A stretch of 64,000 nt of DNA from Croceimicrobium hydrocarbonivorans (lineage in GTDB: Bacteria > Bacteroidota > Bacteroidia > Flavobacteriales > Schleiferiaceae), in assembly GCF_014524565.1 (NCBI RefSeq), contig NZ_CP060139.1, positions 558,001-622,000 on the forward strand, read 5' to 3'. Below the pieces are notes generated by a model. The model was not told where the DNA came from. It saw only the letters and a list, made by a program, of their open reading frames with translations, and ran no database searches. Both the position numbers and the translations under genes were made by a program. Positions 1-64,000 of the stretch are shown here, in pieces; positions within the stretch are counted from its first letter, which is position 1, and every line of letters starts with the position of its first letter.

Positions 1-60
1 TAACTCAGCAAGATAGGAACCATCCTGTCCGGTGATTCCGGTGATTAAAGCTGTCTTCAT
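1..60 (-). CDS. gmd: GDP-mannose 4,6-dehydratase, N-terminal fragment
   Basis: Only the first 20 codons are inside the window; the gene runs off the left edge. The visible N-terminus contains the Rossmann dinucleotide-binding motif GITGQDG followed by SYLAEL, which is the characteristic start of Gmd. The enzyme converts GDP-mannose to GDP-4-keto-6-deoxymannose, the substrate of the GDP-L-fucose synthase encoded immediately upstream, with 2 bases between them. That pairing strongly supports the call even though so little is visible. Confidence 0.85.
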   Translation of the reverse strand, partial: MKTALITGITGQDGSYLAEL

Positions 61-62
61 GA

Positions 63-1007
63 TTAGGTAAGTTTAACTTCCTTAATTTGATTGATATTTT
101 GTTGAAACCATTGGTAGGTATCACGAATGCCTTCTTCTAGGCCAATTTCAGGGGCCCATCCCATTGCTCTTAAAAGGGAGCTATCCATCCACTTACGAGG
201 TGTACCATCTGGCTTAGTGGTATCCCATTGAATTTCGCCCTGATGGCCTACTACCTTCTGAATATTTTCGGCCAATTCTTTAATGGACAAATCACTTCCA
301 CTGCCCACATTATAGAGGTTATGCTCTAAACGATTGCGCACAGCAAAACCTACTGCCTTGGCTAGATCGTCAACATGCAGGAACTCACGCATTGGAGAAC
401 CGCTGCCCCACAAGCCTACTGGAGCATGGCCATTTTCTTTGGCCTCATGAAACTTGCGGATCATAGCCGGAAGTACATGCGAAGTTTGCAAATCGAAATT
501 ATCGAAAGGCCCGTACAAATTGGTGGGCATTAGGCTTACGTAATCATAACCAAACTGCTTGCGGATAGACTCTGTCACTTTTACGCCACTAATTTTTGCT
601 ATTGCATACCATTCATTGGTGGGTTCCAAAGATCCGGTTAAGAGATGCTCTTCCTTTAAGGGTTGAGGAGCCAATTTTGGATAAATGCAAGAACTGCCTA
701 GAAATACAAACTTTTGAATATTGTTAGCAATGGAAGCACTGATCAGATTATTCTGAATCTGCATATTCTCCATTAAAAACTGATAGGGATAATCGTTATT
801 TGCCAGGATACCTCCTACTCTAGCAGCGGCATCAATGATAACATCCGGCTTTTCACTTGCAATAAAATCAGCTACAGCAGCCTGATTGCGTAAATCCAGT
901 TCTTTGCTGCTTTTGCCGATGAGTTCTGTTTCTTGATCGCTATTTTCAAAATGTCGCCAAATTGCTGATCCAACCATTCCGCGATGTCCGGCAATGTAAA
1001 TCTTCAT
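63..1007 (-). CDS. fcl: GDP-L-fucose synthase
   Basis: This 314-residue SDR enzyme epimerises and reduces GDP-4-keto-6-deoxymannose to GDP-L-fucose with NADPH. The N-terminal Rossmann motif (GHRGMVG, residues 7-13) is followed by the SSCIYP segment (105-110) and the YxxxK catalytic pair Tyr134/Lys138, spaced as in the E. coli enzyme. Length is normal for the family. It lies directly before gmd near the downstream end of the visible polysaccharide operon, so the glycan probably contains L-fucose or a derivative. The alternative of a generic NAD-dependent epimerase is unlikely given the gmd neighbour. Confidence 0.95.
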   Translation of the reverse strand: MKIYIAGHRGMVGSAIWRHFENSDQETELIGKSSKELDLRNQAAVADFIASEKPDVIIDAAARVGGILANNDYPYQFLMENMQIQNNLISASIANNIQKFVFLGSSCIYPKLAPQPLKEEHLLTGSLEPTNEWYAIAKISGVKVTESIRKQFGYDYVSLMPTNLYGPFDNFDLQTSHVLPAMIRKFHEAKENGHAPVGLWGSGSPMREFLHVDDLAKAVGFAVRNRLEHNLYNVGSGSDLSIKELAENIQKVVGHQGEIQWDTTKPDGTPRKWMDSSLLRAMGWAPEIGLEEGIRDTYQWFQQNINQIKEVKLT

Positions 1008-1025
1008 AAATCAGGGGTCTATAAA

Positions 1026-2147
1026 TTATGCTTGCGCCTTCGCCATTGAGGCACAAAGCTCGATATATTTTTTAGCCCGTTCCTGCGGACTGTCAAACTT
1101 TTTTAATTCTTCATGGCCTTGGGCTATCAAGGTCGCCTCTAATTCTTTATCATCTAACAATCTTTCGATTTGATCAGCAGCTGCTTCGGCATCTTTTGCT
1201 TTGAAATAGAGCGCTGCATCTCCACAAATACTGCGGGCAAAGCCTAAATCTGTTGTGATAATGGGTTTGTCCATAATCATAGCTTCTGGGTATGAGGCCG
1301 AAAAACACTCTGCGAGGGTAGGCAGAAACATGGCATCACACTCACGGTACAGAGATGGACATTCTTTAGGAGGAACCGGGCCAACTGTAGTGATATGTGC
1401 TTGTCCTTTAAAAACCCGCTCTAATTCCTCTGGCTTTATGGTTAAAACAAATTCAAAGTTTTTTCGACCTCTTTGTTCCAAAACTTTAGCCACATCGCCA
1501 ATTAGCTCCAGGTTTTTGTGCTGGTAAAAAGCGGATATGGTTACGAAACGGTAAAGCGACTCAGCCTTCGGTGCTAATTTATTGGCGAAGGTCTCTGGTT
1601 GATTATAGTAAGTACTTGCAGTATTAGTAACTGTATAAACCTTATCAAATCCCAGTTCTTTGCGTACTCTCTGATTTACATCATCGGTTTGAGTAACAAA
1701 GGCGGAAGCATCACGCTTGAAGAAATAATAATGAAGCTTCTTTTTGAAGGCAAATTTCAGCTTTCGCATCCCGGTGTATGTCTGCACATAGGGCGACTCC
1801 GGATAAAGATAGAGCGGTAGGTTAAAGCCGATAATTTGAGGTGCCTTGGAATGAAAATAAGTTGGTCCGGTAGTGGAAATAACTACATCAGGCTTATACT
1901 TAATTTCCATGGCTTTCATTGCCTTATGAATAGCAAAGGACTTGCGAAAGTTTATGGCACCGAAATCAAATTTTTCAAAATGGAAATTTTCAGGAAACTC
2001 TTCCACGTTCACTAATTTTTGCAAGCCCGGACCGAGCATCACAAAATATTCATGTTCAGGAAAGGCACGACATTCATTGATAAAAGACAGCGCTACTTGC
2101 ACAGCTCCGCCAAATCGCTGATGTGCAGTATTAATCATCAATTTCAT
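1026..2147 (-). CDS. glycosyltransferase family 4
   Basis: A 373-residue GT-B fold retaining glycosyltransferase. The C-terminal domain has the nucleotide-sugar signature LAECFSASYPEAM, in which the two Glu residues form the EX7E motif. The N-terminal part has the Gly-rich loop QRFGGAVQV. No membrane segment is visible, so it probably acts at the cytoplasmic face of the inner membrane on a lipid-linked glycan. Its ATG overlaps the stop of the preceding GT4 gene as ATGA, implying translational coupling. Donor and acceptor cannot be deduced from the sequence. Confidence 0.88.
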   Translation of the reverse strand: MKLMINTAHQRFGGAVQVALSFINECRAFPEHEYFVMLGPGLQKLVNVEEFPENFHFEKFDFGAINFRKSFAIHKAMKAMEIKYKPDVVISTTGPTYFHSKAPQIIGFNLPLYLYPESPYVQTYTGMRKLKFAFKKKLHYYFFKRDASAFVTQTDDVNQRVRKELGFDKVYTVTNTASTYYNQPETFANKLAPKAESLYRFVTISAFYQHKNLELIGDVAKVLEQRGRKNFEFVLTIKPEELERVFKGQAHITTVGPVPPKECPSLYRECDAMFLPTLAECFSASYPEAMIMDKPIITTDLGFARSICGDAALYFKAKDAEAAADQIERLLDDKELEATLIAQGHEELKKFDSPQERAKKYIELCASMAKAQA

Positions 2148-3232
2148 GAGGCAAGCATAAAATTAAGGTAGTTCATGCAGATTTCGGTCTCCTCAAAGCG
2201 CTTCATATGTTCCCGAGCCGCTGCTCCAAGTTCTTCACGCTTATTAAATTCCGCAACCAACAGTTTTAGTTTATTTATATAATCTTCATGATTTCCCTCA
2301 TCAATCAAATAGCCGCTAACCTCATTCTCAATTAGATCTGCTGGTCCGGCTTCGCAATCAAAGCTTATCACTGGACATCCAGCACTCATAGCTTCTCCAA
2401 GTGCGTTGGGAAAACCCTCCGATGTAGAAGTGAAGGCGAAAATTCCAGCCTTTTGATAATAAGGTACAATAGGATTTACATTACCTAAGAACTCTATTTG
2501 CTCCTTCTTGGGACTTTGAGCTGCTTTGGCTTTAACCTTATCCCAGAGCGGACCTTCACCTAAAAATCGCAAGATCCAATCTTGATCTTCAATTTGTTCG
2601 AAATATTGAATCAGCCAATCTTGATGCTTAGAGCCTATAAATCGCCCTGCATTTAAAATAACCTTTTCGCGCATTTCAGTTCCTTCTGGAATCTGTGGCA
2701 CGGGGTTAGGAATTACTTTAATGTTCTTGTGTCCAGTTGCTCGTGCCATCAGGGTTTTAGCTCTTTCAGTTTGAGCCACGATTCCGGCAGCACGACGGTA
2801 AATTATTGGATTTACTTTATCAAGAAATTTTCCATAGCTAATAGAGGGTCTACTGCGATCGGAAACAAATATTTTCTGCCCCTTACCAAGAGCACTTAAC
2901 AACACAAAGGCATTGTATTTCCCTCCGAAAGAAAGAGCGGCACTGGCATTTAACTTCTTCCATAAGGAACGCAGCCACAGAAAATTGCGAATGGTAAACT
3001 TGAGTCTGCCTAAATCTTCAATTTTAAAATCCGGTTCGTAGACCTTTATACGGGGATCAAGCTCATAAAACCTCGGCCCCTGGGTTAAGACAATCAAATT
3101 GATTTGTGCCACCTGATCCGCCAGATTATTCGCTAATAAGGAGATCACTCGTTCCGCTCCCCCGGAGCTTAATGAGGCAATAACCAGACTAAGTGATTTC
3201 CCTTTTTTATCCGTATTCATAAATTCAGACAT
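2144..3232 (-). CDS. glycosyltransferase family 4
   Basis: A 362-residue GT4 enzyme with the N-terminal GGAERV loop typical of the family and a C-terminal EX7E motif in SEGFPNALGEAM, followed by SAGCPVISFD. It should add a sugar to the growing repeat unit. Two ATG codons are possible (3232 and 3220); the outer one is given, but the second (MNTDKKGK) gives an equally plausible N-terminus. It overlaps the next gene by 4 bases (ATGA). Specificity is unknown. Confidence 0.87.
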   Translation of the reverse strand: MSEFMNTDKKGKSLSLVIASLSSGGAERVISLLANNLADQVAQINLIVLTQGPRFYELDPRIKVYEPDFKIEDLGRLKFTIRNFLWLRSLWKKLNASAALSFGGKYNAFVLLSALGKGQKIFVSDRSRPSISYGKFLDKVNPIIYRRAAGIVAQTERAKTLMARATGHKNIKVIPNPVPQIPEGTEMREKVILNAGRFIGSKHQDWLIQYFEQIEDQDWILRFLGEGPLWDKVKAKAAQSPKKEQIEFLGNVNPIVPYYQKAGIFAFTSTSEGFPNALGEAMSAGCPVISFDCEAGPADLIENEVSGYLIDEGNHEDYINKLKLLVAEFNKREELGAAAREHMKRFEETEICMNYLNFMLAS

Positions 3233-3269
3233 TCCGAATTACTACATTCTAGAATTCAAGCAATACCAT

Positions 3270-4364
3270 TTAGGATTGCAAGAGCTCATCCGCTGATTTA
3301 AACAATACATTAGGATACTCTTTCCGAATCGCAGCTAGGAGTTTAGCTAATTGTGTCAAGTTCCTTTCTCGATTGGACTCATCCAAAGTACCCACGAAAT
3401 TGAGTCGGTGACTACTAATAAAAGCCGGCTTCCCTCTCGAAATTTGCTGTTTAATTCTAGCCAACGCTGCGCCAACATTATCATAGTTTGAGGCCATTAA
3501 AGAAGGTTCGAAAAAAGCCATGCGAACTTGATACTTATCGGTATAAATCAAGTGCCTTTTTCTTTTGTAGACATCACTACCGCCGTTTGGTACTTTATGC
3601 ATAATGATGCTTTGCATGGATTTTACTCCTTCCTTCCTTAACATTCTCTCCATTGCCGGAGACCATGTATAAGATGGTGCGATTGCCGTTAGTGATTTAA
3701 ATCCGAAAAACTGAGTGAAAGCCTGATAACCTTCCTTAATGCTTTTTAAGAGGTAAGCTTCCTGTTCTGCATTGTCAAAATCCCACGCAGCTTGAAAATT
3801 GTTCTTTCGAAGCTTTAACTCTGCGAAATCCACGCCGAATACTCTGGCATCAAAGGCCCTTCGTACTCCTTCGTGTCCTTCTTGTAATTTCTGAAGCCAA
3901 TATGGAACATTAACATGTTCACGACCATGATATTGAGGCTGAAAAACTTGTTCCTTTATTCCATTCGCCCAAAGTTGAAGAGCGTCTGATGTACCGTATT
4001 CTTCGAAAGTCTCGCGGAGGCCTTTAAAATGGTATTCCTTAAAATCCGATGCTTCGATTTTTTCAAAGTCCGGATTAGCCATAATCACATTGGCAGTAAG
4101 AATCGCTGGCCTGCCAATTGAGTCCCTATTAGCCGCCAATGTTTCAAACAAATGCTCCAAATCATTTTTGGAAGCGAGTGTATCATACAAGGCATAAGGG
4201 CTGTCTGCGGAAATTCCATTTCGACCATGCAGTGCATTTCGCACCTCATTTGATGGCATTCGGATCGAGCCCCAATCATCCGAATGAAACACCACCACCG
4301 GAGTTTTTGAACCAAATTTGATCTGAAGTGGAAGTAATTTTCGCACTTTATTGACCACCGACAT
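3270..4364 (-). CDS. polysaccharide deacetylase-like protein
   Basis: A 364-residue protein resembling flavobacterial polysaccharide (de)acetylase-family proteins found in glycan loci. The NodB-like features visible are an acidic HSDDWGS stretch near residue 28 (candidate catalytic base and metal-binding Asp), a His-bearing QYHGREHVN segment in the middle, and a late SSHRLNF motif with another candidate ligand. No signal peptide or membrane anchor is seen, so it may act on a cytoplasmic lipid-linked or nucleotide-linked sugar. The match to the classical CE4 motifs is partial, so the chemistry is inferred from family resemblance and from its place inside the operon. Confidence 0.6.
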   Translation of the reverse strand: MSVVNKVRKLLPLQIKFGSKTPVVVFHSDDWGSIRMPSNEVRNALHGRNGISADSPYALYDTLASKNDLEHLFETLAANRDSIGRPAILTANVIMANPDFEKIEASDFKEYHFKGLRETFEEYGTSDALQLWANGIKEQVFQPQYHGREHVNVPYWLQKLQEGHEGVRRAFDARVFGVDFAELKLRKNNFQAAWDFDNAEQEAYLLKSIKEGYQAFTQFFGFKSLTAIAPSYTWSPAMERMLRKEGVKSMQSIIMHKVPNGGSDVYKRKRHLIYTDKYQVRMAFFEPSLMASNYDNVGAALARIKQQISRGKPAFISSHRLNFVGTLDESNRERNLTQLAKLLAAIRKEYPNVLFKSADELLQS

Positions 4365-4375
4365 TTCTTAAGTTC

Positions 4376-5572
4376 TTAGGTTTTATTAATCATTTCACTT
4401 AAGGTACCATCCTTTGGTATCAATAGCTCATATATCGGATTGGAAAATAACCAGTAAGTATCCAACATCCCTAGAAATGACTTAATCTGAATCCCCAAGA
4501 AGATAGCGATCAAAGGCAGGAGAGCAAGCTTCCATACTCTATAGCTATGTACCAAATTTACCTGCAAGAGGATGAAGGATAGTAAAAAGATTCCTAGATG
4601 ATCAAATCTAAAGGATAATGCAAATCTGAAGGTGAGCACAATTACCGATACAAAAGCGATGGCTATTACCAAAGGTAACCTTTGCTTAAGATCATGAACT
4701 TTGCTAAGCGAACGTAAAGCAATCCAGGTTAGGACCAATAATATTCCCTTTTTAAGATAAACAGCATACCACACACGATTGGTAAGTCGCTCACGTAAAT
4801 TCACTCCAATCTCACCGGTATAATCATAAATTCTATCATTAAATGCCGAGTGCCCTAAATCCAAAGACCCCAAAATAGAATCAAAGCTTTGGCCCAAAGC
4901 CAAACAACTAAGTAAAATTATATAGGCGAAACGATTTTGTTTTTGAATTAACTTGATAAAGATGGGTACCGCCAAAAAGAGAAATAAGGAGAAGTGAGTT
5001 AATCCGGCCAAGACGATAAACAACCACATATCTCGCATTTTCCCGCTCTTGATATATCGATAAGCCCCATAAACCAATAATAAGGAGCCGGTATAGAACC
5101 TGAATTGGTTGATATACATCATGGGTTGAATGCTAAAAACTAATAGCAACAATAAAACATAGGTCCACCAAACATCGTAAGACACCTTTGGCAACACAAA
5201 TTTTGCTAGATTGTAGTAGAGCAAGGCATTTATAAAGATAAATACCAGTATCATAAATTGATGATTGCCGCCAAGCTCGGTCACAAAGAGGTAGACCAGG
5301 TTTTCCAATATATCCACATCCTTGCCGCTCAAAAGACCCATAATCACCGTTGATAATGAGCCATCAAATCGATCCAATCTTAAAAAATAGGTGTTGAAAT
5401 CCGCTGTTTCTGAAAAACTGTAAAAAGAGGCCCCAAGTTGAACAGCCAAAACCAAAAAGCCCAATTTGCTGGGCATTTTCAATCTTACCATGAAATTATA
5501 GAAACCAATAAATGGCGCTATAATGTATAGTAGCACTTCCAGAAGTCCTTGCTTTTTGCTGTCCTTATTCAT
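4376..5572 (-). CDS. EpsG-family / Wzy-like polysaccharide polymerase
   Basis: A 398-residue polytopic membrane protein with about ten hydrophobic segments and a large loop after the first third containing FNTYFLRLDRFDG. The layout and the phrase ADFNTYFLRLDRF resemble EpsG-family proteins, which polymerise repeat units in the periplasm. It is the only polymerase candidate in this locus, and it sits with a flippase and glycosyltransferases, which fits the Wzx/Wzy route. Sequence conservation in this family is low, so the role depends on topology plus context. Confidence 0.72.
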   Translation of the reverse strand: MNKDSKKQGLLEVLLYIIAPFIGFYNFMVRLKMPSKLGFLVLAVQLGASFYSFSETADFNTYFLRLDRFDGSLSTVIMGLLSGKDVDILENLVYLFVTELGGNHQFMILVFIFINALLYYNLAKFVLPKVSYDVWWTYVLLLLLVFSIQPMMYINQFRFYTGSLLLVYGAYRYIKSGKMRDMWLFIVLAGLTHFSLFLFLAVPIFIKLIQKQNRFAYIILLSCLALGQSFDSILGSLDLGHSAFNDRIYDYTGEIGVNLRERLTNRVWYAVYLKKGILLVLTWIALRSLSKVHDLKQRLPLVIAIAFVSVIVLTFRFALSFRFDHLGIFLLSFILLQVNLVHSYRVWKLALLPLIAIFLGIQIKSFLGMLDTYWLFSNPIYELLIPKDGTLSEMINKT

Positions 5573-5585
5573 TCAGAAATTACTA

Positions 5586-6500
5586 TCAGGCCTTCACTAA
5601 TTTCAGGCGATATGCTATCATTATCAGAGGATACAAAATTAAGGTAGCCACTTTATATAAAAGGGGCTTTATTCCCGCCACTACTTTATTATAATTACTA
5701 TTAAGGATAATACTATGTAGAATATAACTAAGCAAAATGCGCATTCTGAACTTAATTGAAAAACGGGCTTCTTTGAAGAAGTCATTAATCCATACTTTCT
5801 GTTGCTCCACTACCGCTTGTGCTACCTGTGTTCTGGACCGCTTGGTAAGTGCATTGGCATTTTCATTTACAAAATAGGTGCGAGTTACCTTGCTGCTAAA
5901 TAAAAGATCATACTTCTTAGCAATCCGTCCCCAAACCAATCCTTCTGGGTAATAACGCAATTGATCTGTGTAAAATGGGTAGTCTTTTAGAATATCAGTT
6001 TTGTAGCATGGGAACCATTCTACTTGCCAAACGTACTTCTCAAAAACCTCGAAGAAATTGGCAATTTCATAATCTGCCGGGGCATTTTTCCCCACGAGCT
6101 TCCCGCTTTGCGTCATGCACTTAGTCCAAACTCCAGCAACTTTATCATTGTCGATGATTCTCTCACATTCCTCCCAAATCAATTGCAATCCTTTTTCATC
6201 GTAAAAGCGATCGTCATGACCTAAAGGAATAAAAAACTTTCCATGAGCGTGCTTTAGAGCAATATTGAAGTTTTCACTTATAAACTTATTGCTTTCGTTT
6301 TTGATGATTGTAACCTTCAAATTAGCCTTTTGCTGAAATCCATTTAGGATTTCGAGGGTGTTATCTGTAGAACAATCCTCTACTAAAAGCCATTCAAAAT
6401 CTTGAAATTCCTGCTCACTTAAACTATCGTATACCCTTTGAATAAAGCGCTCCGAATTATAGCAAGGGGTAAAAATCGTAAAGTAGGGTCTATCTTTCAT
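5586..6500 (-). CDS. glycosyltransferase family 2
   Basis: A 304-residue GT-A fold enzyme. The N-terminus PYFTIFTPCYNSERF is the typical GT2 start. WLLVEDCSTD carries the nucleotide-binding Asp, and the IPLGHDDRFYD segment contains the DxD-like metal site. The C-terminus has a hydrophobic stretch that may bring it to the inner membrane. It overlaps the upstream sulfotransferase gene by 11 bases, so the two are co-expressed. The sugar transferred is unknown. Confidence 0.9.
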   Translation of the reverse strand: MKDRPYFTIFTPCYNSERFIQRVYDSLSEQEFQDFEWLLVEDCSTDNTLEILNGFQQKANLKVTIIKNESNKFISENFNIALKHAHGKFFIPLGHDDRFYDEKGLQLIWEECERIIDNDKVAGVWTKCMTQSGKLVGKNAPADYEIANFFEVFEKYVWQVEWFPCYKTDILKDYPFYTDQLRYYPEGLVWGRIAKKYDLLFSSKVTRTYFVNENANALTKRSRTQVAQAVVEQQKVWINDFFKEARFSIKFRMRILLSYILHSIILNSNYNKVVAGIKPLLYKVATLILYPLIMIAYRLKLVKA

Positions 6501-7356
6501 AAGCTTCGATCCATTTGCGATCCATGATGTAATCTCGTACCCATAATCTCAACTTAAATATCCCTTCACTGAGTTGTTTTCGCGCTATGCAAAGGAAACG
6601 ATTTAGGATTTGCAGGCCATCCAGCTTTTGATTATCAATTATTCGATTAGACGATAGAGTCTTATACAATCTGTACCAGTCTTTTAAGTCTGAATTACGC
6701 AGGCTTTCTAAATCCTCCTGGCTAAAAGGAGTGCCTTCTGGAAGAAGCTTTGTACTGGACCGTGCTGTATCGCTGCCATGGAAATTCACAGAATTCTTAT
6801 TGAGCCAATAACTGCGTCGATCTTCTCTGTACTCCAATCCGGTGTATTCACACAACGCTTTTAATACCGAATCATCCTGTAACAATTCGTATAATGAGAG
6901 CACGAAGAATGTACCCTGGTAAATCTGGAAATAATCGCTGTAGTAATTCTTTACCAGCTTCTTATAGTTACTCACTCCTCGTTTTTGCAGGGAGCGCACC
7001 ATATCTTTTGGATGTTTGTAAATAAGAACACTCTTGAAGCTTACCTGAGGATTGGCTGCTTCCATTCTCGAATACCACAGAGGATCCTTAGAGCTATCAA
7101 TAAAGACATCGTACTCCTTAAAATATTGAAAAAGGTTGTCGTAAAAATTCTCTAGCCCCCCATCGTAAATTTTTTGCCAGCGATCATCGGAAGCAATTAA
7201 GTTTTTTCGGTCAAAGAGATGTTGCTTGCGATTGGGCTGAAAAAAAGCTTTGATTTCACCCAAGGCCAAAACATTGGCTTGATTCCCCAGAACCAGATTC
7301 AACAGAGTGGTACCGCTTCTAATGCAACCGCCGATATTTATAACTACTTTCTCCAT
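6490..7356 (-). CDS. sulfotransferase (PAPS-dependent)
   Basis: A 288-residue sulfotransferase-fold protein. The 5'-phosphosulfate loop is at the N-terminus (GGCIRSGTTLLN, residues 9-20). A 3'-phosphate-binding segment, YKHPKDMVRSLQKRG, lies mid-protein with the expected basic residue and Ser. Such enzymes move sulfate from PAPS to a hydroxyl or amine on a carbohydrate or lipid. Its position between the flippase gene (13-base overlap) and a GT2 gene (11-base overlap) argues for sulfation of the repeat unit. The acceptor is unknown. Confidence 0.85.
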   Translation of the reverse strand: MEKVVINIGGCIRSGTTLLNLVLGNQANVLALGEIKAFFQPNRKQHLFDRKNLIASDDRWQKIYDGGLENFYDNLFQYFKEYDVFIDSSKDPLWYSRMEAANPQVSFKSVLIYKHPKDMVRSLQKRGVSNYKKLVKNYYSDYFQIYQGTFFVLSLYELLQDDSVLKALCEYTGLEYREDRRSYWLNKNSVNFHGSDTARSSTKLLPEGTPFSQEDLESLRNSDLKDWYRLYKTLSSNRIIDNQKLDGLQILNRFLCIARKQLSEGIFKLRLWVRDYIMDRKWIEAYER

Positions 7357-8807
7357 TTCGATAAAAGTGAATCGATTATCATTCTGGTTAAGATGCGATC
7401 ATTGGCCATCAATAAATAATTCAGGGGAAACCATAGTACTACTACCAAGACGATGGTAAGTAGGAAATTCAGCCAATCCATTAAATCCAACCAATTTTTT
7501 AAATAGTAGATGGAAATGCTCATCGCAATCGCCAATAGCACTTTGATGGTCAAGTTAAAGAGAACCTGAAATGAATTAAACTTCAAATGCCTTAATGCCA
7601 GAATAAGCCAAACTACTGCCCCTAGAACAGACACAATACCATAACCAAAGGAAAAAGTAATTAGATCGAAATTAACCAGACTTATAAAGGTTAGAATGAT
7701 TAGTGCGGAATAGCTGAGATTTAAATTAAAATCAAATTTCGAGTGGCCCTGAGAGTTCAAAAAATTATGAGTGACTTGCAAGAGCAATTTTGCAAAGCCC
7801 ACCATAGTGAGGGCACTTAAAATAGGAGCGGTCCCTTTCCATTTTTCCTCATCTGCGATTATAGCGATGATTTCTGAGGAACCTGCCGCAATCACCATGA
7901 AAAAGGGAACTACCACTAATAAAATTAAATTTATCAAAAGCAGGTAATTCTTTTCAACCCTTCCTTTTTCCTTTTTAATTCTGGCAAAAGAGGAAAGTAT
8001 CACACTTGAGAGAGTAAATCCAATTTTTTGAGAGGGTATTACAGCTAAGGCAAAGCCTCGGCTATAGATTCCTAAGCTCACTGGCCCCATAATGGACCCT
8101 ATGATTAAATTATCGAAGCTATTTACCCAATATATCGAAGTTTTAGATCCTAATAATGGTAGGCCAAAACTCAAATGTTCTTTCAGCAACTGGGATGAAA
8201 AGAAAGCCTTTAACCTCAATTTCGCAGCAATAAAATTACCTAAGGCATAGATCATTGATTCTAAAACCTTTTGGATAACCAAGCTGTAGAGGCCAAAGCC
8301 TTTGTAGGCCAGAATAAAGGCTACAGGATACGAAATTACTATCGCGGCAAGAGTCACATAAAAAGATTTGTGATACTCCATATCCCGCAAGATCAAGTTA
8401 CCTGGTATGGTCCCAATCGATATAAAAATTATCGGTATCGATAGCCATTTCGAAATGGTCGAAACCTCGGCTTCACCATAGAAGTCGGCCAAAAAAGGAC
8501 CAGAGAAAAAAAGTATTGCGGCTAGGATGATACCAAAGGAGAGACTAGCAAAAAAGACCGTGCTATGATCTCTAGCATCAATCTCATCTTTATGAATTAA
8601 GGAAATCCCTAATCCAGATTTAGTTAATACACCAAAAAAATTAGATACCACGGTCACCATGGCCACGAGGCCAAAATCTTCAGGATCCAGCAGATTCATC
8701 AAAACAATGGCCAAGCCAAAAGATGAAACCTGCATTAGAGCTTGGGAGAGGCCATTCCATTTTACCCCTCCAATTGCCTGGCTTCTTAAGTCGCCTTTAG
8801 TACTCAC
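7344..8807 (-). CDS. Wzx-like oligosaccharide flippase (MOP superfamily)
   Basis: A 487-residue membrane protein with 12-14 predicted helices. Its N-terminus (AIGGVKWNGLSQALMQV) closely resembles polysaccharide exporters of the Wzx/PST type. It would flip the undecaprenyl-linked repeat unit across the inner membrane. The start codon is GTG (8805-8807); no ATG fits before the first helix. It lies between two sulfotransferase genes, so sulfation could occur just before export. It has close operon spacing on both sides. Confidence 0.9.
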   Translation of the reverse strand: MSTKGDLRSQAIGGVKWNGLSQALMQVSSFGLAIVLMNLLDPEDFGLVAMVTVVSNFFGVLTKSGLGISLIHKDEIDARDHSTVFFASLSFGIILAAILFFSGPFLADFYGEAEVSTISKWLSIPIIFISIGTIPGNLILRDMEYHKSFYVTLAAIVISYPVAFILAYKGFGLYSLVIQKVLESMIYALGNFIAAKLRLKAFFSSQLLKEHLSFGLPLLGSKTSIYWVNSFDNLIIGSIMGPVSLGIYSRGFALAVIPSQKIGFTLSSVILSSFARIKKEKGRVEKNYLLLINLILLVVVPFFMVIAAGSSEIIAIIADEEKWKGTAPILSALTMVGFAKLLLQVTHNFLNSQGHSKFDFNLNLSYSALIILTFISLVNFDLITFSFGYGIVSVLGAVVWLILALRHLKFNSFQVLFNLTIKVLLAIAMSISIYYLKNWLDLMDWLNFLLTIVLVVVLWFPLNYLLMANDRILTRMIIDSLLSKWRK

Positions 8808-8837
8808 AAGTATTGTAAAAATCTAGTCAGTAAGAAT

Positions 8838-9719
8838 CTACCCGTTTACCAAAGCATGGGTACTTCTCCAAGAATCGGTAGAAATGCCCAAGTCTTGAGT
8901 CTTTTGGATCTCCTCAGCCATTATATCTTTTAGAAAGACAGCTTGATCGAGCTGCACTTCCACTACCTTTTTCAAGGGATGATTAATTTGAGGTGACACC
9001 GGAAGGCCTTTGAGCTTATCTCTTAATCTGGAAGCCCGGTATTTAGCCACTTGTAACCTGCTTCTTGTTTTGGGATTGTAACCCTTTTTAGTAGCATTAG
9101 AAATTATTTGCTTAACCGCTTCTTGCTCCAAGCCTAAAAAATCGAAAATCTTCCTAACAACTGTGGAATAATCATGCTTTAGATCTTGATAGTCAATGAT
9201 TAAAACATTAGCACGGTCTACAATAGAGAATAAGTTCTGAAGATGGAAACTGTAATTACCATGGTAAACATAGTTCTTATAATTTCCCCAATATTGAACT
9301 CGGTAATCGTAGCTGTTCTTGAGATCTGATTCGATTTCAGCTTTAAATTCTTTTTCCACAAAGCCCAAGCTGCACATCCACAAGTAATGCGAGATTAATC
9401 GATCCAAGGGATCTCTTAGTATATAAATGAACTTAGCTTCAGGTGTATCCTGGATTATTCGTTCAATAGCCTTAAAATTGACAGAATAACTAGTGCTTGA
9501 ATCCAGGAGATACTTCTCTCCATTTGCTTGGGAATAGAGATTAGGATAGGAAAATTTAAAATTAGGATTAAAGCGATCTTTATATTTCCTGTCGACGGTA
9601 TAGGTTTGAATCTCCTTAAATGAATCTCCGTAAATTTCGGAATGTTGACTGATCATTTTGTGCAAAGCACTCGACCCACATTTGGGGAAACCGGCTATGA
9701 ACAGATTCGGTTTATTCAT
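8838..9719 (-). CDS. sulfotransferase (PAPS-dependent)
   Basis: The ATG at 9719 is chosen because it overlaps the stop of the upstream aminotransferase gene as ATGA and places the family N-terminus (NKPNLFIAGFPKCGSS) at the start; a longer TTG start at 9746 is less likely. The protein is 293 residues. GFPKCGSSALHKM is the 5'-PAPS loop and YILRDPLDRLISHYLW is the 3'-phosphate-binding motif with Arg and Ser, as in heparan sulfate-type sulfotransferases. It is distinct in sequence from the neighbouring sulfotransferase at 6490-7356, suggesting a second sulfation site on the same glycan. Confidence 0.88.
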   Translation of the reverse strand: MNKPNLFIAGFPKCGSSALHKMISQHSEIYGDSFKEIQTYTVDRKYKDRFNPNFKFSYPNLYSQANGEKYLLDSSTSYSVNFKAIERIIQDTPEAKFIYILRDPLDRLISHYLWMCSLGFVEKEFKAEIESDLKNSYDYRVQYWGNYKNYVYHGNYSFHLQNLFSIVDRANVLIIDYQDLKHDYSTVVRKIFDFLGLEQEAVKQIISNATKKGYNPKTRSRLQVAKYRASRLRDKLKGLPVSPQINHPLKKVVEVQLDQAVFLKDIMAEEIQKTQDLGISTDSWRSTHALVNG

Positions 9720-10819
9720 GATTTGGAGCTTTCTATCACTCGACAAACTTCATCGATCATTTTTACTTCCATCCCAAGCCAAAGAGGGAGACTGATCACT
9801 TCCTGCGAGAGTTTTTCGGCAATTTTTAGATAACCTGCTTTAAAGCCAAGTTCACTATAAGCTTTTTGCAAATGTGGAGGAACCGGATAATGGATCTGAG
9901 TTCCTATACCTTTGTCTGCCAACTCTTTTCTTAAAGCATCGCGATTTGAAGCTTTAACCACATATAAGTGATTAACCGAAGTTGATCCTGGAGCGCATTC
10001 AAACAATTCCACTCTTTTCACGTCTTTAAGTCGCTTTTGATATTCAGCTGCCAAAAAGCTTCGTTCTTCGTTCCAAGAATTCAAATGGTTTAATGCTATA
10101 TTCAGATAGGCTGCCTCGAACTCGTCAATGCGATTGTTATAGCCCTTTACTTCATTGTAGTAGCGTTCCGAAGAACCATAATTCCGTAAGCTCTTAACAG
10201 CCTGCGCTAAACTTTCACTATTTGTGGTAATGGCGCCAGCTTCTCCCAGTGCACCCAAATTCTTTGTTGGATAAAAACTGGTAGCATTAATATCCCCAAA
10301 TGATCCGGTTATCCTGCCATTATGAAGCGCTCCTTGAGATTGTGCATTATCCTCTACAACATACAATCCATGTTCTTTGGCAATGGCCATAATGGCGTCC
10401 ATTTCACAAGCCTGACCATACAAATGGACTGGCATAATGGCTTTTGTTTTTGAGGTGATGGCTGCTTTAATCAATTCTGGATTGAGATTCGCAGTTTCGT
10501 AACGAGGCTCCACAAAAACGGGAGTTGCACCTGTAAATGATATTGATAAAACTGAAGCGATATAGGTATTGGAAGGCACAATAACCTCATCCCCCTTCCC
10601 AATACCCAATGCAAGTAAACTTAAATGTAAAGCATCTAATCCACTACTTACACCAATGGCGTGTTGAACTTGATTGAATCGAGCGAAATTCTGTTCGAAT
10701 TCGCTGGTGTTATTGCCTAAAACATACCATTTGCTATCGAAGAATTTCTCGAAAGCTTTGATACTTTCTTCTCGAACATCTTGATTTCTTTTATCGAAAG
10801 AAAAAAATGGAATTTCCAT
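9716..10819 (-). CDS. DegT/DnrJ/EryC1/StrS sugar aminotransferase (FdtB/QdtB-like)
   Basis: A 367-residue PLP enzyme. The motif SFYPTKNLGALGEAGAI holds the Schiff-base Lys186, and VVEDNAQSQGA carries the PLP-binding Asp near residue 157. It lies with RmlA, two 3,4-ketoisomerase-like genes and an acetyltransferase. The expected reaction is therefore amination of dTDP-3-keto-6-deoxyhexose to dTDP-3-amino-3,6-dideoxy-hexose (Fuc3N or Qui3N). It starts 2 bases after the acetyltransferase gene stop. Choice between galacto and gluco product cannot be made from sequence alone. Confidence 0.88.
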   Translation of the reverse strand: MEIPFFSFDKRNQDVREESIKAFEKFFDSKWYVLGNNTSEFEQNFARFNQVQHAIGVSSGLDALHLSLLALGIGKGDEVIVPSNTYIASVLSISFTGATPVFVEPRYETANLNPELIKAAITSKTKAIMPVHLYGQACEMDAIMAIAKEHGLYVVEDNAQSQGALHNGRITGSFGDINATSFYPTKNLGALGEAGAITTNSESLAQAVKSLRNYGSSERYYNEVKGYNNRIDEFEAAYLNIALNHLNSWNEERSFLAAEYQKRLKDVKRVELFECAPGSTSVNHLYVVKASNRDALRKELADKGIGTQIHYPVPPHLQKAYSELGFKAGYLKIAEKLSQEVISLPLWLGMEVKMIDEVCRVIESSKS

Positions 10820-10821
10820 AC

Positions 10822-11370
10822 TTATAGCTTATTCAAAACATTATCGATTACCTTAAACTCCTGCCCTTCTTTGGAACGCCATATAGGGCCTTCCACTTGT
10901 ACTAATTTCTCACCGGATTCGTCAAGCCAGCCCATAACTTTCGCTGGGTTCCCGTAAACAATAGCAAAGGCAGGCACATCCTTCACTACATTAGAGCCCA
11001 TTCCTATCATTGCATAGGCACCAATTTTGGTACCTGCTAAAATGTTTGATCCCGCACCAATCGAACAGCCCTCTTCCAAGATGGTCGGTACGAAAGTCAC
11101 CCGTCTTTTAGATCGAGGCATTAAATCATTGGTAAATACTACCGAGGGACCAATAAATACGTCATTCCCTACACGCAATCCATCCCATAGGTAAACCCCG
11201 CTTTTTACGGTTACTCTATCTCCGAGAATCACATCATTTTCAATAAAGGTATGGCAGTTCACATTGCAATCCTCGCCAATTACAGCTTGTTCAAGGATCA
11301 CGGAAAACTGCCAAATAGTAGTACCTTTTCCTATGTTTTTAGACTGACAGTCTGCAAGAGGATGTATCAA
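10822..11370 (-). CDS. left-handed beta-helix sugar N-acetyltransferase (FdtC/QdtC or WxcM N-domain type)
   Basis: A 182-residue hexapeptide-repeat protein: the imperfect [LIV]-G-x-x repeats run from residue 10 to about 150 (IGKGTTIW, VIGEDCNV, IGAGSNIL, IGMGSNVV), ending in the VYGNPAKVMGW cap. It should acetylate the 3-amino group of the dTDP-sugar made by the adjacent aminotransferase, giving Fuc3NAc or Qui3NAc. The start is a TTG (11368-11370) whose last bases are shared with the upstream TGA stop (TTGA). No ATG is available before the conserved IHPLADCQ segment, so the TTG is probably real. Confidence 0.85.
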   Translation of the reverse strand: MIHPLADCQSKNIGKGTTIWQFSVILEQAVIGEDCNVNCHTFIENDVILGDRVTVKSGVYLWDGLRVGNDVFIGPSVVFTNDLMPRSKRRVTFVPTILEEGCSIGAGSNILAGTKIGAYAMIGMGSNVVKDVPAFAIVYGNPAKVMGWLDESGEKLVQVEGPIWRSKEGQEFKVIDNVLNKL

Positions 11371-11780
11371 CTTCTAAATGCTTTAAATTCATCATAATCT
11401 CGTATATAATCTCCTTCCGAGTAACCATGAGAGGCTAATACAAGACAAATCGAACCTGATGAAAAGTTTATTTCTGAAGCCCAAATTCCGGGCGGTATGT
11501 GCAATCCAAGATCGGGTCGATTTAACATGATTACTCTTTGAATATTTCCATCATCCAATAAAACCTCGAAAGCCCCACTGGCTGCAATTAGAAATTGATG
11601 GCATTCTTTGTGAGCATGAGCTCCGCGCGATTCCCCGCCGGGGATATCGTATAAGTAAAATACTCTTTTAACATCAAAGGGAATCTCAGTGCTGTTATTA
11701 ATCGCACTGATGTGCCCATTTCTATCACCCACTTTGGGTAAATGGATTAACTCACAATCGTATACAGAATTGAAAATCAT
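11367..11780 (-). CDS. dTDP-4-keto-6-deoxyglucose 3,4-ketoisomerase, HxH form (FdtA/QdtA family)
   Basis: A small cupin of 137 residues from the ATG at 11780, which leaves a 1-base gap to the upstream homologue; an upstream start at 11828 would overlap it by 47 bases and is rejected. The core RVFYLYDIPGGESRGAHAHKECHQFL carries the conserved Tyr, the Arg and the two His of the HAH motif used in the 3,4-keto shift. It is the first of two tandem paralogues in left-to-right coordinates, and by motif it is the one likely to be catalytically complete. Product stereochemistry at C4 (FdtA or QdtA type) is not resolved. Confidence 0.85.
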   Translation of the reverse strand: MIFNSVYDCELIHLPKVGDRNGHISAINNSTEIPFDVKRVFYLYDIPGGESRGAHAHKECHQFLIAASGAFEVLLDDGNIQRVIMLNRPDLGLHIPPGIWASEINFSSGSICLVLASHGYSEGDYIRDYDEFKAFRS

Positions 11781-11781
11781 A

Positions 11782-12174
11782 TTAAGCTTTTTTAAATTCT
11801 TCTTTCGATCGGATGTAATCCTCCTCATTGAATTTGCTACTACTCAAATGAAGTCCTAAAGAATTAGTGCTGAAATTCTCCATGTGACGCCATGAATTAG
11901 GAGGTAAATAAAGTCCGTAATAGCTTCGATTGAGATGAAACTTTGTGATTTCTCCCGAACTATTCTCAACGATCACATCAAATGCTCCTGAAAGAGCTAT
12001 TATTATTTCTTGCTGAGATTTATAGGCATGACCACCTCTTTGTCCGCCTCCTGGAACATCATAAGTCCAGAAAACTCTTTCAATTTCGAATGGAAATTGA
12101 TCATTGTTTTGCAAGAAGGTGAGGTTTCCCCTTGGGTCTTGAATCTTAGGGAATTTCAACAATTCGATTTTCAT
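11782..12174 (-). CDS. FdtA/QdtA-family cupin, HAY variant
   Basis: A 130-residue paralogue of the next gene, sharing the frame [26 protein letters not shown]. The second active-site His of the HxH motif is replaced by Tyr (HAY). It begins with an ATGA overlap onto the end of rmlA and is followed after one base by the HAH paralogue. It may be an isomerase with altered specificity, a heteromeric partner, or an inactive subunit. Family membership is clear, function is not. Confidence 0.75.
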
Positions 12175-13040
12175 AATAAACTTTTTAGGTAGTCCCCATA
12201 AGAGCTTTTACCGAATCCCAGAGCAATCTCTTCAAAATGTTCCGCATTGATATAGCCCAATTTAAAGGCGATCTCTTCTAGACAGGCAATCTTCAAGCTC
12301 GTTCGTTTTTCTACTGCCTTTACAAATTCAGTAGCCTCAGCAAGTGCTTCATGAGTACCTGTATCTAACCAGGCAAAACCTCTGCTCATCTTTTGGAGTC
12401 TTAATACATCTTGAGCCAGGTACTCTTGGTTTACTGAGGTGATTTCCAGTTCCCCTCTTTTGGATGGCTTAATTAGTTTAGCGATTTCTACCACATTATT
12501 TGGGTAGTAATAAAGACCCACCACGGCAAAATTAGATTTAGGCTCATCAGGTTTTTCTTCAATATCCATCACCTTACCCTCTTCGTCGAAGCTAGCCACA
12601 CCATAGCGTTCGGGATCATGGACATAATAACCGAAAATCACGGCTTCTTTATTCTCTTCAACCGACTTAACAGCAGACCTCAATAAAGATTGTAATCCGG
12701 CGCCGTAAAATATATTATCACCCAAGACAAGGCAAACATCATCATCTCCAATAAACTCCTCGCCAATTAAGAAGGCTTGAGCTAATCCATCTGGAGAAGG
12801 CTGCTCCTTATACTCCAGTTTTATTCCCAATTTGGAACCATCGCCCAATAAGCTTTTAAAACTAGGCAGATCTCTGGGAGTCGAAATAATTAAAATCTCG
12901 CGAATACCAGAGAGCATTAATACTGATAAAGGATAATAAATCATCGGTTTGTCGTAAACAGGAAGCAACTGTTTACTTAGTCCTTGTGTGAGCGGATATA
13001 ATCGGGTTCCAGATCCGCCTGCGAGTATAATCCCTTTCAT
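12171..13040 (-). CDS. rmlA: glucose-1-phosphate thymidylyltransferase
   Basis: A 289-residue nucleotidyltransferase with the N-terminal signature [14 protein letters not shown] (residues 5-18) and [19 protein letters not shown] in the sugar-binding domain; this is the normal RmlA/RfbA length. It makes dTDP-glucose from glucose-1-phosphate and dTTP, the entry step for the dTDP-amino-sugar genes that follow. The RmlB dehydratase needed next is not in the window, so it must be supplied from elsewhere. It overlaps the HAY ketoisomerase by 4 bases. Confidence 0.95.
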
Positions 13041-13043
13041 GTC

Positions 13044-14060
13044 TTAGTGAATTTTATAATACTTTTTATACCAGCTAACAAAGTTCTCAACCCCTTCTTC
13101 AATAGATGTTACGGGTGAATATCCAACATAAGAACCTAGTTCCGTGGTATCCGCGGAAGTTCTTAATACATCTCCCGGTTGCATTGGAAGATTATTTCGT
13201 TTTGCCGTTTTTCCGGTGGCCTTTTCTATGGCCTTTATAAAGTCGTCCAGGGCTACCGGTTCACCCCTTCCAATATTGTATATCCCATAAGGAATTTCAG
13301 ATTCTGGCTTTTTCTTCACCAAGCTTAATATGCCATCAACGATATCGTCTACATAAGTGAAATCACGACTGAGATCACCATTGTTGTAGACATCGATTGG
13401 CTCATTTGCCAAAATTCTTTTGGTGAATTTAAACAAGGCCATATCGGGTCTGCCAAAAGGACCATAGACCGTGAAAAAGCGAAGTCCGGTAACCGGAAGT
13501 TTATGCACACAGGCATAGCTATGAGCCATAGCCTCGTTTGCTTTTTTAGTGGCAGCATACAAACTAACCTGAGTTTCCGTTTGATCTGTTTCCTTAAAAG
13601 GCACTTCCTTGTTTAGACCATAAACTGAAGAACTACTAGCGTATACCAAATGCTTAACATCATTTTTTACGCAGCTCTCCAGAATGTCGAGGAAGCCCTT
13701 AACATTGGCATCTATATAAGCATGTGGATTTTCGATAGAATAGCGAACACCTGCCTGAGCCGCCAGGTGAATAACATAGTCAAAGCACTCTTTTTCGAAA
13801 AGTTCTTCAATTAGGTAGGCATCTGCCAAATCCATTTGAGAAAATCGAATTCCCTCTACACCTTGAAGCATTCGATTGTACTGTATATTATTGGTCTCGA
13901 TACCCTGTTCGCGCAAACGCGCCAATTTCAGGTCCACACTGTAATAGGTATTTAGATTATCAATACCCACCACATCGAAGCCTTTTTCAGCTAATCTGAG
14001 GGCGGTATGCATGCCGATAAAACCAGCTGAACCAGTGACTAGTACTTTTGCCTTAGTCAT
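13044..14060 (-). CDS. UDP-glucuronate 4-epimerase-like SDR
   Basis: A 338-residue extended SDR. The N-terminus VLVTGSAGFIGMHTALRLAEKG and the following GIDNLNTYYSVDLKLARL are highly characteristic of bacterial UDP-GlcA/GalA 4-epimerases (CapI/LpsL type). SSSSVYG and YAATKKA give the catalytic Ser-Tyr-Lys. It would supply UDP-GalA for an acidic polysaccharide. It overlaps the preceding WbpP-like gene by 8 bases. It lacks the TDE motif of RmlB, so it is not the missing dTDP-glucose dehydratase. Confidence 0.88.
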   Translation of the reverse strand: MTKAKVLVTGSAGFIGMHTALRLAEKGFDVVGIDNLNTYYSVDLKLARLREQGIETNNIQYNRMLQGVEGIRFSQMDLADAYLIEELFEKECFDYVIHLAAQAGVRYSIENPHAYIDANVKGFLDILESCVKNDVKHLVYASSSSVYGLNKEVPFKETDQTETQVSLYAATKKANEAMAHSYACVHKLPVTGLRFFTVYGPFGRPDMALFKFTKRILANEPIDVYNNGDLSRDFTYVDDIVDGILSLVKKKPESEIPYGIYNIGRGEPVALDDFIKAIEKATGKTAKRNNLPMQPGDVLRTSADTTELGSYVGYSPVTSIEEGVENFVSWYKKYYKIH

Positions 14061-15033
14061 TGAAAAAGTTTTCTTTATACCAATTAAAAACCTCTTTTAA
14101 ACCTTCTTCAAAGCGTACTTGAGGTGCATAACCCAAAAGCTCCTCTGCCTTTCCGATATTGGCCTTGCTGTGTTTTACATCCCCTGCTCTTTCAGGGCCA
14201 TGGGTAACAGGAACTTTCTTGCCAGCGATTTCCTCTAGCATTGAAACCATATCGTTAAGACTAATCTGATCTCCGCAGGCACCATTATACACTTGGTTTA
14301 AGGCATCTGGATTTTCAGTGAAGAGGCCTAATTGGTTTAACAAAACAGCATTATCCACATAGGTGAAGTCACGACTGGTTTCTCCGTCACCATTAATGGT
14401 AATCGCTCCATTTTCAATAAAGGCTTTGCAGAAAATTGGAATTACTGCAGCATAAGGATTATCGGGATTCTGCTTAGGGCCGAAAATATTGAAGTACCTA
14501 AATCCAATCCAATTTAGACCGTATGTTTTACCGAATACATCAGCATATTGCTCAATGGCTGCTTTACTTACAGCATAGGGAGAAAGTGGCTTTCCTTCTT
14601 TTCCTTCTACCTTAGGTAAACCGGGGTGATCGCCATAAGTGCTGCTTGAAAAAGCTAATATTATGCGCTCTACTCCTTGTTCTTTGGCAGCATATAACAT
14701 ATTTACCGTACCGCCAACATTAACCTCATTGGTTCGCATTGGGTTTTCAATGCTTCTAGGTACTGAGCCCAATGCCGCTTGATGTGATATTTTATCAATG
14801 CCCTCGCATGCTTTCAAGCAAGTTTGATAATCGGTTATATCACCTTTGATAAACTCAAATTTGGGGTGCTCGGTAAATTCTTGAATATTCTCAAAATATC
14901 CATTGCTCAGGTCATCAAGGACCCGAACCAAAGCTACGCGATCGTCATTGAGAAAGTGCTTTACCAGATTGGAACCAATAAAGCCAGCACCACCGGTAAT
15001 TAATAAATTGATCTTCTTATCCGGGCTCTGCAT
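14053..15033 (-). CDS. UDP-N-acetylglucosamine 4-epimerase (WbpP/TviC-like)
   Basis: A 326-residue extended SDR with GGAGFIGSNLVKHFL at the Rossmann loop, the segment HQAALGSVPRSIENPMRTNEVNVGG, and SPYAVSKAA with the YxxxK pair. HQAALGSVPRS is the hallmark of the WbpP/VipB subgroup that interconverts UDP-GlcNAc and UDP-GalNAc or their uronic acids. The gene next to it encodes a UDP-GalNAc-type dehydrogenase, so the pair should make UDP-GalNAcA. Spacing to that gene is 17 bases. Confidence 0.9.
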   Translation of the reverse strand: MQSPDKKINLLITGGAGFIGSNLVKHFLNDDRVALVRVLDDLSNGYFENIQEFTEHPKFEFIKGDITDYQTCLKACEGIDKISHQAALGSVPRSIENPMRTNEVNVGGTVNMLYAAKEQGVERIILAFSSSTYGDHPGLPKVEGKEGKPLSPYAVSKAAIEQYADVFGKTYGLNWIGFRYFNIFGPKQNPDNPYAAVIPIFCKAFIENGAITINGDGETSRDFTYVDNAVLLNQLGLFTENPDALNQVYNGACGDQISLNDMVSMLEEIAGKKVPVTHGPERAGDVKHSKANIGKAEELLGYAPQVRFEEGLKEVFNWYKENFFND

Positions 15034-15050
15034 ATCTTGTTTTTAAATAA

Positions 15051-16352
15051 TTAAAGACGGGCGTTAACACTCTCTTTTGGAAGAACTCCTTTTACATCAT
15101 AGATGAGGCTGTTCTTCCCAATAATACTTTTTAAATCCAATTCCAGGTATTGCTTATGGGCCACAGCTAATACGCAAGCCTCATACTCACCGGAAATTTC
15201 TGAAATCAAGTTAATACCATATTCTTCTTTCACCTCAGCAGGATCTGCCCAAGGATCGTATACATCTACCTGAATATCGTAAGTGCGTAATTCTCGATAA
15301 ATGTCGATTGCACGAGTATTTCGGATATCAGGACAATCCTCCTTAAAGGTGATCCCTAGCATCAAGATTTTAGCACCCAGTACCTTAAGCTCATTTTGGA
15401 TCATAAGTTTCACGACCTGAGATGCAACATACTGTCCCATACTATCATTCAAGCGGCGACCCGCTAAAATAATTTCTGGATGGTATCCCACTTCCTGTGC
15501 TTTCTGTGCTAAATAATAAGGATCTACTCCAATACAGTGACCACCAACCAGGCCTGGCTTGAAAGGCAAGAAATTCCATTTGGTTCCTGCGGCTTCTAAT
15601 ACCTCGTGGGTATCAATATTCATCAGGTTGAAAATCTTTGCCAGTTCGTTTACAAAGGCAATGTTGATGTCGCGCTGAGAGTTCTCAATTACCTTGGCGG
15701 CCTCTGCTACTTTTAAGCCAGATGCCTTAAAGGTACCAGCGGTAATAATCGACTTATATAAATTATCTACATAATCAGCTACCTCTGGAGTAGAGCCACT
15801 GGTTACTTTTAAGATTTTGGTAACGGTATGGTTTTTATCTCCTGGATTAATTCGCTCAGGCGAGTAACCCACAAAAAAGTCCTCATTGTATTTCAAAGCA
15901 CTGTCGCGCTCCAAAATAGGCACACAGTGGTCTTCAGTTACACCTGGATAAACAGTGGATTCATAAATCACCACGTCTCCTTTGGACAAAACCTTAGCTA
16001 CAGTCTCACTAGACTTGGTTAAGGGAGTTAATACCGGACGATTATGCTCATCCGTTGGAGTAGGCACAGTTACGATGTAGATATTACAATCACTAATGTC
16101 CGCAATTGAATCACTGCAAAGAAGTCCTTTTGAGGAACCATTAAACTCCTCTGAGCTTTTTAAAATAACAGATTGGAGGTCTTCGTCGCTAACTTCCAGC
16201 GTTCTATCAAAACCCTTCGTTAATTCCTCAACTCTCGACTTATTGATGTCAAAACCAACAGTTGGGAATTTTTTAGCAAACTCTACCGCCAATGGCAAAC
16301 CAACGTAGCCTAATCCAATTAAGGCAATTTTTGAATCTTTCAGATCCTTCAT
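15051..16352 (-). CDS. UDP-N-acetyl-D-galactosamine / UDP-GlcNAc 6-dehydrogenase (WbpO/TviB-like)
   Basis: A 433-residue nucleotide-sugar dehydrogenase. [14 protein letters not shown] is the NAD-binding motif, [15 protein letters not shown] and [12 protein letters not shown] mark the amino-sugar (Vi antigen/WbpO) branch, and the catalytic Cys lies in [13 protein letters not shown]. It performs the four-electron oxidation of the C6 hydroxyl to a carboxylate. The first enzyme gene of the operon after the regulator, it probably commits precursors to the acidic glycan. Confidence 0.92.
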
Positions 16353-16363
16353 CTTATTAGTAT

Positions 16364-16891
16364 TTAACTCTCCCAGATCAGCAGATGGCTCTGACGATCC
16401 AGTAATTTTTCAATTTCTACTCTCGTTTTAAAATGTACGTAACGAATCTTACGCTCTATCTGTTTTTCCGCCTTTTCCAATAATGTTAGGAGGTAATCCA
16501 TATTTAGCTCTGAACTCAAAACAAAAAGGTCGATGATACCACTATCCCGACCTTCTGCATAATCCCCTACTAAATAAACCGCTTCTACCTTGCCTAATCG
16601 CTCGGTAATATTATCTACAATTTTATCCAATCCTACATACTTCATCACCAAACCGTGCAGGTTATCAAACAGTGGATGTTTTGGATTAGCGCGATAAACC
16701 TTTTTATTTCCTTCCGTTTCTGAAGAAAGCATACCCGCTTCTTCAAATTTATTTAGCTCCAAACGTATGGCATTGGTGCTTTCCCCAAATTCTTGTTCTA
16801 GGCTTCTTAAATAACCTTTTGACTGAGCATTCAAGAAGAATTTCAGTAATAACTTAATTCGAGTTCGAGAAGAAATGAGCGTTTCGAGCAT
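16364..16891 (-). CDS. winged-helix regulator with degenerate nucleotidyltransferase-like domain
   Basis: Taken from the ATG at 16891 (175 residues, [19 protein letters not shown]); a GTG at 16939 would add 16 untypical residues. Residues 1-75 form an ArsR-like winged helix ([26 protein letters not shown]). Residues 95-175 resemble a nucleotidyltransferase fold, but the usual G-S...S-D-I-D motif reads [14 protein letters not shown], leaving only one of two metal-binding Asp, so catalysis is unlikely. Similar proteins commonly head exopolysaccharide loci in Bacteroidota. It is the first gene of the operon and sits below a 21-bp palindrome, suggesting autoregulation. Confidence 0.8.
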
Positions 16892-16947
16892 AGCTATAAT
16901 ACGGCTTCGCCTGGTGAGTCCCACAGAAAATGGCCTCACAATTGAAA

Positions 16948-16968
16948 TTGAGTAGAAATTCTACTCAA
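16948..16968. promoter_or_regulatory. perfect 21-bp palindrome, candidate operator
   Basis: Left arm TTGAGTAGAA and right arm TTCTACTCAA are exact reverse complements around a single central A at 16958. The site lies 57 bases upstream of the regulator ATG and just downstream of a TAnnTTTG element, so it would cover the transcription start of the polysaccharide operon. It has no T-tract and is unlikely to be a terminator. Binding by the winged-helix protein encoded next is an inference. Confidence 0.65.
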
Positions 16969-16972
16969 GAAG

Positions 16973-16980
16973 CAAATATA
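16973..16980 (-). promoter_or_regulatory. Bacteroidota -7 element for polysaccharide operon
   Basis: On the minus strand the sequence reads TATATTTG, an exact TAnnTTTG match. No TTG-type -33 element is visible at the usual distance, so the promoter may be weak or activator-dependent. The predicted start of transcription falls inside the adjacent palindrome. Confidence 0.5.
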
Positions 16981-17035
16981 TAGAGTGCTTAGAAATTAAT
17001 AGGTTCTTTAAAATTAATTTTTTGTTACCCCTAAA

Positions 17036-17060
17036 AAAAGGAGCGCAATGCGCTCCTTTT
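17036..17060 (-). terminator. intrinsic terminator after the small secreted-protein gene
   Basis: An 11-bp perfect stem (AAAAGGAGCGC / GCGCTCCTTTT) with a 3-base loop, followed on the minus strand by a run of T. It separates the two-gene unit at 17.1-19.8 kb from the polysaccharide operon. The A-rich flank on the other side makes it potentially bidirectional. Confidence 0.85.
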
Positions 17061-17083
17061 CAATTTCCTATAAAATGGAATTA

Positions 17084-17266
17084 TCAATTTTCCCTGCTCT
17101 TCGAGTGAACCGCTTTTGCTCCCACCAAAGCTCCGGCTGCAGCCAAAATTGCTAAGCCTGGAATTGGGGTCGGAAAGCTACCTCCCGGAGTAGGTTCTGA
17201 GGGTTGTGCATTAAGGGCCAAAGCTCCCATCACAAAAAAGGCAATAATTACAATTCGCTTTTTCAT
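17084..17266 (-). CDS. small secreted protein with C-terminal Pro-hydrophobic-basic sorting-like tail
   Basis: Sixty residues from the ATG at 17266 (a TTG two codons earlier is less likely). An N-terminal signal peptide (MKKRIVIIAFFVMGALALNAQ) is followed by a short Pro/Gly linker (PSEPTPGGSFPTPIPG), then a hydrophobic segment (LAILAAAGALVGAKAV) and a basic end (HSKSREN). The tripartite tail resembles PEP-CTERM-like and Bacteroidota PID-CTERM-like sorting signals, which in other bacteria are processed by exosortases linked to exopolysaccharide synthesis. No exosortase gene is in the window. It lies 12 bases after the T9SS protein gene and so is probably co-transcribed. The function is unknown. 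Confidence 0.65.
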   Translation of the reverse strand: MKKRIVIIAFFVMGALALNAQPSEPTPGGSFPTPIPGLAILAAAGALVGAKAVHSKSREN

Positions 17267-17278
17267 CTCCAAAATTCT

Positions 17279-19834
17279 TTACTTAATCAGTTTTTGAGTA
17301 AACACGGGGGCTTTCTTAGACTCCACCTTAAGGATATACACTCCAGCACTTAAGGCTGTGGTCAGGACTTCTTGCTCCTGAACTTCATCAAAATGACCTT
17401 GCCACACTAATTGACCGGCCTGATTAAACAGATACATATCTACCTGAGGAAGAGTTTGACCGCAAACTACTTTGAAACCATTCTCGGTATTGTAAGCGTA
17501 GTTGTTGTTTAGCGCCTGCTCCTTTACACTTACTCCGGTTTGATTGATGTGAATCACAAATCGATCCGCCAGGTTCCCAGGAACATGCATAAACTGATAG
17601 CTGCTGGTTTTTAAATCAACTCGAGTGCCGGTTAATTTATCCTCCAACTCCACTAACCAAGAAGCTGGTAAGCGTAAATCATTGATGCTGATAGTATAGG
17701 ACTGCTCTAATCCTGATTTAAAGGATAGATCTACTGATTTGCTGCTAAAAGATTCATTCAACTTATTAGCAAAGAATTGATCTCCATTCGCAGAAGTGGT
17801 ATACAAGCTGGGGTATAAAGTAGTGTTCATACGCTTTACAGCATCCAGACCATTATCCCATCCATCAGTGTACTGGCTACTGAAAGCCAAAAGGGTTTCA
17901 TCACTAATACCATCAGCAGAAGCCACCTTCAATTTCAGCACTTGAGCAGTGCTATTGGTTTTATTTTGCGATGGACTTTCAGTTAGAATGCGATCGGCAT
18001 TATCTAAAGCCAGATTGATACTTCCACTTCCGGTGTTCTGCACAAAAAAGGCTTGCATTGGCGCGATATACTGAGAACCGGAGTTTAGAGGACTGTCGGT
18101 ATTGGCATCGTAACCAATCCACTGACTACCATTATAGATATAGTAGGTAGAAGTTAAATCTGTACTATTAGCATCATGGTAAGTATTCCAATCTATTGCT
18201 GATGGATAAGGATTGGGAACCAAATTCCAACCGCTATTACTATTGTCCAAGGCGATATTGATCGCACCATCATTTAAGGCCGTACCACTGGCTGTTAAGG
18301 TAATGGGTAAGGTCCCGAAATAAGTACCATCTCCTAAATAAAGTCCAAAACCATTATCAGTAGTTGAGAAAGAGGTATTAGGAACTGCAGTCCAAGTTCC
18401 TTCTCCACTGTTTGCAGTGCTAGGATCGTAATAATAAATATTCACCTGATTGCTAGTACCTCCAGCACTGGTTATAATACTACCATCACTCACAGACCAA
18501 CCGGATACAGTTCCGCTGGAAATTGGGGATGCAGCGTAAAACCATCTACCGCTACCCGTAAAGGTGCGTTCAACATTAATAGTGTTGCCCCCAGAAACAG
18601 CTCCGATAATTTGGCCATAATTCCCACTATTGTCTGATTCCAATGTGGTTGTTCCACTTACCGTCAAGGTATTGCTATTGGTATTAAGGGTTGCTGAAGC
18701 ATTAACAGTAAGATCATTATTAGCAGTTACATTTTGGGCCATACCCACTGTAGCTGAGGTATTGCTTACAACCACATAATCAAAAGTGACAGGATCACTA
18801 GTGCCCCCCACACTTTGTGCTGCAGTACCATCAAAAAACACTGCACGACTATTATTAGTTAAAGTTCCTCCATTGAGATTGAAATCGCCTCCAACATATA
18901 AGTCACCTCCAGCGGTGCTGGATAAGCTCAAGGTACCGGAACTGCCAATGGTTACATCACCAGCAACATCAATCACATCCGAAGAAGCACCATAATCAAT
19001 AGTACCATCATTCACAATCATGTCATTCGCAATGGTCCAAGCACCTGATGCCGCTCTAGTAATAGATCGACCGGTACTATTCATGGTAAAGTCATAAACT
19101 GAAATCGAACCAAAGCCAGTAGCATCAGAGCTACCTACAAAGCAATAAGACTCTTGAGAAAATGGCGTGGTTGAAGATCCATCAGCGGTATTGCTTACAT
19201 TATAATAGCGAACATAGTCGGCACTAACCCCAGATGGATTGTTTGCAGGAATGCGAGCGAAGGTTCCACCGCCACCACCGGAGTAGGACATAAAACCAAC
19301 GAAGTTAAAGGCAGAAGGACGACCTGATCCGGTGATAGCCGACCATGGAATGGCAAATTCAGCCACATCATTGGCATCGCTAAAGTTTTTGGTCAATGTA
19401 CCGGTTGTTGAGGCTCCCCAGCTTCCTGCACCATCATCCGTTTTGTAATCATCATAGCTATCCTTGATGAAAGCGAAAAAGTCGGCTCGGAATGGAAAAT
19501 TAGGAGTTACCCCATCATAGCCCGTTCCGCTGGCAGTACCATTGGAATTAGAGCCTGAATTAATAGGACTCAAATTATCCACATCAATGTAAATCACAAT
19601 AGCATCGCCGAAATTGGTATGCCCGGATACACCGATGTATAAATTGCTATCATCCCAGGTAAGGTTCCACACCCGCGAATCGACAGTTACACTATGTGAA
19701 CTACCATATTCGCTTGCTCCGATTGTTCCATCGATAGTTGGTGTGGTAAATTGCCCGAATGAGGGGGAAACACCAAATAATAATGAGGCCAAGAGACCCA
19801 ATGTAAATTTGGCCTTAAAGTACTTATGCACCAT
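17279..19834 (-). CDS. T9SS type A secreted protein with CBM9-like N-terminal domain
   Basis: An 851-residue surface or secreted protein. The signal peptide ends near residue 27 (SPSFGQ). Residues 30-230 resemble a CBM9-like carbohydrate-binding domain (IDGTIGASEYG, WDDSNLYIGVSG, IVIYIDVDN). A Ser/Thr/Asn-rich beta-solenoid region follows, then the GWNLVPNPYPSAIDW module common in Bacteroidota surface proteins. The last ~75 residues form a type A sorting domain (QVDMYLFNQAGQLVW ... LSAGVYILKVES ... KLIK). It is therefore exported through Sec and then T9SS. Binding of the adjacent polysaccharide is possible but unproven. Confidence 0.82.
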   Translation of the reverse strand: MVHKYFKAKFTLGLLASLLFGVSPSFGQFTTPTIDGTIGASEYGSSHSVTVDSRVWNLTWDDSNLYIGVSGHTNFGDAIVIYIDVDNLSPINSGSNSNGTASGTGYDGVTPNFPFRADFFAFIKDSYDDYKTDDGAGSWGASTTGTLTKNFSDANDVAEFAIPWSAITGSGRPSAFNFVGFMSYSGGGGGTFARIPANNPSGVSADYVRYYNVSNTADGSSTTPFSQESYCFVGSSDATGFGSISVYDFTMNSTGRSITRAASGAWTIANDMIVNDGTIDYGASSDVIDVAGDVTIGSSGTLSLSSTAGGDLYVGGDFNLNGGTLTNNSRAVFFDGTAAQSVGGTSDPVTFDYVVVSNTSATVGMAQNVTANNDLTVNASATLNTNSNTLTVSGTTTLESDNSGNYGQIIGAVSGGNTINVERTFTGSGRWFYAASPISSGTVSGWSVSDGSIITSAGGTSNQVNIYYYDPSTANSGEGTWTAVPNTSFSTTDNGFGLYLGDGTYFGTLPITLTASGTALNDGAINIALDNSNSGWNLVPNPYPSAIDWNTYHDANSTDLTSTYYIYNGSQWIGYDANTDSPLNSGSQYIAPMQAFFVQNTGSGSINLALDNADRILTESPSQNKTNSTAQVLKLKVASADGISDETLLAFSSQYTDGWDNGLDAVKRMNTTLYPSLYTTSANGDQFFANKLNESFSSKSVDLSFKSGLEQSYTISINDLRLPASWLVELEDKLTGTRVDLKTSSYQFMHVPGNLADRFVIHINQTGVSVKEQALNNNYAYNTENGFKVVCGQTLPQVDMYLFNQAGQLVWQGHFDEVQEQEVLTTALSAGVYILKVESKKAPVFTQKLIK

Positions 19835-19911
19835 TCTAAGACATTTAATTATTAGTAGAAAAACAAATCAATCATCCGACTAATTTGCAGGCATTAACAT
19901 TTTGATTCCAC

Positions 19912-19919
19912 CAAAAATA
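19912..19919 (-). promoter_or_regulatory. candidate -7 element for the T9SS protein gene
   Basis: Minus strand TATTTTTG matches TAnnTTTG and lies 77 bases upstream of the ATG at 19834. No good -33 TTG is visible. A 9-bp inverted repeat lies about 26 bases further upstream. Confidence 0.4.
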
Positions 19920-19945
19920 TTAAAAGGGATGAAAGAATTAAAGAA

Positions 19946-19968
19946 TAAAGTGTAGAATTTACACTTTA
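19946..19968. other. inverted repeat between nadC and the T9SS protein gene
   Basis: Arms TAAAGTGTA and TACACTTTA are perfect reverse complements around GAATT. On the minus strand a T-rich but interrupted tract follows, so it could be a weak terminator for nadC, whose stop is 67 bases away. It also lies upstream of the candidate promoter of the next gene and could be a regulator site. The sequence does not decide between these. Confidence 0.45.
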
Positions 19969-20035
19969 GCGATTTTTTTGAATGATTCTAAGGCTTATAA
20001 TTGCCAGCCCTTGCACTCCATTTTTCAGCAAAAAT

Positions 20036-20884
20036 CTAAGCTAATTCCGCCTTTAAACTCATGTCTAAACCAGAGACACTATGCGTTAAAGCCCCCATCG
20101 AAATGAAGTCTACACCAGTCTCAGCATAAGCCACCAGAGTTTCACCGGTTATTCCCCCTGAAGATTCTGTTTCAATTTTAGATGCAACCAGCTCTACGGC
20201 GCGATAGGTATCCTCAACTGAGAAATTGTCAAACATCACCCTAAGCACTCCTTCCGATTCGAGAACTTGATCCAATTCCTTAAAATCACGCACCTCAACT
20301 TCAATGGGAATATCTAATCCATGCTTAGCTTTATAATCCAAAGCCTTTTGAATCGCTTGGGGCACGCCACCAGCGAAGTCGATATGATTATCCTTGAGCA
20401 TGATCATATCAAATAAACCAAAGCGATGATTATAACCTCCTCCCCAGCGAACAGCCTCTTTTTCAAAAACACGTAAATGCGGGGTAGTTTTACGCGTATC
20501 CAACAAACGCGCCTGGGTATGCGATATGGTATCTACCAGAGCTCTGGTTTTAGTAGCAATGCCACTCATCCTTTGCATTAGGTTTAAAGCCAATCTTTCT
20601 GCCTGTAATAAACTATGTGCCGGTCCCTCCAGATGAAAGGCCAAATCCCCCGGCTTTATCCTACTGCCATCTTCGATTAGGACCTCCATCTTTATTTGAG
20701 GGTCCACTATTTTAAAAACTTCACGGGCCACGGCCACGCCTGCTAAAACACCTTCTTCTTTAACAAGAAGCTTCATTCTGCCTTGCATACCCTGAGGGAA
20801 AGCACAATTTGAGCTATGATCGCCATCGCCGATATCCTCTGCTAAAGCAGCTTTAATTAAAGAATGGTATTTCTCGCTGTCCAT
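20036..20884 (-). CDS. nadC: nicotinate-nucleotide diphosphorylase (carboxylating)
   Basis: Quinolinate phosphoribosyltransferase of 282 residues from the ATG at 20884 (MDSEKYHSLI); a TTG at 20908 would add eight poorly conserved residues. Key motifs are EDIGDGDHSS near the N-terminus, the dimer helix AERLALNLMQRMSGIAT, and LLDTRKTTPHLR followed by EAVRWGGGYNHRFGLFDMIMLKDNH, with the Arg, Lys and His residues that bind quinolinate and PRPP. It makes nicotinate mononucleotide for NAD synthesis. It is a stand-alone gene here, divergent from the NeuD-like gene; nadA and nadB are not in the window. Confidence 0.96.
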   Translation of the reverse strand: MDSEKYHSLIKAALAEDIGDGDHSSNCAFPQGMQGRMKLLVKEEGVLAGVAVAREVFKIVDPQIKMEVLIEDGSRIKPGDLAFHLEGPAHSLLQAERLALNLMQRMSGIATKTRALVDTISHTQARLLDTRKTTPHLRVFEKEAVRWGGGYNHRFGLFDMIMLKDNHIDFAGGVPQAIQKALDYKAKHGLDIPIEVEVRDFKELDQVLESEGVLRVMFDNFSVEDTYRAVELVASKIETESSGGITGETLVAYAETGVDFISMGALTHSVSGLDMSLKAELA

Positions 20885-21059
20885 GTTTCTAAACTTAGGT
20901 CGGTACAAAATTCGAAAAACGGAAAGACTCCCAATCCTTAATTCAATAATAAATGCTGAATAGAACTTGGCCTATTCTATTTCAAACAAAATCTACATTA
21001 TCTAGAAAGCTATCTCTAAATATTTGCTCCTGCTTCAAGGCAATTTCTAATTTTAGGCC

Positions 21060-21674
21060 ATGAATCCATCGCATTCAGAAATCTTACATATCCTTCCCGG
21101 TGGCGGTTTTTCATCAGAAGTCAAGGCCCTGGCTAAAAGTTTGGGTTACAATAGATTTGAATTCTATGACGATGGAATAGCATACTTGAAAAACTTATCC
21201 GAGCTCCCCAAAGAAGGAATGGCAATTATAGCCGCAGGTTCTTCACAGTTGCGACTTAAAATTAAGAGCAAGCTCCCCCCTGGATTATTATATCCGACTT
21301 TGATTCACAATTCAGTTCTATTAATGGAGCCTAGCACCACCCAAATTGGCAAGGGAACTTTAATTGCTGCTGGCTCTATCTGCACTACCGATATTCAGAT
21401 TGGCGACTTTGTTATTATAAATTTACATTGCAGCATTGGTCATGGATGTAAAATAGATGACTTCACCTCTTTAATGCCAGGAGTGCGATTAAGCGGTGAT
21501 ACTCACATTCAAAAAGGGGCCTATTTAGGTTCAAATTCGGTAGTTCTTCCGAACCTAACTATTGGTGAAAATGCAATCGTAGGCGCTGGAGCCGTGGTAA
21601 CCAAAGATGTTCCTGCCAATGCCACAGTAATTGGAGTACCTGCAAGGCAAGTAAAGCCTGCAAATAGGAATTAA
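21060..21674 (+). CDS. NeuD-like sugar O-/N-acyltransferase
   Basis: A 204-residue protein with an N-terminal PglD-type nucleotide-sugar-binding domain (residues 1-80) and a left-handed beta-helix from about 90 to 195 (IGKGTLIAAGSI, IGDFVIINLHCSIGHGCKIDDF, GENAIVGAGAVVTKDVP). The His in NLHCSIGHGCKIDD corresponds to the catalytic base in this family. It probably acetylates a sugar of a surface glycan. It is convergent with a GT4 gene and shares its stop: bases 21671-21674 (TTAA) serve both stop codons. Confidence 0.82.
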   Translation: MNPSHSEILHILPGGGFSSEVKALAKSLGYNRFEFYDDGIAYLKNLSELPKEGMAIIAAGSSQLRLKIKSKLPPGLLYPTLIHNSVLLMEPSTTQIGKGTLIAAGSICTTDIQIGDFVIINLHCSIGHGCKIDDFTSLMPGVRLSGDTHIQKGAYLGSNSVVLPNLTIGENAIVGAGAVVTKDVPANATVIGVPARQVKPANRN

Positions 21675-22720
21675 CTAAATTCTTCGAGGAGTTTTAAAAG
21701 CTGCTGTTTTCTCAAATCAGCAGCATATCGATCCTGAATTAAAAACCTGGCCTCTTTGCGTCGCTTTTCAAGATCTAAACTTTCCAGAGCCAATTTAACC
21801 TGCATTTTAAGACTTAAAACTTCTGCCTTCTCAACTACAAAACCGCTATTACCTACAATTTCAGGTAGGATGTTAACTGATGATACAATAGGAACACATC
21901 CGCAAAGCATGGCCTCACAGAGCGAAAGACCAAATCCCTCGAAACGGGATAATTGAAAGTGAAAGCTGGATTGATAAAACTCTGCCTTTAATTCAGCTTG
22001 ACTTAACCTGCCCAGGTATTTAACCTTGCCCTTTCTCCATTCAGGATTCTTTGGACCATCCGTTCCAATAACCACAAATTCGCAGTTTGGGAATTCGAGG
22101 GCTAACTGTTCAATCAAATCACCTCCTTTCAGTAGAAATTGCGAGTCATTAAAAACCGCGGTGAAACGATAATTATTACGAACATAATCCTGGTCACGCT
22201 CCCATTTACTGAAATCTAGGCCATTGGGAATTACCCGAATCGGGGTTTTCAAATTCGGATAAAACTGCTTGAGGCCTTGAAGCTGATCATATTCGTTGTA
22301 GCTATTATCCGTATGAATCAATGATTCGCTTACTGGTAATAAGCATGTTGCTTTGCGATAAGAAGCTCCGCAAATCTTACGAATCCATTGCTTTCGGAGA
22401 CTCCCGTATTTATAATGGGGCAAACTAGCTGCATCTGTACCATGTAGAACGATATATACAGGAATCTTCAAAATAGCGCCTAAATAGGCTGGAACCAAAG
22501 ACCAGAAGCCGCCAAACTCAATAAAAATGAATTGCGTTTTACGAGCCCGACTTATAATCATGAAAAACTGTTCCAACCATCGCCAGGGGATTAAGGCCCT
22601 CACCTTCCAGTTTCGAACACTTTGCTTTACTGGATAAACTGCTTGTAAGGTTTGAAGATCGCCACAAATGAATGCATTGTAGAAGGGCGCAATAAATAAA
22701 ACCTCTTTTCGAGTGGCCAT
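21671..22720 (-). CDS. glycosyltransferase family 4
   Basis: A 349-residue GT4 enzyme with the C-terminal motif SRFEGFGLSLCEAMLCGCVPIVSS, whose Glu residues form EX7E, and a phosphate-binding region around FLLKGGDLIEQL. The N-terminal half contains a hydrophobic stretch (LVPAYLGAILKIPVYIVLHG), likely a membrane-association helix. It overlaps the convergent acyltransferase gene by the 4-base TTAA. It probably belongs to the same surface-glycan function as its neighbours, but its substrate is unknown. Confidence 0.87.
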   Translation of the reverse strand: MATRKEVLFIAPFYNAFICGDLQTLQAVYPVKQSVRNWKVRALIPWRWLEQFFMIISRARKTQFIFIEFGGFWSLVPAYLGAILKIPVYIVLHGTDAASLPHYKYGSLRKQWIRKICGASYRKATCLLPVSESLIHTDNSYNEYDQLQGLKQFYPNLKTPIRVIPNGLDFSKWERDQDYVRNNYRFTAVFNDSQFLLKGGDLIEQLALEFPNCEFVVIGTDGPKNPEWRKGKVKYLGRLSQAELKAEFYQSSFHFQLSRFEGFGLSLCEAMLCGCVPIVSSVNILPEIVGNSGFVVEKAEVLSLKMQVKLALESLDLEKRRKEARFLIQDRYAADLRKQQLLKLLEEFS

Positions 22721-22882
22721 GTTGGTTTTTCTAAGAAACTGGGGCTAAAGTAAAATTTCGGTGGCATTAGCTTATAATGCCCGAAACAATATTTACGCGT
22801 TCCATGGGTTTGCCTTGCGGAACTATTAAAAAACTAATTTTGAGCCAGCCTTATTTAGATCAGATGCTGATTTGCTTACACT

Positions 22883-24337
22883 ATGGGTAAAGTTGCGAAA
22901 CAATCTTTCTTCAATTCCATCAACTCTTACCTCGGGGTTGTTCTCGGAGCTTTTAACACCATGTTCTTTTTCCCTCGGGTATTTATTGATCAACCCGAAT
23001 TTGTTGGAGAAATCACGACCCTTTTAGCTGCGGCTACCGTTGTTTCCACCTTCGCCCACTTGGGCTTCCCGGTTTCCTTGGTCACCTTTTTTCCTCGACT
23101 CAGCAAAGAACAACAGCAAAGCTTTTGGAGCCTCGCTCTATTTGCGTGTATAGGAGCCAGCCTCATTATGCTGGTTGCTGGCTTTAGCCTTTATCAGCTT
23201 AACTCCTTTTTATTAGGTCCCATTGGCTACGTTCTCCTCTTAAGTATCAGCATGCTATTCTTTGAGCTCTTTGCTGCCTTAAGTCAATATTCTAATAAGG
23301 TTGTATTCCCTCAGTTCATCAAAAACACCTTTCGGAGAATAATCATTTTAGTGGCCTTGATCTTTGCCGCTCTCAATGAGCAAAGTCAGGAATTATTTTA
23401 TCTGATACTAAGTATAGGTTACCTGCTTCAATTACTGGCCGTGATCCTATACAGCATTCCGCAATTGCCAGGCTTCAGCTTTAATTGGGGCAATTTAAAT
23501 CTCAAAGAAATTTTAGGCTACGGTATGCTCATCATGCTCGCCTCCGGTTCCATGCTATTAGTGAGTCGCCTTGATATTTTAATGATTCGAAGTTTCCTCG
23601 GAAAAGCACCAGTAGCTTTTTACAATATTGCCTTCTTTACCGGCACCATAGTCTCCGTCCCTCCCAAAGCATTAATGGTAAGTATTCGTCCTTATTTATC
23701 TAAGGCTTGGGCCCGAAACGACATGAATGAAGTTTCGCAATTATATCGCAAATCAGCGCTCACTCAATTGGCTATATCGGGCTTCATATTCATGTTGATT
23801 TGGGTAAATCTCGATCTTAGCCTTTTTGTAATTCCCGAAAGCTTTCAGTTTGATGCTTTTGCTGGGGTAGTGCTGTGTATAGGGATTAGTGAAATGGTTA
23901 ATAGTGCCACCGGATCAAATGGCTTAATCCTAAGTATCTCCAATCGACAGGCCTATAATTTCTACACGGGCCTATTCTTGATTGTTGTTACTCTATTAGG
24001 AAATCTAGCACTCATTCCAAGTATGGGCCTCCTCGGCGCAGCCTTGGGTAGCTTAATTGCCCTCACCAGTTACAACATCATCAAGTTAATTTTGGCACAT
24101 CGTTTTTTCCAGCTTGTACCCTACAGCAAAACCTTCTGGAAATTGTTAACTGTAATCAGCTTAAGTATTATAGGACTAAGCTTATTAAAGATGCTCGCAT
24201 TACCTCTTTTAGGATTTTTAGCCATTGGCAACCTGCTAATCTTCATCCTGTTTATTGTTCTTTTCAAGTTCACTGATACCCTTGATGATTTCAAACAAAT
24301 CCGAATTCCAGGAATAAATTCTAAGTCTAAAAACTGA
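22883..24337 (+). CDS. polysaccharide flippase / MOP-family exporter
   Basis: A 484-residue protein with about 12-14 membrane helices beginning VAKQSFFNSINSYLGVVLGAFNTMFFF, characteristic of oligosaccharide flippases. It is the second MOP exporter in the window; it is separate from the main locus and only remotely similar to the exporter at 7344-8807. It may serve another surface glycan together with the GT4 and acyltransferase genes beside it. Substrate is unknown. Confidence 0.84.
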   Translation: MGKVAKQSFFNSINSYLGVVLGAFNTMFFFPRVFIDQPEFVGEITTLLAAATVVSTFAHLGFPVSLVTFFPRLSKEQQQSFWSLALFACIGASLIMLVAGFSLYQLNSFLLGPIGYVLLLSISMLFFELFAALSQYSNKVVFPQFIKNTFRRIIILVALIFAALNEQSQELFYLILSIGYLLQLLAVILYSIPQLPGFSFNWGNLNLKEILGYGMLIMLASGSMLLVSRLDILMIRSFLGKAPVAFYNIAFFTGTIVSVPPKALMVSIRPYLSKAWARNDMNEVSQLYRKSALTQLAISGFIFMLIWVNLDLSLFVIPESFQFDAFAGVVLCIGISEMVNSATGSNGLILSISNRQAYNFYTGLFLIVVTLLGNLALIPSMGLLGAALGSLIALTSYNIIKLILAHRFFQLVPYSKTFWKLLTVISLSIIGLSLLKMLALPLLGFLAIGNLLIFILFIVLFKFTDTLDDFKQIRIPGINSKSKN

Positions 24338-24364
24338 TTGTGCCCTTAATAAATAAAGGCGCAG

Positions 24365-24372
24365 TAATTTTG
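24365..24372 (+). promoter_or_regulatory. -7 element directly before the YihY gene
   Basis: TAATTTTG matches TAnnTTTG and ends 4 bases before the ATG at 24377. If used, the transcript would start at or next to the start codon and be leaderless. A TTG occurs 24 bases upstream, slightly farther than usual. Confidence 0.45.
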
Positions 24373-24376
24373 CCCT

Positions 24377-25336
24377 ATGTGGAAGTGGTTTAAAGAACAG
24401 TGGCGCTGGCTTAATAAAAAGGTAGCGCGCTATACCAAACGTATTACCTTGCCCCTGTTTGACGGGCTGAGTTTGTACGATGTTTCCAAATTCTTTTTCC
24501 GTGGAATTATTAAAGGAAGTGTTACCAGCAGAGCAGGTTCTATTGCTTACTCCTTCTTTTTAGCTCTCTTCCCCGGAATCATCTTCTTCTTCACCTTGAT
24601 TCCCTTTTTCCCGGTTGACTCCCTCGAAACGGAAGTTTTTAAGGTTTTTCAACGCATACTGCCTCCAGACACCTTCGATGCCGTTCAGAGCACCATCGCC
24701 GATGTCCTAAATCACAAACGTGGAGGATTATTGTCGGTAGGTTTCTTCCTGGCTATGCTATTCTCTACCAATGGCATCAATGCGATTATCTCCAATTTTA
24801 ATCAAACCATCCATAAGATTGAAGAACGTTCGCTCTGGCAACAACTATTGGTAAGCCTTGGACTTACCGTTGTTATCACCGTTAATTTTCTGGTAGGAAT
24901 AATAGTGATCATCTTTAGTTCAGATGTATTAAATGGTCTCTTGGATTTCTTCGGCCTCGAAGCGATTTCTTCCTTTGCAGTAGAATTGGTCCGCTACCTC
25001 TTATTGGTATTCCTGATCTTTATCGGGATAGTGTTGATTTACAATTTCGCCCCTTCCGGCAAACGAAAATGGCGCTTCTTTTCCCCGGGAGCCATATTGG
25101 CCACGGTACTCATATTAGTAACCTCATACCTCTTTAGTTTTTATGTAGCCAATTTCAATCAGTACAACACCCTCTACGGCTCCATAGGAACTCTAATGGT
25201 AATCATGCTGTGGATATATGTTAATGCCCTGGTTTTGATTATTGGATTCGAACTAAATGCCAGTATTGCCAGTTTAAAATTGGAGCGATTTGAGGAGGAA
25301 CAAAAAGAACTAATGGAGGAGCCAAAAAAAGCTTGA
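24377..25336 (+). CDS. YihY/BrkB family inner-membrane protein
   Basis: A 319-residue membrane protein with six helices and the family hallmarks SRAGSIAYSFFLALFPGIIFFF, FNFAPSGKRKWRFFSPGAILATVL and YNTLYGSIGTLMVIMLWIYV. The family was once called RNase BN, but this is not supported; a transport or envelope role is likelier. A basic N-terminal tail and an acidic C-terminal tail lie in the cytoplasm. Function is unknown. Confidence 0.92.
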   Translation: MWKWFKEQWRWLNKKVARYTKRITLPLFDGLSLYDVSKFFFRGIIKGSVTSRAGSIAYSFFLALFPGIIFFFTLIPFFPVDSLETEVFKVFQRILPPDTFDAVQSTIADVLNHKRGGLLSVGFFLAMLFSTNGINAIISNFNQTIHKIEERSLWQQLLVSLGLTVVITVNFLVGIIVIIFSSDVLNGLLDFFGLEAISSFAVELVRYLLLVFLIFIGIVLIYNFAPSGKRKWRFFSPGAILATVLILVTSYLFSFYVANFNQYNTLYGSIGTLMVIMLWIYVNALVLIIGFELNASIASLKLERFEEEQKELMEEPKKA

Positions 25337-25361
25337 AATTTTTTCAGCTAAGTCTTTTTTT
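25330..25361 (+). terminator. candidate terminator overlapping the YihY stop codon
   Basis: AGC-T-TGAAA pairs with TTTCA-GCT as an 8-bp stem with one bulged T, followed after AAGTC by seven T residues. The T-tract also supplies the -33 region of the rpmH promoter, so termination and reinitiation would be packed into the same 60 bases. Confidence 0.45.
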
Positions 25362-25387
25362 GAATTCAGATTTTCCATTTATATTTG
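25359..25387 (+). promoter_or_regulatory. rpmH promoter, -33 and -7 elements
   Basis: TTTG (25359-25362), 17 bases, then TATATTTG (25380-25387), an exact TAnnTTTG match. It is one of the two best Bacteroidota promoters in the window, as expected for a ribosomal protein gene. The leader to the ATG would be about 45 bases. Confidence 0.75.
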
Positions 25388-25439
25388 CAGCCCGAAAAAC
25401 GAATGGACCACGGCGAGAAGCCGACCTAAATAAAGAGAT

Positions 25440-25598
25440 ATGAAACGTACTTATCAACCTTCAAACCGTAAGAGAAGAAACAAGCACGGTTTTCGTGAAA
25501 GAATGTCTACTGCGAATGGTCGTAAGGTTTTGGCCTCTCGTCGCGCGAAAGGTCGCAAGAAATTATCTGTATCTAGCGAAGGAAACTACAAAGGCTAA
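25440..25598 (+). CDS. rpmH: 50S ribosomal protein L34
   Basis: A 52-residue highly basic protein beginning [20 protein letters not shown] and continuing [22 protein letters not shown], the nearly invariant L34 signature. The short acidic-neutral tail ([10 protein letters not shown]) is a few residues longer than in E. coli. It has its own promoter and a strong terminator. The usual rnpA, yidC or dnaA neighbours of rpmH are absent here. Confidence 0.98.
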
Positions 25599-25627
25599 GA
25601 TGTCTTTGTATTCATAATATATTTATT

Positions 25628-25657
25628 AAGGTGTTGCCAGGCAGCACCTTTTTTTTT
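25628..25657 (+). terminator. rpmH intrinsic terminator
   Basis: AAGGTGTTGCC pairs with GGCAGCACCTT through one G-U pair, followed by an uninterrupted run of nine T residues. A classical intrinsic terminator 30 bases after the rpmH stop. Confidence 0.9.
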
Positions 25658-25702
25658 GCCTGCTCGATTATAGCTTCGTAGATTAAACACCAAATTCAGA
25701 TC

Positions 25703-28552
25703 ATGCCAAAGGATACTTCAATTAAACATGTATTGATTATTGGAAGCGGCCCCATCGTTATTGGACAGGCCTGCGAATTCGACTACTCCGGCTCACAAGC
25801 GGCCCGGTCATTGCGAGAAGAAGGAATAGAAGTGTCCTTGATAAACAGCAATCCGGCCACTATTATGACCGATAATGTGGTTGCCGACCATGTTTATTTA
25901 CTCCCCCTCGAAGTAGCTTCCTTAGAGAAAATCCTCAAGGAGCAAAATATTGATGCCGTACTCCCCACCATGGGAGGGCAAACTGCACTAAACCTCTGTA
26001 TTGAGGCCGATAAAGACGGACTCTGGGAAGAACACAATGTGCGTATCATCGGGGTAGACATCGATGCCATTAACATTACCGAAGACCGCGAAGAGTTTCG
26101 GAAATTAATGACCAAAATTGGAGTGGGGATGGCTCCGGCCAAAACTGCGACCTCCTACCTTAAGGGTAAAGAAATTGCCCAGGAATTTGGCTTCCCTCTT
26201 TGTATTCGTGCTTCTTATACCCTAGGGGGATCGGGTGCAACCTTCGTTTTTAATAAAGACGAATTTGAAGAGTCGCTGAGCCGCGGATTGGAAATCTCGC
26301 CGATACACGAGGTGATGATTGACAAAGCCCTCTTAGGATGGAAGGAATTCGAATTAGAATTACTGCGCGACTCCAATGATAATGTGATCATCATCTGTTC
26401 TATCGAGAACATGGACCCTATGGGTATCCACACCGGTGACTCCATTACGGTAGCTCCGGCGATGACACTTTCCGACACCACCTATCAACGCATGCGTGAT
26501 ATGGCCATCCATATGATGCGTTCTATTGGCAACTTTGCCGGTGGTTGTAATGTGCAGTTCGCGGTTAGTCCGGATGAAAAAGAAGACATTGTAGCAATTG
26601 AGATTAACCCTCGTGTTTCTCGTTCTTCGGCCTTGGCCTCTAAAGCAACCGGATATCCGATTGCTAAGATTGCTGCTAAATTGGCTATTGGTTATCACCT
26701 AACGGAATTGGATAACCAAATCACTCAAACTACTTCCGCCTATTTCGAGCCTACTCTCGACTATGTTATTGTAAAAATCCCACGCTGGAACTTTGATAAA
26801 TTCGAAGGTGCCGATCGTCGTTTGGGCTTACAAATGAAGTCGGTAGGTGAAGTAATGGGTATCGGTCGTTCCTTCCAGGAAGCCCTGCATAAAGCTGCTC
26901 AATCCTTGGAGATTAAGCGTAATGGCTTGGGAGCCGATGGTAAAGGAGAAACGGATCAGAATAAAGTTCTTGAGGCCTTGGAAAAAGCTTCCTGGAACCG
27001 CGTTTTCATGATTTATGATGCCATGCAATTGGGTATTCCATTGCGTCGTATTCACGATATCACTAAAATCGACATGTGGTTCTTGCGCCAGATTTATGAT
27101 CTGGTCCAATTACAAGCCGAAATTGAAAACCACAATTTAGCTAACCTTCCCCGTGAGCTCTTACTCGAAGCCAAGACCAAAGGTTTTGCGGATCGTCAGA
27201 TTGCGCACATGATTGGAGTATTGGAAAGTGAGGTACACCAAAAACGTGAAGAGCTCAATATTAAGCGCGTTTGGAAACTGGTAGATACCTGTGCTGCAGA
27301 ATTCCCTGCCCAAACACCTTATTACTACTCTACCTTCGAGTACGATTTCCAAACTGCAGATGGGGAATTAGGCGTTGAAAACGAATCGGAAGCCAGCGAT
27401 CGTCGTAAAATTATCGTGCTCGGATCCGGTCCAAACCGTATTGGTCAAGGTATTGAATTCGATTACAGCTGCGTTCACGGTGTACTTGCCGCAAAGGAAT
27501 GCGACTACGAAACGATCATGATTAACTGTAATCCTGAGACCGTTTCTACAGACTTTGATACGGCCGACAAGCTTTACTTCGAACCCGTATTCTGGGAGCA
27601 TATTTATGATATCATCCTCCACGAAAAGCCTGATGGTGTAATCGTACAATTAGGTGGACAAACCGCTCTTAAGCTTGCGGAGAAATTAGATCGCTTCGGA
27701 ATTCCAATTGCCGGAACCAGTTACCAAAGTTTAGATTTAGCCGAAGACCGCGGACGTTTCTCTGAACTGCTTAGAGATAATGAAATACCTTATCCCGAAT
27801 TTGGTGTAATCACCAATGCTGATGAAGCCCGCGAATTAGCCGAGCAATTAGGCTTCCCTATTTTGGTGCGCCCTAGCTATGTATTAGGTGGCCAAGGGAT
27901 GAAAATTGTGATCAATCAGGATGAGTTAGAGCACCATGTGGTGGATCTGTTCAAAACCTTCCCCGGAAACCGCGTTTTACTGGACCACTATTTAGAAGGT
28001 GCAATTGAAGCAGAAGCGGATGCAATTTGCGATGGTGAGGATGTGTACATCATGGGAATCATGGAGCACGTTGAACCTTGCGGAATCCATTCCGGTGATA
28101 GTAATGCCACTTTACCTCCCTTTAACCTGGGAGATTTAATCATCCAACAAATTGAGGACCATACCCGCAAAATTGCCCTGGCTCTTAATACCGTTGGTTT
28201 GATTAATATTCAGTTTGCGGTGAAAGATGATAAAGTATATATCATCGAAGCAAACCCCAGAGCTTCTCGTACCGTTCCTTTCATCGCGAAAGCATACGAT
28301 GAGCCTTATGTGAACTTTGCCACCAAGGTAATGTTGGGTGAGAAGAAAATTAAGGACTTCAAGTTTGAGCCTAAGCGTAAAGGTTGGGCAATCAAACAAC
28401 CGGTCTTCTCGTTTAACAAGTTCCCGAACGTAAACAAGAATCTGGGTCCGGAGATGAAATCTACCGGTGAGAAGATTTACTTCATCGATAGCCTTCGCGA
28501 TCCTGTATTTAAAAAGATTTACGCCGAACGAAACCTCTATTTAAGTAAATAG
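25703..28552 (+). CDS. carB: carbamoyl-phosphate synthase large subunit, lacking the C-terminal allosteric domain
   Basis: A 949-residue protein with the two homologous ATP-grasp halves: the first opens with IGSGPIVIGQACEFDYSGSQA (residue ~13) and the second with VLGSGPNRIGQGIEFDYSCVH (residue ~571). GGQTALNL and GGQTALKL recur in each half, as do the paired IEINPRVSRSS and IEANPRASRTV metal/ATP motifs. The E. coli enzyme is about 1073 residues; this one stops shortly after the second synthetase domain (FNKFPNVNKNLGPEMKSTGE), so the MGS-like regulatory domain that binds UMP and ornithine is missing. No frameshift is seen. It makes carbamoyl phosphate for arginine and pyrimidines; the small subunit carA is not adjacent. 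Confidence 0.96.
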   Translation: MPKDTSIKHVLIIGSGPIVIGQACEFDYSGSQAARSLREEGIEVSLINSNPATIMTDNVVADHVYLLPLEVASLEKILKEQNIDAVLPTMGGQTALNLCIEADKDGLWEEHNVRIIGVDIDAINITEDREEFRKLMTKIGVGMAPAKTATSYLKGKEIAQEFGFPLCIRASYTLGGSGATFVFNKDEFEESLSRGLEISPIHEVMIDKALLGWKEFELELLRDSNDNVIIICSIENMDPMGIHTGDSITVAPAMTLSDTTYQRMRDMAIHMMRSIGNFAGGCNVQFAVSPDEKEDIVAIEINPRVSRSSALASKATGYPIAKIAAKLAIGYHLTELDNQITQTTSAYFEPTLDYVIVKIPRWNFDKFEGADRRLGLQMKSVGEVMGIGRSFQEALHKAAQSLEIKRNGLGADGKGETDQNKVLEALEKASWNRVFMIYDAMQLGIPLRRIHDITKIDMWFLRQIYDLVQLQAEIENHNLANLPRELLLEAKTKGFADRQIAHMIGVLESEVHQKREELNIKRVWKLVDTCAAEFPAQTPYYYSTFEYDFQTADGELGVENESEASDRRKIIVLGSGPNRIGQGIEFDYSCVHGVLAAKECDYETIMINCNPETVSTDFDTADKLYFEPVFWEHIYDIILHEKPDGVIVQLGGQTALKLAEKLDRFGIPIAGTSYQSLDLAEDRGRFSELLRDNEIPYPEFGVITNADEARELAEQLGFPILVRPSYVLGGQGMKIVINQDELEHHVVDLFKTFPGNRVLLDHYLEGAIEAEADAICDGEDVYIMGIMEHVEPCGIHSGDSNATLPPFNLGDLIIQQIEDHTRKIALALNTVGLINIQFAVKDDKVYIIEANPRASRTVPFIAKAYDEPYVNFATKVMLGEKKIKDFKFEPKRKGWAIKQPVFSFNKFPNVNKNLGPEMKSTGEKIYFIDSLRDPVFKKIYAERNLYLSK

Positions 28553-28803
28553 TGTTTTTATTTCGACTCTTATTTGTAGTTGTATTTATCTACCTGATAT
28601 CCTTTGTGGTTAGGAATTTCTTTGTGCGTCCTTTTCGCCAAGGATATCAGGAAAGAGACCAATCTTCTCAAGCCAACCGGGCCCGTCAAAATGAAGGCAA
28701 AACCAGCCTGAACACGAATGGTCAAGGTCGTACTCACGATAATCACCAAATTGGTGAATACGTAGATTACGAAGAGGTAGAAGATGATGATAAGGCCTCA
28801 TGA
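28552..28803 (+). CDS. DUF4834 family small membrane protein
   Basis: Eighty-three residues. The start is GTG, whose first base is the last base of the carB TAG stop. One N-terminal helix (FLFRLLFVVVFIYLISFVV) is followed by an RPFRQGY segment and a polar, acidic tail (DYEEVEDDD). This is the layout of DUF4834, a Bacteroidota family often found near YfhO genes, as here. Its stop overlaps the wecB ATG (ATGA). Function unknown. Confidence 0.75.
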   Translation: MFLFRLLFVVVFIYLISFVVRNFFVRPFRQGYQERDQSSQANRARQNEGKTSLNTNGQGRTHDNHQIGEYVDYEEVEDDDKAS

Positions 28804-29867
28804 AAGTTGCAACAGTAGTAGGCGCCAGACCCCAATTTATTAAAGCTGCACCGCTAAGTAGAGCCTTAAAAGCAGCCCATATAGAAGAGTTCATCATTCA
28901 TACTGGGCAGCATCAAGACGCCAATATGAGTGGGAGCTTTTTCGCTGAATTGGGATTAGCTGAGCCACGCTACCAACTTTCTATCAATAACCTTCCCCAC
29001 GGTGCCATGACCGGAAGAATGCTCGAACAAATTGAAAGCATTCTGCTGGATGAAAAGCCCGATATGGTAGTAGTCTTTGGAGATACAAACAGCACCTTGG
29101 CTGGAGCCTTGGCTGCCAAAAAAGCGGGCATTCCGGTAGCACATATCGAAGCGGGAATGCGCAGCGGCTTGGATTTTCAGCCGGAGGAAATCAATCGCAT
29201 CTTAACTGATCACCTCAGTAGCTTGCTGTTAACTTCCAATGAAGAGGCGAAAGAGCACCTCTTGAAAGAAGGAATTTCGGAAGCCAAAATTGTGGTTAGC
29301 GGCGACCTAAGTCTTGATCTGTTTAATTGGCAAAAAACACATAGACGGTTACCTGCAGGTCTTGAGCTTCCCTCCCATTTTGCGTTACTTACCCTCCATA
29401 GACAGGAAAATGTAGATGAGCCCGCTCGTTTAAAGGCATGGATAGAAGCTTTGGAAAAAGTAGCGAAGCATATTTCCATCGTATGTCCCCTTCACCCACG
29501 CACGCAAGCTCGTTTGGATAAATTGGGATTAAGCTTACCTGCACAGATAATCCCTCCTTGTGGCCATGCGGAAATCTTAGCTTTAACGGAGGCCTCAAGT
29601 ATGGTACTCACGGATAGCGGTGGTTTACAAAAGGAGGCCTATTTCTCTGAGCGCCCTTGTTTAACACTGAGGGAGGCAACTGAATGGACCGAATTGGTGG
29701 AGGGAGGCAGCAATATGCTTTGTGAGCCGGAAAATCTGGAAAACCATTTCTTGGAACTGCAATCCAAATCTCTAAAATATCCTTCTTTGTATGGAGACGG
29801 AAAAGCGGCAATTTCTATCGCAAAAAAGATTCGAGAATTTATTGAATCCCTTCCCTCTCTTTCTTAG
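28800..29867 (+). CDS. wecB: UDP-N-acetylglucosamine 2-epimerase (non-hydrolysing)
   Basis: A 355-residue GT-B-like epimerase. VVGARPQFIKAAPLSRAL at the N-terminus, HTGQHQD, VFGDTNSTLAGALAA and HIEAGMRSGLDFQPEEINRILTDHLS are the family landmarks; LTDSGGLQKEAYF binds UDP. It interconverts UDP-GlcNAc and UDP-ManNAc, a precursor for surface glycans. It is translationally coupled to the DUF4834 gene. Confidence 0.93.
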   Translation: MKVATVVGARPQFIKAAPLSRALKAAHIEEFIIHTGQHQDANMSGSFFAELGLAEPRYQLSINNLPHGAMTGRMLEQIESILLDEKPDMVVVFGDTNSTLAGALAAKKAGIPVAHIEAGMRSGLDFQPEEINRILTDHLSSLLLTSNEEAKEHLLKEGISEAKIVVSGDLSLDLFNWQKTHRRLPAGLELPSHFALLTLHRQENVDEPARLKAWIEALEKVAKHISIVCPLHPRTQARLDKLGLSLPAQIIPPCGHAEILALTEASSMVLTDSGGLQKEAYFSERPCLTLREATEWTELVEGGSNMLCEPENLENHFLELQSKSLKYPSLYGDGKAAISIAKKIREFIESLPSLS

Positions 29868-29900
29868 TCATAGCTTAAGAGAAAATCAAGTCTAAGACCC

Positions 29901-29908
29901 TATATTTG
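29901..29908 (+). promoter_or_regulatory. -7 element upstream of the YfhO gene
   Basis: TATATTTG matches TAnnTTTG exactly and lies 18 bases before the ATG at 29927. A TTG inside this element (29906) is in frame with the coding region but is better read as promoter than as a start codon. No clear -33 element. Confidence 0.5.
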
Positions 29909-29926
29909 GGCAACAATCTTACTTTG

Positions 29927-32446
29927 ATGTTAAAAAAATACGGAATCCATCTTATTGCGGTTGGCATATTCATTGCCTTAGCCGCAATTTTCAACGCCCC
30001 TGTTTTATCCGGAAAGACCATTGAGCAAAATGATATTATGCAATATCAAGGTTCTTCCCGTGAAATAAAGGAATATCGGGATAAAGAAGATCGTCAGATT
30101 CTTTGGACCAATGTGATTTTTAGCGGAATGCCTTCCTACATGACCAGTGTAATTCATGATGGAGAAATTCTTAAAAAGATCCCGACCATAATTAATACTG
30201 TGCTCCTGGATCACTCTGTTGGTTACATTTTTATGCTAATGCTAGGCTTTTACTTGCTAGGAATCTCCTTAAATGCAGATCCGAGAGTAGCCATGATTGG
30301 TGCCCTGGCTTATGGCTTTTCCAGCTACTTTATCATCCTTTTAGAGGCTGGCCATAATGCTAAGATTCACGCAATGGCCTATTTACCGGCCATTTTAGCG
30401 GGGATGGTTTGGTCGTACCGCCGTTCCAAAATCTTCTTAGGAGCAGGCATATTTGCTTTTTTCCTTTCGTTGGAATTAAGTGCGAGACATCCTCAGATGT
30501 TTTATTATTTCCTATTTATAGCCGTTCCTTTCGGGATTTATCAAGGAGTTAAAGCCTTGATGAACAAAACTTTAAATCAATGGATTAAAGCTACCGGCTT
30601 TTTAATTGTGGGTGGCCTCTTGGCATTGGCCACAAACTATCCATACCTTAAGAGTACCCTTGATTTCAGTAAGCACACCATTCGTGGTAAATCTGAATTA
30701 CAGCTAAACACCGGAAATGCAACTCGAGGTTTAGATAAGGACTATATCACCAATTGGTCCTATGGTATTGATGAAAGCTGGACTCTGTTAATCCCCAATT
30801 TCAAAGGAGGAAAAACAGGAAGGATTGGCGAAAACGAAACGGCATTAGACGCGGTCGACAGTCGTTTTAAACAAGCTATATCTCAACAAAACTCCTATTA
30901 TGGAGACCAGCCTTTTACTTCTGGACCGGTATATGCTGGGGCTATTTTAGTTTTCCTTGCCCTTATGGCATTGATCTTTTACAAAGGAAAATTAAAGTAT
31001 CTCTTTCTTGGAGTCTTCTTTTTAACCTTGGCACTTTCCTGGGGTAAAAACTTTATGCCTCTTACCGACTTCTTTGTTGATCACTTCCCTTACTACAACA
31101 AATTTAGAGCGGTATCTTCTATGTTGGTGGTTCCTGAGTTTATTCTGCCTTTATTGGCGATTTTAGGATTATCCACCATTAGTCAATGGTCTAAATCAGA
31201 TTGGAATCAAGAATTAAAAATTCCAATTCTTGGCAAACGAAGTAAGCTGAAGGTATTCTACATCGGTAGTGGAGCGCTATTGCTATTCCTAGCCTTAAAT
31301 TATGTTAGTCCAAGTCTGTTTAACACCTTTTTGAGTAATCAAGAAGCAGAGACCTTACCCAAGGCTCTTAGCGAGGCCGGCTTTAATAGCGATCAATCCA
31401 ATCTCTTTATGGAATCCTTAGAAGGTGCTCGCATGGGTATTTTCAAAGCGGATGTTTTACGCAGTTTGTTCTTTATTTTAGTAGGTTCCGCATTAACCTG
31501 GCTTTTCGCTCAGGGACAGTTAAGAAAAAACATCTACATCCTTGGATTAGGATTATTAATAGTGATCGACCTTTTCGTTGTTGACAAGCGCTATTTAAAC
31601 AGCGACAACTTCGTAAATGAGCAAAAGTTGGATAAAAACTATGGTGTAAATCCCACGGTTGCGGATCAATATATAATTCGAGAATATGCTAATGATCCTT
31701 ATTTCCGAACTTTAAATCTAACTGTATCTCCATTTAATGATGCCACTACATCCTTCTACCACTATAGCTTAGGTGGATATCACGGGGCTAAGCTCAAGAT
31801 ATATCAAGAGTTGATTGAACATCAATTAACTAATGAGATTGACATATTCCGCAATGCCTTAAACAATCAACAATTCAGTCCTAATCTGTTCTTACAAACT
31901 CCGGCTATGCGTATGCTCAACATGCGTTATGCCATCATCAACCCAAATTCCCAACCGGTTGAGAATACCCATAGATTAGGAAATGCATGGGCCGTAAAAA
32001 ACATCAAAAGTGTTGAAAGTGCCAATGATGAATTGTTTGGATTAAAGAATCTCGATCCGGCTGAAACCGCAATAATGCGTAAAGAATATGCTGACAAAGC
32101 AGGGTCTTTACCAGCCAAGGCAGGAAACGCAGACATTAAGCTGAGCAGCTATGATCCAGAAATTTTAGAATACAGCTATCAAAGTGCCACCGAAAATTTG
32201 GTGGTGTTTTCTGAGATTTGGTACCCAGAACATTGGAAAGTTACAATTGACGGAGAACCAGCTGAATTACTTCGTGCGAACTACGTACTACGGGCTCTTA
32301 AAGTACCCGCTGGAAAGCATACTATTAAAATGGAATTTACTGCTGTTGAAGATTATAAAGGAATTGAATCGGTAAGCCTGGTTTCAAGCATCCTCATCTT
32401 ACTTCTTCTACCATTCAGCATTTACTATCAAAATAAGATCTCTTAA
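29927..32446 (+). CDS. YfhO family membrane protein
   Basis: An 839-residue protein from the ATG at 29927 (MLKKYGIHLIAVGIFIALAA). It has 12 or more membrane helices, a conserved early periplasmic segment (PVLSGKTIEQNDIMQYQGSSREI), LEAGHNAKIHAMAYLPAILAG, and a soluble C-terminal domain before a last helix (YYQNKIS end). The family is a GT-C-like membrane glycosyltransferase relative; the Bacillus member acts in lipoteichoic acid glycosylation. Here it probably glycosylates a lipid or envelope component. It is followed after 5 bases by a PIG-L deacetylase gene. Confidence 0.88.
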   Translation: MLKKYGIHLIAVGIFIALAAIFNAPVLSGKTIEQNDIMQYQGSSREIKEYRDKEDRQILWTNVIFSGMPSYMTSVIHDGEILKKIPTIINTVLLDHSVGYIFMLMLGFYLLGISLNADPRVAMIGALAYGFSSYFIILLEAGHNAKIHAMAYLPAILAGMVWSYRRSKIFLGAGIFAFFLSLELSARHPQMFYYFLFIAVPFGIYQGVKALMNKTLNQWIKATGFLIVGGLLALATNYPYLKSTLDFSKHTIRGKSELQLNTGNATRGLDKDYITNWSYGIDESWTLLIPNFKGGKTGRIGENETALDAVDSRFKQAISQQNSYYGDQPFTSGPVYAGAILVFLALMALIFYKGKLKYLFLGVFFLTLALSWGKNFMPLTDFFVDHFPYYNKFRAVSSMLVVPEFILPLLAILGLSTISQWSKSDWNQELKIPILGKRSKLKVFYIGSGALLLFLALNYVSPSLFNTFLSNQEAETLPKALSEAGFNSDQSNLFMESLEGARMGIFKADVLRSLFFILVGSALTWLFAQGQLRKNIYILGLGLLIVIDLFVVDKRYLNSDNFVNEQKLDKNYGVNPTVADQYIIREYANDPYFRTLNLTVSPFNDATTSFYHYSLGGYHGAKLKIYQELIEHQLTNEIDIFRNALNNQQFSPNLFLQTPAMRMLNMRYAIINPNSQPVENTHRLGNAWAVKNIKSVESANDELFGLKNLDPAETAIMRKEYADKAGSLPAKAGNADIKLSSYDPEILEYSYQSATENLVVFSEIWYPEHWKVTIDGEPAELLRANYVLRALKVPAGKHTIKMEFTAVEDYKGIESVSLVSSILILLLLPFSIYYQNKIS

Positions 32447-32451
32447 GAACC

Positions 32452-33093
32452 ATGATGAATCATATAAAGAAAGTCCTGCTTCTTGCTCCCCATACAGATG
32501 ATGCCGAATTGGGCTGCGGTGGAACCATGGCTAAGTTTCTGGAACATGGCATTGAAGTGCATGTTGCCGCTTTTAGTACCGCCAGAGCGTCCCTACCCGA
32601 TGGAAGTGATCCGGATTTATTGAAAAATGAATTTATCTCTGCCATGGATTTCTTTGAAATTCCAAGAGAGCAACTTCGAATCTATGATTATGAAGTGCGC
32701 AAACTGAATTACTCGCGCCAGGAAGTACTGGAAGAATTGGTAAAGCTGCGTCAAGAAATTGCCCCAGATATGGTTTTAGTTCCCAGTGGATCTGACCTGC
32801 ATCAAGATCATCAGGTTCTTTATGCCGAAGGATTAAGGGCCTTTAAAGAAATCACAGTTTGGGGTTATGAATTGCCTTGGAACCATATTAGCTTTTCTGC
32901 ACAGGCCTTTGTTACCTTAGAAGAAAGACATATCCAAAAGAAATGGGACGCCTTACTGCATTATAAATCCCAATTTGTTAAACAACGACAGTATTTCACC
33001 GAAGAATTTATTCGGGGCTTGGCAACAGTGCGTGGCACTCAGGTACGTGCGCCATTTGCTGAAGCTTACGAAGTGATTCGGACACGTTGGTAA
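32452..33093 (+). CDS. PIG-L family deacetylase
   Basis: A 213-residue LmbE-like zinc deacetylase. The metal motif is LLLAPHTDDAELGCGGT (the AHPDD-type motif with His, Asp and Asp), and the distal His occurs in GSDLHQDHQ. These enzymes remove N-acetyl groups from GlcNAc-containing lipids or sugars. Its position between YfhO and a secreted protein suggests a glycan-modifying role. The exact substrate is unknown. Confidence 0.9.
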   Translation: MMNHIKKVLLLAPHTDDAELGCGGTMAKFLEHGIEVHVAAFSTARASLPDGSDPDLLKNEFISAMDFFEIPREQLRIYDYEVRKLNYSRQEVLEELVKLRQEIAPDMVLVPSGSDLHQDHQVLYAEGLRAFKEITVWGYELPWNHISFSAQAFVTLEERHIQKKWDALLHYKSQFVKQRQYFTEEFIRGLATVRGTQVRAPFAEAYEVIRTRW

Positions 33094-33103
33094 AATAATT
33101 TGC

Positions 33104-34591
33104 ATGAAAAAACTGACCTTATTCTTTTTGCTTTGCGGATATATGCTTTCCGCTCAAACGCTGATCATCGATACGCTAAACACTTCTAAAGATGCGATGA
33201 TTCGAAAATTGGGGAATACCCCAGATCCTCTAAACTATGGATCTTATCCCTGGGAAAACATGCATGCCTGGACAAACAATGGCCAAGCTGTAGTTCATCG
33301 ATCTTTAATTGATTTTAATTTAAATGGGATCTCAAATCCGAGCTTGATTGACTCTGCTTTCTTAGTACTTCAGGTACCCCCTAGTGGTGTGCAATATTCT
33401 TCAGGTCATCATATGGCTACTGATAACTCTTGTGAGGTAACTACGATTACTGCACCTTGGAACGAATTTCAAGTTAGCTGGGTTAACCAACCCAGTACGG
33501 ATACGAGCAACAAGATTATTATCCCACGTTCTGATAGTGCCTATCAAGCTTATAGATTAGATGTTACTTCCATGGTTCAGAATATGCTGAATTCGCCTAC
33601 AGCAACACATGGATTTTATTTAAAGCTGCTTAATGAGTCCTCCTATCGCAGAATGGTCTTTGCTTCTAAAGAAAGTCCATACAGCCATTTAGCGCCTATT
33701 TTGGTGGTAAAGCAAACTATCCCGCCACCACCGCCGCCGCCCACCGGAAACAGCATCGAAATTAGCGCGCTTCAAGATGCGATGATTAGAGAATACAATC
33801 AGGTTGGCGACAGTAGCAATTATGGCAATTATCGCTGGAATAATATTCAGATGATGAACCTCAATGGAACCCTAGAAAAACAACGATCATTAATCCAATT
33901 TGATTTAAGTGGAATTCCTGCTACTGCCCCTTTAGACTCCGCCATTCTTGAGCTAAGCATGGACCGCGATCTAACTGCCCCGCTCTACACAAGCGGCCAT
34001 ATATTCTCAAATGGAGCAAACAGCTGCATTGTAAGACGTATTATAAATCCCTGGCAAGAATCCACAGTAAATTGGTTCAATCAACCCAGTGTTGCCTTTC
34101 AGAATACAATATACATGGCTTCTTCAGTGCGAGCCTTTCAAGATTATCGCCTCGATGTAACCAATTTGGTTTTTGATATGTTGCGTTATCCAAGCCAAAA
34201 CCATGGCTTTTATATTCAGCTGCAGTTTGAATCGCCGGATCGCCGAATGGTATTTGCAAGTCGTGAAAATCCGGATAGTACCGCACGCCCCAAATTGATA
34301 TTATACCTTCCTCAAGGATTTGAGCTCATGGAGGAAAATTCGGTTTTTGAAACAGCTGTATATCCCAATCCAAGCCAGGGCAAACTAAATGTATTTATAC
34401 CTGCTTTTTCCGGTGGTACTTATTCCATCCGATTTTTTAATACTATGGGCCAGGAAATTACTCGACGAAGCTTAACAGACCCAAATTCAAAAATCGATGT
34501 ACAGGGCGAACTTGAATCAGGCCTACATTATTACCTTATTCTTAGCTCCTCTGGAAATAAGGTAGGAGCAGGTAAAGTCTTGATTCAATAA
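33104..34591 (+). CDS. T9SS type A secreted protein with two DNRLRE domains
   Basis: A 495-residue protein. The signal peptide ends near residue 18 (LSAQ). Two DNRLRE beta-sandwich domains, about residues 20-205 and 222-405, share DAMIR, NYG[SN]Y, RSLI[DQ]F[DN]L, AP[IW]...V.W.NQPS and RMVFASRE. A poly-Pro linker (33722-33743) joins them. The last 75 residues are a type A sorting domain (YPNPSQGKLNVFI ... GQEITRRS ... GKVLIQ). DNRLRE domains are often in carbohydrate-degrading or adhesive surface proteins; no catalytic domain is visible. Confidence 0.85.
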   Translation: MKKLTLFFLLCGYMLSAQTLIIDTLNTSKDAMIRKLGNTPDPLNYGSYPWENMHAWTNNGQAVVHRSLIDFNLNGISNPSLIDSAFLVLQVPPSGVQYSSGHHMATDNSCEVTTITAPWNEFQVSWVNQPSTDTSNKIIIPRSDSAYQAYRLDVTSMVQNMLNSPTATHGFYLKLLNESSYRRMVFASKESPYSHLAPILVVKQTIPPPPPPPTGNSIEISALQDAMIREYNQVGDSSNYGNYRWNNIQMMNLNGTLEKQRSLIQFDLSGIPATAPLDSAILELSMDRDLTAPLYTSGHIFSNGANSCIVRRIINPWQESTVNWFNQPSVAFQNTIYMASSVRAFQDYRLDVTNLVFDMLRYPSQNHGFYIQLQFESPDRRMVFASRENPDSTARPKLILYLPQGFELMEENSVFETAVYPNPSQGKLNVFIPAFSGGTYSIRFFNTMGQEITRRSLTDPNSKIDVQGELESGLHYYLILSSSGNKVGAGKVLIQ

Positions 34592-34617
34592 AGTTAAAAA
34601 GGAAATTTACGGTGATT

Positions 34618-35298
34618 TCAGATAAAGTCACCGGCATTATCGCCTTCACACATAATAAGATCAATAACTGATAAATGGGAGATGAATTCATCTCCCATTT
34701 GCTTATATACTGGTGGCTCATACTCCTGATAAAGGAGTTCGATACCAGCAGCCTGGTAGGCTTCCAGGTCATTGTATTTTTTAGCTCCTTGTCCAGATAA
34801 ATACTGATCTGCCCCTACTATTTTACAGAGATTAATAATCTGTTCACTCTTTGTGCCTAGATTTCCTGGTAAATCACTCATCCGCTGCATAGGAGTGTCA
34901 ATCTTTAAAACCCCTCTGAAAAATTCAATAAGATCAATATTCAAGTCTGCCAAATTGGAGTACTCGGTTAAAAGTATCTTCTCTATTTGAGGATAATATT
35001 GATCAAAATACGGGGCCTTTCCATAGGCGTGCTTAAGGCTATTCAGAGCCTTACTTTGCCATTTCTGAGAATAGTCGATGGCAAGGTCAATAAAGGACAC
35101 ATCTCTGCCTTTTGAATGACTCACAGAAACACCCAACCATTGTGCCTCACCTTGGCTATTCTTAAACTTGTTTCGATTACAAATATGACGATGAACATAT
35201 TGCACCGTATCCATCAAGATATATTGGTCGCAATCCTTCATCTTCTTAAAATAACCTTGCCAGGGCATAAAATTCGGTTGATGTACTGCTAGAATCAT
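34618..35298 (-). CDS. WbqC family protein
   Basis: A 226-residue protein with the WbqC-like signature ILAVHQPNFMPWQGYFKKMKDCD and the following DTVQYVHRHICNRNKFKNSQG. The family occurs in O-antigen and glycan loci; some members are proposed to act in amino-sugar modification, but the reaction is not established. It is the last gene of a seven-gene minus-strand unit and overlaps the sulfotransferase gene by ATGA. It converges with the DNRLRE gene, with 26 bases between stops. Confidence 0.88.
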   Translation of the reverse strand: MILAVHQPNFMPWQGYFKKMKDCDQYILMDTVQYVHRHICNRNKFKNSQGEAQWLGVSVSHSKGRDVSFIDLAIDYSQKWQSKALNSLKHAYGKAPYFDQYYPQIEKILLTEYSNLADLNIDLIEFFRGVLKIDTPMQRMSDLPGNLGTKSEQIINLCKIVGADQYLSGQGAKKYNDLEAYQAAGIELLYQEYEPPVYKQMGDEFISHLSVIDLIMCEGDNAGDFI

Positions 35299-36296
35299 AT
35301 TTGTGTTTGGAGTTTTTTAAATTCTTCGGTTAGCCTTTGGCGAACGGAACTATCTTGTTGGGCCTTCTTTACCCTTTTAAAATTCTGATCGAGATTAGGG
35401 TTTACTTCTAAAGTATAGTCAAAGTATTTCCGGACATGTTGTGCTATCCTTTCTGCTTCTTCCTGAGGTTTTAATAGCAAATCTTCGTAGCGCAGACTTA
35501 AGAAATGACGCTTATCCAGCTTTTGGCTCTCTTGCTGATAATAGTTTTTCAAAAAGTGTACTTGACCTGCAATCTGCTCGTATACGTTTTTGGAAAGAAG
35601 TTCACTCACATTAGGAGGACTATAACTCCACCACTTAGATAGCCCCTTTTCGCCATACTGATTTAATCGAGCTTTATAAATGGATTCTGCCGCATCAAGA
35701 TTATTTCTTTCAATATGCACAAATACCACCTTGGGAAGAACCTCGCTTAGCTTTTGCATATGATAGGAGCCAAATATGTTCTTAAACACGGCCGCATTCC
35801 CCCAAAGATGTTGCATATTCAAAATACTGGATTTCAAACCTTTCCAATCTATGTTTTGCTCATCCTTCGCAATAGTTTCCATTGCAGTAAGGGAATCCTT
35901 CTTTAACCAGTATCGCCAGTAATAGCCAAATTCATGGATATCCGTTAAATCTGTGGTTCTGGCATATTCACTCTTAAAACCCGGTAAATTATCTCTGCCC
36001 AATACCTGATCACTTAATTGAATTCCGGTTAAAGGATTAAGATAAAACCTCGCTACCAGATTATTGACATAAGACAATTGATAGGCATTAGCTAAAAACT
36101 GAGTGCAGAGCGTAGTACCACTTCTCGGAGCGCCAATCACCATGAAAATGGGATGCTCCTGCTCTTCTACTTTCTGGTAAAGTTGCGCCTCAAAGTCCTT
36201 TAAGTAGGAATTAAGCTCTTGAATGAATCCTTCACTTTGGGCATCTTTGCGATATGCACCAATTCTATCGGCGGCCAGGTCCTTCAAATTTTTCAT
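35295..36296 (-). CDS. sulfotransferase family protein
   Basis: A 333-residue protein with the PAPS loop FMVIGAPRSGTTLCTQFL (residues ~50-67) and a plausible 3'-phosphate segment VFVHIERNNLDAAESIYKAR. The N-terminal 48 residues are an extra helical region before the loop. It is the third sulfotransferase in the window and lies between a GT4 and a WbqC gene with ATGA overlaps on both sides, so it probably sulfates a carbohydrate built by that unit. Confidence 0.82.
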   Translation of the reverse strand: MKNLKDLAADRIGAYRKDAQSEGFIQELNSYLKDFEAQLYQKVEEQEHPIFMVIGAPRSGTTLCTQFLANAYQLSYVNNLVARFYLNPLTGIQLSDQVLGRDNLPGFKSEYARTTDLTDIHEFGYYWRYWLKKDSLTAMETIAKDEQNIDWKGLKSSILNMQHLWGNAAVFKNIFGSYHMQKLSEVLPKVVFVHIERNNLDAAESIYKARLNQYGEKGLSKWWSYSPPNVSELLSKNVYEQIAGQVHFLKNYYQQESQKLDKRHFLSLRYEDLLLKPQEEAERIAQHVRKYFDYTLEVNPNLDQNFKRVKKAQQDSSVRQRLTEEFKKLQTQI

Positions 36297-37558
36297 ATCC
36301 TAGAAAGAATTACATTCTCCAATTGGGTGCTGAGCTTTTTAAAATTAAAGCGATCCAAAGCTTCTACTGAAGCCCCTTTAATCTCAAGTCCTGCCTTCCA
36401 ATCCGCCAAGCGTTCTTCTAAAAACTGAAGGGCTGGGAGATACTCTTGATGAGATGATAAATGACCGGCATTGGTCTCTTTAATTACATGTGCAGCAGCC
36501 CCATCCTGATGACCGAATGCCAAACAAGGAACAGCACTATTTAAGTATTCAAATAATTTAGTACTATACACCAATTTGCTGCGATCAGCCATCCCCACTA
36601 AAAGCAGGAGTAAATCGGATTTCTGCATTTCTTGAACAGCCATATCATGGGGCACCGTTCCCTTGAAAACTAATTCTAAATTTTCAGGAAGCACCTTTAA
36701 AACAGAGTCTCTGGCTATTTGATCTACATTTCCATAAAAATGAAATCGCAAATTTGCCAATTGACCCTCCGGTATATTCTGGATGAAAGCCAAAAAGCCC
36801 GGTGAGACCTGATTCATTTTTAAACTTCCGAAATATGATACCGTGAACTTTTTGCTTCGCTCAGATTGATCAGATTGATGTTTCCCAAAATCGTCGGGAT
36901 CAAAGCCATTGGAGATATAATGCACTTTTGTTTCCTCTTCTTCAAAGCCTGGGAAAAAACCCTTGTTTACACAGATAATATCCGAGGAGGCTTTAAGGAC
37001 TGATTTTTCTAAGCGATTATTAAAATAGCGGGCTATTCTTCCCAATGGAAAATCCTCATAATAATAGATATTAGTCCAAGGATCTCTAAAATCACTAATC
37101 AAAGGCAGATCTCCACTGCTGGCAATCGCCTTTGCAACCAATGCCGTGGTTGGTGGCGGGGCAGTAGAAAGTACTGCACTGTAATGATTCTCTTTAATAA
37201 GCTTTTTTCCAAATGAAAGAGCTTTGGGATACCAAAAAATCTTAGCGTCTGGAATGATAATATTTAAACGCAGCCAAACTTTAATTCGAGCGCGCCAATT
37301 CGATTTGGCAGCATAAAATATAGATGGGTTGACCTTGGAGGATTCTCCCTGCAATAGGCTTTCATCCGTCCGGACAACCTTAAGACCAGGCACTTGTTGA
37401 TCATCACCACGAGAACGACTAGCCGTGAGTATGGTTATCTCCCAGCCAGCTTGAAGGAGGTATTTTACAAATTTGCTAATCCTGAAAGAACCGGTTCCCT
37501 CATCAGGTAACCAATAATAACTAACAACTAATAAACGCTTATCCTTCTTCGAAATCAT
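36293..37558 (-). CDS. glycosyltransferase family 4
   Basis: A 421-residue protein from the ATG at 37558 (MISKKDKRLLVVSYYWLPDEGTG), 7 bases after the preceding stop; a TTG at 37588 would overlap that gene by 23 bases. The N-terminal YWLPDEGTGSFRISKFVKYL resembles GT4 enzymes of the WbuB/WcaI type. The C-terminal half has LLLLVGMADRSKLVYSTKLFEYLNSAVPCLAFG, where the EX7E motif is not well preserved but the K-x-F-EYL donor-binding segment is. Probably adds a sugar to the glycan of this cluster. Confidence 0.82.
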   Translation of the reverse strand: MISKKDKRLLVVSYYWLPDEGTGSFRISKFVKYLLQAGWEITILTASRSRGDDQQVPGLKVVRTDESLLQGESSKVNPSIFYAAKSNWRARIKVWLRLNIIIPDAKIFWYPKALSFGKKLIKENHYSAVLSTAPPPTTALVAKAIASSGDLPLISDFRDPWTNIYYYEDFPLGRIARYFNNRLEKSVLKASSDIICVNKGFFPGFEEEETKVHYISNGFDPDDFGKHQSDQSERSKKFTVSYFGSLKMNQVSPGFLAFIQNIPEGQLANLRFHFYGNVDQIARDSVLKVLPENLELVFKGTVPHDMAVQEMQKSDLLLLLVGMADRSKLVYSTKLFEYLNSAVPCLAFGHQDGAAAHVIKETNAGHLSSHQEYLPALQFLEERLADWKAGLEIKGASVEALDRFNFKKLSTQLENVILSRI

Positions 37559-37565
37559 ACTAGAA

Positions 37566-38477
37566 TTAGAGCTTTGACTGCGCTTCAATTTGTTGACTGA
37601 CCAAAGCTAAACCCTCTTTAAAACTATGAGGTGTATATCCCAATTCTTTTTGTGCCTTTTCAATTACAAACCCAGTCTTAGGTGGTCTCTTAGCAGCTTG
37701 ATTTAAGGTAGAAGAATCAAGGGGATTGATCAAGCTTTCATCCAAGTTCCAAAAGCGAGCAATCTCTCTCACCATATCGATAATACAGAAAAAGTCAGCG
37801 CCTGATATGTTGTAAACTCCCTGGGCCTTTTGCTTGGCAGCGAGAATACAACCCTGGGCCAGATCCTCTGCCAAAGTGGGCGTACGGAACTGATCATCTA
37901 CCACCTTAATCGGATCACCCTTTTCCAAAGCTCCTTTAGCCCATAATACAATATTGCTGCGGCTCATATTTTCGGCCACCCCATAAACTAAAACAGTACG
38001 TAATATAGCAGCCGATACAGTGGACGCCTGTATCAATTGCTCTGCCCTCAATTTAGATTCACCGTAAAAAGATAGTGGATCAGGAATAGCCTCCTCGGTT
38101 AAAGGTCCCTCCTCTCCATTAAAAATGAAGTCTGTACTGAGATGTACCAGATGACAATTAAAGGTACTACAAGCAGCAATGATATATTGAACTGCTTCTA
38201 CATTCAATTTCTCGCAACCGGCCTTATCTTCCTCACATTGATCTACATGAGTCATGGCTGCGGTGTGTATCACAACCTCGGGCTTTTCCTGCTCAAATAC
38301 CGCAAATACCTCAGCGAGATTTGAAATGTCCATGGAATGGTAAACATAGCCTTCTTGCTTGTTTAGTCGATTGGTTCCTCTTGCGGTAGCCACCAATTCA
38401 ACTTCCGGGTCGGCACTTAATTGATGAACTAATTTTTGTCCAAGTAATCCGTTAGAACCGGTTACCAATATTTTCAT
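37566..38477 (-). CDS. RmlD-like SDR (dTDP-4-dehydrorhamnose reductase family)
   Basis: A 303-residue SDR: MKILVTGSNGLLGQKLVHQL at the Rossmann loop, AAMTHVDQCEEDK, LSTDFIFNGEEGPLTEE and SFYGESKLRAEQLI (YxxxK). These are RmlD-family motifs. RmlC is not nearby, so the substrate may not be dTDP-rhamnose. It lies 2 bases after the potassium channel gene. Family is certain, substrate is not. Confidence 0.85.
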   Translation of the reverse strand: MKILVTGSNGLLGQKLVHQLSADPEVELVATARGTNRLNKQEGYVYHSMDISNLAEVFAVFEQEKPEVVIHTAAMTHVDQCEEDKAGCEKLNVEAVQYIIAACSTFNCHLVHLSTDFIFNGEEGPLTEEAIPDPLSFYGESKLRAEQLIQASTVSAAILRTVLVYGVAENMSRSNIVLWAKGALEKGDPIKVVDDQFRTPTLAEDLAQGCILAAKQKAQGVYNISGADFFCIIDMVREIARFWNLDESLINPLDSSTLNQAAKRPPKTGFVIEKAQKELGYTPHSFKEGLALVSQQIEAQSKL

Positions 38478-38479
38478 AA

Positions 38480-39517
38480 TTAGGTATTACTATTCTGAGT
38501 GTGAATTTCAGCTAACAAATCATTCAAGGCTTTGATTTGCCTAGCATTGCCCAATACAAAGAGACGAGATTTGGGGCGAAGGATGATTTCACTACTGGGA
38601 TTGATCATATAGTTTCCCTCCGGATCTTTGATACCGATAATGGTACATCCTGTCCTTTGACGAATATGCAATTCATTGAGATTGCAAGAGCGCTTCTCGC
38701 CTAATAGATCGCTCAATTCAATTTCTTCGAGATTACTATCTGATGATCCTTCCACCGAAAGGTGCTCCAAAAATTCTACAATATTGGGGTTCATCACCAA
38801 ACTGGCCATATGTCCACCTCCAACACCTTCGGGCATAACCACCGAATCGACACCCACGGCTCGAAGCTTGCGCTCGGTACTTTCTGAAGAGGCACGACTG
38901 ATTAAGCGTATGGATGGTGATAAGGTACGGGCAGAGATAACTACAAAGAGATTATCTGCATCCTTGCTAAGAGTGGTAACCAAGGCATTGGCTCTATCTA
39001 CTCCTGCTTGTCGAAGCACATCATCATCTGTAGCATCAGCCTCCAGGTATAGAACATTGGCTGATTTCAAATACTGCTCAATGATCTGAGGATCGTTTTC
39101 AATGACCAAAACTTCCTGACCATAAGCCACCAATTTTCGGAGAGCTCTCCGACCATTTCGGCCAAAGCCACAAAGGATCACGTGACCCTTAATTGTACTG
39201 ATGCTGCGATTCAAATTGCGTCGTTTAATATCTTCTGCCAATTCTCCACTAATCAAGACCTGAGTAAGCAGAGTGAGACCGTAAGCGAAAGTACCAAAAC
39301 TAGCTATGATGAGGAAAGAAGTAAACCACTGTCCGGCGGTACTTAAAGCCTGTACTTCGCCAAAACCTACGGTGCTTACCGTAATGATGGTCATGTAAAA
39401 GGCCTCGGAGAAATGATAGTCTTCAATGAGCATATAGCCCGAGACTCCAATCAGAATAAGGGTTCCCAGTAAACTAACTATGGTTCTAAAGCGGGCAAGG
39501 ACGTTGGTCTGGTACAA
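38480..39517 (-). CDS. potassium channel with RCK (TrkA-N/TrkA-C) domains
   Basis: A 345-residue channel. Two membrane helices (about 10-30 and 65-88) flank a pore loop with the selectivity filter TVSTVGFGE. An RCK_N Rossmann domain follows (HVILCGFGRNGRRALRKL, VIENDP, ADATDDDVLRQAGV) and an RCK_C domain after residue 260. Start is TTG (39515-39517), because no ATG precedes the first helix. It should be an inner-membrane, ligand- or nucleotide-gated K+ channel. The PspC gene ends 6 bases upstream. Confidence 0.92.
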   Translation of the reverse strand: MYQTNVLARFRTIVSLLGTLILIGVSGYMLIEDYHFSEAFYMTIITVSTVGFGEVQALSTAGQWFTSFLIIASFGTFAYGLTLLTQVLISGELAEDIKRRNLNRSISTIKGHVILCGFGRNGRRALRKLVAYGQEVLVIENDPQIIEQYLKSANVLYLEADATDDDVLRQAGVDRANALVTTLSKDADNLFVVISARTLSPSIRLISRASSESTERKLRAVGVDSVVMPEGVGGGHMASLVMNPNIVEFLEHLSVEGSSDSNLEEIELSDLLGEKRSCNLNELHIRQRTGCTIIGIKDPEGNYMINPSSEIILRPKSRLFVLGNARQIKALNDLLAEIHTQNSNT

Positions 39518-39523
39518 GGCGGT

Positions 39524-39742
39524 TTATATATCAAGCACGGAATGTCTTTTACTCCGCAAATGATCTTTAATCTGAATCCAAAAAGCCAGAATGAGGTATA
39601 AGATAACTGGTGAACCAAAGGTTAAAAAGGAGGTATAAATAAAATATCTACGTACCACTCCCGGGGCAATTCCCATTCGCTCACCTGATCGGGTGCAAAC
39701 TTCAAATCCCCACTTCTCCAGAAAATTCCGTAATCTTTCCAT
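39524..39742 (-). CDS. PspC domain protein
   Basis: Seventy-two residues. GFEVCTRSGERMGIAPGVVRRYFIYTSFLTFGSPVILYLILAFW is a PspC domain with its single membrane helix, and a basic tail (RSKRHS) follows. PspC proteins sense or respond to inner-membrane stress. Other psp genes are absent. It lies 5 bases after the DUF2851 gene and 6 before the channel gene, so it is expressed with them. Confidence 0.85.
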   Translation of the reverse strand: MERLRNFLEKWGFEVCTRSGERMGIAPGVVRRYFIYTSFLTFGSPVILYLILAFWIQIKDHLRSKRHSVLDI

Positions 39743-39747
39743 CTTCG

Positions 39748-41013
39748 CTATCGATTTAGCAACTCATTCCCGAGAGTGCAAGTTAAACATTTTTTAGGCT
39801 GACAATAGTTCTTATACCAAGCAATGCAAGCCTGACTATCGAAGGCAGAACGTAGCTTCAAGCCCAATTGTTCATAAATCCGAGTAAGCCGGTTTGCTTC
39901 GGCGGGTAATTTCATCAAAGAATCCAATGCCGCATCTTGCAGTTCATACCGCCCCGTTTTTTTAGCATAGAAAAATTGAAGTGGGATAAGTGCATTGATT
40001 AATAAACTCTGCTTTAGAGCCTCTGACCAATGTAAACCAATATTTGATTTACTTGTATTTTTCAGGCGGTAGTGATTGCACCAAAATTGCGGTAGCTCAG
40101 GCCAATAAAGGGCTTGCATTTCCAGGCCCCGACCTTCTCGAATCGAAGCAAACCATTGTAAAGCGTAAGGTAATAACTGACTTAATTGAGCAATTCGTCG
40201 ATCCGGAAAATTGGCGGGGCGCATTCTGGAATACTTCCAAATCGAAAAATCCAATTCTTCCAATTTGTGCTTATGCCTTAAAAATTGAAACTCCGAGAAC
40301 CAGGGATTATCCCCTGACCCTCCGTTTGTCAATAGGCCCGCCATCCCCAAAAAGAGAGCATCACGTTGCAAATCCTTGTCTTGATACTTTCGCCAAAGTT
40401 CTAGTTTCAGAACGCGACTTAAGGATTCCATCGCTGGACTGTTAACTGGGGCTCCTAATGCTTTAGCCAGACTACGATAAAGTAGGGCATCCCAATTTCC
40501 CCCTAATTCCTCCAAAGCCAGATTTAGACTTTCAGATTTTTGCTCTAGTCTTAGTATACATGCGCGTTCCAACATTTGATGCTTCTTTATAGCATCTACC
40601 TCTCGGAAGCTTTCGGCGCAAGCCAGGCTTTTAGTTCCCTGTAATCGTTGTTCAAAACGCCAATAAAGCTGAGTATCGTAAAGCCCATCCAAACTTAAGC
40701 ATGGAGGTGCCCAGCCCTTTTCCGTGTAGATCAATTGGTCCTCTTCCTGAACCACATGAAGAATTACATTATTGTAGCCAGGATCTAATTGGTGCTGATG
40801 TCGATTCCAATCCGAACTTCGGATATGAATTTCCACACTTCCCACCCATAATTGACCATTGATCCTTATTCGCGCTTGTTCAAAATCGGGCCCGCTATTG
40901 GCGTTCGGATAACCCGGATGAAGAACCTCAATCCTCCCTCCATTTTTCATAAACCAAGGATCCGGTTTCAATTGTCGAAATCGCCAGAGATAATGCAGAA
41001 AATCTTCAGTCAT
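39748..41013 (-). CDS. DUF2851 family protein
   Basis: A 421-residue cytoplasmic protein with the DUF2851 start FLHYLWRFRQLKP and the segment LHPGYPNANSGPDFEQARIRINGQLWVGSVEIHIRSSDWNRHQH, whose spaced Asp, Glu and His residues resemble a nuclease-like metal site. The C-terminus has Cys-rich CIAWYKNYCQPKKCLTCTLGNELL. Widespread in Bacteroidota, no known function. First gene of the minus-strand unit and divergent from a MarR gene. Confidence 0.85.
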   Translation of the reverse strand: MTEDFLHYLWRFRQLKPDPWFMKNGGRIEVLHPGYPNANSGPDFEQARIRINGQLWVGSVEIHIRSSDWNRHQHQLDPGYNNVILHVVQEEDQLIYTEKGWAPPCLSLDGLYDTQLYWRFEQRLQGTKSLACAESFREVDAIKKHQMLERACILRLEQKSESLNLALEELGGNWDALLYRSLAKALGAPVNSPAMESLSRVLKLELWRKYQDKDLQRDALFLGMAGLLTNGGSGDNPWFSEFQFLRHKHKLEELDFSIWKYSRMRPANFPDRRIAQLSQLLPYALQWFASIREGRGLEMQALYWPELPQFWCNHYRLKNTSKSNIGLHWSEALKQSLLINALIPLQFFYAKKTGRYELQDAALDSLMKLPAEANRLTRIYEQLGLKLRSAFDSQACIAWYKNYCQPKKCLTCTLGNELLNR

Positions 41014-41024
41014 AGATTTTTTTC

Positions 41025-41038
41025 AATGTTTGAACATT
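41025..41038. promoter_or_regulatory. 14-bp palindrome between DUF2851 and MarR genes
   Basis: AATGTT and AACATT are perfect reverse complements around TG. It lies 12 bases before the DUF2851 ATG and 41 before the MarR ATG. Size and symmetry fit a MarR-family operator in a divergent promoter, so the MarR protein may control itself and the DUF2851-to-WbqC unit. Binding is inferred. Confidence 0.5.
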
Positions 41039-41079
41039 AAAACTTTTCACAGGTTAAGAGCAAGTTATATTTTAGCACC

Positions 41080-41547
41080 ATGGGTATTCAAGAAGAGATT
41101 AAGCAAAGCCATTTTAGAAACGCTTATCAAAAGGCTTTTTTAAATATTATGTACACTAATAACTGGCTCGACGAAAAAGTCCGAGGCATGCTTAGTGGAG
41201 AAGACCTCACTAAACAGCAGTTTAATGTTTTACGAATTTTAAGAGGTAGCTATCCAGAGCCCTTGAGTACCTTACAGATTCGAGAGCGTATGCTGGATAA
41301 AATGAGCGATACTTCTCGTATTGTAGATCGCTTAATCAAGAAAGAGTTTGTTTCCAAACAAACCTGCCCCAATGACAAGCGCCTGGTTGATGTGATTATT
41401 ACCGAAGCTGGCTTGGCTAAATTGGAAAGCATCGATCAAAGAGAATTTCGAATTGAAGAAACCTTTAGCAATCTTAGTGAAGAAGAAGCTAATCAGCTGA
41501 GTAATCTCTTGGATAAGATGCGGGAAAACAAAGAGGAAATGGCTTAA
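41080..41547 (+). CDS. MarR family transcriptional regulator
   Basis: A 155-residue winged-helix protein. The DNA-recognition region is LSTLQIRERMLDKMSDTSRIVDRLIKKEFVSKQ, followed by the wing Arg/Asp motif NDKRLVDVIITEAG, flanked by N- and C-terminal dimer helices. Few Cys residues are present: Cys98-type oxidation sensing is possible (QTCPNDKRL) but unproven. Divergent from DUF2851; its 3' end overlaps the 3' end of the convergent PKD-like gene by 4 bases. Confidence 0.92.
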   Translation: MGIQEEIKQSHFRNAYQKAFLNIMYTNNWLDEKVRGMLSGEDLTKQQFNVLRILRGSYPEPLSTLQIRERMLDKMSDTSRIVDRLIKKEFVSKQTCPNDKRLVDVIITEAGLAKLESIDQREFRIEETFSNLSEEEANQLSNLLDKMRENKEEMA

Positions 41548-42692
41548 TAATGCCAGATAGGGCCTAAGGTGGGCCTCCCTCTCACCCATGAAACTGCTTG
41601 CAAACCGGTAGTATCACCAGCACAACCATTGCCTGCAATTATCGATTGTATTTGCAGGGTTCGGGTTGTATCATATACGCCTAAGTTAAACAGGCTTATA
41701 CTATCCGTAAAGCTTTGGCTAAAAGTACTGTCACCATCAAAAAATGTTACCTCCCAAGGGCCTGTTGCCCCACCAAAAGTTAAAGTAGCAGTATGCATAT
41801 CGCCTTGACAGACCGAGTCTATACTCCAACTTAATGTAGGTGCCGGCAGCACATGCAAATTATATTCAACACTATAAGAAGTGGTATTGTAGGGAGGCTT
41901 AATTTCAGTGGCCTCTAAAATATAGTCCCCCGAAGCGGTAATATCCCAACGCACTCCTACTGTTGTATCCTCCTGACCATAAATCAATGTTGAATCTATC
42001 CTACCACCACTAGTACCTAAAAAAGTCCAGGTCCAATCAGAGCCTGAAACAGGGTATGGTACCGTATACAATTCATTAGCACCAGCACAGAGCGTATCAT
42101 AGATATTATCATCGGCCCTGCAATAACCATAACCATTGTCATTACCAGGGTCACTCATATCCTGGCCATCAATGTAAATGTCATCCACCATGGCAAAAGA
42201 GCTGCCCCCACTCGATATAAAATAAAAACGTAGGATATAAATTCCGGTAAACGTAACGGGCACTGCAGTTTGAATCACATTGGTAGGCGTTCCATTTGGA
42301 TAGGTTCCAGTAGCACTATCAATATAAACATGACTATGCAGTACTTGAACCAGATTTTCGTTTACATCCAATAATTGAATCTGTAACTCACGGTGAGTCC
42401 CATTGGCAAAGTCAAGCTTATGACGAAAGTCAATAAAACCCGAGCCATTGTATTCGATAATAGGGCTGGTGAAATGGTAGGCCGGATCTCCGTCTACTAC
42501 TTTACCAGTTAAGGCCTTTTTCTGGTTGGCAGAATTAATTGAATTCTTGGTGGTAATCTCCATGTCTTGCCATTGCCAGCAATCACCAATTTGGTTTACA
42601 CTTTGATTAAAATTCTGCACTACGGTTTGCCCTCTAAGCCCAAAGGCTAAGAGCATCCCTATCAAACCATATATCAGGCCAACCCTCCTCAT
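41544..42692 (-). CDS. secreted PKD-like protein with C-terminal GPIWHY, third gene of set
   Basis: A 382-residue exported protein. Signal peptide (LIGMLLAFGLRGQ) to about residue 22, a jelly-roll-like region (25-180, ending FAMVDDIYIDG), then two PKD/Ig-like domains (DTLCAGANELYTV from ~200 and DSVCQGDMHTATLTF from ~290). There is no T9SS sorting domain. The protein ends RPTLGPIWHY, nearly the same as the first gene of the set (KPSTGAIYHY), and the ~100 residues before it are homologous too. Its ATG overlaps the preceding stop (ATGA). Function unknown; surface adhesion or assembly is likely. Confidence 0.7.
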   Translation of the reverse strand: MRRVGLIYGLIGMLLAFGLRGQTVVQNFNQSVNQIGDCWQWQDMEITTKNSINSANQKKALTGKVVDGDPAYHFTSPIIEYNGSGFIDFRHKLDFANGTHRELQIQLLDVNENLVQVLHSHVYIDSATGTYPNGTPTNVIQTAVPVTFTGIYILRFYFISSGGSSFAMVDDIYIDGQDMSDPGNDNGYGYCRADDNIYDTLCAGANELYTVPYPVSGSDWTWTFLGTSGGRIDSTLIYGQEDTTVGVRWDITASGDYILEATEIKPPYNTTSYSVEYNLHVLPAPTLSWSIDSVCQGDMHTATLTFGGATGPWEVTFFDGDSTFSQSFTDSISLFNLGVYDTTRTLQIQSIIAGNGCAGDTTGLQAVSWVRGRPTLGPIWHY

Positions 42693-43735
42693 CGAATTAA
42701 GCTAAAGTAGTTGGTATAATAATGCGTCTCTCCCCGCTGGTTCTTAACCTCAACCTTAACGATATAGGTTCCTTCCGGACTCTTTTGACCGCTATTGGTT
42801 CCATCCCAGCCATGAACGGAATTATTGCTATCCCATTGGTAAACCATTTCACCCCAGCGATTGTAAATCGAGGCTAGAAAATAAGTCATACCAACTCCTT
42901 TAAATTTCCAAAGGTCATTTATGCCATCATCATTGGGCGTAAAGGCATTGGGAAAGAACACTTCAAATCGTTCATCAATATAAATATACTTATAGGCGGT
43001 ATCCGAACATAGGCCATTGTCCACAATTTGGAGAATCTCATGTTCACCAAAGTCTGTGAACTCTATCCTCGTAGCTGTACCTTGATCAAAATAGATTCGA
43101 TTAAGGTACCACTCAATTTGTGCCTGGCCACTGGCCCTTCCCTGGAAGAATAAATTGAGCAGATCACCATAGTACAAAGTGTCTGGAACATGGCTAATTC
43201 TCGCTTCAGGTTGATCATAAACCTGAATATCGAAAGCTATAGTATCGTTCTCGCAAGAACCATTTAAAGCAATGAGATAAGTGCTGGTATCGGACTGCGC
43301 TTGGAAGCTAATTACCCGATCCCGGGAACCACCCTTCCACATAAAGTCACCAATGATGGAACTCTCGAGCGTGACCCAATCTCCCTCGCAGGCTCTTTCC
43401 GGAAATTTAGCTAATGCTGTGCTTGGTGCGGTTACTCGAATTAACGCTAATGACGTATCTCCAGGACACAGTAAAGTATCCGAATAGGCGTAAACACTAA
43501 TTCCATGAACTCCGGCCGAGGCATTCGACCAATCAATTTGCACAACATTACTATCCGAGCGTCCTACTATCTTTCCTTGCCCCACGCTCCACTGATACTT
43601 CATGCCAGCTTGAAAAGGAACCGCCAAACGATTTGGCGGATCATAAATACATACCGTATCTAAGGCTTGCTGCGCAAAGCTCAGAGAAGCGTAAAGGGTA
43701 AGAACCAGAAGCCCTATGTACCCTTTACGATTCAA
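42689..43735 (-). CDS. gliding-associated T9SS type B secreted protein
   Basis: A 348-residue protein: signal peptide to about residue 22 (YASLSFAQ), a PKD-like domain (LDTVCIYDPP to about 110), a second Ig-like region, and the canonical type B sorting domain in the last ~90 residues (VFFPNAFTPNDDGINDLWKFKG, SIYNRWGEMVYQWDSNN, WDGTNSGQKSPEGTYIV). Type B proteins of this class usually need a PorP/SprF-like partner, which is not in the window. The start is TTG (43733-43735); no ATG precedes the signal peptide. Confidence 0.85.
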   Translation of the reverse strand: MNRKGYIGLLVLTLYASLSFAQQALDTVCIYDPPNRLAVPFQAGMKYQWSVGQGKIVGRSDSNVVQIDWSNASAGVHGISVYAYSDTLLCPGDTSLALIRVTAPSTALAKFPERACEGDWVTLESSIIGDFMWKGGSRDRVISFQAQSDTSTYLIALNGSCENDTIAFDIQVYDQPEARISHVPDTLYYGDLLNLFFQGRASGQAQIEWYLNRIYFDQGTATRIEFTDFGEHEILQIVDNGLCSDTAYKYIYIDERFEVFFPNAFTPNDDGINDLWKFKGVGMTYFLASIYNRWGEMVYQWDSNNSVHGWDGTNSGQKSPEGTYIVKVEVKNQRGETHYYTNYFSLIR

Positions 43736-43744
43736 GACTGCGGA

Positions 43745-44386
43745 TTAGTAATGGTAAATAGCTCCGGTGCTGGGTTTTGGATGAATGATAACTGGTGTAT
43801 TTGGTAATCCACTAGGATCAGCCGCACATCCGTTAGCATCAGTTAAACCGGTAACCGTAACTGTTTGACTGGTATTGTAATTAGGTAAGCTTACTACATA
43901 AGGTGTAGCATTCGCGGTGTCGGTAAAATTGGTTGAACCATCCGTGTAATCGATAATCCAAGGTGCAGTACCGGTTAAGGTAAAGGTTAAGCTTGCGCTG
44001 AAGCCCTCACAGACAGAGTCGGCCTGAATAGCCACTGTTGGCAGTGGATTAATCACAATGTTCAGGCTATTGGTATCACTGTAACAGCCATACTGATCCG
44101 ATTCTACCACATAAAGGGTATAAGTTCCGGCCACGACCCCCCAGTCGATTTCAATGGTTCCATTATTAGCACTTACGGTGCTATCAATGGTACCTGCAGT
44201 TGGGTCATTCAAAAACCAGCTGTAATGGCTGGTAGCTGCTGCTCCTGTTACACCATAAACTACATCGGTACTTCCCGCACAAACAGAGTCGGTGTAAGTA
44301 ACCTGTGCAGAAAGACTTTGTGCTGCCAATACTAAGATTAGCGAAATGCTCAATTTTCCGAAGAATGATTGAAGTAAAGTTTTCAT
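43745..44386 (-). CDS. secreted PKD-like protein with C-terminal GAIYHY, first gene of set
   Basis: A 213-residue protein with a signal peptide (LILVLAAQSLSAQ, to about residue 27) and two PKD/Ig-like domains (DSVCAGSTDVVYG and DSVCEGFSASLTF). It ends HPKPSTGAIYHY. The second domain aligns with that of the third gene (DSVC.G....LTF...G..PW......DG...F) up to the end. No sorting domain, so it may be periplasmic, bound to its type B neighbour, or exported by an unrecognised signal. It is 9 bases upstream of the type B gene. Confidence 0.7.
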   Translation of the reverse strand: MKTLLQSFFGKLSISLILVLAAQSLSAQVTYTDSVCAGSTDVVYGVTGAAATSHYSWFLNDPTAGTIDSTVSANNGTIEIDWGVVAGTYTLYVVESDQYGCYSDTNSLNIVINPLPTVAIQADSVCEGFSASLTFTLTGTAPWIIDYTDGSTNFTDTANATPYVVSLPNYNTSQTVTVTGLTDANGCAADPSGLPNTPVIIHPKPSTGAIYHY

Positions 44387-44833
44387 GAAATTGATTAGTT
44401 TTTAAAAATTTCTATCACGCAGTGGAAAACTCATCCTTCAATAAGATGGGGTTTAACTCGGTCCGGATCAAGCATTTTCCGGATCGGGTGTTTACCCTGC
44501 TTAAGCTTGCTTGATTGGTTGGTTGAACTAAACGGCCAGCTTATTAAAATTTGGGTTGTTCCTTTAAAATGAATTAGTTCGGCTAGTCCCCTTTCTCTAA
44601 TTCACAATCAAATGTGGATAAAAGAGATATATTCGCCGTAACTAGCTGATTTCAAAAGACTAAATCAAATAATAGTAGGAAATAAAGCGCTCGAACTATG
44701 CGCATTTACTGCTGATTTGCTCAATTTTAAAAGCTAAGTAGCTCAGGTTCAATATCGCGATATCTACGCAAAATGAACAGCCTGAAAACCCTTTTAACAT
44801 GGCGTTTTCAGGGATTTGAAGAAAAAGTGATAG
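44387..44833. other. 447-bp gene-free region with inverted repeats
   Basis: No credible coding region. Features seen: an imperfect 9-bp hairpin at 44459-44486 (CGGTCCGGA / TCCGGATCG); an 8-bp inverted repeat TGAATTAG / CTAATTCA at 44570-44604; a perfect 12-bp palindrome at 44752-44763 (ATATCGCGATAT); and a 9-bp hairpin at 44781-44812 near the pyrF end. It must contain the promoter of the PKD-like set, but no clear TAnnTTTG element on the minus strand was found. A structured leader or small RNA is possible but not demonstrated. Confidence 0.5.
44781..44812 (-). terminator. candidate weak terminator after pyrF
   Basis: CCTGAAAAC pairs with GTTTTCAGG around a 14-base loop, 22 bases downstream of the pyrF stop. 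The following minus-strand bases are only moderately T-rich (CTGTTCATTTTG), so efficiency is doubtful. Confidence 0.4.
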
Positions 44834-45649
44834 CTATAAAAAACGGGCCATTTCGGCTTGTAATTTTGCTGCTTCGGAAGCTGCAGCATCAGCAAAATCC
44901 TCAGCCTGAGAGGCATAGATAATACCTCGTGAAGAATTGATTAAAAGGCCAGCACTAGAACTTGCTTTTCCATGTTCCATCACTTCAGAAACAGTGCCTC
45001 CTTGTGCTCCGACACCTGGTACCAATAAATAGTGATTTGGTACCCATTTTCGAATTTCTTTCAGGTACTCCGCCTTGGTCGCTCCCACTACATACATGAG
45101 CTCTTCCTCCGATGCCCACTGGGAAGATTGACCTAATACTTCTTGGTACAGCTGATTTCCTTCTGAAAGGCTCTTTAACTGAAAATCTCCACCACCTGGA
45201 TTCGAGGTTAAGGCTAATAAAATTACCCACTTACCTGGATAGCCAAGAAAAGGCTTAACTGAATCACTGCCCATATAGGGAGCTACTGTAATGGAGTCAA
45301 AATTGAGTTCCTCAAAAAAGGCTTTGGCATATCGAGCACTGGTATTACCGATATCACCTCGCTTGGCATCAGCGATGGTGAAAAGCTCTGGATAATTTTG
45401 ATTGAGATATTGCAGCGTTTTCTCCAGGCTTTGCCAGCCCTTCAAGCCTTCGGCTTCGTAGAAAGCTAAATTAGGTTTGTAGGCTACAGCATATTGATGG
45501 GTAGCATCAATAATAGCTTTGTTGAATTCAAAAATCGGATCCTCTAATTGCTTGAAATGAGCTGGGATTTTCTCAATATCTGTATCCAGGCCTACACATA
45601 AAACCGACTTCTTTGCCTGAATCTGAGCTTCTAATTCGCTGCGTGTCAT
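44834..45649 (-). CDS. pyrF: orotidine 5'-phosphate decarboxylase, type 2
   Basis: A 271-residue TIM-barrel enzyme that forms [17 protein letters not shown] is the type 2 N-terminal motif, [19 protein letters not shown] carries the catalytic Asp-Lys-Asp array, and [11 protein letters not shown] the phosphate site. Length matches the long (type 2) class. It starts 2 bases after the prfA stop and is the last gene of the purM-prfA-pyrF unit. Confidence 0.95.
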
Positions 45650-45651
45650 AT

Positions 45652-46725
45652 CTAATCTTCGCTTCCTTCGCGGAGTCTTTCAGCATTCTCCGCAAGCATT
45701 AATTCATCAAGGAATTTTTGAATATCACCGTTTACCACTTCCTGTAAATTATAAACAGTAAGATTAATACGGTGATCGGTTACTCTACCTTGAGGGTAGT
45801 TATAAGTCCTAATTTTGGCTGAACGGTCTCCGGTAGAAACCATGGTCTTACGCTTATTGGAAATTTCGCTGTTATGCTTTTCCAATTCCATCTCGTACAA
45901 TTTGGTACGCAGCATTTGCATGGCTCGCTCACGGTTACCCAGCTGGGTACGCTCTACCTGACAAACCACCACTATTCCGGTCGGTTTATGGGTTAACTGA
46001 ACCTTGGTTTCCACCTTGTTCACGTTCTGACCTCCTGCCCCTCCAGATCGAGAGGTTTGCATTTCGACATCTGCAGGATTGAGTTCAACGTCTACCTCTT
46101 CAGCTTCAGGTAATACTGCTACCGTTGCAGCGGAGGTGTGCACCCGACCTTGGGTCTCAGTAGCGGGAACACGTTGCACGCGATGCACCCCACTTTCAAA
46201 TTTCAAGGTGCCATAAATATCTTCACCGGAAACCTCCATTACGATTTCTTTATAGCCACCCATGGTTCCTTCGTTAAAGTCTACCACTTCTACTTTCCAG
46301 CCTCGGGCCTCGCAATAGCGAGTATACATTTTGGCCAGGTCGCCTGCAAAAATCGAGGCCTCATCCCCACCCGTTCCTGCGCGAATTTCCAAGACTGCAT
46401 TTTTCTCATCTTCGGGGTCTTTAGGGATCAGCATAAAGCGAATCTGTCCTTCCAGCTCTTCCAATGCGGGCTCTACCTCATCAAGCTCCATTTTCGCCAT
46501 TTCGCGCATTTCCTCATCATCCGAATTGATGATAAGATCTTTGGCTTCCTTTAAACGCTCTGTGAGCTCCATATACTGAGCTCGGGCATCTACTATCTTC
46601 TTAAGATCTTTAAACTCCTTATTGAGTTTAACATAGCGTTTCTGATCCGAAATAATATCCGGTTGAATAATGAGGTCATTAACCTCGTCGAAACGCTGTT
46701 TAATCTGATCTAATTTCTCCTGCAT
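45652..46725 (-). CDS. prfA: peptide chain release factor 1
   Basis: A 357-residue class I release factor. The GGQ motif lies in [27 protein letters not shown]. The codon-recognition PxT tripeptide is in [23 protein letters not shown] as PAT, which marks RF1 (UAA/UAG) rather than RF2 (SPF). An in-frame +1 programmed frameshift site, typical of RF2, is absent. Starts 3 bases after the purM stop. Confidence 0.96.
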
Positions 46726-46728
46726 CTC

Positions 46729-47913
46729 TTAGGACTTAAAATACTCAAAGCTTCCATGCTCTGATTGAATAGAAACCTGAGCCTTTTCAGCGGCTTCTAC
46801 CCTACCCACGATTTGGGCATCAATACCAAAGGACTGACTTATTGCAATAATCGCATCAGCGGCCTCAGCATCGCAATACAATTCCATACGATGTCCCATA
46901 TTGAATACTTCATACATCTCCTTCCAGGAGGTGCTGGAGGATTCTTGAATATGACGGAACAAAGGTGGAGTGGTAAATAGATTATCCTTGATTACATGAA
47001 CGGCATCTACAAAGTGAAGCACTTTGGTTTGAGCCCCACCACTGCAATGAACCATGCCATGCACAGCCGAGCGTTGCTCTTTTAATATTTTGGAGATAAC
47101 CGGCGCATAGGTGCGAGTAGGCGATAAAACCAGTTTACCGGCATCCAAAGGACTACCCTCTACTTGATCTGTTAAGCGGGAAACTCCAGAATAAATCAAT
47201 TCCTTAGGTACCTGAGGGTCGAATGACTCAGGGTATTTCTCAGCCAAGTAATGGGAAAACACATCGTGGCGTGCACTGGTTAAGCCATTACTGCCCATAC
47301 CTCCATTATACTCTTTCTCGTAACTAGCCTGTCCAAAGGAAGCCAAACCAACAATAACTTGTCCGGCTGCAATATTGGCATTATCGATCACCTCCGATCT
47401 TTTCATCCGAGCGGTAACGGTACTGTCTACAATCACCGTTCGAACCAAATCACCTACATCTGCGGTTTCGCCTCCGGTAAGAATCAAATTCATCCCTTCA
47501 GCATTCAATTCTTCAATTAAATCTTGGGTACCCTGAATCAAAGCAGAAATTACTTCTGCAGGAATCAAGTTCTTATTACGACCAATGGTTGATGATATCA
47601 GGATCGGCACATCGGCTGCGCCTACACAGAGTAAATCATCAATATTCATAATCAATGCATCTTGAGCAATGCCCTTCCAAACACTTAAATCGCCGGTTTC
47701 CTTCCAATACAAGTAGGCTAATGAAGATTTAGTGCCAGCGCCATCCGCATGCATAATCACACAATGCTCTTCGCTGCCAGATAGAAAATCAGGAATTATT
47801 TTACAGAAGGCCTTAGGAAACAAGCCTTTATCCAAATCCTTGATTGCCTGATGTACGTCTTCCTTCTGAGAGGACACCCCTCGCTGGCTGTACTTTGATG
47901 ATTGATTTTCCAT
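46729..47913 (-). CDS. purM: phosphoribosylformylglycinamidine cyclo-ligase (AIR synthase)
   Basis: A 394-residue AIR-synthase-fold enzyme, longer than E. coli PurM (about 345) as in the Bacteroidota subgroup. Motifs: IMHADGAGTKSSLAYLYW, IAQDALIMNIDDLLCVGA, LTGGETADVGDLVRTVIVDSTV and NMGHRMELYC. It converts FGAM to AIR in purine synthesis. It is the first gene of the unit with prfA and pyrF. A -7-like element lies only 4 bases before its ATG. Confidence 0.93.
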   Translation of the reverse strand: MENQSSKYSQRGVSSQKEDVHQAIKDLDKGLFPKAFCKIIPDFLSGSEEHCVIMHADGAGTKSSLAYLYWKETGDLSVWKGIAQDALIMNIDDLLCVGAADVPILISSTIGRNKNLIPAEVISALIQGTQDLIEELNAEGMNLILTGGETADVGDLVRTVIVDSTVTARMKRSEVIDNANIAAGQVIVGLASFGQASYEKEYNGGMGSNGLTSARHDVFSHYLAEKYPESFDPQVPKELIYSGVSRLTDQVEGSPLDAGKLVLSPTRTYAPVISKILKEQRSAVHGMVHCSGGAQTKVLHFVDAVHVIKDNLFTTPPLFRHIQESSSTSWKEMYEVFNMGHRMELYCDAEAADAIIAISQSFGIDAQIVGRVEAAEKAQVSIQSEHGSFEYFKS

Positions 47914-47917
47914 TTTG

Positions 47918-47925
47918 CAAAAATA
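47918..47925 (-). promoter_or_regulatory. -7 element directly before purM
   Basis: Minus strand TATTTTTG matches TAnnTTTG and ends 4 bases before the ATG, the same spacing as at the YihY gene. It also forms part of the T-tract of the upstream terminator. A leaderless purM transcript is possible; no -33 TTG is seen. Confidence 0.4.
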
Positions 47926-47927
47926 GA

Positions 47928-47960
47928 AAGCGCCCCGCGGTTTTAAACCACAGGGCGCTT
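47928..47960 (-). terminator. intrinsic terminator after the OmpA-family gene
   Basis: AAGCGCCC pairs perfectly with GGGCGCTT; inside, GGTTT pairs with AAACC after a small internal loop. On the minus strand a T-rich run follows (TTTCTATTTTTG). Located 17 bases past the stop of the OmpA-family gene. Confidence 0.85.
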
Positions 47961-47977
47961 CTAAATATTTAATTAAG

Positions 47978-50512
47978 CTATTTGTAGCGTATCCAGAGGC
48001 CTGGTTGAATTTCTACTTCTTCCAATTCAGGGTTTAATTCCTCTAATACCTCTTCGTCGATATCCAATTCTTTGGCGATATCACCTAAATCGATGCCACG
48101 ACGTTTAACCTGATAGTGTGTAGCGTCCCACTGCTCATAGTTTCCATCTTTTTCCATTTTCACTTGCAAGCCAACGAAAGGACGAACACCGCGTAAACCT
48201 CCGTTCAATTCCTTGAACTCACGGATATTCATATTTCCTTGACGGGCTAAGGCTCCAAAGCTCATCGGACGTTTCATTACTAAGATTTCTCCTGGCTTCG
48301 CTTCATTCTCACGACCTGCTTGAATCAAGGCATCGGTATCTGCTGCTTGAGGCTTGTCTTCTCCACCTTCGGGAACGAAATCATCGCTAAGTACTTTAAA
48401 GTCAGTACGACGGTTGATTTGGTTTGCAATTTCTTGCTTCTCAGCAGGTAGAGCTTTAATAAACCGTTCGGTGAGTTGGTCTCCTTCTTTAAAAGATTCT
48501 TTACCGTAGCCATCGTAGTTCTTCGGAATGGTAAAAGGCTCATTCTCACCCATACCTTGAGCTTCTAATCGCTTAGGGTTCACCCCTTTTGAAATCAAAT
48601 AATTCACACAGGTATCGGCACGTTTTTTTGATAACCAATTGTTACGGTCTTCTGAATCACGATAATCCGTATGCGAACGCATTCCGATAGTAATATTGGG
48701 GTTATTATCCAAAATGATAACTACCGAATCCAAGGCCGACATAGCCTCTGGACGAAGGTCCCATTTACCTAAATCAAAGAATACATTAGGAAGAACGATC
48801 GGCTTCTTAATAGGATCAAGTTCCTTATTTAAAGTAATGCGCTTAATGAAGTACCCTGCCGAAGGAACATATTCAAAAGCATCGATTTCAAAACCAATGG
48901 TAGTTACTTCCCCCGTATTGGCCAAATAACTCTTTTTAGAGAAATGCAAAGTGTAGTTCACATTCTCCATCACCTTGGTATCGTCGAAAATATAGTATCC
49001 ATTTTCATCCGCTGTAATGGTTACCGATCCATCAGGACCATCCAATGTAACGGTAGCTTCTGGAATTGGGGTCTTCTCTTCGGAGTCGAGCACTACACCC
49101 TCGATATTAAACACTAATGGAGTACGGTACACCGACCAAATATCATCGCTGTTCTCTTGAGAACCGTAACGTGTTTTAGATCCTTCACGATTAGAAGAAA
49201 GGAAACCTTTTTTAGTATCAGAACCAGGCTCCCAAATCAATGCAAAATCATCACTGCTAGAGTTGATCGGATATTCCATATGGATAACATCTCCTTCTGG
49301 CATACCATCTTCTCCTAATTTTACCTTGTAAATATCTAAGCCGCCCATCCCGGGGTGACCATCAGATGCAAAGTATAGGAAGCCATCACCATGAACAATT
49401 GGGAATCGTTCAGAGCCAGTAGTGTTCACCTTAGAGCCCAAGTTGCGTGGCTTTCCCCAAGATTTTGAACGACGATCATATTCTGTCACAAAAATGTCGT
49501 GAGAACCTTTGGTATTGAAATCATCGGAAACAAAGTATAAGAACTTATCATCCAGAGAAAGACAGGGATCACCAATATTTGCCATGGTATCACCACCGAT
49601 AATTTGGCGCTCTGGCTCTTTCCAAGACTGACCTTGCATCTCCGTTTTGTAGATACCACAACCTAAACGCAAATCATCATCTACAATACAACGAGTGAAA
49701 TACAATTCCTTTTTACGACTATCAAAACTTGCCGTTCCTTCGTGAAATTCACTGTTTAGGATTTCTTCTTCATCCAATAAAACAGGGGTAGACCATTTTA
49801 AATCAGCATAGCTAACTTCCTCCTCTTCATCGTTACCACGGCGACGACCACGAGATTTACGTTCTGCGGTACTGGTATAAAGATCCATATAGGATTCACC
49901 AGTCCAGCTATCTTCATCGCTACCTACAGACTCATCTCGAGAGGACACAAAAACAATCACATCATTTTCACGGCGATCTCCACCATAAGTCACGGAGAAA
50001 TCCATAGCAGGACTGTTAATGTCCTTCATGTTGTCTACCTGATATTGACTCGGCTTATTTTTCCTTTCGATGGCTTTACGAGTAGATTCAATCGCCTCGT
50101 CAGCCATGGAGTCGGTAGGATTCTCTTTTTTGTATTCTTGATAAACTTCGATGGCCTCTTCGTATTTACCCATCGCTTTGAGCATGTCCCCACGCAACAT
50201 AATTGCTTTGGGATCACGGTATCCTACCTTAATCGCTTTGTTGTAATTCTGTTCAGCTTGATCATACTCATTCATCATGCGATATGACTCCGCTAACTTG
50301 AATAGAACCTCCGATTTTTGATCTCGACCTTTGGCTTCATTATAGGCATCCTTTAAAAGTTCTACTGCGTAGAAATATTCTTCTGCATCGAATGCTTTGT
50401 AAGCTTTATCTATTTCCTTAGGGAGTTTCGGTTCGCCATCTGGCTGAGCTTTAAGGGAGTAAGATAAAAAGCTCACAAGAATTAATGCAAATCCTAGACG
50501 AAAATGTCTCAT
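47978..50512 (-). CDS. PorE-like OmpA family protein (TPR, PD40 propeller, CRD, OmpA) with LysM-like tail
   Basis: An 844-residue envelope protein: signal peptide (to about residue 22), TPR repeats (30-155), a PD40 beta-propeller (about 165-450; DKFLYFVSDDFNTKGSHDI and DGFLYFASDGHPGMGGLDIY), a carboxypeptidase regulatory-like domain (IPEATVTLDGPDGSVTITADENGYY), and an OmpA peptidoglycan-binding domain (FFDLGKWDLRPEAMSALDSVV, NRRTDFKVL). This order is that of T9SS component PorE, but paralogues with other roles exist. A C-terminal 110 residues adds a LysM-like segment (PGEILVMKRPMSFGALARQGNMNIREFKELNGG). It likely links an outer-membrane assembly to the cell wall. Confidence 0.82.
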   Translation of the reverse strand: MRHFRLGFALILVSFLSYSLKAQPDGEPKLPKEIDKAYKAFDAEEYFYAVELLKDAYNEAKGRDQKSEVLFKLAESYRMMNEYDQAEQNYNKAIKVGYRDPKAIMLRGDMLKAMGKYEEAIEVYQEYKKENPTDSMADEAIESTRKAIERKNKPSQYQVDNMKDINSPAMDFSVTYGGDRRENDVIVFVSSRDESVGSDEDSWTGESYMDLYTSTAERKSRGRRRGNDEEEEVSYADLKWSTPVLLDEEEILNSEFHEGTASFDSRKKELYFTRCIVDDDLRLGCGIYKTEMQGQSWKEPERQIIGGDTMANIGDPCLSLDDKFLYFVSDDFNTKGSHDIFVTEYDRRSKSWGKPRNLGSKVNTTGSERFPIVHGDGFLYFASDGHPGMGGLDIYKVKLGEDGMPEGDVIHMEYPINSSSDDFALIWEPGSDTKKGFLSSNREGSKTRYGSQENSDDIWSVYRTPLVFNIEGVVLDSEEKTPIPEATVTLDGPDGSVTITADENGYYIFDDTKVMENVNYTLHFSKKSYLANTGEVTTIGFEIDAFEYVPSAGYFIKRITLNKELDPIKKPIVLPNVFFDLGKWDLRPEAMSALDSVVIILDNNPNITIGMRSHTDYRDSEDRNNWLSKKRADTCVNYLISKGVNPKRLEAQGMGENEPFTIPKNYDGYGKESFKEGDQLTERFIKALPAEKQEIANQINRRTDFKVLSDDFVPEGGEDKPQAADTDALIQAGRENEAKPGEILVMKRPMSFGALARQGNMNIREFKELNGGLRGVRPFVGLQVKMEKDGNYEQWDATHYQVKRRGIDLGDIAKELDIDEEVLEELNPELEEVEIQPGLWIRYK

Positions 50513-50594
50513 ATATGCCGCTGTGATTTTGGTCTGTAAGCCGCTAAAATAGTTAAATATTTTATTCAGCTAAGCCCGATTTTACTAGGGGTTT

Positions 50595-50629
50595 CAAAAA
50601 AAAAACCGCCTCTGTTAATAAGAGACGGC
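50595..50629 (-). terminator. intrinsic terminator after glutamine synthetase III
   Basis: Minus-strand stem GCCGTCTCT / AGAGGCGGT (two G-U pairs, 7-base loop) is followed by a run of at least nine T residues, 22 bases after the stop of the glutamine synthetase gene. Confidence 0.88.
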
Positions 50630-50651
50630 TTTGTTTGAATATCAATTAATC

Positions 50652-52838
50652 TTAAATGAAGATTAACTCACGATACTTTGGTAATGGCCAGAGCTCATCA
50701 TCCACCAATAATTCCAATTTATCGCAGGCATATCGAATCTTATCAAAATAAGGGATCACCTTTTCGCAATAAGCGATGGCTTGCTCACGAGTATCCTCAA
50801 TGGCATTGCAGCGCTTGCGCTCCTCGATCATCGCATCTTTCTCGGCAATAATGGTGCTGATATAACCACTAATGCTTTCAATCATATGCAATTGATCTTT
50901 GGCTACTTTCTGGAATACTTCCGGTGCCAATACCTCTTTTAATCCACGAACATTCTGGATTAATTTATTCTGATAATTAATTGCAGTTGGCACTACGTGG
51001 TTTCCAGCGATATCACCTAAAACACGACTTTCAATCTGAATCTTCATTTTATACTCTTCGAGCATAATTTCATGGCGAGCATGAACCTCTACCTCATTCA
51101 TCACTTCGTTTTCCACGAAAAGCTTTACAGCCGAATCGGTTACATAAAAATCCAATGCATGAGGAGTAGTACGCACATTACTCAAGCCACGTTTTTCGGC
51201 TTCAGCGGCCCACTCATCTGAGTATCCATCACCTTCAAAACGAATATTTTGACTTTGCTTGATATAGTCACGCAATACATTAAAGATGGCATCATCCTTT
51301 TTCATGCCCTCCGCTATATGAGCATCTACCGCCGCTTTAAATTCGCGTAATTGCTGCGCCATGATCGTATTTAAAATGGTCATGGGTTGAGCACAGTTCG
51401 CTAAGGAACCTACTGCACGCAATTCGAATTTATTTCCGGTGAAGGCAAAGGGAGAAGTTCGGTTACGATCGGTATTGTCCAATAAGATTTCTGGAATCTT
51501 ACCAACTACGTTTAACTTGAGATCTGTTTTCTGCTCAGGACTCAATTTACCTTTCTCCAGCTGCTCAAGAGCATCTAAAGTGGCCGTTAACTGAGAACCT
51601 ATAAATACAGAAATAATAGCAGGAGGAGCCTCATTTGCCCCTAAGCGGTGATCATTACTAGCTGATGCAATCGAAGCACGAAGAAGATCGGCATGATTGT
51701 GCACCGCCATAATAGCATTAATGAAGAAAGTAAGGAACTGTAAATTGCTCTTTGGGGTTTTACCAGGGGCTAAAAGATTTACTCCGGTATCGGTAGCCAA
51801 AGACCAGTTATTGTGCTTTCCACTTCCGTTTACTCCTTTATATGGCTTCTCGTGCAAGAGCACTTTGAAGTGATGGCGACGTGCAACCTTATCCATCAAA
51901 TCCATGATAAGAGAGTTGTGGTCTACCGAAATATTTGCTTCTTCGAATACAGGTGCTAATTCGAATTGACTGGGGGCCACCTCATTGTGACGGGTTTTCA
52001 CCGGAATTCCTAATCGATAGGATTCCATTTCCAATTCACGCATAAACTGACGGGCACGCTCTGGAATTGATCCAAAATAGTGATCATCCAGCTGTTGTCC
52101 TTTTGCAGGGGCATGTCCCAATAATGTACGTCCGGTTAACTTCAAATCCGGACGAGCATGGAATAAGGCCATATCCACCAAGAAGTATTCCTGCTCCCAT
52201 CCTAAAGTAGCGGTCACTTTGCGAACATTGCGATCAAAGTACTGACATACGTCAGTAGCTGCCTGATCGATAGACTGCAAGGCACGTAATAAAGGCGTTT
52301 TATTATCCAAAGCTTCGCCGGTATAGCTAACAAATACAGTAGGAATACAAAGGGTACGCCCCATAATGAAAGCTGGGCTGGTAGGATCCCATGCGGTATA
52401 ACCACGAGCCTCAAATGTGTTACGAATACCTCCATTAGGGAAGCTGGATGCATCAGGCTCCTGTTGAACCAACATACCGCCACTAAACTTCTCAATGGCC
52501 TGACCATCGCCAGTAGGCTCAAAGAAAGAATCGTGCTTTTCGGCAGTAGCGCCAGTTAAAGGCTGAAACCAGTGTGTGTAGTGGGTTGCTCCTTTATTGA
52601 TAGCCCAGGCTTTCATGCCGGTGGCCACCTGATCGGCAATTCCACGATCAATCTTGGTTCCTTTTTTCACAGCATCCGACACGCTTCGATAGGCTTCGGG
52701 AGTCATATACTCCTTCATCGAACGGTAGTTGAATGTGTACTCTCCGAAGATCTCAGAAACACGAGTGTAAGGAAGCTCTACTTCTGGAGCCATCCGTCTT
52801 TGTGCTTCTTGCAATGCGGTAAATCGAATTTGAGGCAT
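50652..52838 (-). CDS. glnN: glutamine synthetase type III
   Basis: A 728-residue GSIII enzyme, the class typical of Bacteroidota and cyanobacteria. N-terminal MPQIRFTALQEAQRR; DRNVRKVTATLGWEQEYFLVD carries metal-binding Glu; TRHNEVAPSQFELAPVFEEANISVDHN and HEKPYKGVNGSGKHNNWS are GSIII landmarks with ATP/glutamate-binding residues. It condenses ammonia and glutamate. It is a single-gene unit with its own terminator and a TAnnTTTG element before it. Confidence 0.97.
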   Translation of the reverse strand: MPQIRFTALQEAQRRMAPEVELPYTRVSEIFGEYTFNYRSMKEYMTPEAYRSVSDAVKKGTKIDRGIADQVATGMKAWAINKGATHYTHWFQPLTGATAEKHDSFFEPTGDGQAIEKFSGGMLVQQEPDASSFPNGGIRNTFEARGYTAWDPTSPAFIMGRTLCIPTVFVSYTGEALDNKTPLLRALQSIDQAATDVCQYFDRNVRKVTATLGWEQEYFLVDMALFHARPDLKLTGRTLLGHAPAKGQQLDDHYFGSIPERARQFMRELEMESYRLGIPVKTRHNEVAPSQFELAPVFEEANISVDHNSLIMDLMDKVARRHHFKVLLHEKPYKGVNGSGKHNNWSLATDTGVNLLAPGKTPKSNLQFLTFFINAIMAVHNHADLLRASIASASNDHRLGANEAPPAIISVFIGSQLTATLDALEQLEKGKLSPEQKTDLKLNVVGKIPEILLDNTDRNRTSPFAFTGNKFELRAVGSLANCAQPMTILNTIMAQQLREFKAAVDAHIAEGMKKDDAIFNVLRDYIKQSQNIRFEGDGYSDEWAAEAEKRGLSNVRTTPHALDFYVTDSAVKLFVENEVMNEVEVHARHEIMLEEYKMKIQIESRVLGDIAGNHVVPTAINYQNKLIQNVRGLKEVLAPEVFQKVAKDQLHMIESISGYISTIIAEKDAMIEERKRCNAIEDTREQAIAYCEKVIPYFDKIRYACDKLELLVDDELWPLPKYRELIFI

Positions 52839-52854
52839 TTTGAAAAATTTTTCG

Positions 52855-52862
52855 CAAAATTA
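52855..52862 (-). promoter_or_regulatory. -7 element for glutamine synthetase III
   Basis: Minus strand TAATTTTG matches TAnnTTTG and lies 16 bases before the ATG, giving a leader of about 10 bases. No clear -33 element. Confidence 0.45.
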
Positions 52863-52946
52863 ATTGCCTCGGGGGGTTGAAACCAGAAAAATCTTAAATT
52901 TTTACAAACACCCTCTTAAAAACTAGGGGTGTACTCCAGGATTATC

Positions 52947-53888
52947 TTAAATCACCCCAATAACCCCCAATAAATACACGGTATACAGAGCGAACATGAT
53001 AAATCCTTGCCAACGACTAATGACACCGCGCTTCATCCAAAGCATAAATGGCAATAAAATGAGACTAATTCCAATTAACCACGGGAAATCAAAGGACATC
53101 AATGCGGCACTTTGAACAGGCAAGTCTGTAATCAATCCGGTTATACCCAATACTGCCAGAATATTAAAAATATTGGACCCGATTAGATTCCCTAATGAAA
53201 GGTCTTGCTCCCCTTTAAAGCTGGCTATCAAAGAAGCGGCTAATTCGGGTAAGCTGGTGCCGATGGATACCACTGTTAAGCCCACTACCCTTTCACTAAT
53301 CCCCCAGTCGGTGGCAATATTTACCGCTCCCTTTACGAGAAACTCGGATCCAAATCGCAATCCTGCTATACCAGCAGCCAGGAAAAATACCATCTGCCAT
53401 AGCTTTAGCAGTTTGGCATCCGAAATTTCGGGGTTCTCCTTCTCTTGCTTACGTGATCCCCGAATCTGAAAGAGATTATATAATACTAGTAAAATAAAGA
53501 GTACTAAAGCCTCCCAAAAGCCTAGGAGATCATTCCAAAGAAAGAGGTATAATAAAAGGGTTACAAAGAACATGATACCCCAGTCAACCCGCATAGTACG
53601 TTTGCTTACCTGCATAGGGAATACCATGGCGGTTAAACCTAAAATGAGGGAGATATTCGCAATATTAGAACCAATCACATTACCAAAGGAAATATCAATG
53701 TGACCTTCTAATGCGGCTTTTAAGCTTACCAATAATTCCGGGGCAGAGGTCGCAAAACTCACGACTGTCATTCCCACCACTAACAAAGAAATTTTGGCTC
53801 TCAGTGCGATATCAACCGAGGCTTTAACCAACCAATCACCACCGAAAAGTAGGAGTAAAACTCCAACCAGGACCAGGAAATAATCCAT
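52947..53888 (-). CDS. calcium/sodium antiporter (CaCA, YrbG family)
   Basis: A 313-residue transporter with ten helices in two inverted repeats. The alpha-1 and alpha-2 ion-binding motifs are SAPELLVSLKAAL with GNVIGSNIANISLILG, and SLPELAASLIASF with GNLIGSNIFNILAVLG, each with the conserved Glu and Asn. Exchanges Ca2+ for Na+ (or H+) at the inner membrane. It starts 1 base after the tatA stop. Confidence 0.93.
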   Translation of the reverse strand: MDYFLVLVGVLLLLFGGDWLVKASVDIALRAKISLLVVGMTVVSFATSAPELLVSLKAALEGHIDISFGNVIGSNIANISLILGLTAMVFPMQVSKRTMRVDWGIMFFVTLLLYLFLWNDLLGFWEALVLFILLVLYNLFQIRGSRKQEKENPEISDAKLLKLWQMVFFLAAGIAGLRFGSEFLVKGAVNIATDWGISERVVGLTVVSIGTSLPELAASLIASFKGEQDLSLGNLIGSNIFNILAVLGITGLITDLPVQSAALMSFDFPWLIGISLILLPFMLWMKRGVISRWQGFIMFALYTVYLLGVIGVI

Positions 53889-53889
53889 T

Positions 53890-54174
53890 CTAGAACTTAT
53901 TTCGCTTGATAGATCCCGTGATTTCTTCGATTTCCTTTTTCTCTGATTCGACCTTGTCCTTAAATTTCTTTAAGTCCGAACCTTCGCTGGTTTTATTGAT
54001 CTCATTCTTGATGTCCTCCGTAGCATTGCGCACCTCTCTAATTCCTTTGCCAATTCCACGTGCGATCTCCGGGATACGATTAGCCCCGAAAAACATAATC
54101 ACCAACAGTAAAATCACTACGATTTCACCACCGCTGATATTGAAAAACATAAATGGGAGGGTCTGAAAAATCAT
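53890..54174 (-). CDS. tatA: Sec-independent translocase TatA/E subunit
   Basis: Ninety-four residues with one N-terminal helix (GEIVVILLLVIMFFGANRIPEIARGIGKGIREVRNA), the TatA hinge and amphipathic helix, and a Lys/Glu-rich tail. The ATG at 54174 is used; a second ATG at 54150 (MFFNISGGE) would also fit the family. TatA forms the pore for folded Tat substrates. tatB and tatC are not nearby. Confidence 0.92.
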   Translation of the reverse strand: MIFQTLPFMFFNISGGEIVVILLLVIMFFGANRIPEIARGIGKGIREVRNATEDIKNEINKTSEGSDLKKFKDKVESEKKEIEEITGSIKRNKF

Positions 54175-54193
54175 AATTCAAAATTAACCAAAA

Positions 54194-54225
54194 AACCCCG
54201 ACTCCTTACGAAAGAAATCGGGGTT
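54194..54225 (-). terminator. intrinsic terminator after secDF
   Basis: AACCCCGA pairs perfectly with TCGGGGTT across a 16-base loop; on the minus strand TTTT follows directly. It lies 22 bases after the secDF stop and separates it from tatA. Confidence 0.88.
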
Positions 54226-54247
54226 CAAGACTATTGTTTAAGGAGGA

Positions 54248-57200
54248 CTATTCCTCTTCTTTTTTCATGGTGTCGATCATAATCGGAGTAGCAATGAAGA
54301 GGGATGAATAAGTACCCACTACAATACCGATTAACAATGCGAACATAAAGCCTCGGATTACCTCACCACCAAAGATGAAGATGATCAGCAATACGAAGAA
54401 GGTAGTTAAAGAGGTGTTGATGGTACGACTTAAAGTACGGTTCAAGGCGTCGTTCACCACTTCATTCATTCCTTTCTTCTTAAGGTTATGCGTACGCATG
54501 TATTCACGAATACGGTCAAATACAACCACGGTATCATTCAGAGAGTAACCAATTACTGTTAACACGGCTGCGATAAAGGCTTGATCGATCTCTAAAGAGA
54601 AAGGTAAAATACCGTAGAGTAAAGAGAAGAGCGACAATACTACCAATACATCGTGGAATGCCGCTACTACAGCACCAGCACTAAACTGCCACTTGCTGAA
54701 ACGGATTAAGATATAAAGGAAGATTACTACTAAGGAGAAGATAATCGCCAATACTGCAGAAGACTTAATATCGTCTGCAATTGTAGGTCCTACCTGACGC
54801 TCTGCCACAATTCCAATATCACTGGCTCCTGAAGCTTCGGAGAAGAAATCCTCTTTGGAAGGAGCATTTTGATAGAATGCGGTAACACCTTCGTATAAGC
54901 GATTTTTGATATCAGCCTCTACTTCAGTTCCGGTTTCGTTGATCTTATACTTGGTAGTGATGATCACTTGAGATGCGTCACCAATTGTTTTCACCTCTGG
55001 ATAAACTTTGGCCCCATCCTCATTTACGAAATGGTCGCCAAGGGCAGTTTGGATATCTACAGAATTTACATCCTTGTCGAAACGAACTTGGTAAGAACGA
55101 CCTCCAACGAAATCCACACCGTAGTTTAAGCCACGGGTAGAAAGTGAAATGATACCAGTTAAGATGATCAATCCACTAATGGTGTAGGCTATTTTACGCT
55201 TGGCCAGGAAGTCAAAATTAAACTTGGTAAATGCATTACGTGTAGCTCCAGTAAAGAAGCTTACGGATTTCTTCGCTCCTAAGCGTGCTTCAAATACCAA
55301 GCGGGTAATGAAGATGGCACAGAACAATGAAGTAAGAATACCAATGATTAAGGTAGTGGCGAAACCACGAATTGGCCCAGTACCGAAAGCATACAGGATA
55401 ACCCCAGTAAGGAAGGTGGTTACGTTGGCATCGATAATGGAAGAATAAGCATTCTTGTATCCATCTTCAATAGCAAGGCGCAATCCTTTACCATGAGTTA
55501 ATTCCTCACGAATACGCTCATAAATCAGCACGTTCGCATCTACCGCCATACCGATGGTTAATACGATACCGGCAATACCTGGTAAGGTAAGTACTGCACC
55601 TAAGGAGGCTAATACTCCAAAGATGAAGAACATGTTTACGATCAAAGCTAAATCTGAAGCAGCACCTGCGCCATTATAATAGAAGATCATATAGATCATC
55701 ACAATGGCAAGGGCAATTACGAATGACCATAATCCAGCACTAATAGCTTGCTTACCTAAGCTTGGTCCAACAATATCAGCTTGAATAATATTGGAGGCAA
55801 CCGGTAATGCTCCTGCCTTTAGAATAGTGGCTAAATCTTGGGCATCATTTACACTAAAACTACCAACGATCTCGGTATTTCCATTGCTAATTTCCCTAAT
55901 TACACGAGGGTAAGAATAAGCGAGATTATCTAATACAACCGCTACAGAGCGATTATCTTCCGGATTCGATTGATCGCCCACTGCTTCACGAGTGATTTTA
56001 GCCCAACGGCTGGCGCCACTGGCATTCATGCTCATGGTAACTATTGGCTCATTAGCCTGGTTAAAGTCTTGACGAGCATCTACCACTACGTCACCTTCCA
56101 TTGCAGCCTTACCATCACGAGTAGTTTTGGCAGCTAATAAATACAAGAAACCTCCATCATCTGGCTTAGCAGTCCAAATAAACTTCACATTGCGGAGGTT
56201 ACCTGGAATCAAAGCCAAGATACGTGGATTAGAAAGGTACTCATTTACTTTATCGGTGTCGCCCACGCGAGAAACCCCTACAATAGGACCACTGTTGGGT
56301 TGACCAGTTTCTTGGTTTACGTTAGGACCGAAAACTTCCCAAAGCGGGTTGAATTGGTTCACCATACTTGTGCTATCCGAAGCTAATGAATCAACTTCTG
56401 CACTAGCCATAGAAGCTGTGCTATCATTAGAAGTGCTATCGTTTGAGGCATCAGTTACAGCTTGAATTTCATTTAAGAAATCAGAACCTTCCACTACTCC
56501 ATTCTCCTGAGCAGCGGCACTGTCTTTTCCGGCATTAGGGTTTTCCACTAATCCACGTAAACGCTCATTTGCTTGAACCATAAAGTTCAACATTTCGTAG
56601 CCTTCATAAAGCTCGAAGAACTCCAATTTTGCAGTGGATTGTAATAGTTTTTTAACTCGATCGGGATCTTTTACACCTGGCAGTTCAACCAAGATTCGTC
56701 CACCCTCACCTAATCTCTGAATATTAGGTTGTACTACACCAAATTGGTCGATACGAGCACGTAATACGGTATATACGTTTTCAACAGAGGCATTCACCTG
56801 AGCGCGTAATTCAGCTTCAACCTCCGCATCGGAAGCATTGAAACCGAGTTTATCGTTCATTTCTTTGGTTCCGAACACCTTGGGGTCACTCATTTTTAAG
56901 TTACCTCCACGCTCAGCGTTAATTTGCTTGAAAGCAGCAAAGAAATTGTCCAAATAATTTTCTTGGTTCTCAGTAGCATTTTTATCTGCCAGCTTGATAG
57001 CCTCGGTAAAAACGATGTTTTTGCTTTGATTGGAAATCTCGCGAAGAATATCTTTTACCGAGACTTCGAGGATTACGTTCATACCACCGCGGAGGTCAAG
57101 GCCAAGGTTAATTTCCTGTTCCTTCACTTCAGCATAGGTGAAATCATCTACAAAAACATTGTATACCACCTCACTACGCATTGAGTCGAGATAGCTTTCA

Positions 57201-57337
57201 CGGCGTTCTGGATCGCCGGCAGCATAGTCATCTGCATCACTTTCGACAGAGCGAGTGATGTAGGTAAATGAAAGCTGATAAATACAAGCCAAAGCAAACA
57301 CTATGGCAAACAGTCGGATAACTCCTTTATTCTGCAT
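54248..57337 (-). CDS. secDF: protein translocase SecDF (fused)
   Basis: A 1029-residue fusion of SecD and SecF. The SecD half has LGLDLRGGMNVILEVSV near residue 75, the P1 domain ending RILVELPGVKDPDRVKKLLQSTAKLEF, and the membrane block GIVLTIGMAVDANVLIYERIREE. A Ser/Thr/Asp-rich insertion (about 275-325) splits the P1 head. SecF follows from about residue 718 with GLNYGVDFVGGRSYQVRF and YSLNDTVVVFDRIREY. It uses the proton gradient to assist Sec export; fused SecDF is usual in Bacteroidota. Confidence 0.97.
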   Translation of the reverse strand: MQNKGVIRLFAIVFALACIYQLSFTYITRSVESDADDYAAGDPERRESYLDSMRSEVVYNVFVDDFTYAEVKEQEINLGLDLRGGMNVILEVSVKDILREISNQSKNIVFTEAIKLADKNATENQENYLDNFFAAFKQINAERGGNLKMSDPKVFGTKEMNDKLGFNASDAEVEAELRAQVNASVENVYTVLRARIDQFGVVQPNIQRLGEGGRILVELPGVKDPDRVKKLLQSTAKLEFFELYEGYEMLNFMVQANERLRGLVENPNAGKDSAAAQENGVVEGSDFLNEIQAVTDASNDSTSNDSTASMASAEVDSLASDSTSMVNQFNPLWEVFGPNVNQETGQPNSGPIVGVSRVGDTDKVNEYLSNPRILALIPGNLRNVKFIWTAKPDDGGFLYLLAAKTTRDGKAAMEGDVVVDARQDFNQANEPIVTMSMNASGASRWAKITREAVGDQSNPEDNRSVAVVLDNLAYSYPRVIREISNGNTEIVGSFSVNDAQDLATILKAGALPVASNIIQADIVGPSLGKQAISAGLWSFVIALAIVMIYMIFYYNGAGAASDLALIVNMFFIFGVLASLGAVLTLPGIAGIVLTIGMAVDANVLIYERIREELTHGKGLRLAIEDGYKNAYSSIIDANVTTFLTGVILYAFGTGPIRGFATTLIIGILTSLFCAIFITRLVFEARLGAKKSVSFFTGATRNAFTKFNFDFLAKRKIAYTISGLIILTGIISLSTRGLNYGVDFVGGRSYQVRFDKDVNSVDIQTALGDHFVNEDGAKVYPEVKTIGDASQVIITTKYKINETGTEVEADIKNRLYEGVTAFYQNAPSKEDFFSEASGASDIGIVAERQVGPTIADDIKSSAVLAIIFSLVVIFLYILIRFSKWQFSAGAVVAAFHDVLVVLSLFSLLYGILPFSLEIDQAFIAAVLTVIGYSLNDTVVVFDRIREYMRTHNLKKKGMNEVVNDALNRTLSRTINTSLTTFFVLLIIFIFGGEVIRGFMFALLIGIVVGTYSSLFIATPIMIDTMKKEEE

Positions 57338-57372
57338 TACTTAGTCGTAAAAGGGTGTTCAAATGAAGGCGG

Positions 57373-57403
57373 CAAATATAGTTTTTCAGTAAATAAATCA
57401 CAA
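57373..57403 (-). promoter_or_regulatory. secDF promoter, -33 and -7 elements
   Basis: On the minus strand TTG (57401-57403), 20 bases, then TATATTTG (57373-57380): both elements of the Bacteroidota consensus at normal spacing. The leader would be about 30 bases. Confidence 0.72.
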
Positions 57404-57470
57404 TGTACGTTGACTATATCACCAAGCCTTCAGTGAGATATTTGCGTAATTTTACCAAAAGTCTCTGTAA

Positions 57471-60242
57471 ATGCGCACCTTTATCTCCTGTTTACTACTC
57501 ATTTTTCTTCAATTTCAAATGAGTGCTCAGCTTCGCTTTTCCTTTGAGCAACAGATCAATACCAAAGTTTACCATGGTACTGATACCGTACCTAACCCTT
57601 GGGCAGGTGGATTAAATTATCCAATTTTCAACAATTTGGATTTTAACTTCGATGGACTCACTGATCTTTTAGTTTTCGATCGAAGTGGAAAAAGACTTTT
57701 ACCCATGATGTGGGAGCTGGTAAACGGAGATAATGTTTTGCGCTATCATCCTGAGTATATAAAACACTTCCCCTTTCCTCGAGGTGAAGGGGCCTTTATT
57801 TTACTGCGCGATTACAATTGCGATGGCCTAAACGACATCTTTTATTCCGATGGTTCCTTTATATATGTATATGAGAACACCAGTTCCAATGGTCAACTGA
57901 GCTTTAGCATCGCCAACAATGGTCAACATTTAGACACGGATTATTTAGCCTCTGGAGTTTCCAAGCTCTATATCTCACGCGCCGACATGCCCGACATAAA
58001 TGATGTGGATGGCGATGGAGACCTCGATATTTTAACTTTTGGCAATGGCGGCGTTCAAGTAGAATTTCATGAAAACACCAGTCCTTGCGGACTTAATTTT
58101 GTTCAAACCGGTAATTGCTGGGGTTTATTTAAGGAAGGGGGCATTTATCGTTCTGTCATCTTAAATCACTGCACCGGTGGCAATAAAAGAAGTTTAGGCT
58201 CCGGATCTGGTAAAGTTTTGCATACCGGTAGCGCCATGCTTAGCTGGGATTTGGATAATGACAATGTTGTTGATTTACTGCTATCCAATGTTTCGTACAA
58301 CAACCTATCTGCTTTAAGCAATGGTGGTACGCTCGATTCATCAGCCATGGTGGCTCAAGACACCATGTATCCACCATCACATCCTGTTGACCTATTTAAT
58401 TTCCCGGCTTCTTTTAGAGCCGAAACCGGAACCGATGGTGTGGATGATTTAGTATTGAGTAGCTTTAGTTCAGCTACTAGCGGCAGTCCGGATATGTCCT
58501 CAAATCATAGAGGGATATGGCATTATAAAAATACCGGCACCAATACACAACCCAATTTTGTTTTCACAGAAGATAATTATCTGCAAGGCGATATGGTAGA
58601 CCCCGGCGCTGCTTCAACACCTCGCTTGGTGGATTTAAATGGGGATAGTTTAATGGATTTAGTCTTGAGTGTTGGTAACCGCTTCATGCAACCCGGCTTT
58701 TCGAACTCCCAACTTTATTACTATGAAAACACTGGTACGGCCCAGCAAGCTGAATTTACCCTGATCGACACAAATTTCGCAGATATTCTTTCCCTCAATT
58801 TAGGAACTGAAATTGTTCCTGCCTTTGGCGATTTGGATGGAGATGGAGATCAAGACTTGATTGTTGGTGCTAACAGTGGCTATTTCCATTATTTAAAAAA
58901 TACTGGCTCTGCTAGTTCACCATCTTTTACCATAGATACATATATCATCACCAATACAGATGTTGGTGCTAATGCTGCACCTTATTTATTTGATCTGGAT
59001 GATGATGGTGACTTAGACCTCTTTGTAGGAAACCAACAAGGACATATTTATTGGTTTGATAATAGCTCAGCCAGTACGCCTAATTTCAGTCAAAAATCAA
59101 GCTTCTTTGGAGCGGTAAATGTTTCTGCTCAAAACCTGTCGGGAAATGCCGTTCCCGTTTTTTATAGAGACAGCACTGGCACTACTTCCTTATTTGTAGG
59201 ATCTAGAAGTTTGGGTGTGGTGCAGTTTGATGAAGTAGATACTGTTTCTCAATTACCCAGCTCAATTAGTGATACAATTGGAAATGCTAGCAAGCAAAGC
59301 CTGAATAATAATGAAAGCCCATTCGGCATAAGCAAGCGCAGTGGCCGAAATCAATTCTTAATTCTTGCCTCCGAACTGCAAGCCAAAGGTTACCTCAATG
59401 GATATATTGAAAGCATTGGCTTTAACATTGTTGACAAAGGCGGTTCTGTTCTAACCAATGGTTTTACGGTGAAGATGAAAAACACCAGCGCTACCAGTTT
59501 AAACGCCTTTGAAGACAATTTCCCTTATCCTTATCCTTTAGAAAATTACATCTACAATTTCGGTAATGGCTGGAATACTATCCCCTTACAATATCCACAT
59601 GCCTGGGATGGACAATCTAATTTGCTAATTGAAGTTTGCTTTAGCGGAAACTTCCCAGCCAGCAATATTCATGTTTCGATGACAGACGAAGGCTTTAATT
59701 GCCATGCCTACGGGGACATCACCGGATTTAACACACAGTCGGCAAATGGTTGTGCAATGCCATATTTACAGACTATTCAAAAGCGCCCGGATATTCGTCT
59801 GAGCCTCACCCCTGCTTTGATTCCGGTTCCGGCTGCTCAGCACCATGACTTGTATATTGGGGAACGTACCACTGCCGACTTTGCCGATCTTAATGGTGAT
59901 GGTTATCTGGATGCAGTAGTAGGAAATTTAAGCGGAGGATTGAGTTTATTCTATGGAAATGAATACACTTTTTCCACACCCGAAATCTCCAAGGAATCAA
60001 GCTTTGTAAGCATTTATCCCAACCCCAATAATGGCGCCTTTCAAATTGACTTAGCAGCGGATGTCCTTGCTGAGTATTCAAATCTCCGCATCTTCAATAC
60101 TCAAGGGCAACAAGTTTTTAGTCAGGAAATTAGCTCCGACACTGAAATCAGATTAAATAAAAATCTGACCGATGGATTGTACATCGGTATAATTGAAGGC
60201 CCAAGTGATCGGAAGACTTTCAGGTTTATCCTCAAACATTAG
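57471..60242 (+). CDS. T9SS type A secreted protein with VCBS/FG-GAP repeats
   Basis: A 923-residue secreted protein. A signal peptide (LLLIFLQFQMSAQ, to about residue 20) is followed by at least eight Ca-binding-type repeats (DFNFDGLTD, DYNCDGLND, DVDGDGDLD, DLDNDNVVD, DLNGDSLMD, DLDGDGDQD, DLDDDGDLD, DLNGDGYLD), which form a beta-propeller. A jelly-roll-like insert lies around 600-790. The final 75 residues are a type A sorting domain (IYPNPNNGAFQIDL ... LRIFNTQGQQVFSQEI ... LTDGLYIGIIEG). Probably an adhesive surface protein. Confidence 0.87.
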   Translation: MRTFISCLLLIFLQFQMSAQLRFSFEQQINTKVYHGTDTVPNPWAGGLNYPIFNNLDFNFDGLTDLLVFDRSGKRLLPMMWELVNGDNVLRYHPEYIKHFPFPRGEGAFILLRDYNCDGLNDIFYSDGSFIYVYENTSSNGQLSFSIANNGQHLDTDYLASGVSKLYISRADMPDINDVDGDGDLDILTFGNGGVQVEFHENTSPCGLNFVQTGNCWGLFKEGGIYRSVILNHCTGGNKRSLGSGSGKVLHTGSAMLSWDLDNDNVVDLLLSNVSYNNLSALSNGGTLDSSAMVAQDTMYPPSHPVDLFNFPASFRAETGTDGVDDLVLSSFSSATSGSPDMSSNHRGIWHYKNTGTNTQPNFVFTEDNYLQGDMVDPGAASTPRLVDLNGDSLMDLVLSVGNRFMQPGFSNSQLYYYENTGTAQQAEFTLIDTNFADILSLNLGTEIVPAFGDLDGDGDQDLIVGANSGYFHYLKNTGSASSPSFTIDTYIITNTDVGANAAPYLFDLDDDGDLDLFVGNQQGHIYWFDNSSASTPNFSQKSSFFGAVNVSAQNLSGNAVPVFYRDSTGTTSLFVGSRSLGVVQFDEVDTVSQLPSSISDTIGNASKQSLNNNESPFGISKRSGRNQFLILASELQAKGYLNGYIESIGFNIVDKGGSVLTNGFTVKMKNTSATSLNAFEDNFPYPYPLENYIYNFGNGWNTIPLQYPHAWDGQSNLLIEVCFSGNFPASNIHVSMTDEGFNCHAYGDITGFNTQSANGCAMPYLQTIQKRPDIRLSLTPALIPVPAAQHHDLYIGERTTADFADLNGDGYLDAVVGNLSGGLSLFYGNEYTFSTPEISKESSFVSIYPNPNNGAFQIDLAADVLAEYSNLRIFNTQGQQVFSQEISSDTEIRLNKNLTDGLYIGIIEGPSDRKTFRFILKH

Positions 60243-60380
60243 CATTTAGCATTTTACCTTTACTGGCAAAGGGGTGGTTATTAACTGAATGTTAAAAATC
60301 GTACACATTTCAGGCTTTAGAATTCTTCTAAACAAAGTGGAATAGTTTATTATTGCATTTGTAATAATTATCCATTGTTT

Positions 60381-63300
60381 ATGAAAAGATTACTATTAAC
60401 CCTCACTTTGGTGGGGTTATGGCAGTTGGGCTATGCCCAATGTCCGCCAAGCTCCCCCTTGGTGACGCCCTACACGGAGAATTTTGACTCCGAGACAGCG
60501 GGCTATCAAGCAACTTTCGGGAACTGCTACATCGGAACCCAAAGTTCAAACCCTCGCTGGGAGTATGAAACCAGCGGAACCGCCAACTCTACTGGCACAG
60601 GACCCCTCAATGATGTATCAGGATCAGGTTTGTATGCCTATCTGGAAACCTCAGGAGGAGCACAAGGTGACACGGCTGGTTTAATTACACCAGCAATCGA
60701 CCTAGTTGGTTTAACCAATCCAGAGCTCCGTTTCATGTACCACATGTTCGGTGCAACTATTGGCCAATTGGATGTTTACGTTAATGACGGCACCGGTTGG
60801 ACTTTAGAAAGCTCAATTGTTGGTCAGCAACAAACTGCAGAAGGCGATTGTTGGTTGCCTTCATCTGTAAGTTTAGCGAGCTATTTCGGCGACACTGTTC
60901 GCATTAAGTTTGTTGGTGAGCGTGGTAGTTCATTTACCGGTGACATTTCTATTGATGAAATTGAGGTAGATAACGAATTGAACTGTGCTATTCCTTTGAA
61001 CTTAACTTGGGTAAGCAGCACTCCTACTACCGCTACCATTACCTTTGATGCAGTGGCTAATGCTACCTCAGGTTACAATATTTATGTTGGAGCTCCAGGA
61101 TTTGATCCAGCAACAGTTACTCCAACAAATTACACCAGTAACAACATTACTTTAACCGGATTGGCTGCTGCTAGCAATTATGAAGTTTATGTAGAGTCAG
61201 ATTGCGGTACTAATGGTGTAAGCGGAACTCTTTGTAAAGGTTTGTTATTCCAAACCACTTGTGTTCCATTCAACACTTTCTACAGCCGCGACTTTGACAG
61301 CGATGCAGCTGGTGACCCCGCTCAGTGCTGGGCTCAGTATTCTTCTTACAATCCTGCTAGCTCTTGGGCAGAGGTAGTTACCATTCCTACTTTCAACAGT
61401 CCCCAAGCCTATAGTGGCACCAATGTATTAGAGCTTTATAGCGCAAGTGGCGGCACCCCGGCAGACACTTTGATGGCTATAAGTCCCGAGTTTAGTGACA
61501 TGACCAGCAATGCTCGTCAAATTAAGTTCCAGGTTGCTGCTCAAACAGGTACCAATACCTTAATGATTGGCACCACTAATTCACAAAACCCAGGTGCTCC
61601 AATTAGCTGGATTGATACTTTATCAAATCTGACCAGTTCCTGGCAATTGGTAATTCTTCCATTAAATGCCGCCACCGGATATAATGGAAGCGATAAGTAT
61701 ATAGTATTCCGTCATGGTCTGGAAAACACTTTCAGCGATGTTTATATTGATGACTTTGTATACGAAGCAATTCCTGCATGTCCTCAATTAACCAACATCA
61801 GCCAAACCAATGTTGGAATCACCACTACAACATTCAGCTATAATAGCAATGGAAACCCAGTTCAATACGAATGGGGTCCTGTAGGTTATACTCAAGGAAC
61901 CGGTACGGTTGGTACTCTTCCCGCAGGAACCGGTACCATTAATGGTTTAAGCTCCGCTAGCTGCTACGATGTGTACTTGCGTACCGATTGTACCGGTGGT
62001 GGTAATGGAACTTCCATTTGGTCTGGCCCTTTCACAGTATGTACTCTTTGTACTACTCAATCTTTACCTTATTCTGAAAACTTCGATATTGGTTTAGGTT
62101 GTTTTGTAGTAACTGATGGTGGTAACACCACAGACACCTGGATTCACGCCACTTCATCCAATACTACCACTACCACAACTGGTACTGCACTGGATGCTTC
62201 TCCAGGTTGGATTGAAGCAGATTCAGATAATGCCGGTTCAGGTGCAATCACCATGGATGAAAATATCACCAGTGCTTATATCGATGCCGGAAGTATCACC
62301 GGAACCTTATACTTGGAATTTGACCAGTTCTATCAGCACCTAGGATCAAATGCTGAAGTAGAAATCTGGGATGGAAATGCCTGGGTAAATGTGCTTACTC
62401 AAAATTCAACTAATGTTGGTGCTTGGGGAAATCCAGATCATCAAAAGATTGACATTACTGCTTATGCCAATGACAGTCTTCAAGTACGTTTCGTATACAA
62501 AGACAATGGCGTTTGGGCCTGGTGGTGGGTAATCGACAACGTTCTTGTACAAGAAGAACTTTGTGCCCGTTCAACCAACTTCACCGCAGCCTTTGTAACT
62601 GCTGACTCAGTTGGTCTGGCTTGGACTCCAGGTGCAGGTAGCAACTTTGGCATCGAATATGGTCCTGCCGGATTCACCCCAGGTAGTGGTACTTTAACCA
62701 GTACTTCTAATTCTTCAATTACTATTACTGGTTTATCACCACAAACCAGCTACGACTTCTACTTAATCGATACCTGTTCTGGTAGTATTGCCAGTTTACC
62801 TGTATTCTTAAATGTAGCAACGGCTTGTGCTATCAGCACTCCTGCTGTATTGCCTTTAACCGAAGATTTCGAAAATTACAGTCAAGGTCCTACCTTCAAT
62901 GGTACTACCGAGTACTTATGTAACCCTTCATACTACTGGTCCTTAAACCCATCCTCTGGTAATGGTCGCTTCCGCTTACAAGCTGGATCTACCTATTACA
63001 GAAGTGGTTTACAGGCCTTAACAGCGGATCACGATCCATTTGTTTCTACGCCTGAAACCAACAGTATGGTTATGACGGTAGATTTAAGCAATTACACTAC
63101 CGCTAATGGTATTGAATTGAGCTTCTACTGGATGCGTCATACTACTACCTCTCGCCCTGGCAACAAGGTGTATGCTCGTGGTAGCGCCTCTGACCCTTGG
63201 GTTGAATTAGCCAGCTTGAACAACTCTTTAAGCGGTGGTTTCGATTCCATTATCGGAATGGACATTGTAGCTCCATTAGGTCTTGTAGGTCAAACCGTTA

Positions 63301-64000
63301 GTGCTACTACTCAGATTCGCTTCGACCAGGAAGGTCAAAACGGATCCAGCTTCAGCAATACCTGCTGCGATGGCTATACTTTAGAAGACATTACCCTTGA
63401 GGCAGTAGCTTGTCCATTGCCTGGTGGATTAAACGTGAGTGGTGTATTTGACACTACTGCTACCTTAAATTGGGCCGGTGCTTCATCAGCATCCAACTTC
63501 CAATACTGGTTTGGTCCTGCTGGATTCTTCCAGGGAACTACCACTACCGGTGGGATTAAAGGCTTTAGCGCAAGCTCAGGAGTTGTTGTAGACACATTAA
63601 GTCAATTTACTTGCTACGAATTCCTGGTACGTACAGTATGTCAGCCTGGTGATACTTCTTCTTGGAGTGCTCCTTACCAATTCTGTACTCCTTGTAGCCC
63701 AATTAGTGCTCCTCATTCTGAGAACTGGGATGCCCTTACCTCGGCTTCAAAGGACCTTGGATGTTTCAGCTCTATCGAAGATCCTAGCTTAAACAGCTCC
63801 AACTTCTTAGGGGTTACCATCCAAAATAGTACCTTCTACAATCCTATTTCTACACCCAACTATGTAGAAATGGATAACTCATCCGCTACTTCAGCTCCAT
63901 TGCTTTTAGTATCTCCTCCAACTACCGACATGACTGCCGGTGATAAGCGAATTGTATTCTACAGTCGCGCTACTTTTGTGGGTACACCACCTCATAGTTT
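60381..64000 (+). CDS. giant modular surface protein, N-terminal part (MAM-like and Fn3 repeats)
   Basis: Open for 1206 codons to the right edge with no stop, so the C-terminus is missing. Signal peptide MKRLLLTLTLVGLWQLGYAQ, then five jelly-roll/MAM-like modules beginning with C...PYxENFD-type segments (residues ~22, 294, 557, 816, 1105) alternating with four fibronectin type III modules (~202, 467, 728, 1011), each bounded by Cys. The Fn3 modules recur every 261-283 residues. Very rich in Ser, Thr, Gly and Asn. It likely ends in a T9SS sorting domain outside the window. It starts 138 bases after the VCBS gene on the same strand. Confidence 0.85.
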   Translation, partial: MKRLLLTLTLVGLWQLGYAQCPPSSPLVTPYTENFDSETAGYQATFGNCYIGTQSSNPRWEYETSGTANSTGTGPLNDVSGSGLYAYLETSGGAQGDTAGLITPAIDLVGLTNPELRFMYHMFGATIGQLDVYVNDGTGWTLESSIVGQQQTAEGDCWLPSSVSLASYFGDTVRIKFVGERGSSFTGDISIDEIEVDNELNCAIPLNLTWVSSTPTTATITFDAVANATSGYNIYVGAPGFDPATVTPTNYTSNNITLTGLAAASNYEVYVESDCGTNGVSGTLCKGLLFQTTCVPFNTFYSRDFDSDAAGDPAQCWAQYSSYNPASSWAEVVTIPTFNSPQAYSGTNVLELYSASGGTPADTLMAISPEFSDMTSNARQIKFQVAAQTGTNTLMIGTTNSQNPGAPISWIDTLSNLTSSWQLVILPLNAATGYNGSDKYIVFRHGLENTFSDVYIDDFVYEAIPACPQLTNISQTNVGITTTTFSYNSNGNPVQYEWGPVGYTQGTGTVGTLPAGTGTINGLSSASCYDVYLRTDCTGGGNGTSIWSGPFTVCTLCTTQSLPYSENFDIGLGCFVVTDGGNTTDTWIHATSSNTTTTTTGTALDASPGWIEADSDNAGSGAITMDENITSAYIDAGSITGTLYLEFDQFYQHLGSNAEVEIWDGNAWVNVLTQNSTNVGAWGNPDHQKIDITAYANDSLQVRFVYKDNGVWAWWWVIDNVLVQEELCARSTNFTAAFVTADSVGLAWTPGAGSNFGIEYGPAGFTPGSGTLTSTSNSSITITGLSPQTSYDFYLIDTCSGSIASLPVFLNVATACAISTPAVLPLTEDFENYSQGPTFNGTTEYLCNPSYYWSLNPSSGNGRFRLQAGSTYYRSGLQALTADHDPFVSTPETNSMVMTVDLSNYTTANGIELSFYWMRHTTTSRPGNKVYARGSASDPWVELASLNNSLSGGFDSIIGMDIVAPLGLVGQTVSATTQIRFDQEGQNGSSFSNTCCDGYTLEDITLEAVACPLPGGLNVSGVFDTTATLNWAGASSASNFQYWFGPAGFFQGTTTTGGIKGFSASSGVVVDTLSQFTCYEFLVRTVCQPGDTSSWSAPYQFCTPCSPISAPHSENWDALTSASKDLGCFSSIEDPSLNSSNFLGVTIQNSTFYNPISTPNYVEMDNSSATSAPLLLVSPPTTDMTAGDKRIVFYSRATFVGTPPHS

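Follow-up and report, generated by a model that had tools for sequence, protein, structure and literature searches.

Conserved C-terminal tails beside T9SS carriers suggest a plug-and-socket way of building cell-surface structures in some Bacteroidota

Introduction

Cargo of the type IX secretion system (T9SS) is recognised today by its C-terminal domain (CTD). The locus described here raises the question of how proteins with a signal peptide and no such domain might be placed on the cell surface when they are encoded beside a protein that has one. It lies in a window of 64,000 nucleotides from Croceimicrobium hydrocarbonivorans (contig NZ_CP060139.1), by which the whole stretch analysed is meant. 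An earlier note on this window had proposed that an invariant ending on two exported proteins is a docking, sorting or strand-complementation signal, with the type B protein encoded between them as carrier.

The A-B-C operon

The three open reading frames delineated in the earlier note were recovered on the same strand and at the same positions, and the main features are as follows.

43745..44386, minus strand: gene A, 213 aa; signal peptide, two Ig/PKD-like domains and C-terminal tail
44042..44305, minus strand: N-terminal Ig-like "socket" domain of A, about residues 28-115 (boundaries approximate; profile matches)
43748..43777, minus strand: tail of A, KPSTGAIYHY at the stop
42689..43735, minus strand: gene B, 348 aa, start codon TTG; carrier bearing a T9SS type B CTD
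43421..43672, minus strand: N-terminal Ig-like "socket" domain of B, about residues 22-105; candidate tail receptor (putative function)
42692..42955, minus strand: type B CTD of B, residues 261-348 (PF13585 at 261-343, TIGR04131 at 261-348)
41544..42692, minus strand: gene C, 382 aa; signal peptide, N-terminal domain with no match in Pfam, two A-homologous Ig-like domains and tail
41547..41576, minus strand: tail of C, RPTLGPIWHY at the stop
44387..44833, no strand: intergenic stretch upstream of A, the site of gene D in six relatives

According to the coordinates, A, B, and C form a tight minus-strand operon, with a spacing of 9 bases between A and B and an ATGA overlap of the B stop and the C start, and the genes look coupled. 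The proteins A and C terminate in ...HPKPSTGAIYHY and ...RGRPTLGPIWHY, respectively, each followed immediately by TAA, so that the two endings do stand directly at the stop codon as first noticed. In the 4.04 Mb genome, the DNA pattern GxxI[YFW]HY-stop was matched only at the A and C sites (reversed control, 1 match). The homology claimed for the parts preceding the tails is real, but it covers two Ig-like domains rather than about 100 residues: an end-to-end alignment of A and C over their last ~186 residues has 30% identity (E=1e-22). The N-terminus of B also resembles the first domain of A (E=2e-4).

Among the three proteins, the type B domain was detected in B alone, above both cut-offs (PF13585, 3.7e-16; TIGR04131, 5e-16). 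No Pfam or NCBIfam CTD model of type A, B, or C matched A or C at E<=1, which bears out their description as proteins with signal peptides and no recognised sorting domain. The match of A to Pfam PKD_6 is weak and below the cut-off (17.2 bits vs 25). The AlphaFold2 single-chain model of A (mean pLDDT 86.7) has an Ig-like fold in which the tail adopts no secondary structure (block mean pLDDT 84 for residues 201-210 and 71 for 211-213). In the corresponding model of B (pLDDT 90.4), the N-terminal domain has a first strand at residues 24-29; thus, a missing strand is not evident, and carriers without strand A are only hinted at.

Conservation of the tail and occurrence of gene D

In the own family, 14 A genes were found in 13 of 88 genomes, and the tail lies within 2 residues of the stop in all 14; I210 and H212 are invariant in a 13-row alignment. 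The ending had been called invariant, which holds for A and less so for C, since 8 of the 10 C rows compared keep the tail and two C-type genes (L074, L076) are without it. A C paralogue (L063:6919-7857) has no last Ig domain and retains the tail. Three family genomes (L071-L073) possess A-B and no linked distal gene.

In six relatives, the additional gene D encodes an IgGFc-binding protein, a family unrelated to A/C, and all six D proteins end in T[ED]xI[YF]H[FY], followed by no more than one further residue. Scoring of the top candidates per genome gave no D-type match at E<=1e-10 in the own genome or in the six own-genus genomes.

Tailed clusters in other families

The search for like endings beside type B genes that the earlier note had suggested returned comparable clusters in seven further families. 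What recurs is a conserved tail, fixed in position at the C-terminus of exported proteins that have no recognised CTD and encoded near a type B protein, and the phenomenon is broader than first described. A cluster usually comprises one to three tailed proteins of varied domain content and one CTD-bearing carrier, the tails ending in I-x-H-(D/N/Y) or in AN/TPTN variants. Of the 32 clusters with a carrier, 31 are of type B and one of type A, and a T9SS CTD is absent from all 27 tailed proteins that were scanned.

The terminal tail occurs in 58 of 774 ORFs of the fetched regions vs ~2 expected, with a regular expression that was fixed after inspection and three extra matches that represent one unrelated family. 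The proline-context form of the motif was terminal in 49 genes among 807 ORFs, and its one internal match fell in an unrelated ORF. Internal copies do not rise above background.

Across 395 genomes of the class, T-x-x-I-[YF]-H-[NDY]-stop gave 75 sites vs 53 in the reversed control (a total summed by eye), a modest excess. Seventeen of the 75 sites fell in already known clusters and 58 outside, after which 12 regions were fetched. New tailed clusters lie at the pattern sites in two of them (L270, and L271, whose contig ends before any carrier); L274 has tailed genes, but the pattern site is not their tail, and no tailed gene was seen in the other nine.

With regard to the likeness of tails within a cluster, shuffling across all data never reached the observed value (0/5000), with hand-chosen tails and two carrier-less clusters included. 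A match per cluster beyond lineage was not significant when shuffling was confined to families (912/5000), and the likeness may thus reflect lineage drift.

Carriers and their N-terminal domain

CHU_C was detected in 31 of 32 carriers (25/25 in one profile scan), the L173 carrier having a type A CTD, and PKD_6 matched 14 of 25 at E<=0.001. By hand tally, the signal peptide is immediately followed by an Ig-like domain in all 32 carriers, and in 28 clusters by such a domain in the upstream neighbour as well; it was not found by profile matches in the D, U, E, C, S1, and R1 proteins. The number of tails equals that of such "sockets" in only 20 of 32 clusters (hand count). The distance from a presumed Q cleavage site to the D of DTxC is 3-6 residues in the 24 of 25 carriers that have such a Q, a spacing that is ambiguous in some rows (one could read 8); it is 2 residues in three f18 carriers. 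In all six type B clusters of families f18 and f20, the carrier comes first and a PorP_SprF gene next.

A proposed split adhesin on one carrier

We propose that A, B, and C together make up one multi-protein structure on the cell surface, as the subunits of a split adhesin. Sec would export each of them, judging by the signal-peptide-like N-termini. B, the base, would pass the translocon by means of the sole T9SS sorting domain and may be held at the surface by a PorP/SprF-type barrel, as is known for type B proteins. A and C, and in relatives D and others, bear in place of a CTD a C-terminal tail of ~10 residues, typically P-x-x-[TS]-x-I-x-H-x. The free tail may dock non-covalently, probably as an added edge strand, on the mature N-terminal Ig-like domain of B or A, giving the order distal subunit, A, B. 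The tail would thus replace the covalent linker of a one-chain version found in another family. The CTD-less modules would thereby be exported with, or captured by, one carrier. That the tail plugs into the N-terminal Ig-like domain of the carrier, with the split adhesin exported or anchored through it, seems to us an even call.

A more general form can be put forward tentatively, and we consider it rather doubtful: a "CTD in trans" in Bacteroidota, whereby adhesin modules from unrelated families, none with a CTD of its own, would be loaded by a free C-terminal tail of ~10 residues onto the Ig-like socket at the N-terminus of one T9SS carrier, yielding a multi-subunit surface fibre exported and anchored via a single sorting domain, with tail-socket codes that differ between clusters of one cell.

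Alternative explanations

Alternatively, the translocon or a PorV/PorP-type shuttle could recognise the tail directly, as a novel and very short T9SS sorting signal; the type B protein would then be a mere neighbour with a related job. It occurs on exported proteins without a detected known CTD and is strictly C-terminal, like T9SS signals, and two f26 loci (L162, L169) have tailed genes without a nearby carrier, the carriers of both genomes lying elsewhere (L174 and L172, respectively). However, in 32 clusters the tails have a CTD-bearing carrier next to them. In one genome, G408, two clusters differ in both tail and carrier type: two tails reading IFHD accompany a type B carrier, and IQHKD/IQHRN accompany a type A carrier, an argument for local partners. 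Moreover, known CTDs are folded domains, the type B and C signals lying within about the last 100 residues or more (PMC10202324, PMC10994853). We regard this explanation as unlikely.

It is quite unlikely that the tail has its partner elsewhere on the surface or in the outer membrane, such as PorP/SprF or LPS rather than the carrier, or that it mediates homotypic polymerisation by donor-strand exchange. The PorP/SprF genes that follow the carrier in f18 and f20 would fit the former, and the tail resembles by eye the linker and first strand of a next Ig domain (NPLPTVAIQ vs HPKPSTGAIYH). Nevertheless, no PorP/SprF gene lies in the window, all three PorP_SprF genes of the genome being elsewhere, and tails occur on proteins both with and without such an N-terminal Ig domain, so homotypic exchange cannot be general.

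Finally, it is highly improbable that the ending does no more than close a common Ig fold as its last strand or cap, or record the shared descent of A and C, as their homology over the last ~186 residues might suggest and as the earlier note had named as its own objection, because the tail also ends the unrelated D (IgGFc_binding) and the C paralogue without its last Ig domain as well as further proteins of varied domain content, and because internal copies do not exceed background and the tail has no secondary structure in the A model.

Implications of the proposed tail docking

Taken with the split-adhesin proposal, the data suggest an undescribed plug-and-socket way of building cell-surface structures in some Bacteroidota. 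No description of such a tail was found in the titles, abstracts, and text passages searched, subscription papers and preprints lying outside the search. If a short tail lets CTD-less proteins ride with or bind a carrier, many Bacteroidota would have more surface proteins than are counted now, and a likely location could be given to PKD, Ig, CUB, and IgGFc proteins without a known sorting signal. A compact peptide tag with which to build multi-part surface structures could then be tested in a laboratory strain.

Comparison with known systems

The nearest known arrangement is that of T9SS type B substrates with PorP/SprF (SprB-SprF, PG1035-PorP), which B resembles in its type B CTD and the f18/f20 carriers in the PorP/SprF gene that follows. 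In those pairs, as far as described in the text available from PMC9143113 and PMC12618676, the adhesin itself bears the CTD, whereas here the short tail is common to several adhesin-like proteins that lack this domain. PMC12618676 also describes orphan type B proteins whose shuttle is distant.

The flavobacterial sprC-sprD-sprB-sprF operon is similar in that genes for several exported proteins neighbour a barrel-like gene and one for a giant type B-like protein. SprC and SprD were considered as tail bearers and rejected: in five regions that contain giant genes with SprB repeats, the two upstream genes, presumably sprC and sprD from their position, have no tail and end in GSITVLK/GTITVIR-like or VKIEK, RLKKSS, RVRPN-like sequences.

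Among the closest solved relatives is GhpA, the grappling hook protein of Aureispira (PDB 9flp-9fly, 9g8b). The Ig-like domains of A share 19-29% identity with it by Foldseek, and the B profile matches it at 1.5e-81 (best stretch 5799-5886 of 5898); no match was reached by sequence with the A profile. The deposited GhpA is a single chain of 5898 residues, in contrast to the separate tailed proteins of the window.

A one-chain counterpart also occurs in family f8 (L280:2669-6433, L281:4227-7994, L282:2973-6737), where proteins of 1254-1255 aa combine IgGFc_binding, Ig/PKD, and CHU_C. They share with the tailed system a D-like domain (E 1.4e-137 to 1.9e-143) and a type B CTD, and differ in being fused and without tail. 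A PorP/SprF gene after them was not borne out, the genes there encoding ~300 aa without Pfam match. In donor-strand pili, dockerin-cohesin pairs, and sortase tails, a short or small terminal element likewise joins exported subunits, and these systems are mentioned as functional analogues only.

The A-B-C operon

The three minus-strand open reading frames (ORFs) A, B and C were confirmed as the earlier note gave them, including the endings of A and C at their stop codons and the type B T9SS C-terminal domain (CTD) of B:

43745-44386, minus strand: gene A, 213 aa, ending in GAIYHY
42689-43735, minus strand: gene B, 348 aa, carrying the type B CTD
41544-42692, minus strand: gene C, 382 aa, ending in GPIWHY

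With only 9 bases between A and B, and with the B and C genes overlapping in ATGA, the three genes have the appearance of an operon. The C-terminal ~186 residues of A and C are homologous, and the pattern GxxI[YFW]HY-stop occurs at two sites in the 4.04 Mb genome (one in the reversed control). Among named records, protein A is closest to a UBA7878 MAG (100%), followed by Owenweeksia and by MAGs of Cryomorphaceae; two of the six loci concerned are weak.

Two other genes of the window were recorded. At 57471-60242 lies an ordinary T9SS cargo protein, which has FG-GAP repeats and a type A sorting domain (PF18962). For an 851 aa ORF without Pfam match (17279-19834), BLAST gave distant matches (22-27%) in several of the regions fetched.

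Conservation within the family

Full-length A occurs with B in 13 of the 88 family genomes, own genome counted, with 14 A genes in all because G018 carries two copies of the set. A is followed directly by B in every set except that of G025, where a C-type gene intervenes. Of the neighbouring genes, which we take to be pyrF-like and MarR-like, the former is that of the window and adjoins the set in the regions of all 12 relatives, and the latter adjoins it in L062-L070 and not in L071-L073. I-[YF]-H-[YF] ends all 14 A genes (one has an extra Q), and I210 and H212 are invariant in a 13-row alignment omitting the G014 copy, an identical protein.

This short C-terminal peptide, the tail, is kept in eight of ten aligned C-type rows; the C-type genes of L074 and L076, both unlinked to A-B, have none, nor was it present in four regions chosen for the N-terminal domain of C (L078-L081). 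In G016, only a C remnant with the tail is left near the former site (L077, about 6947-7111; G016:C1:1604946-1605110). It matches the final 55 residues at 67% identity, and neither A nor B was found there.

Six genomes have a further gene, D (~455 aa), upstream of A. All six D proteins match Pfam IgGFc_binding and end in T[ED]xI[YF]H[FY] plus at most one further residue, while a C paralogue without the last Ig domain (L063:6919-7857) retains KPISGPIYHY. Since the tail stands on both, it does not simply come with the Ig fold, contrary to the possibility raised earlier that the ending is merely an Ig-fold strand, and a mere fold remnant is highly improbable.

Tailed clusters in other families

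A profile of A was searched against 395 genomes of the class, and A-like genes of further families were among the matches listed; 20, then 8 (one a dummy), then 12 regions were fetched. Tailed proteins stand beside a CTD-bearing protein, the carrier, in f18, f20, f26, f53, f70, f72 and f42, making eight families including that of the window. Their Pfam content varied (PKD_6, Ig_7, PKD_4, LTD+TIG, CUB, IgGFc_binding).

Tails in fetched regions of other families
L175: IFHN, twice
L177: IFHD/IYHD
L221: IYHD, IYHD, IFHD
L166: IYH, IYHY
L172, L174: IIAN/INAN
L176: ITPTN/LTPTN

No tail was seen in fetched regions L179, L180, L224, L226, L227 and L228, and L171 is cut off at its contig end. In L173 (5606-8104), the carrier flanked by IQHKD/IQHRN tails has a CTD of type A (PF18962, 1.4e-11); L178, from the same genome, is a type B cluster whose tails read IFHD. 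A DUF6588 gene (PF20230; L174:10164-11339) adjoins the IIAN/INAN cluster, and a neighbour of the L172 cluster ends similarly.

Terminal position of the tail

Of the 774 distinct ORFs in the fetched regions, 61 matched at the C-terminus a tail regex that was set after inspection and is thus post hoc. Three matches were discarded as an unrelated family ending in LIHKK/N. For the remaining 58, composition would predict 2.0 and the internal rate 1.9; among them are the near-identical copy of C in G014, a C-type gene that is unlinked (L075) and a few others with no carrier in sight (L169, L271, L274). Internal matches within the 61 proteins (4 per 27,737 positions) were below the overall internal rate (245 per 299,309). 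D tails and the AN/TPTN variants fall outside this regex.

With proline context, the motif was terminal in 49 genes and internal in one (807 ORFs), the latter an unrelated ORF of L273. Under a looser definition, applied to 763 ORFs with overlapping loci counted, 47 were terminal and 25 internal. The nearest internal look-alike is TTG[TA]ITH, without proline, in IgGFc-type proteins (L111, L112, L114, L116).

Carriers and candidate sockets

No T9SS CTD was detected in 27 distinct tailed proteins scanned (some against one library only), and no carrier bears a tail. Pfam CHU_C was found in every carrier of alignment A5 (25 of 25) as well as in the carriers of L177, L178, L221, L222, L223 and L270. 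With the type A carrier of L173 this makes 32 clusters, the G014 copy left out. A PorP_SprF gene follows the carrier in L175, L177, L178, L221, L222 and L223. Elsewhere in the own genome, a PorP_SprF match (G000:C1:187254-188625; L004, L284) is a possible shuttle for B; the large frame next to it has an Ig-like part that matches A.

A profile of the N-terminal domain of B, widened to 31 seeds and circular for those, placed an Ig-like domain right behind the signal peptide in 32/32 carriers. For cleavage sites, the +1 glutamine of the Bacteroidetes Q-rule (PMC5837995) served as guide. This candidate tail receptor, or socket, also occurs in the immediate upstream gene in 28 of 32 clusters (exceptions: L070, L172, L174 and L173, in the last of which the contig ends within the neighbour). 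It is absent N-terminally from types D, U, E, C, S1 and R1 and internal in some. By hand count, tails equalled N-terminal sockets in 20 of 32 clusters, with one tail fewer in five and one more in seven.

In the most likely reading, at about even chances, the tail would dock onto the socket, in the order distal protein to A to B. That the tail of these CTD-lacking proteins is itself a direct sorting signal is unlikely, and binding to another partner, or a drive to polymerisation, is a slightly fainter prospect.

Comparison with known systems

The closest D-like sequences outside f1 are in f8 (E 1.4e-137 to 1.9e-143), where IgGFc_binding, Ig/PKD and CHU_C are combined in one protein of 1254-1255 aa:

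L280:2669-6433, one-chain protein
L281:4227-7994, one-chain protein
L282:2973-6737, one-chain protein

None of these three full chains has a tail; a fourth, with its start cut, runs by eye from the D-like part through to a type B-like end. By the Rosetta-stone argument, the one-chain counterpart suggests that D, A and B work together in a single structure. PorP/SprF behind the f8 chain was considered and dropped, the ~300 aa genes there (L280, L282) having no Pfam match.

Papers on the T9SS distinguish the CTD types A, B and C and report adhesins that bear a CTD and are paired with PorP/SprF (PMC10202324, PMC9143113, PMC12618676, PMC10994853, PMC12635249); no such tail came up in their passages on these subjects or in the literature searches. 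The predicted structure of A (pLDDT 86.7) has two beta domains and no secondary structure in the tail, and that of B (pLDDT 90.4) is all-beta past the signal peptide; fragments of GhpA rank among the best Foldseek matches for both. The tail HPKPSTGAIYH resembles, by eye, an interdomain NPLPTVAIQ, and because of this likeness it may be an orphan linker-plus-first-strand.
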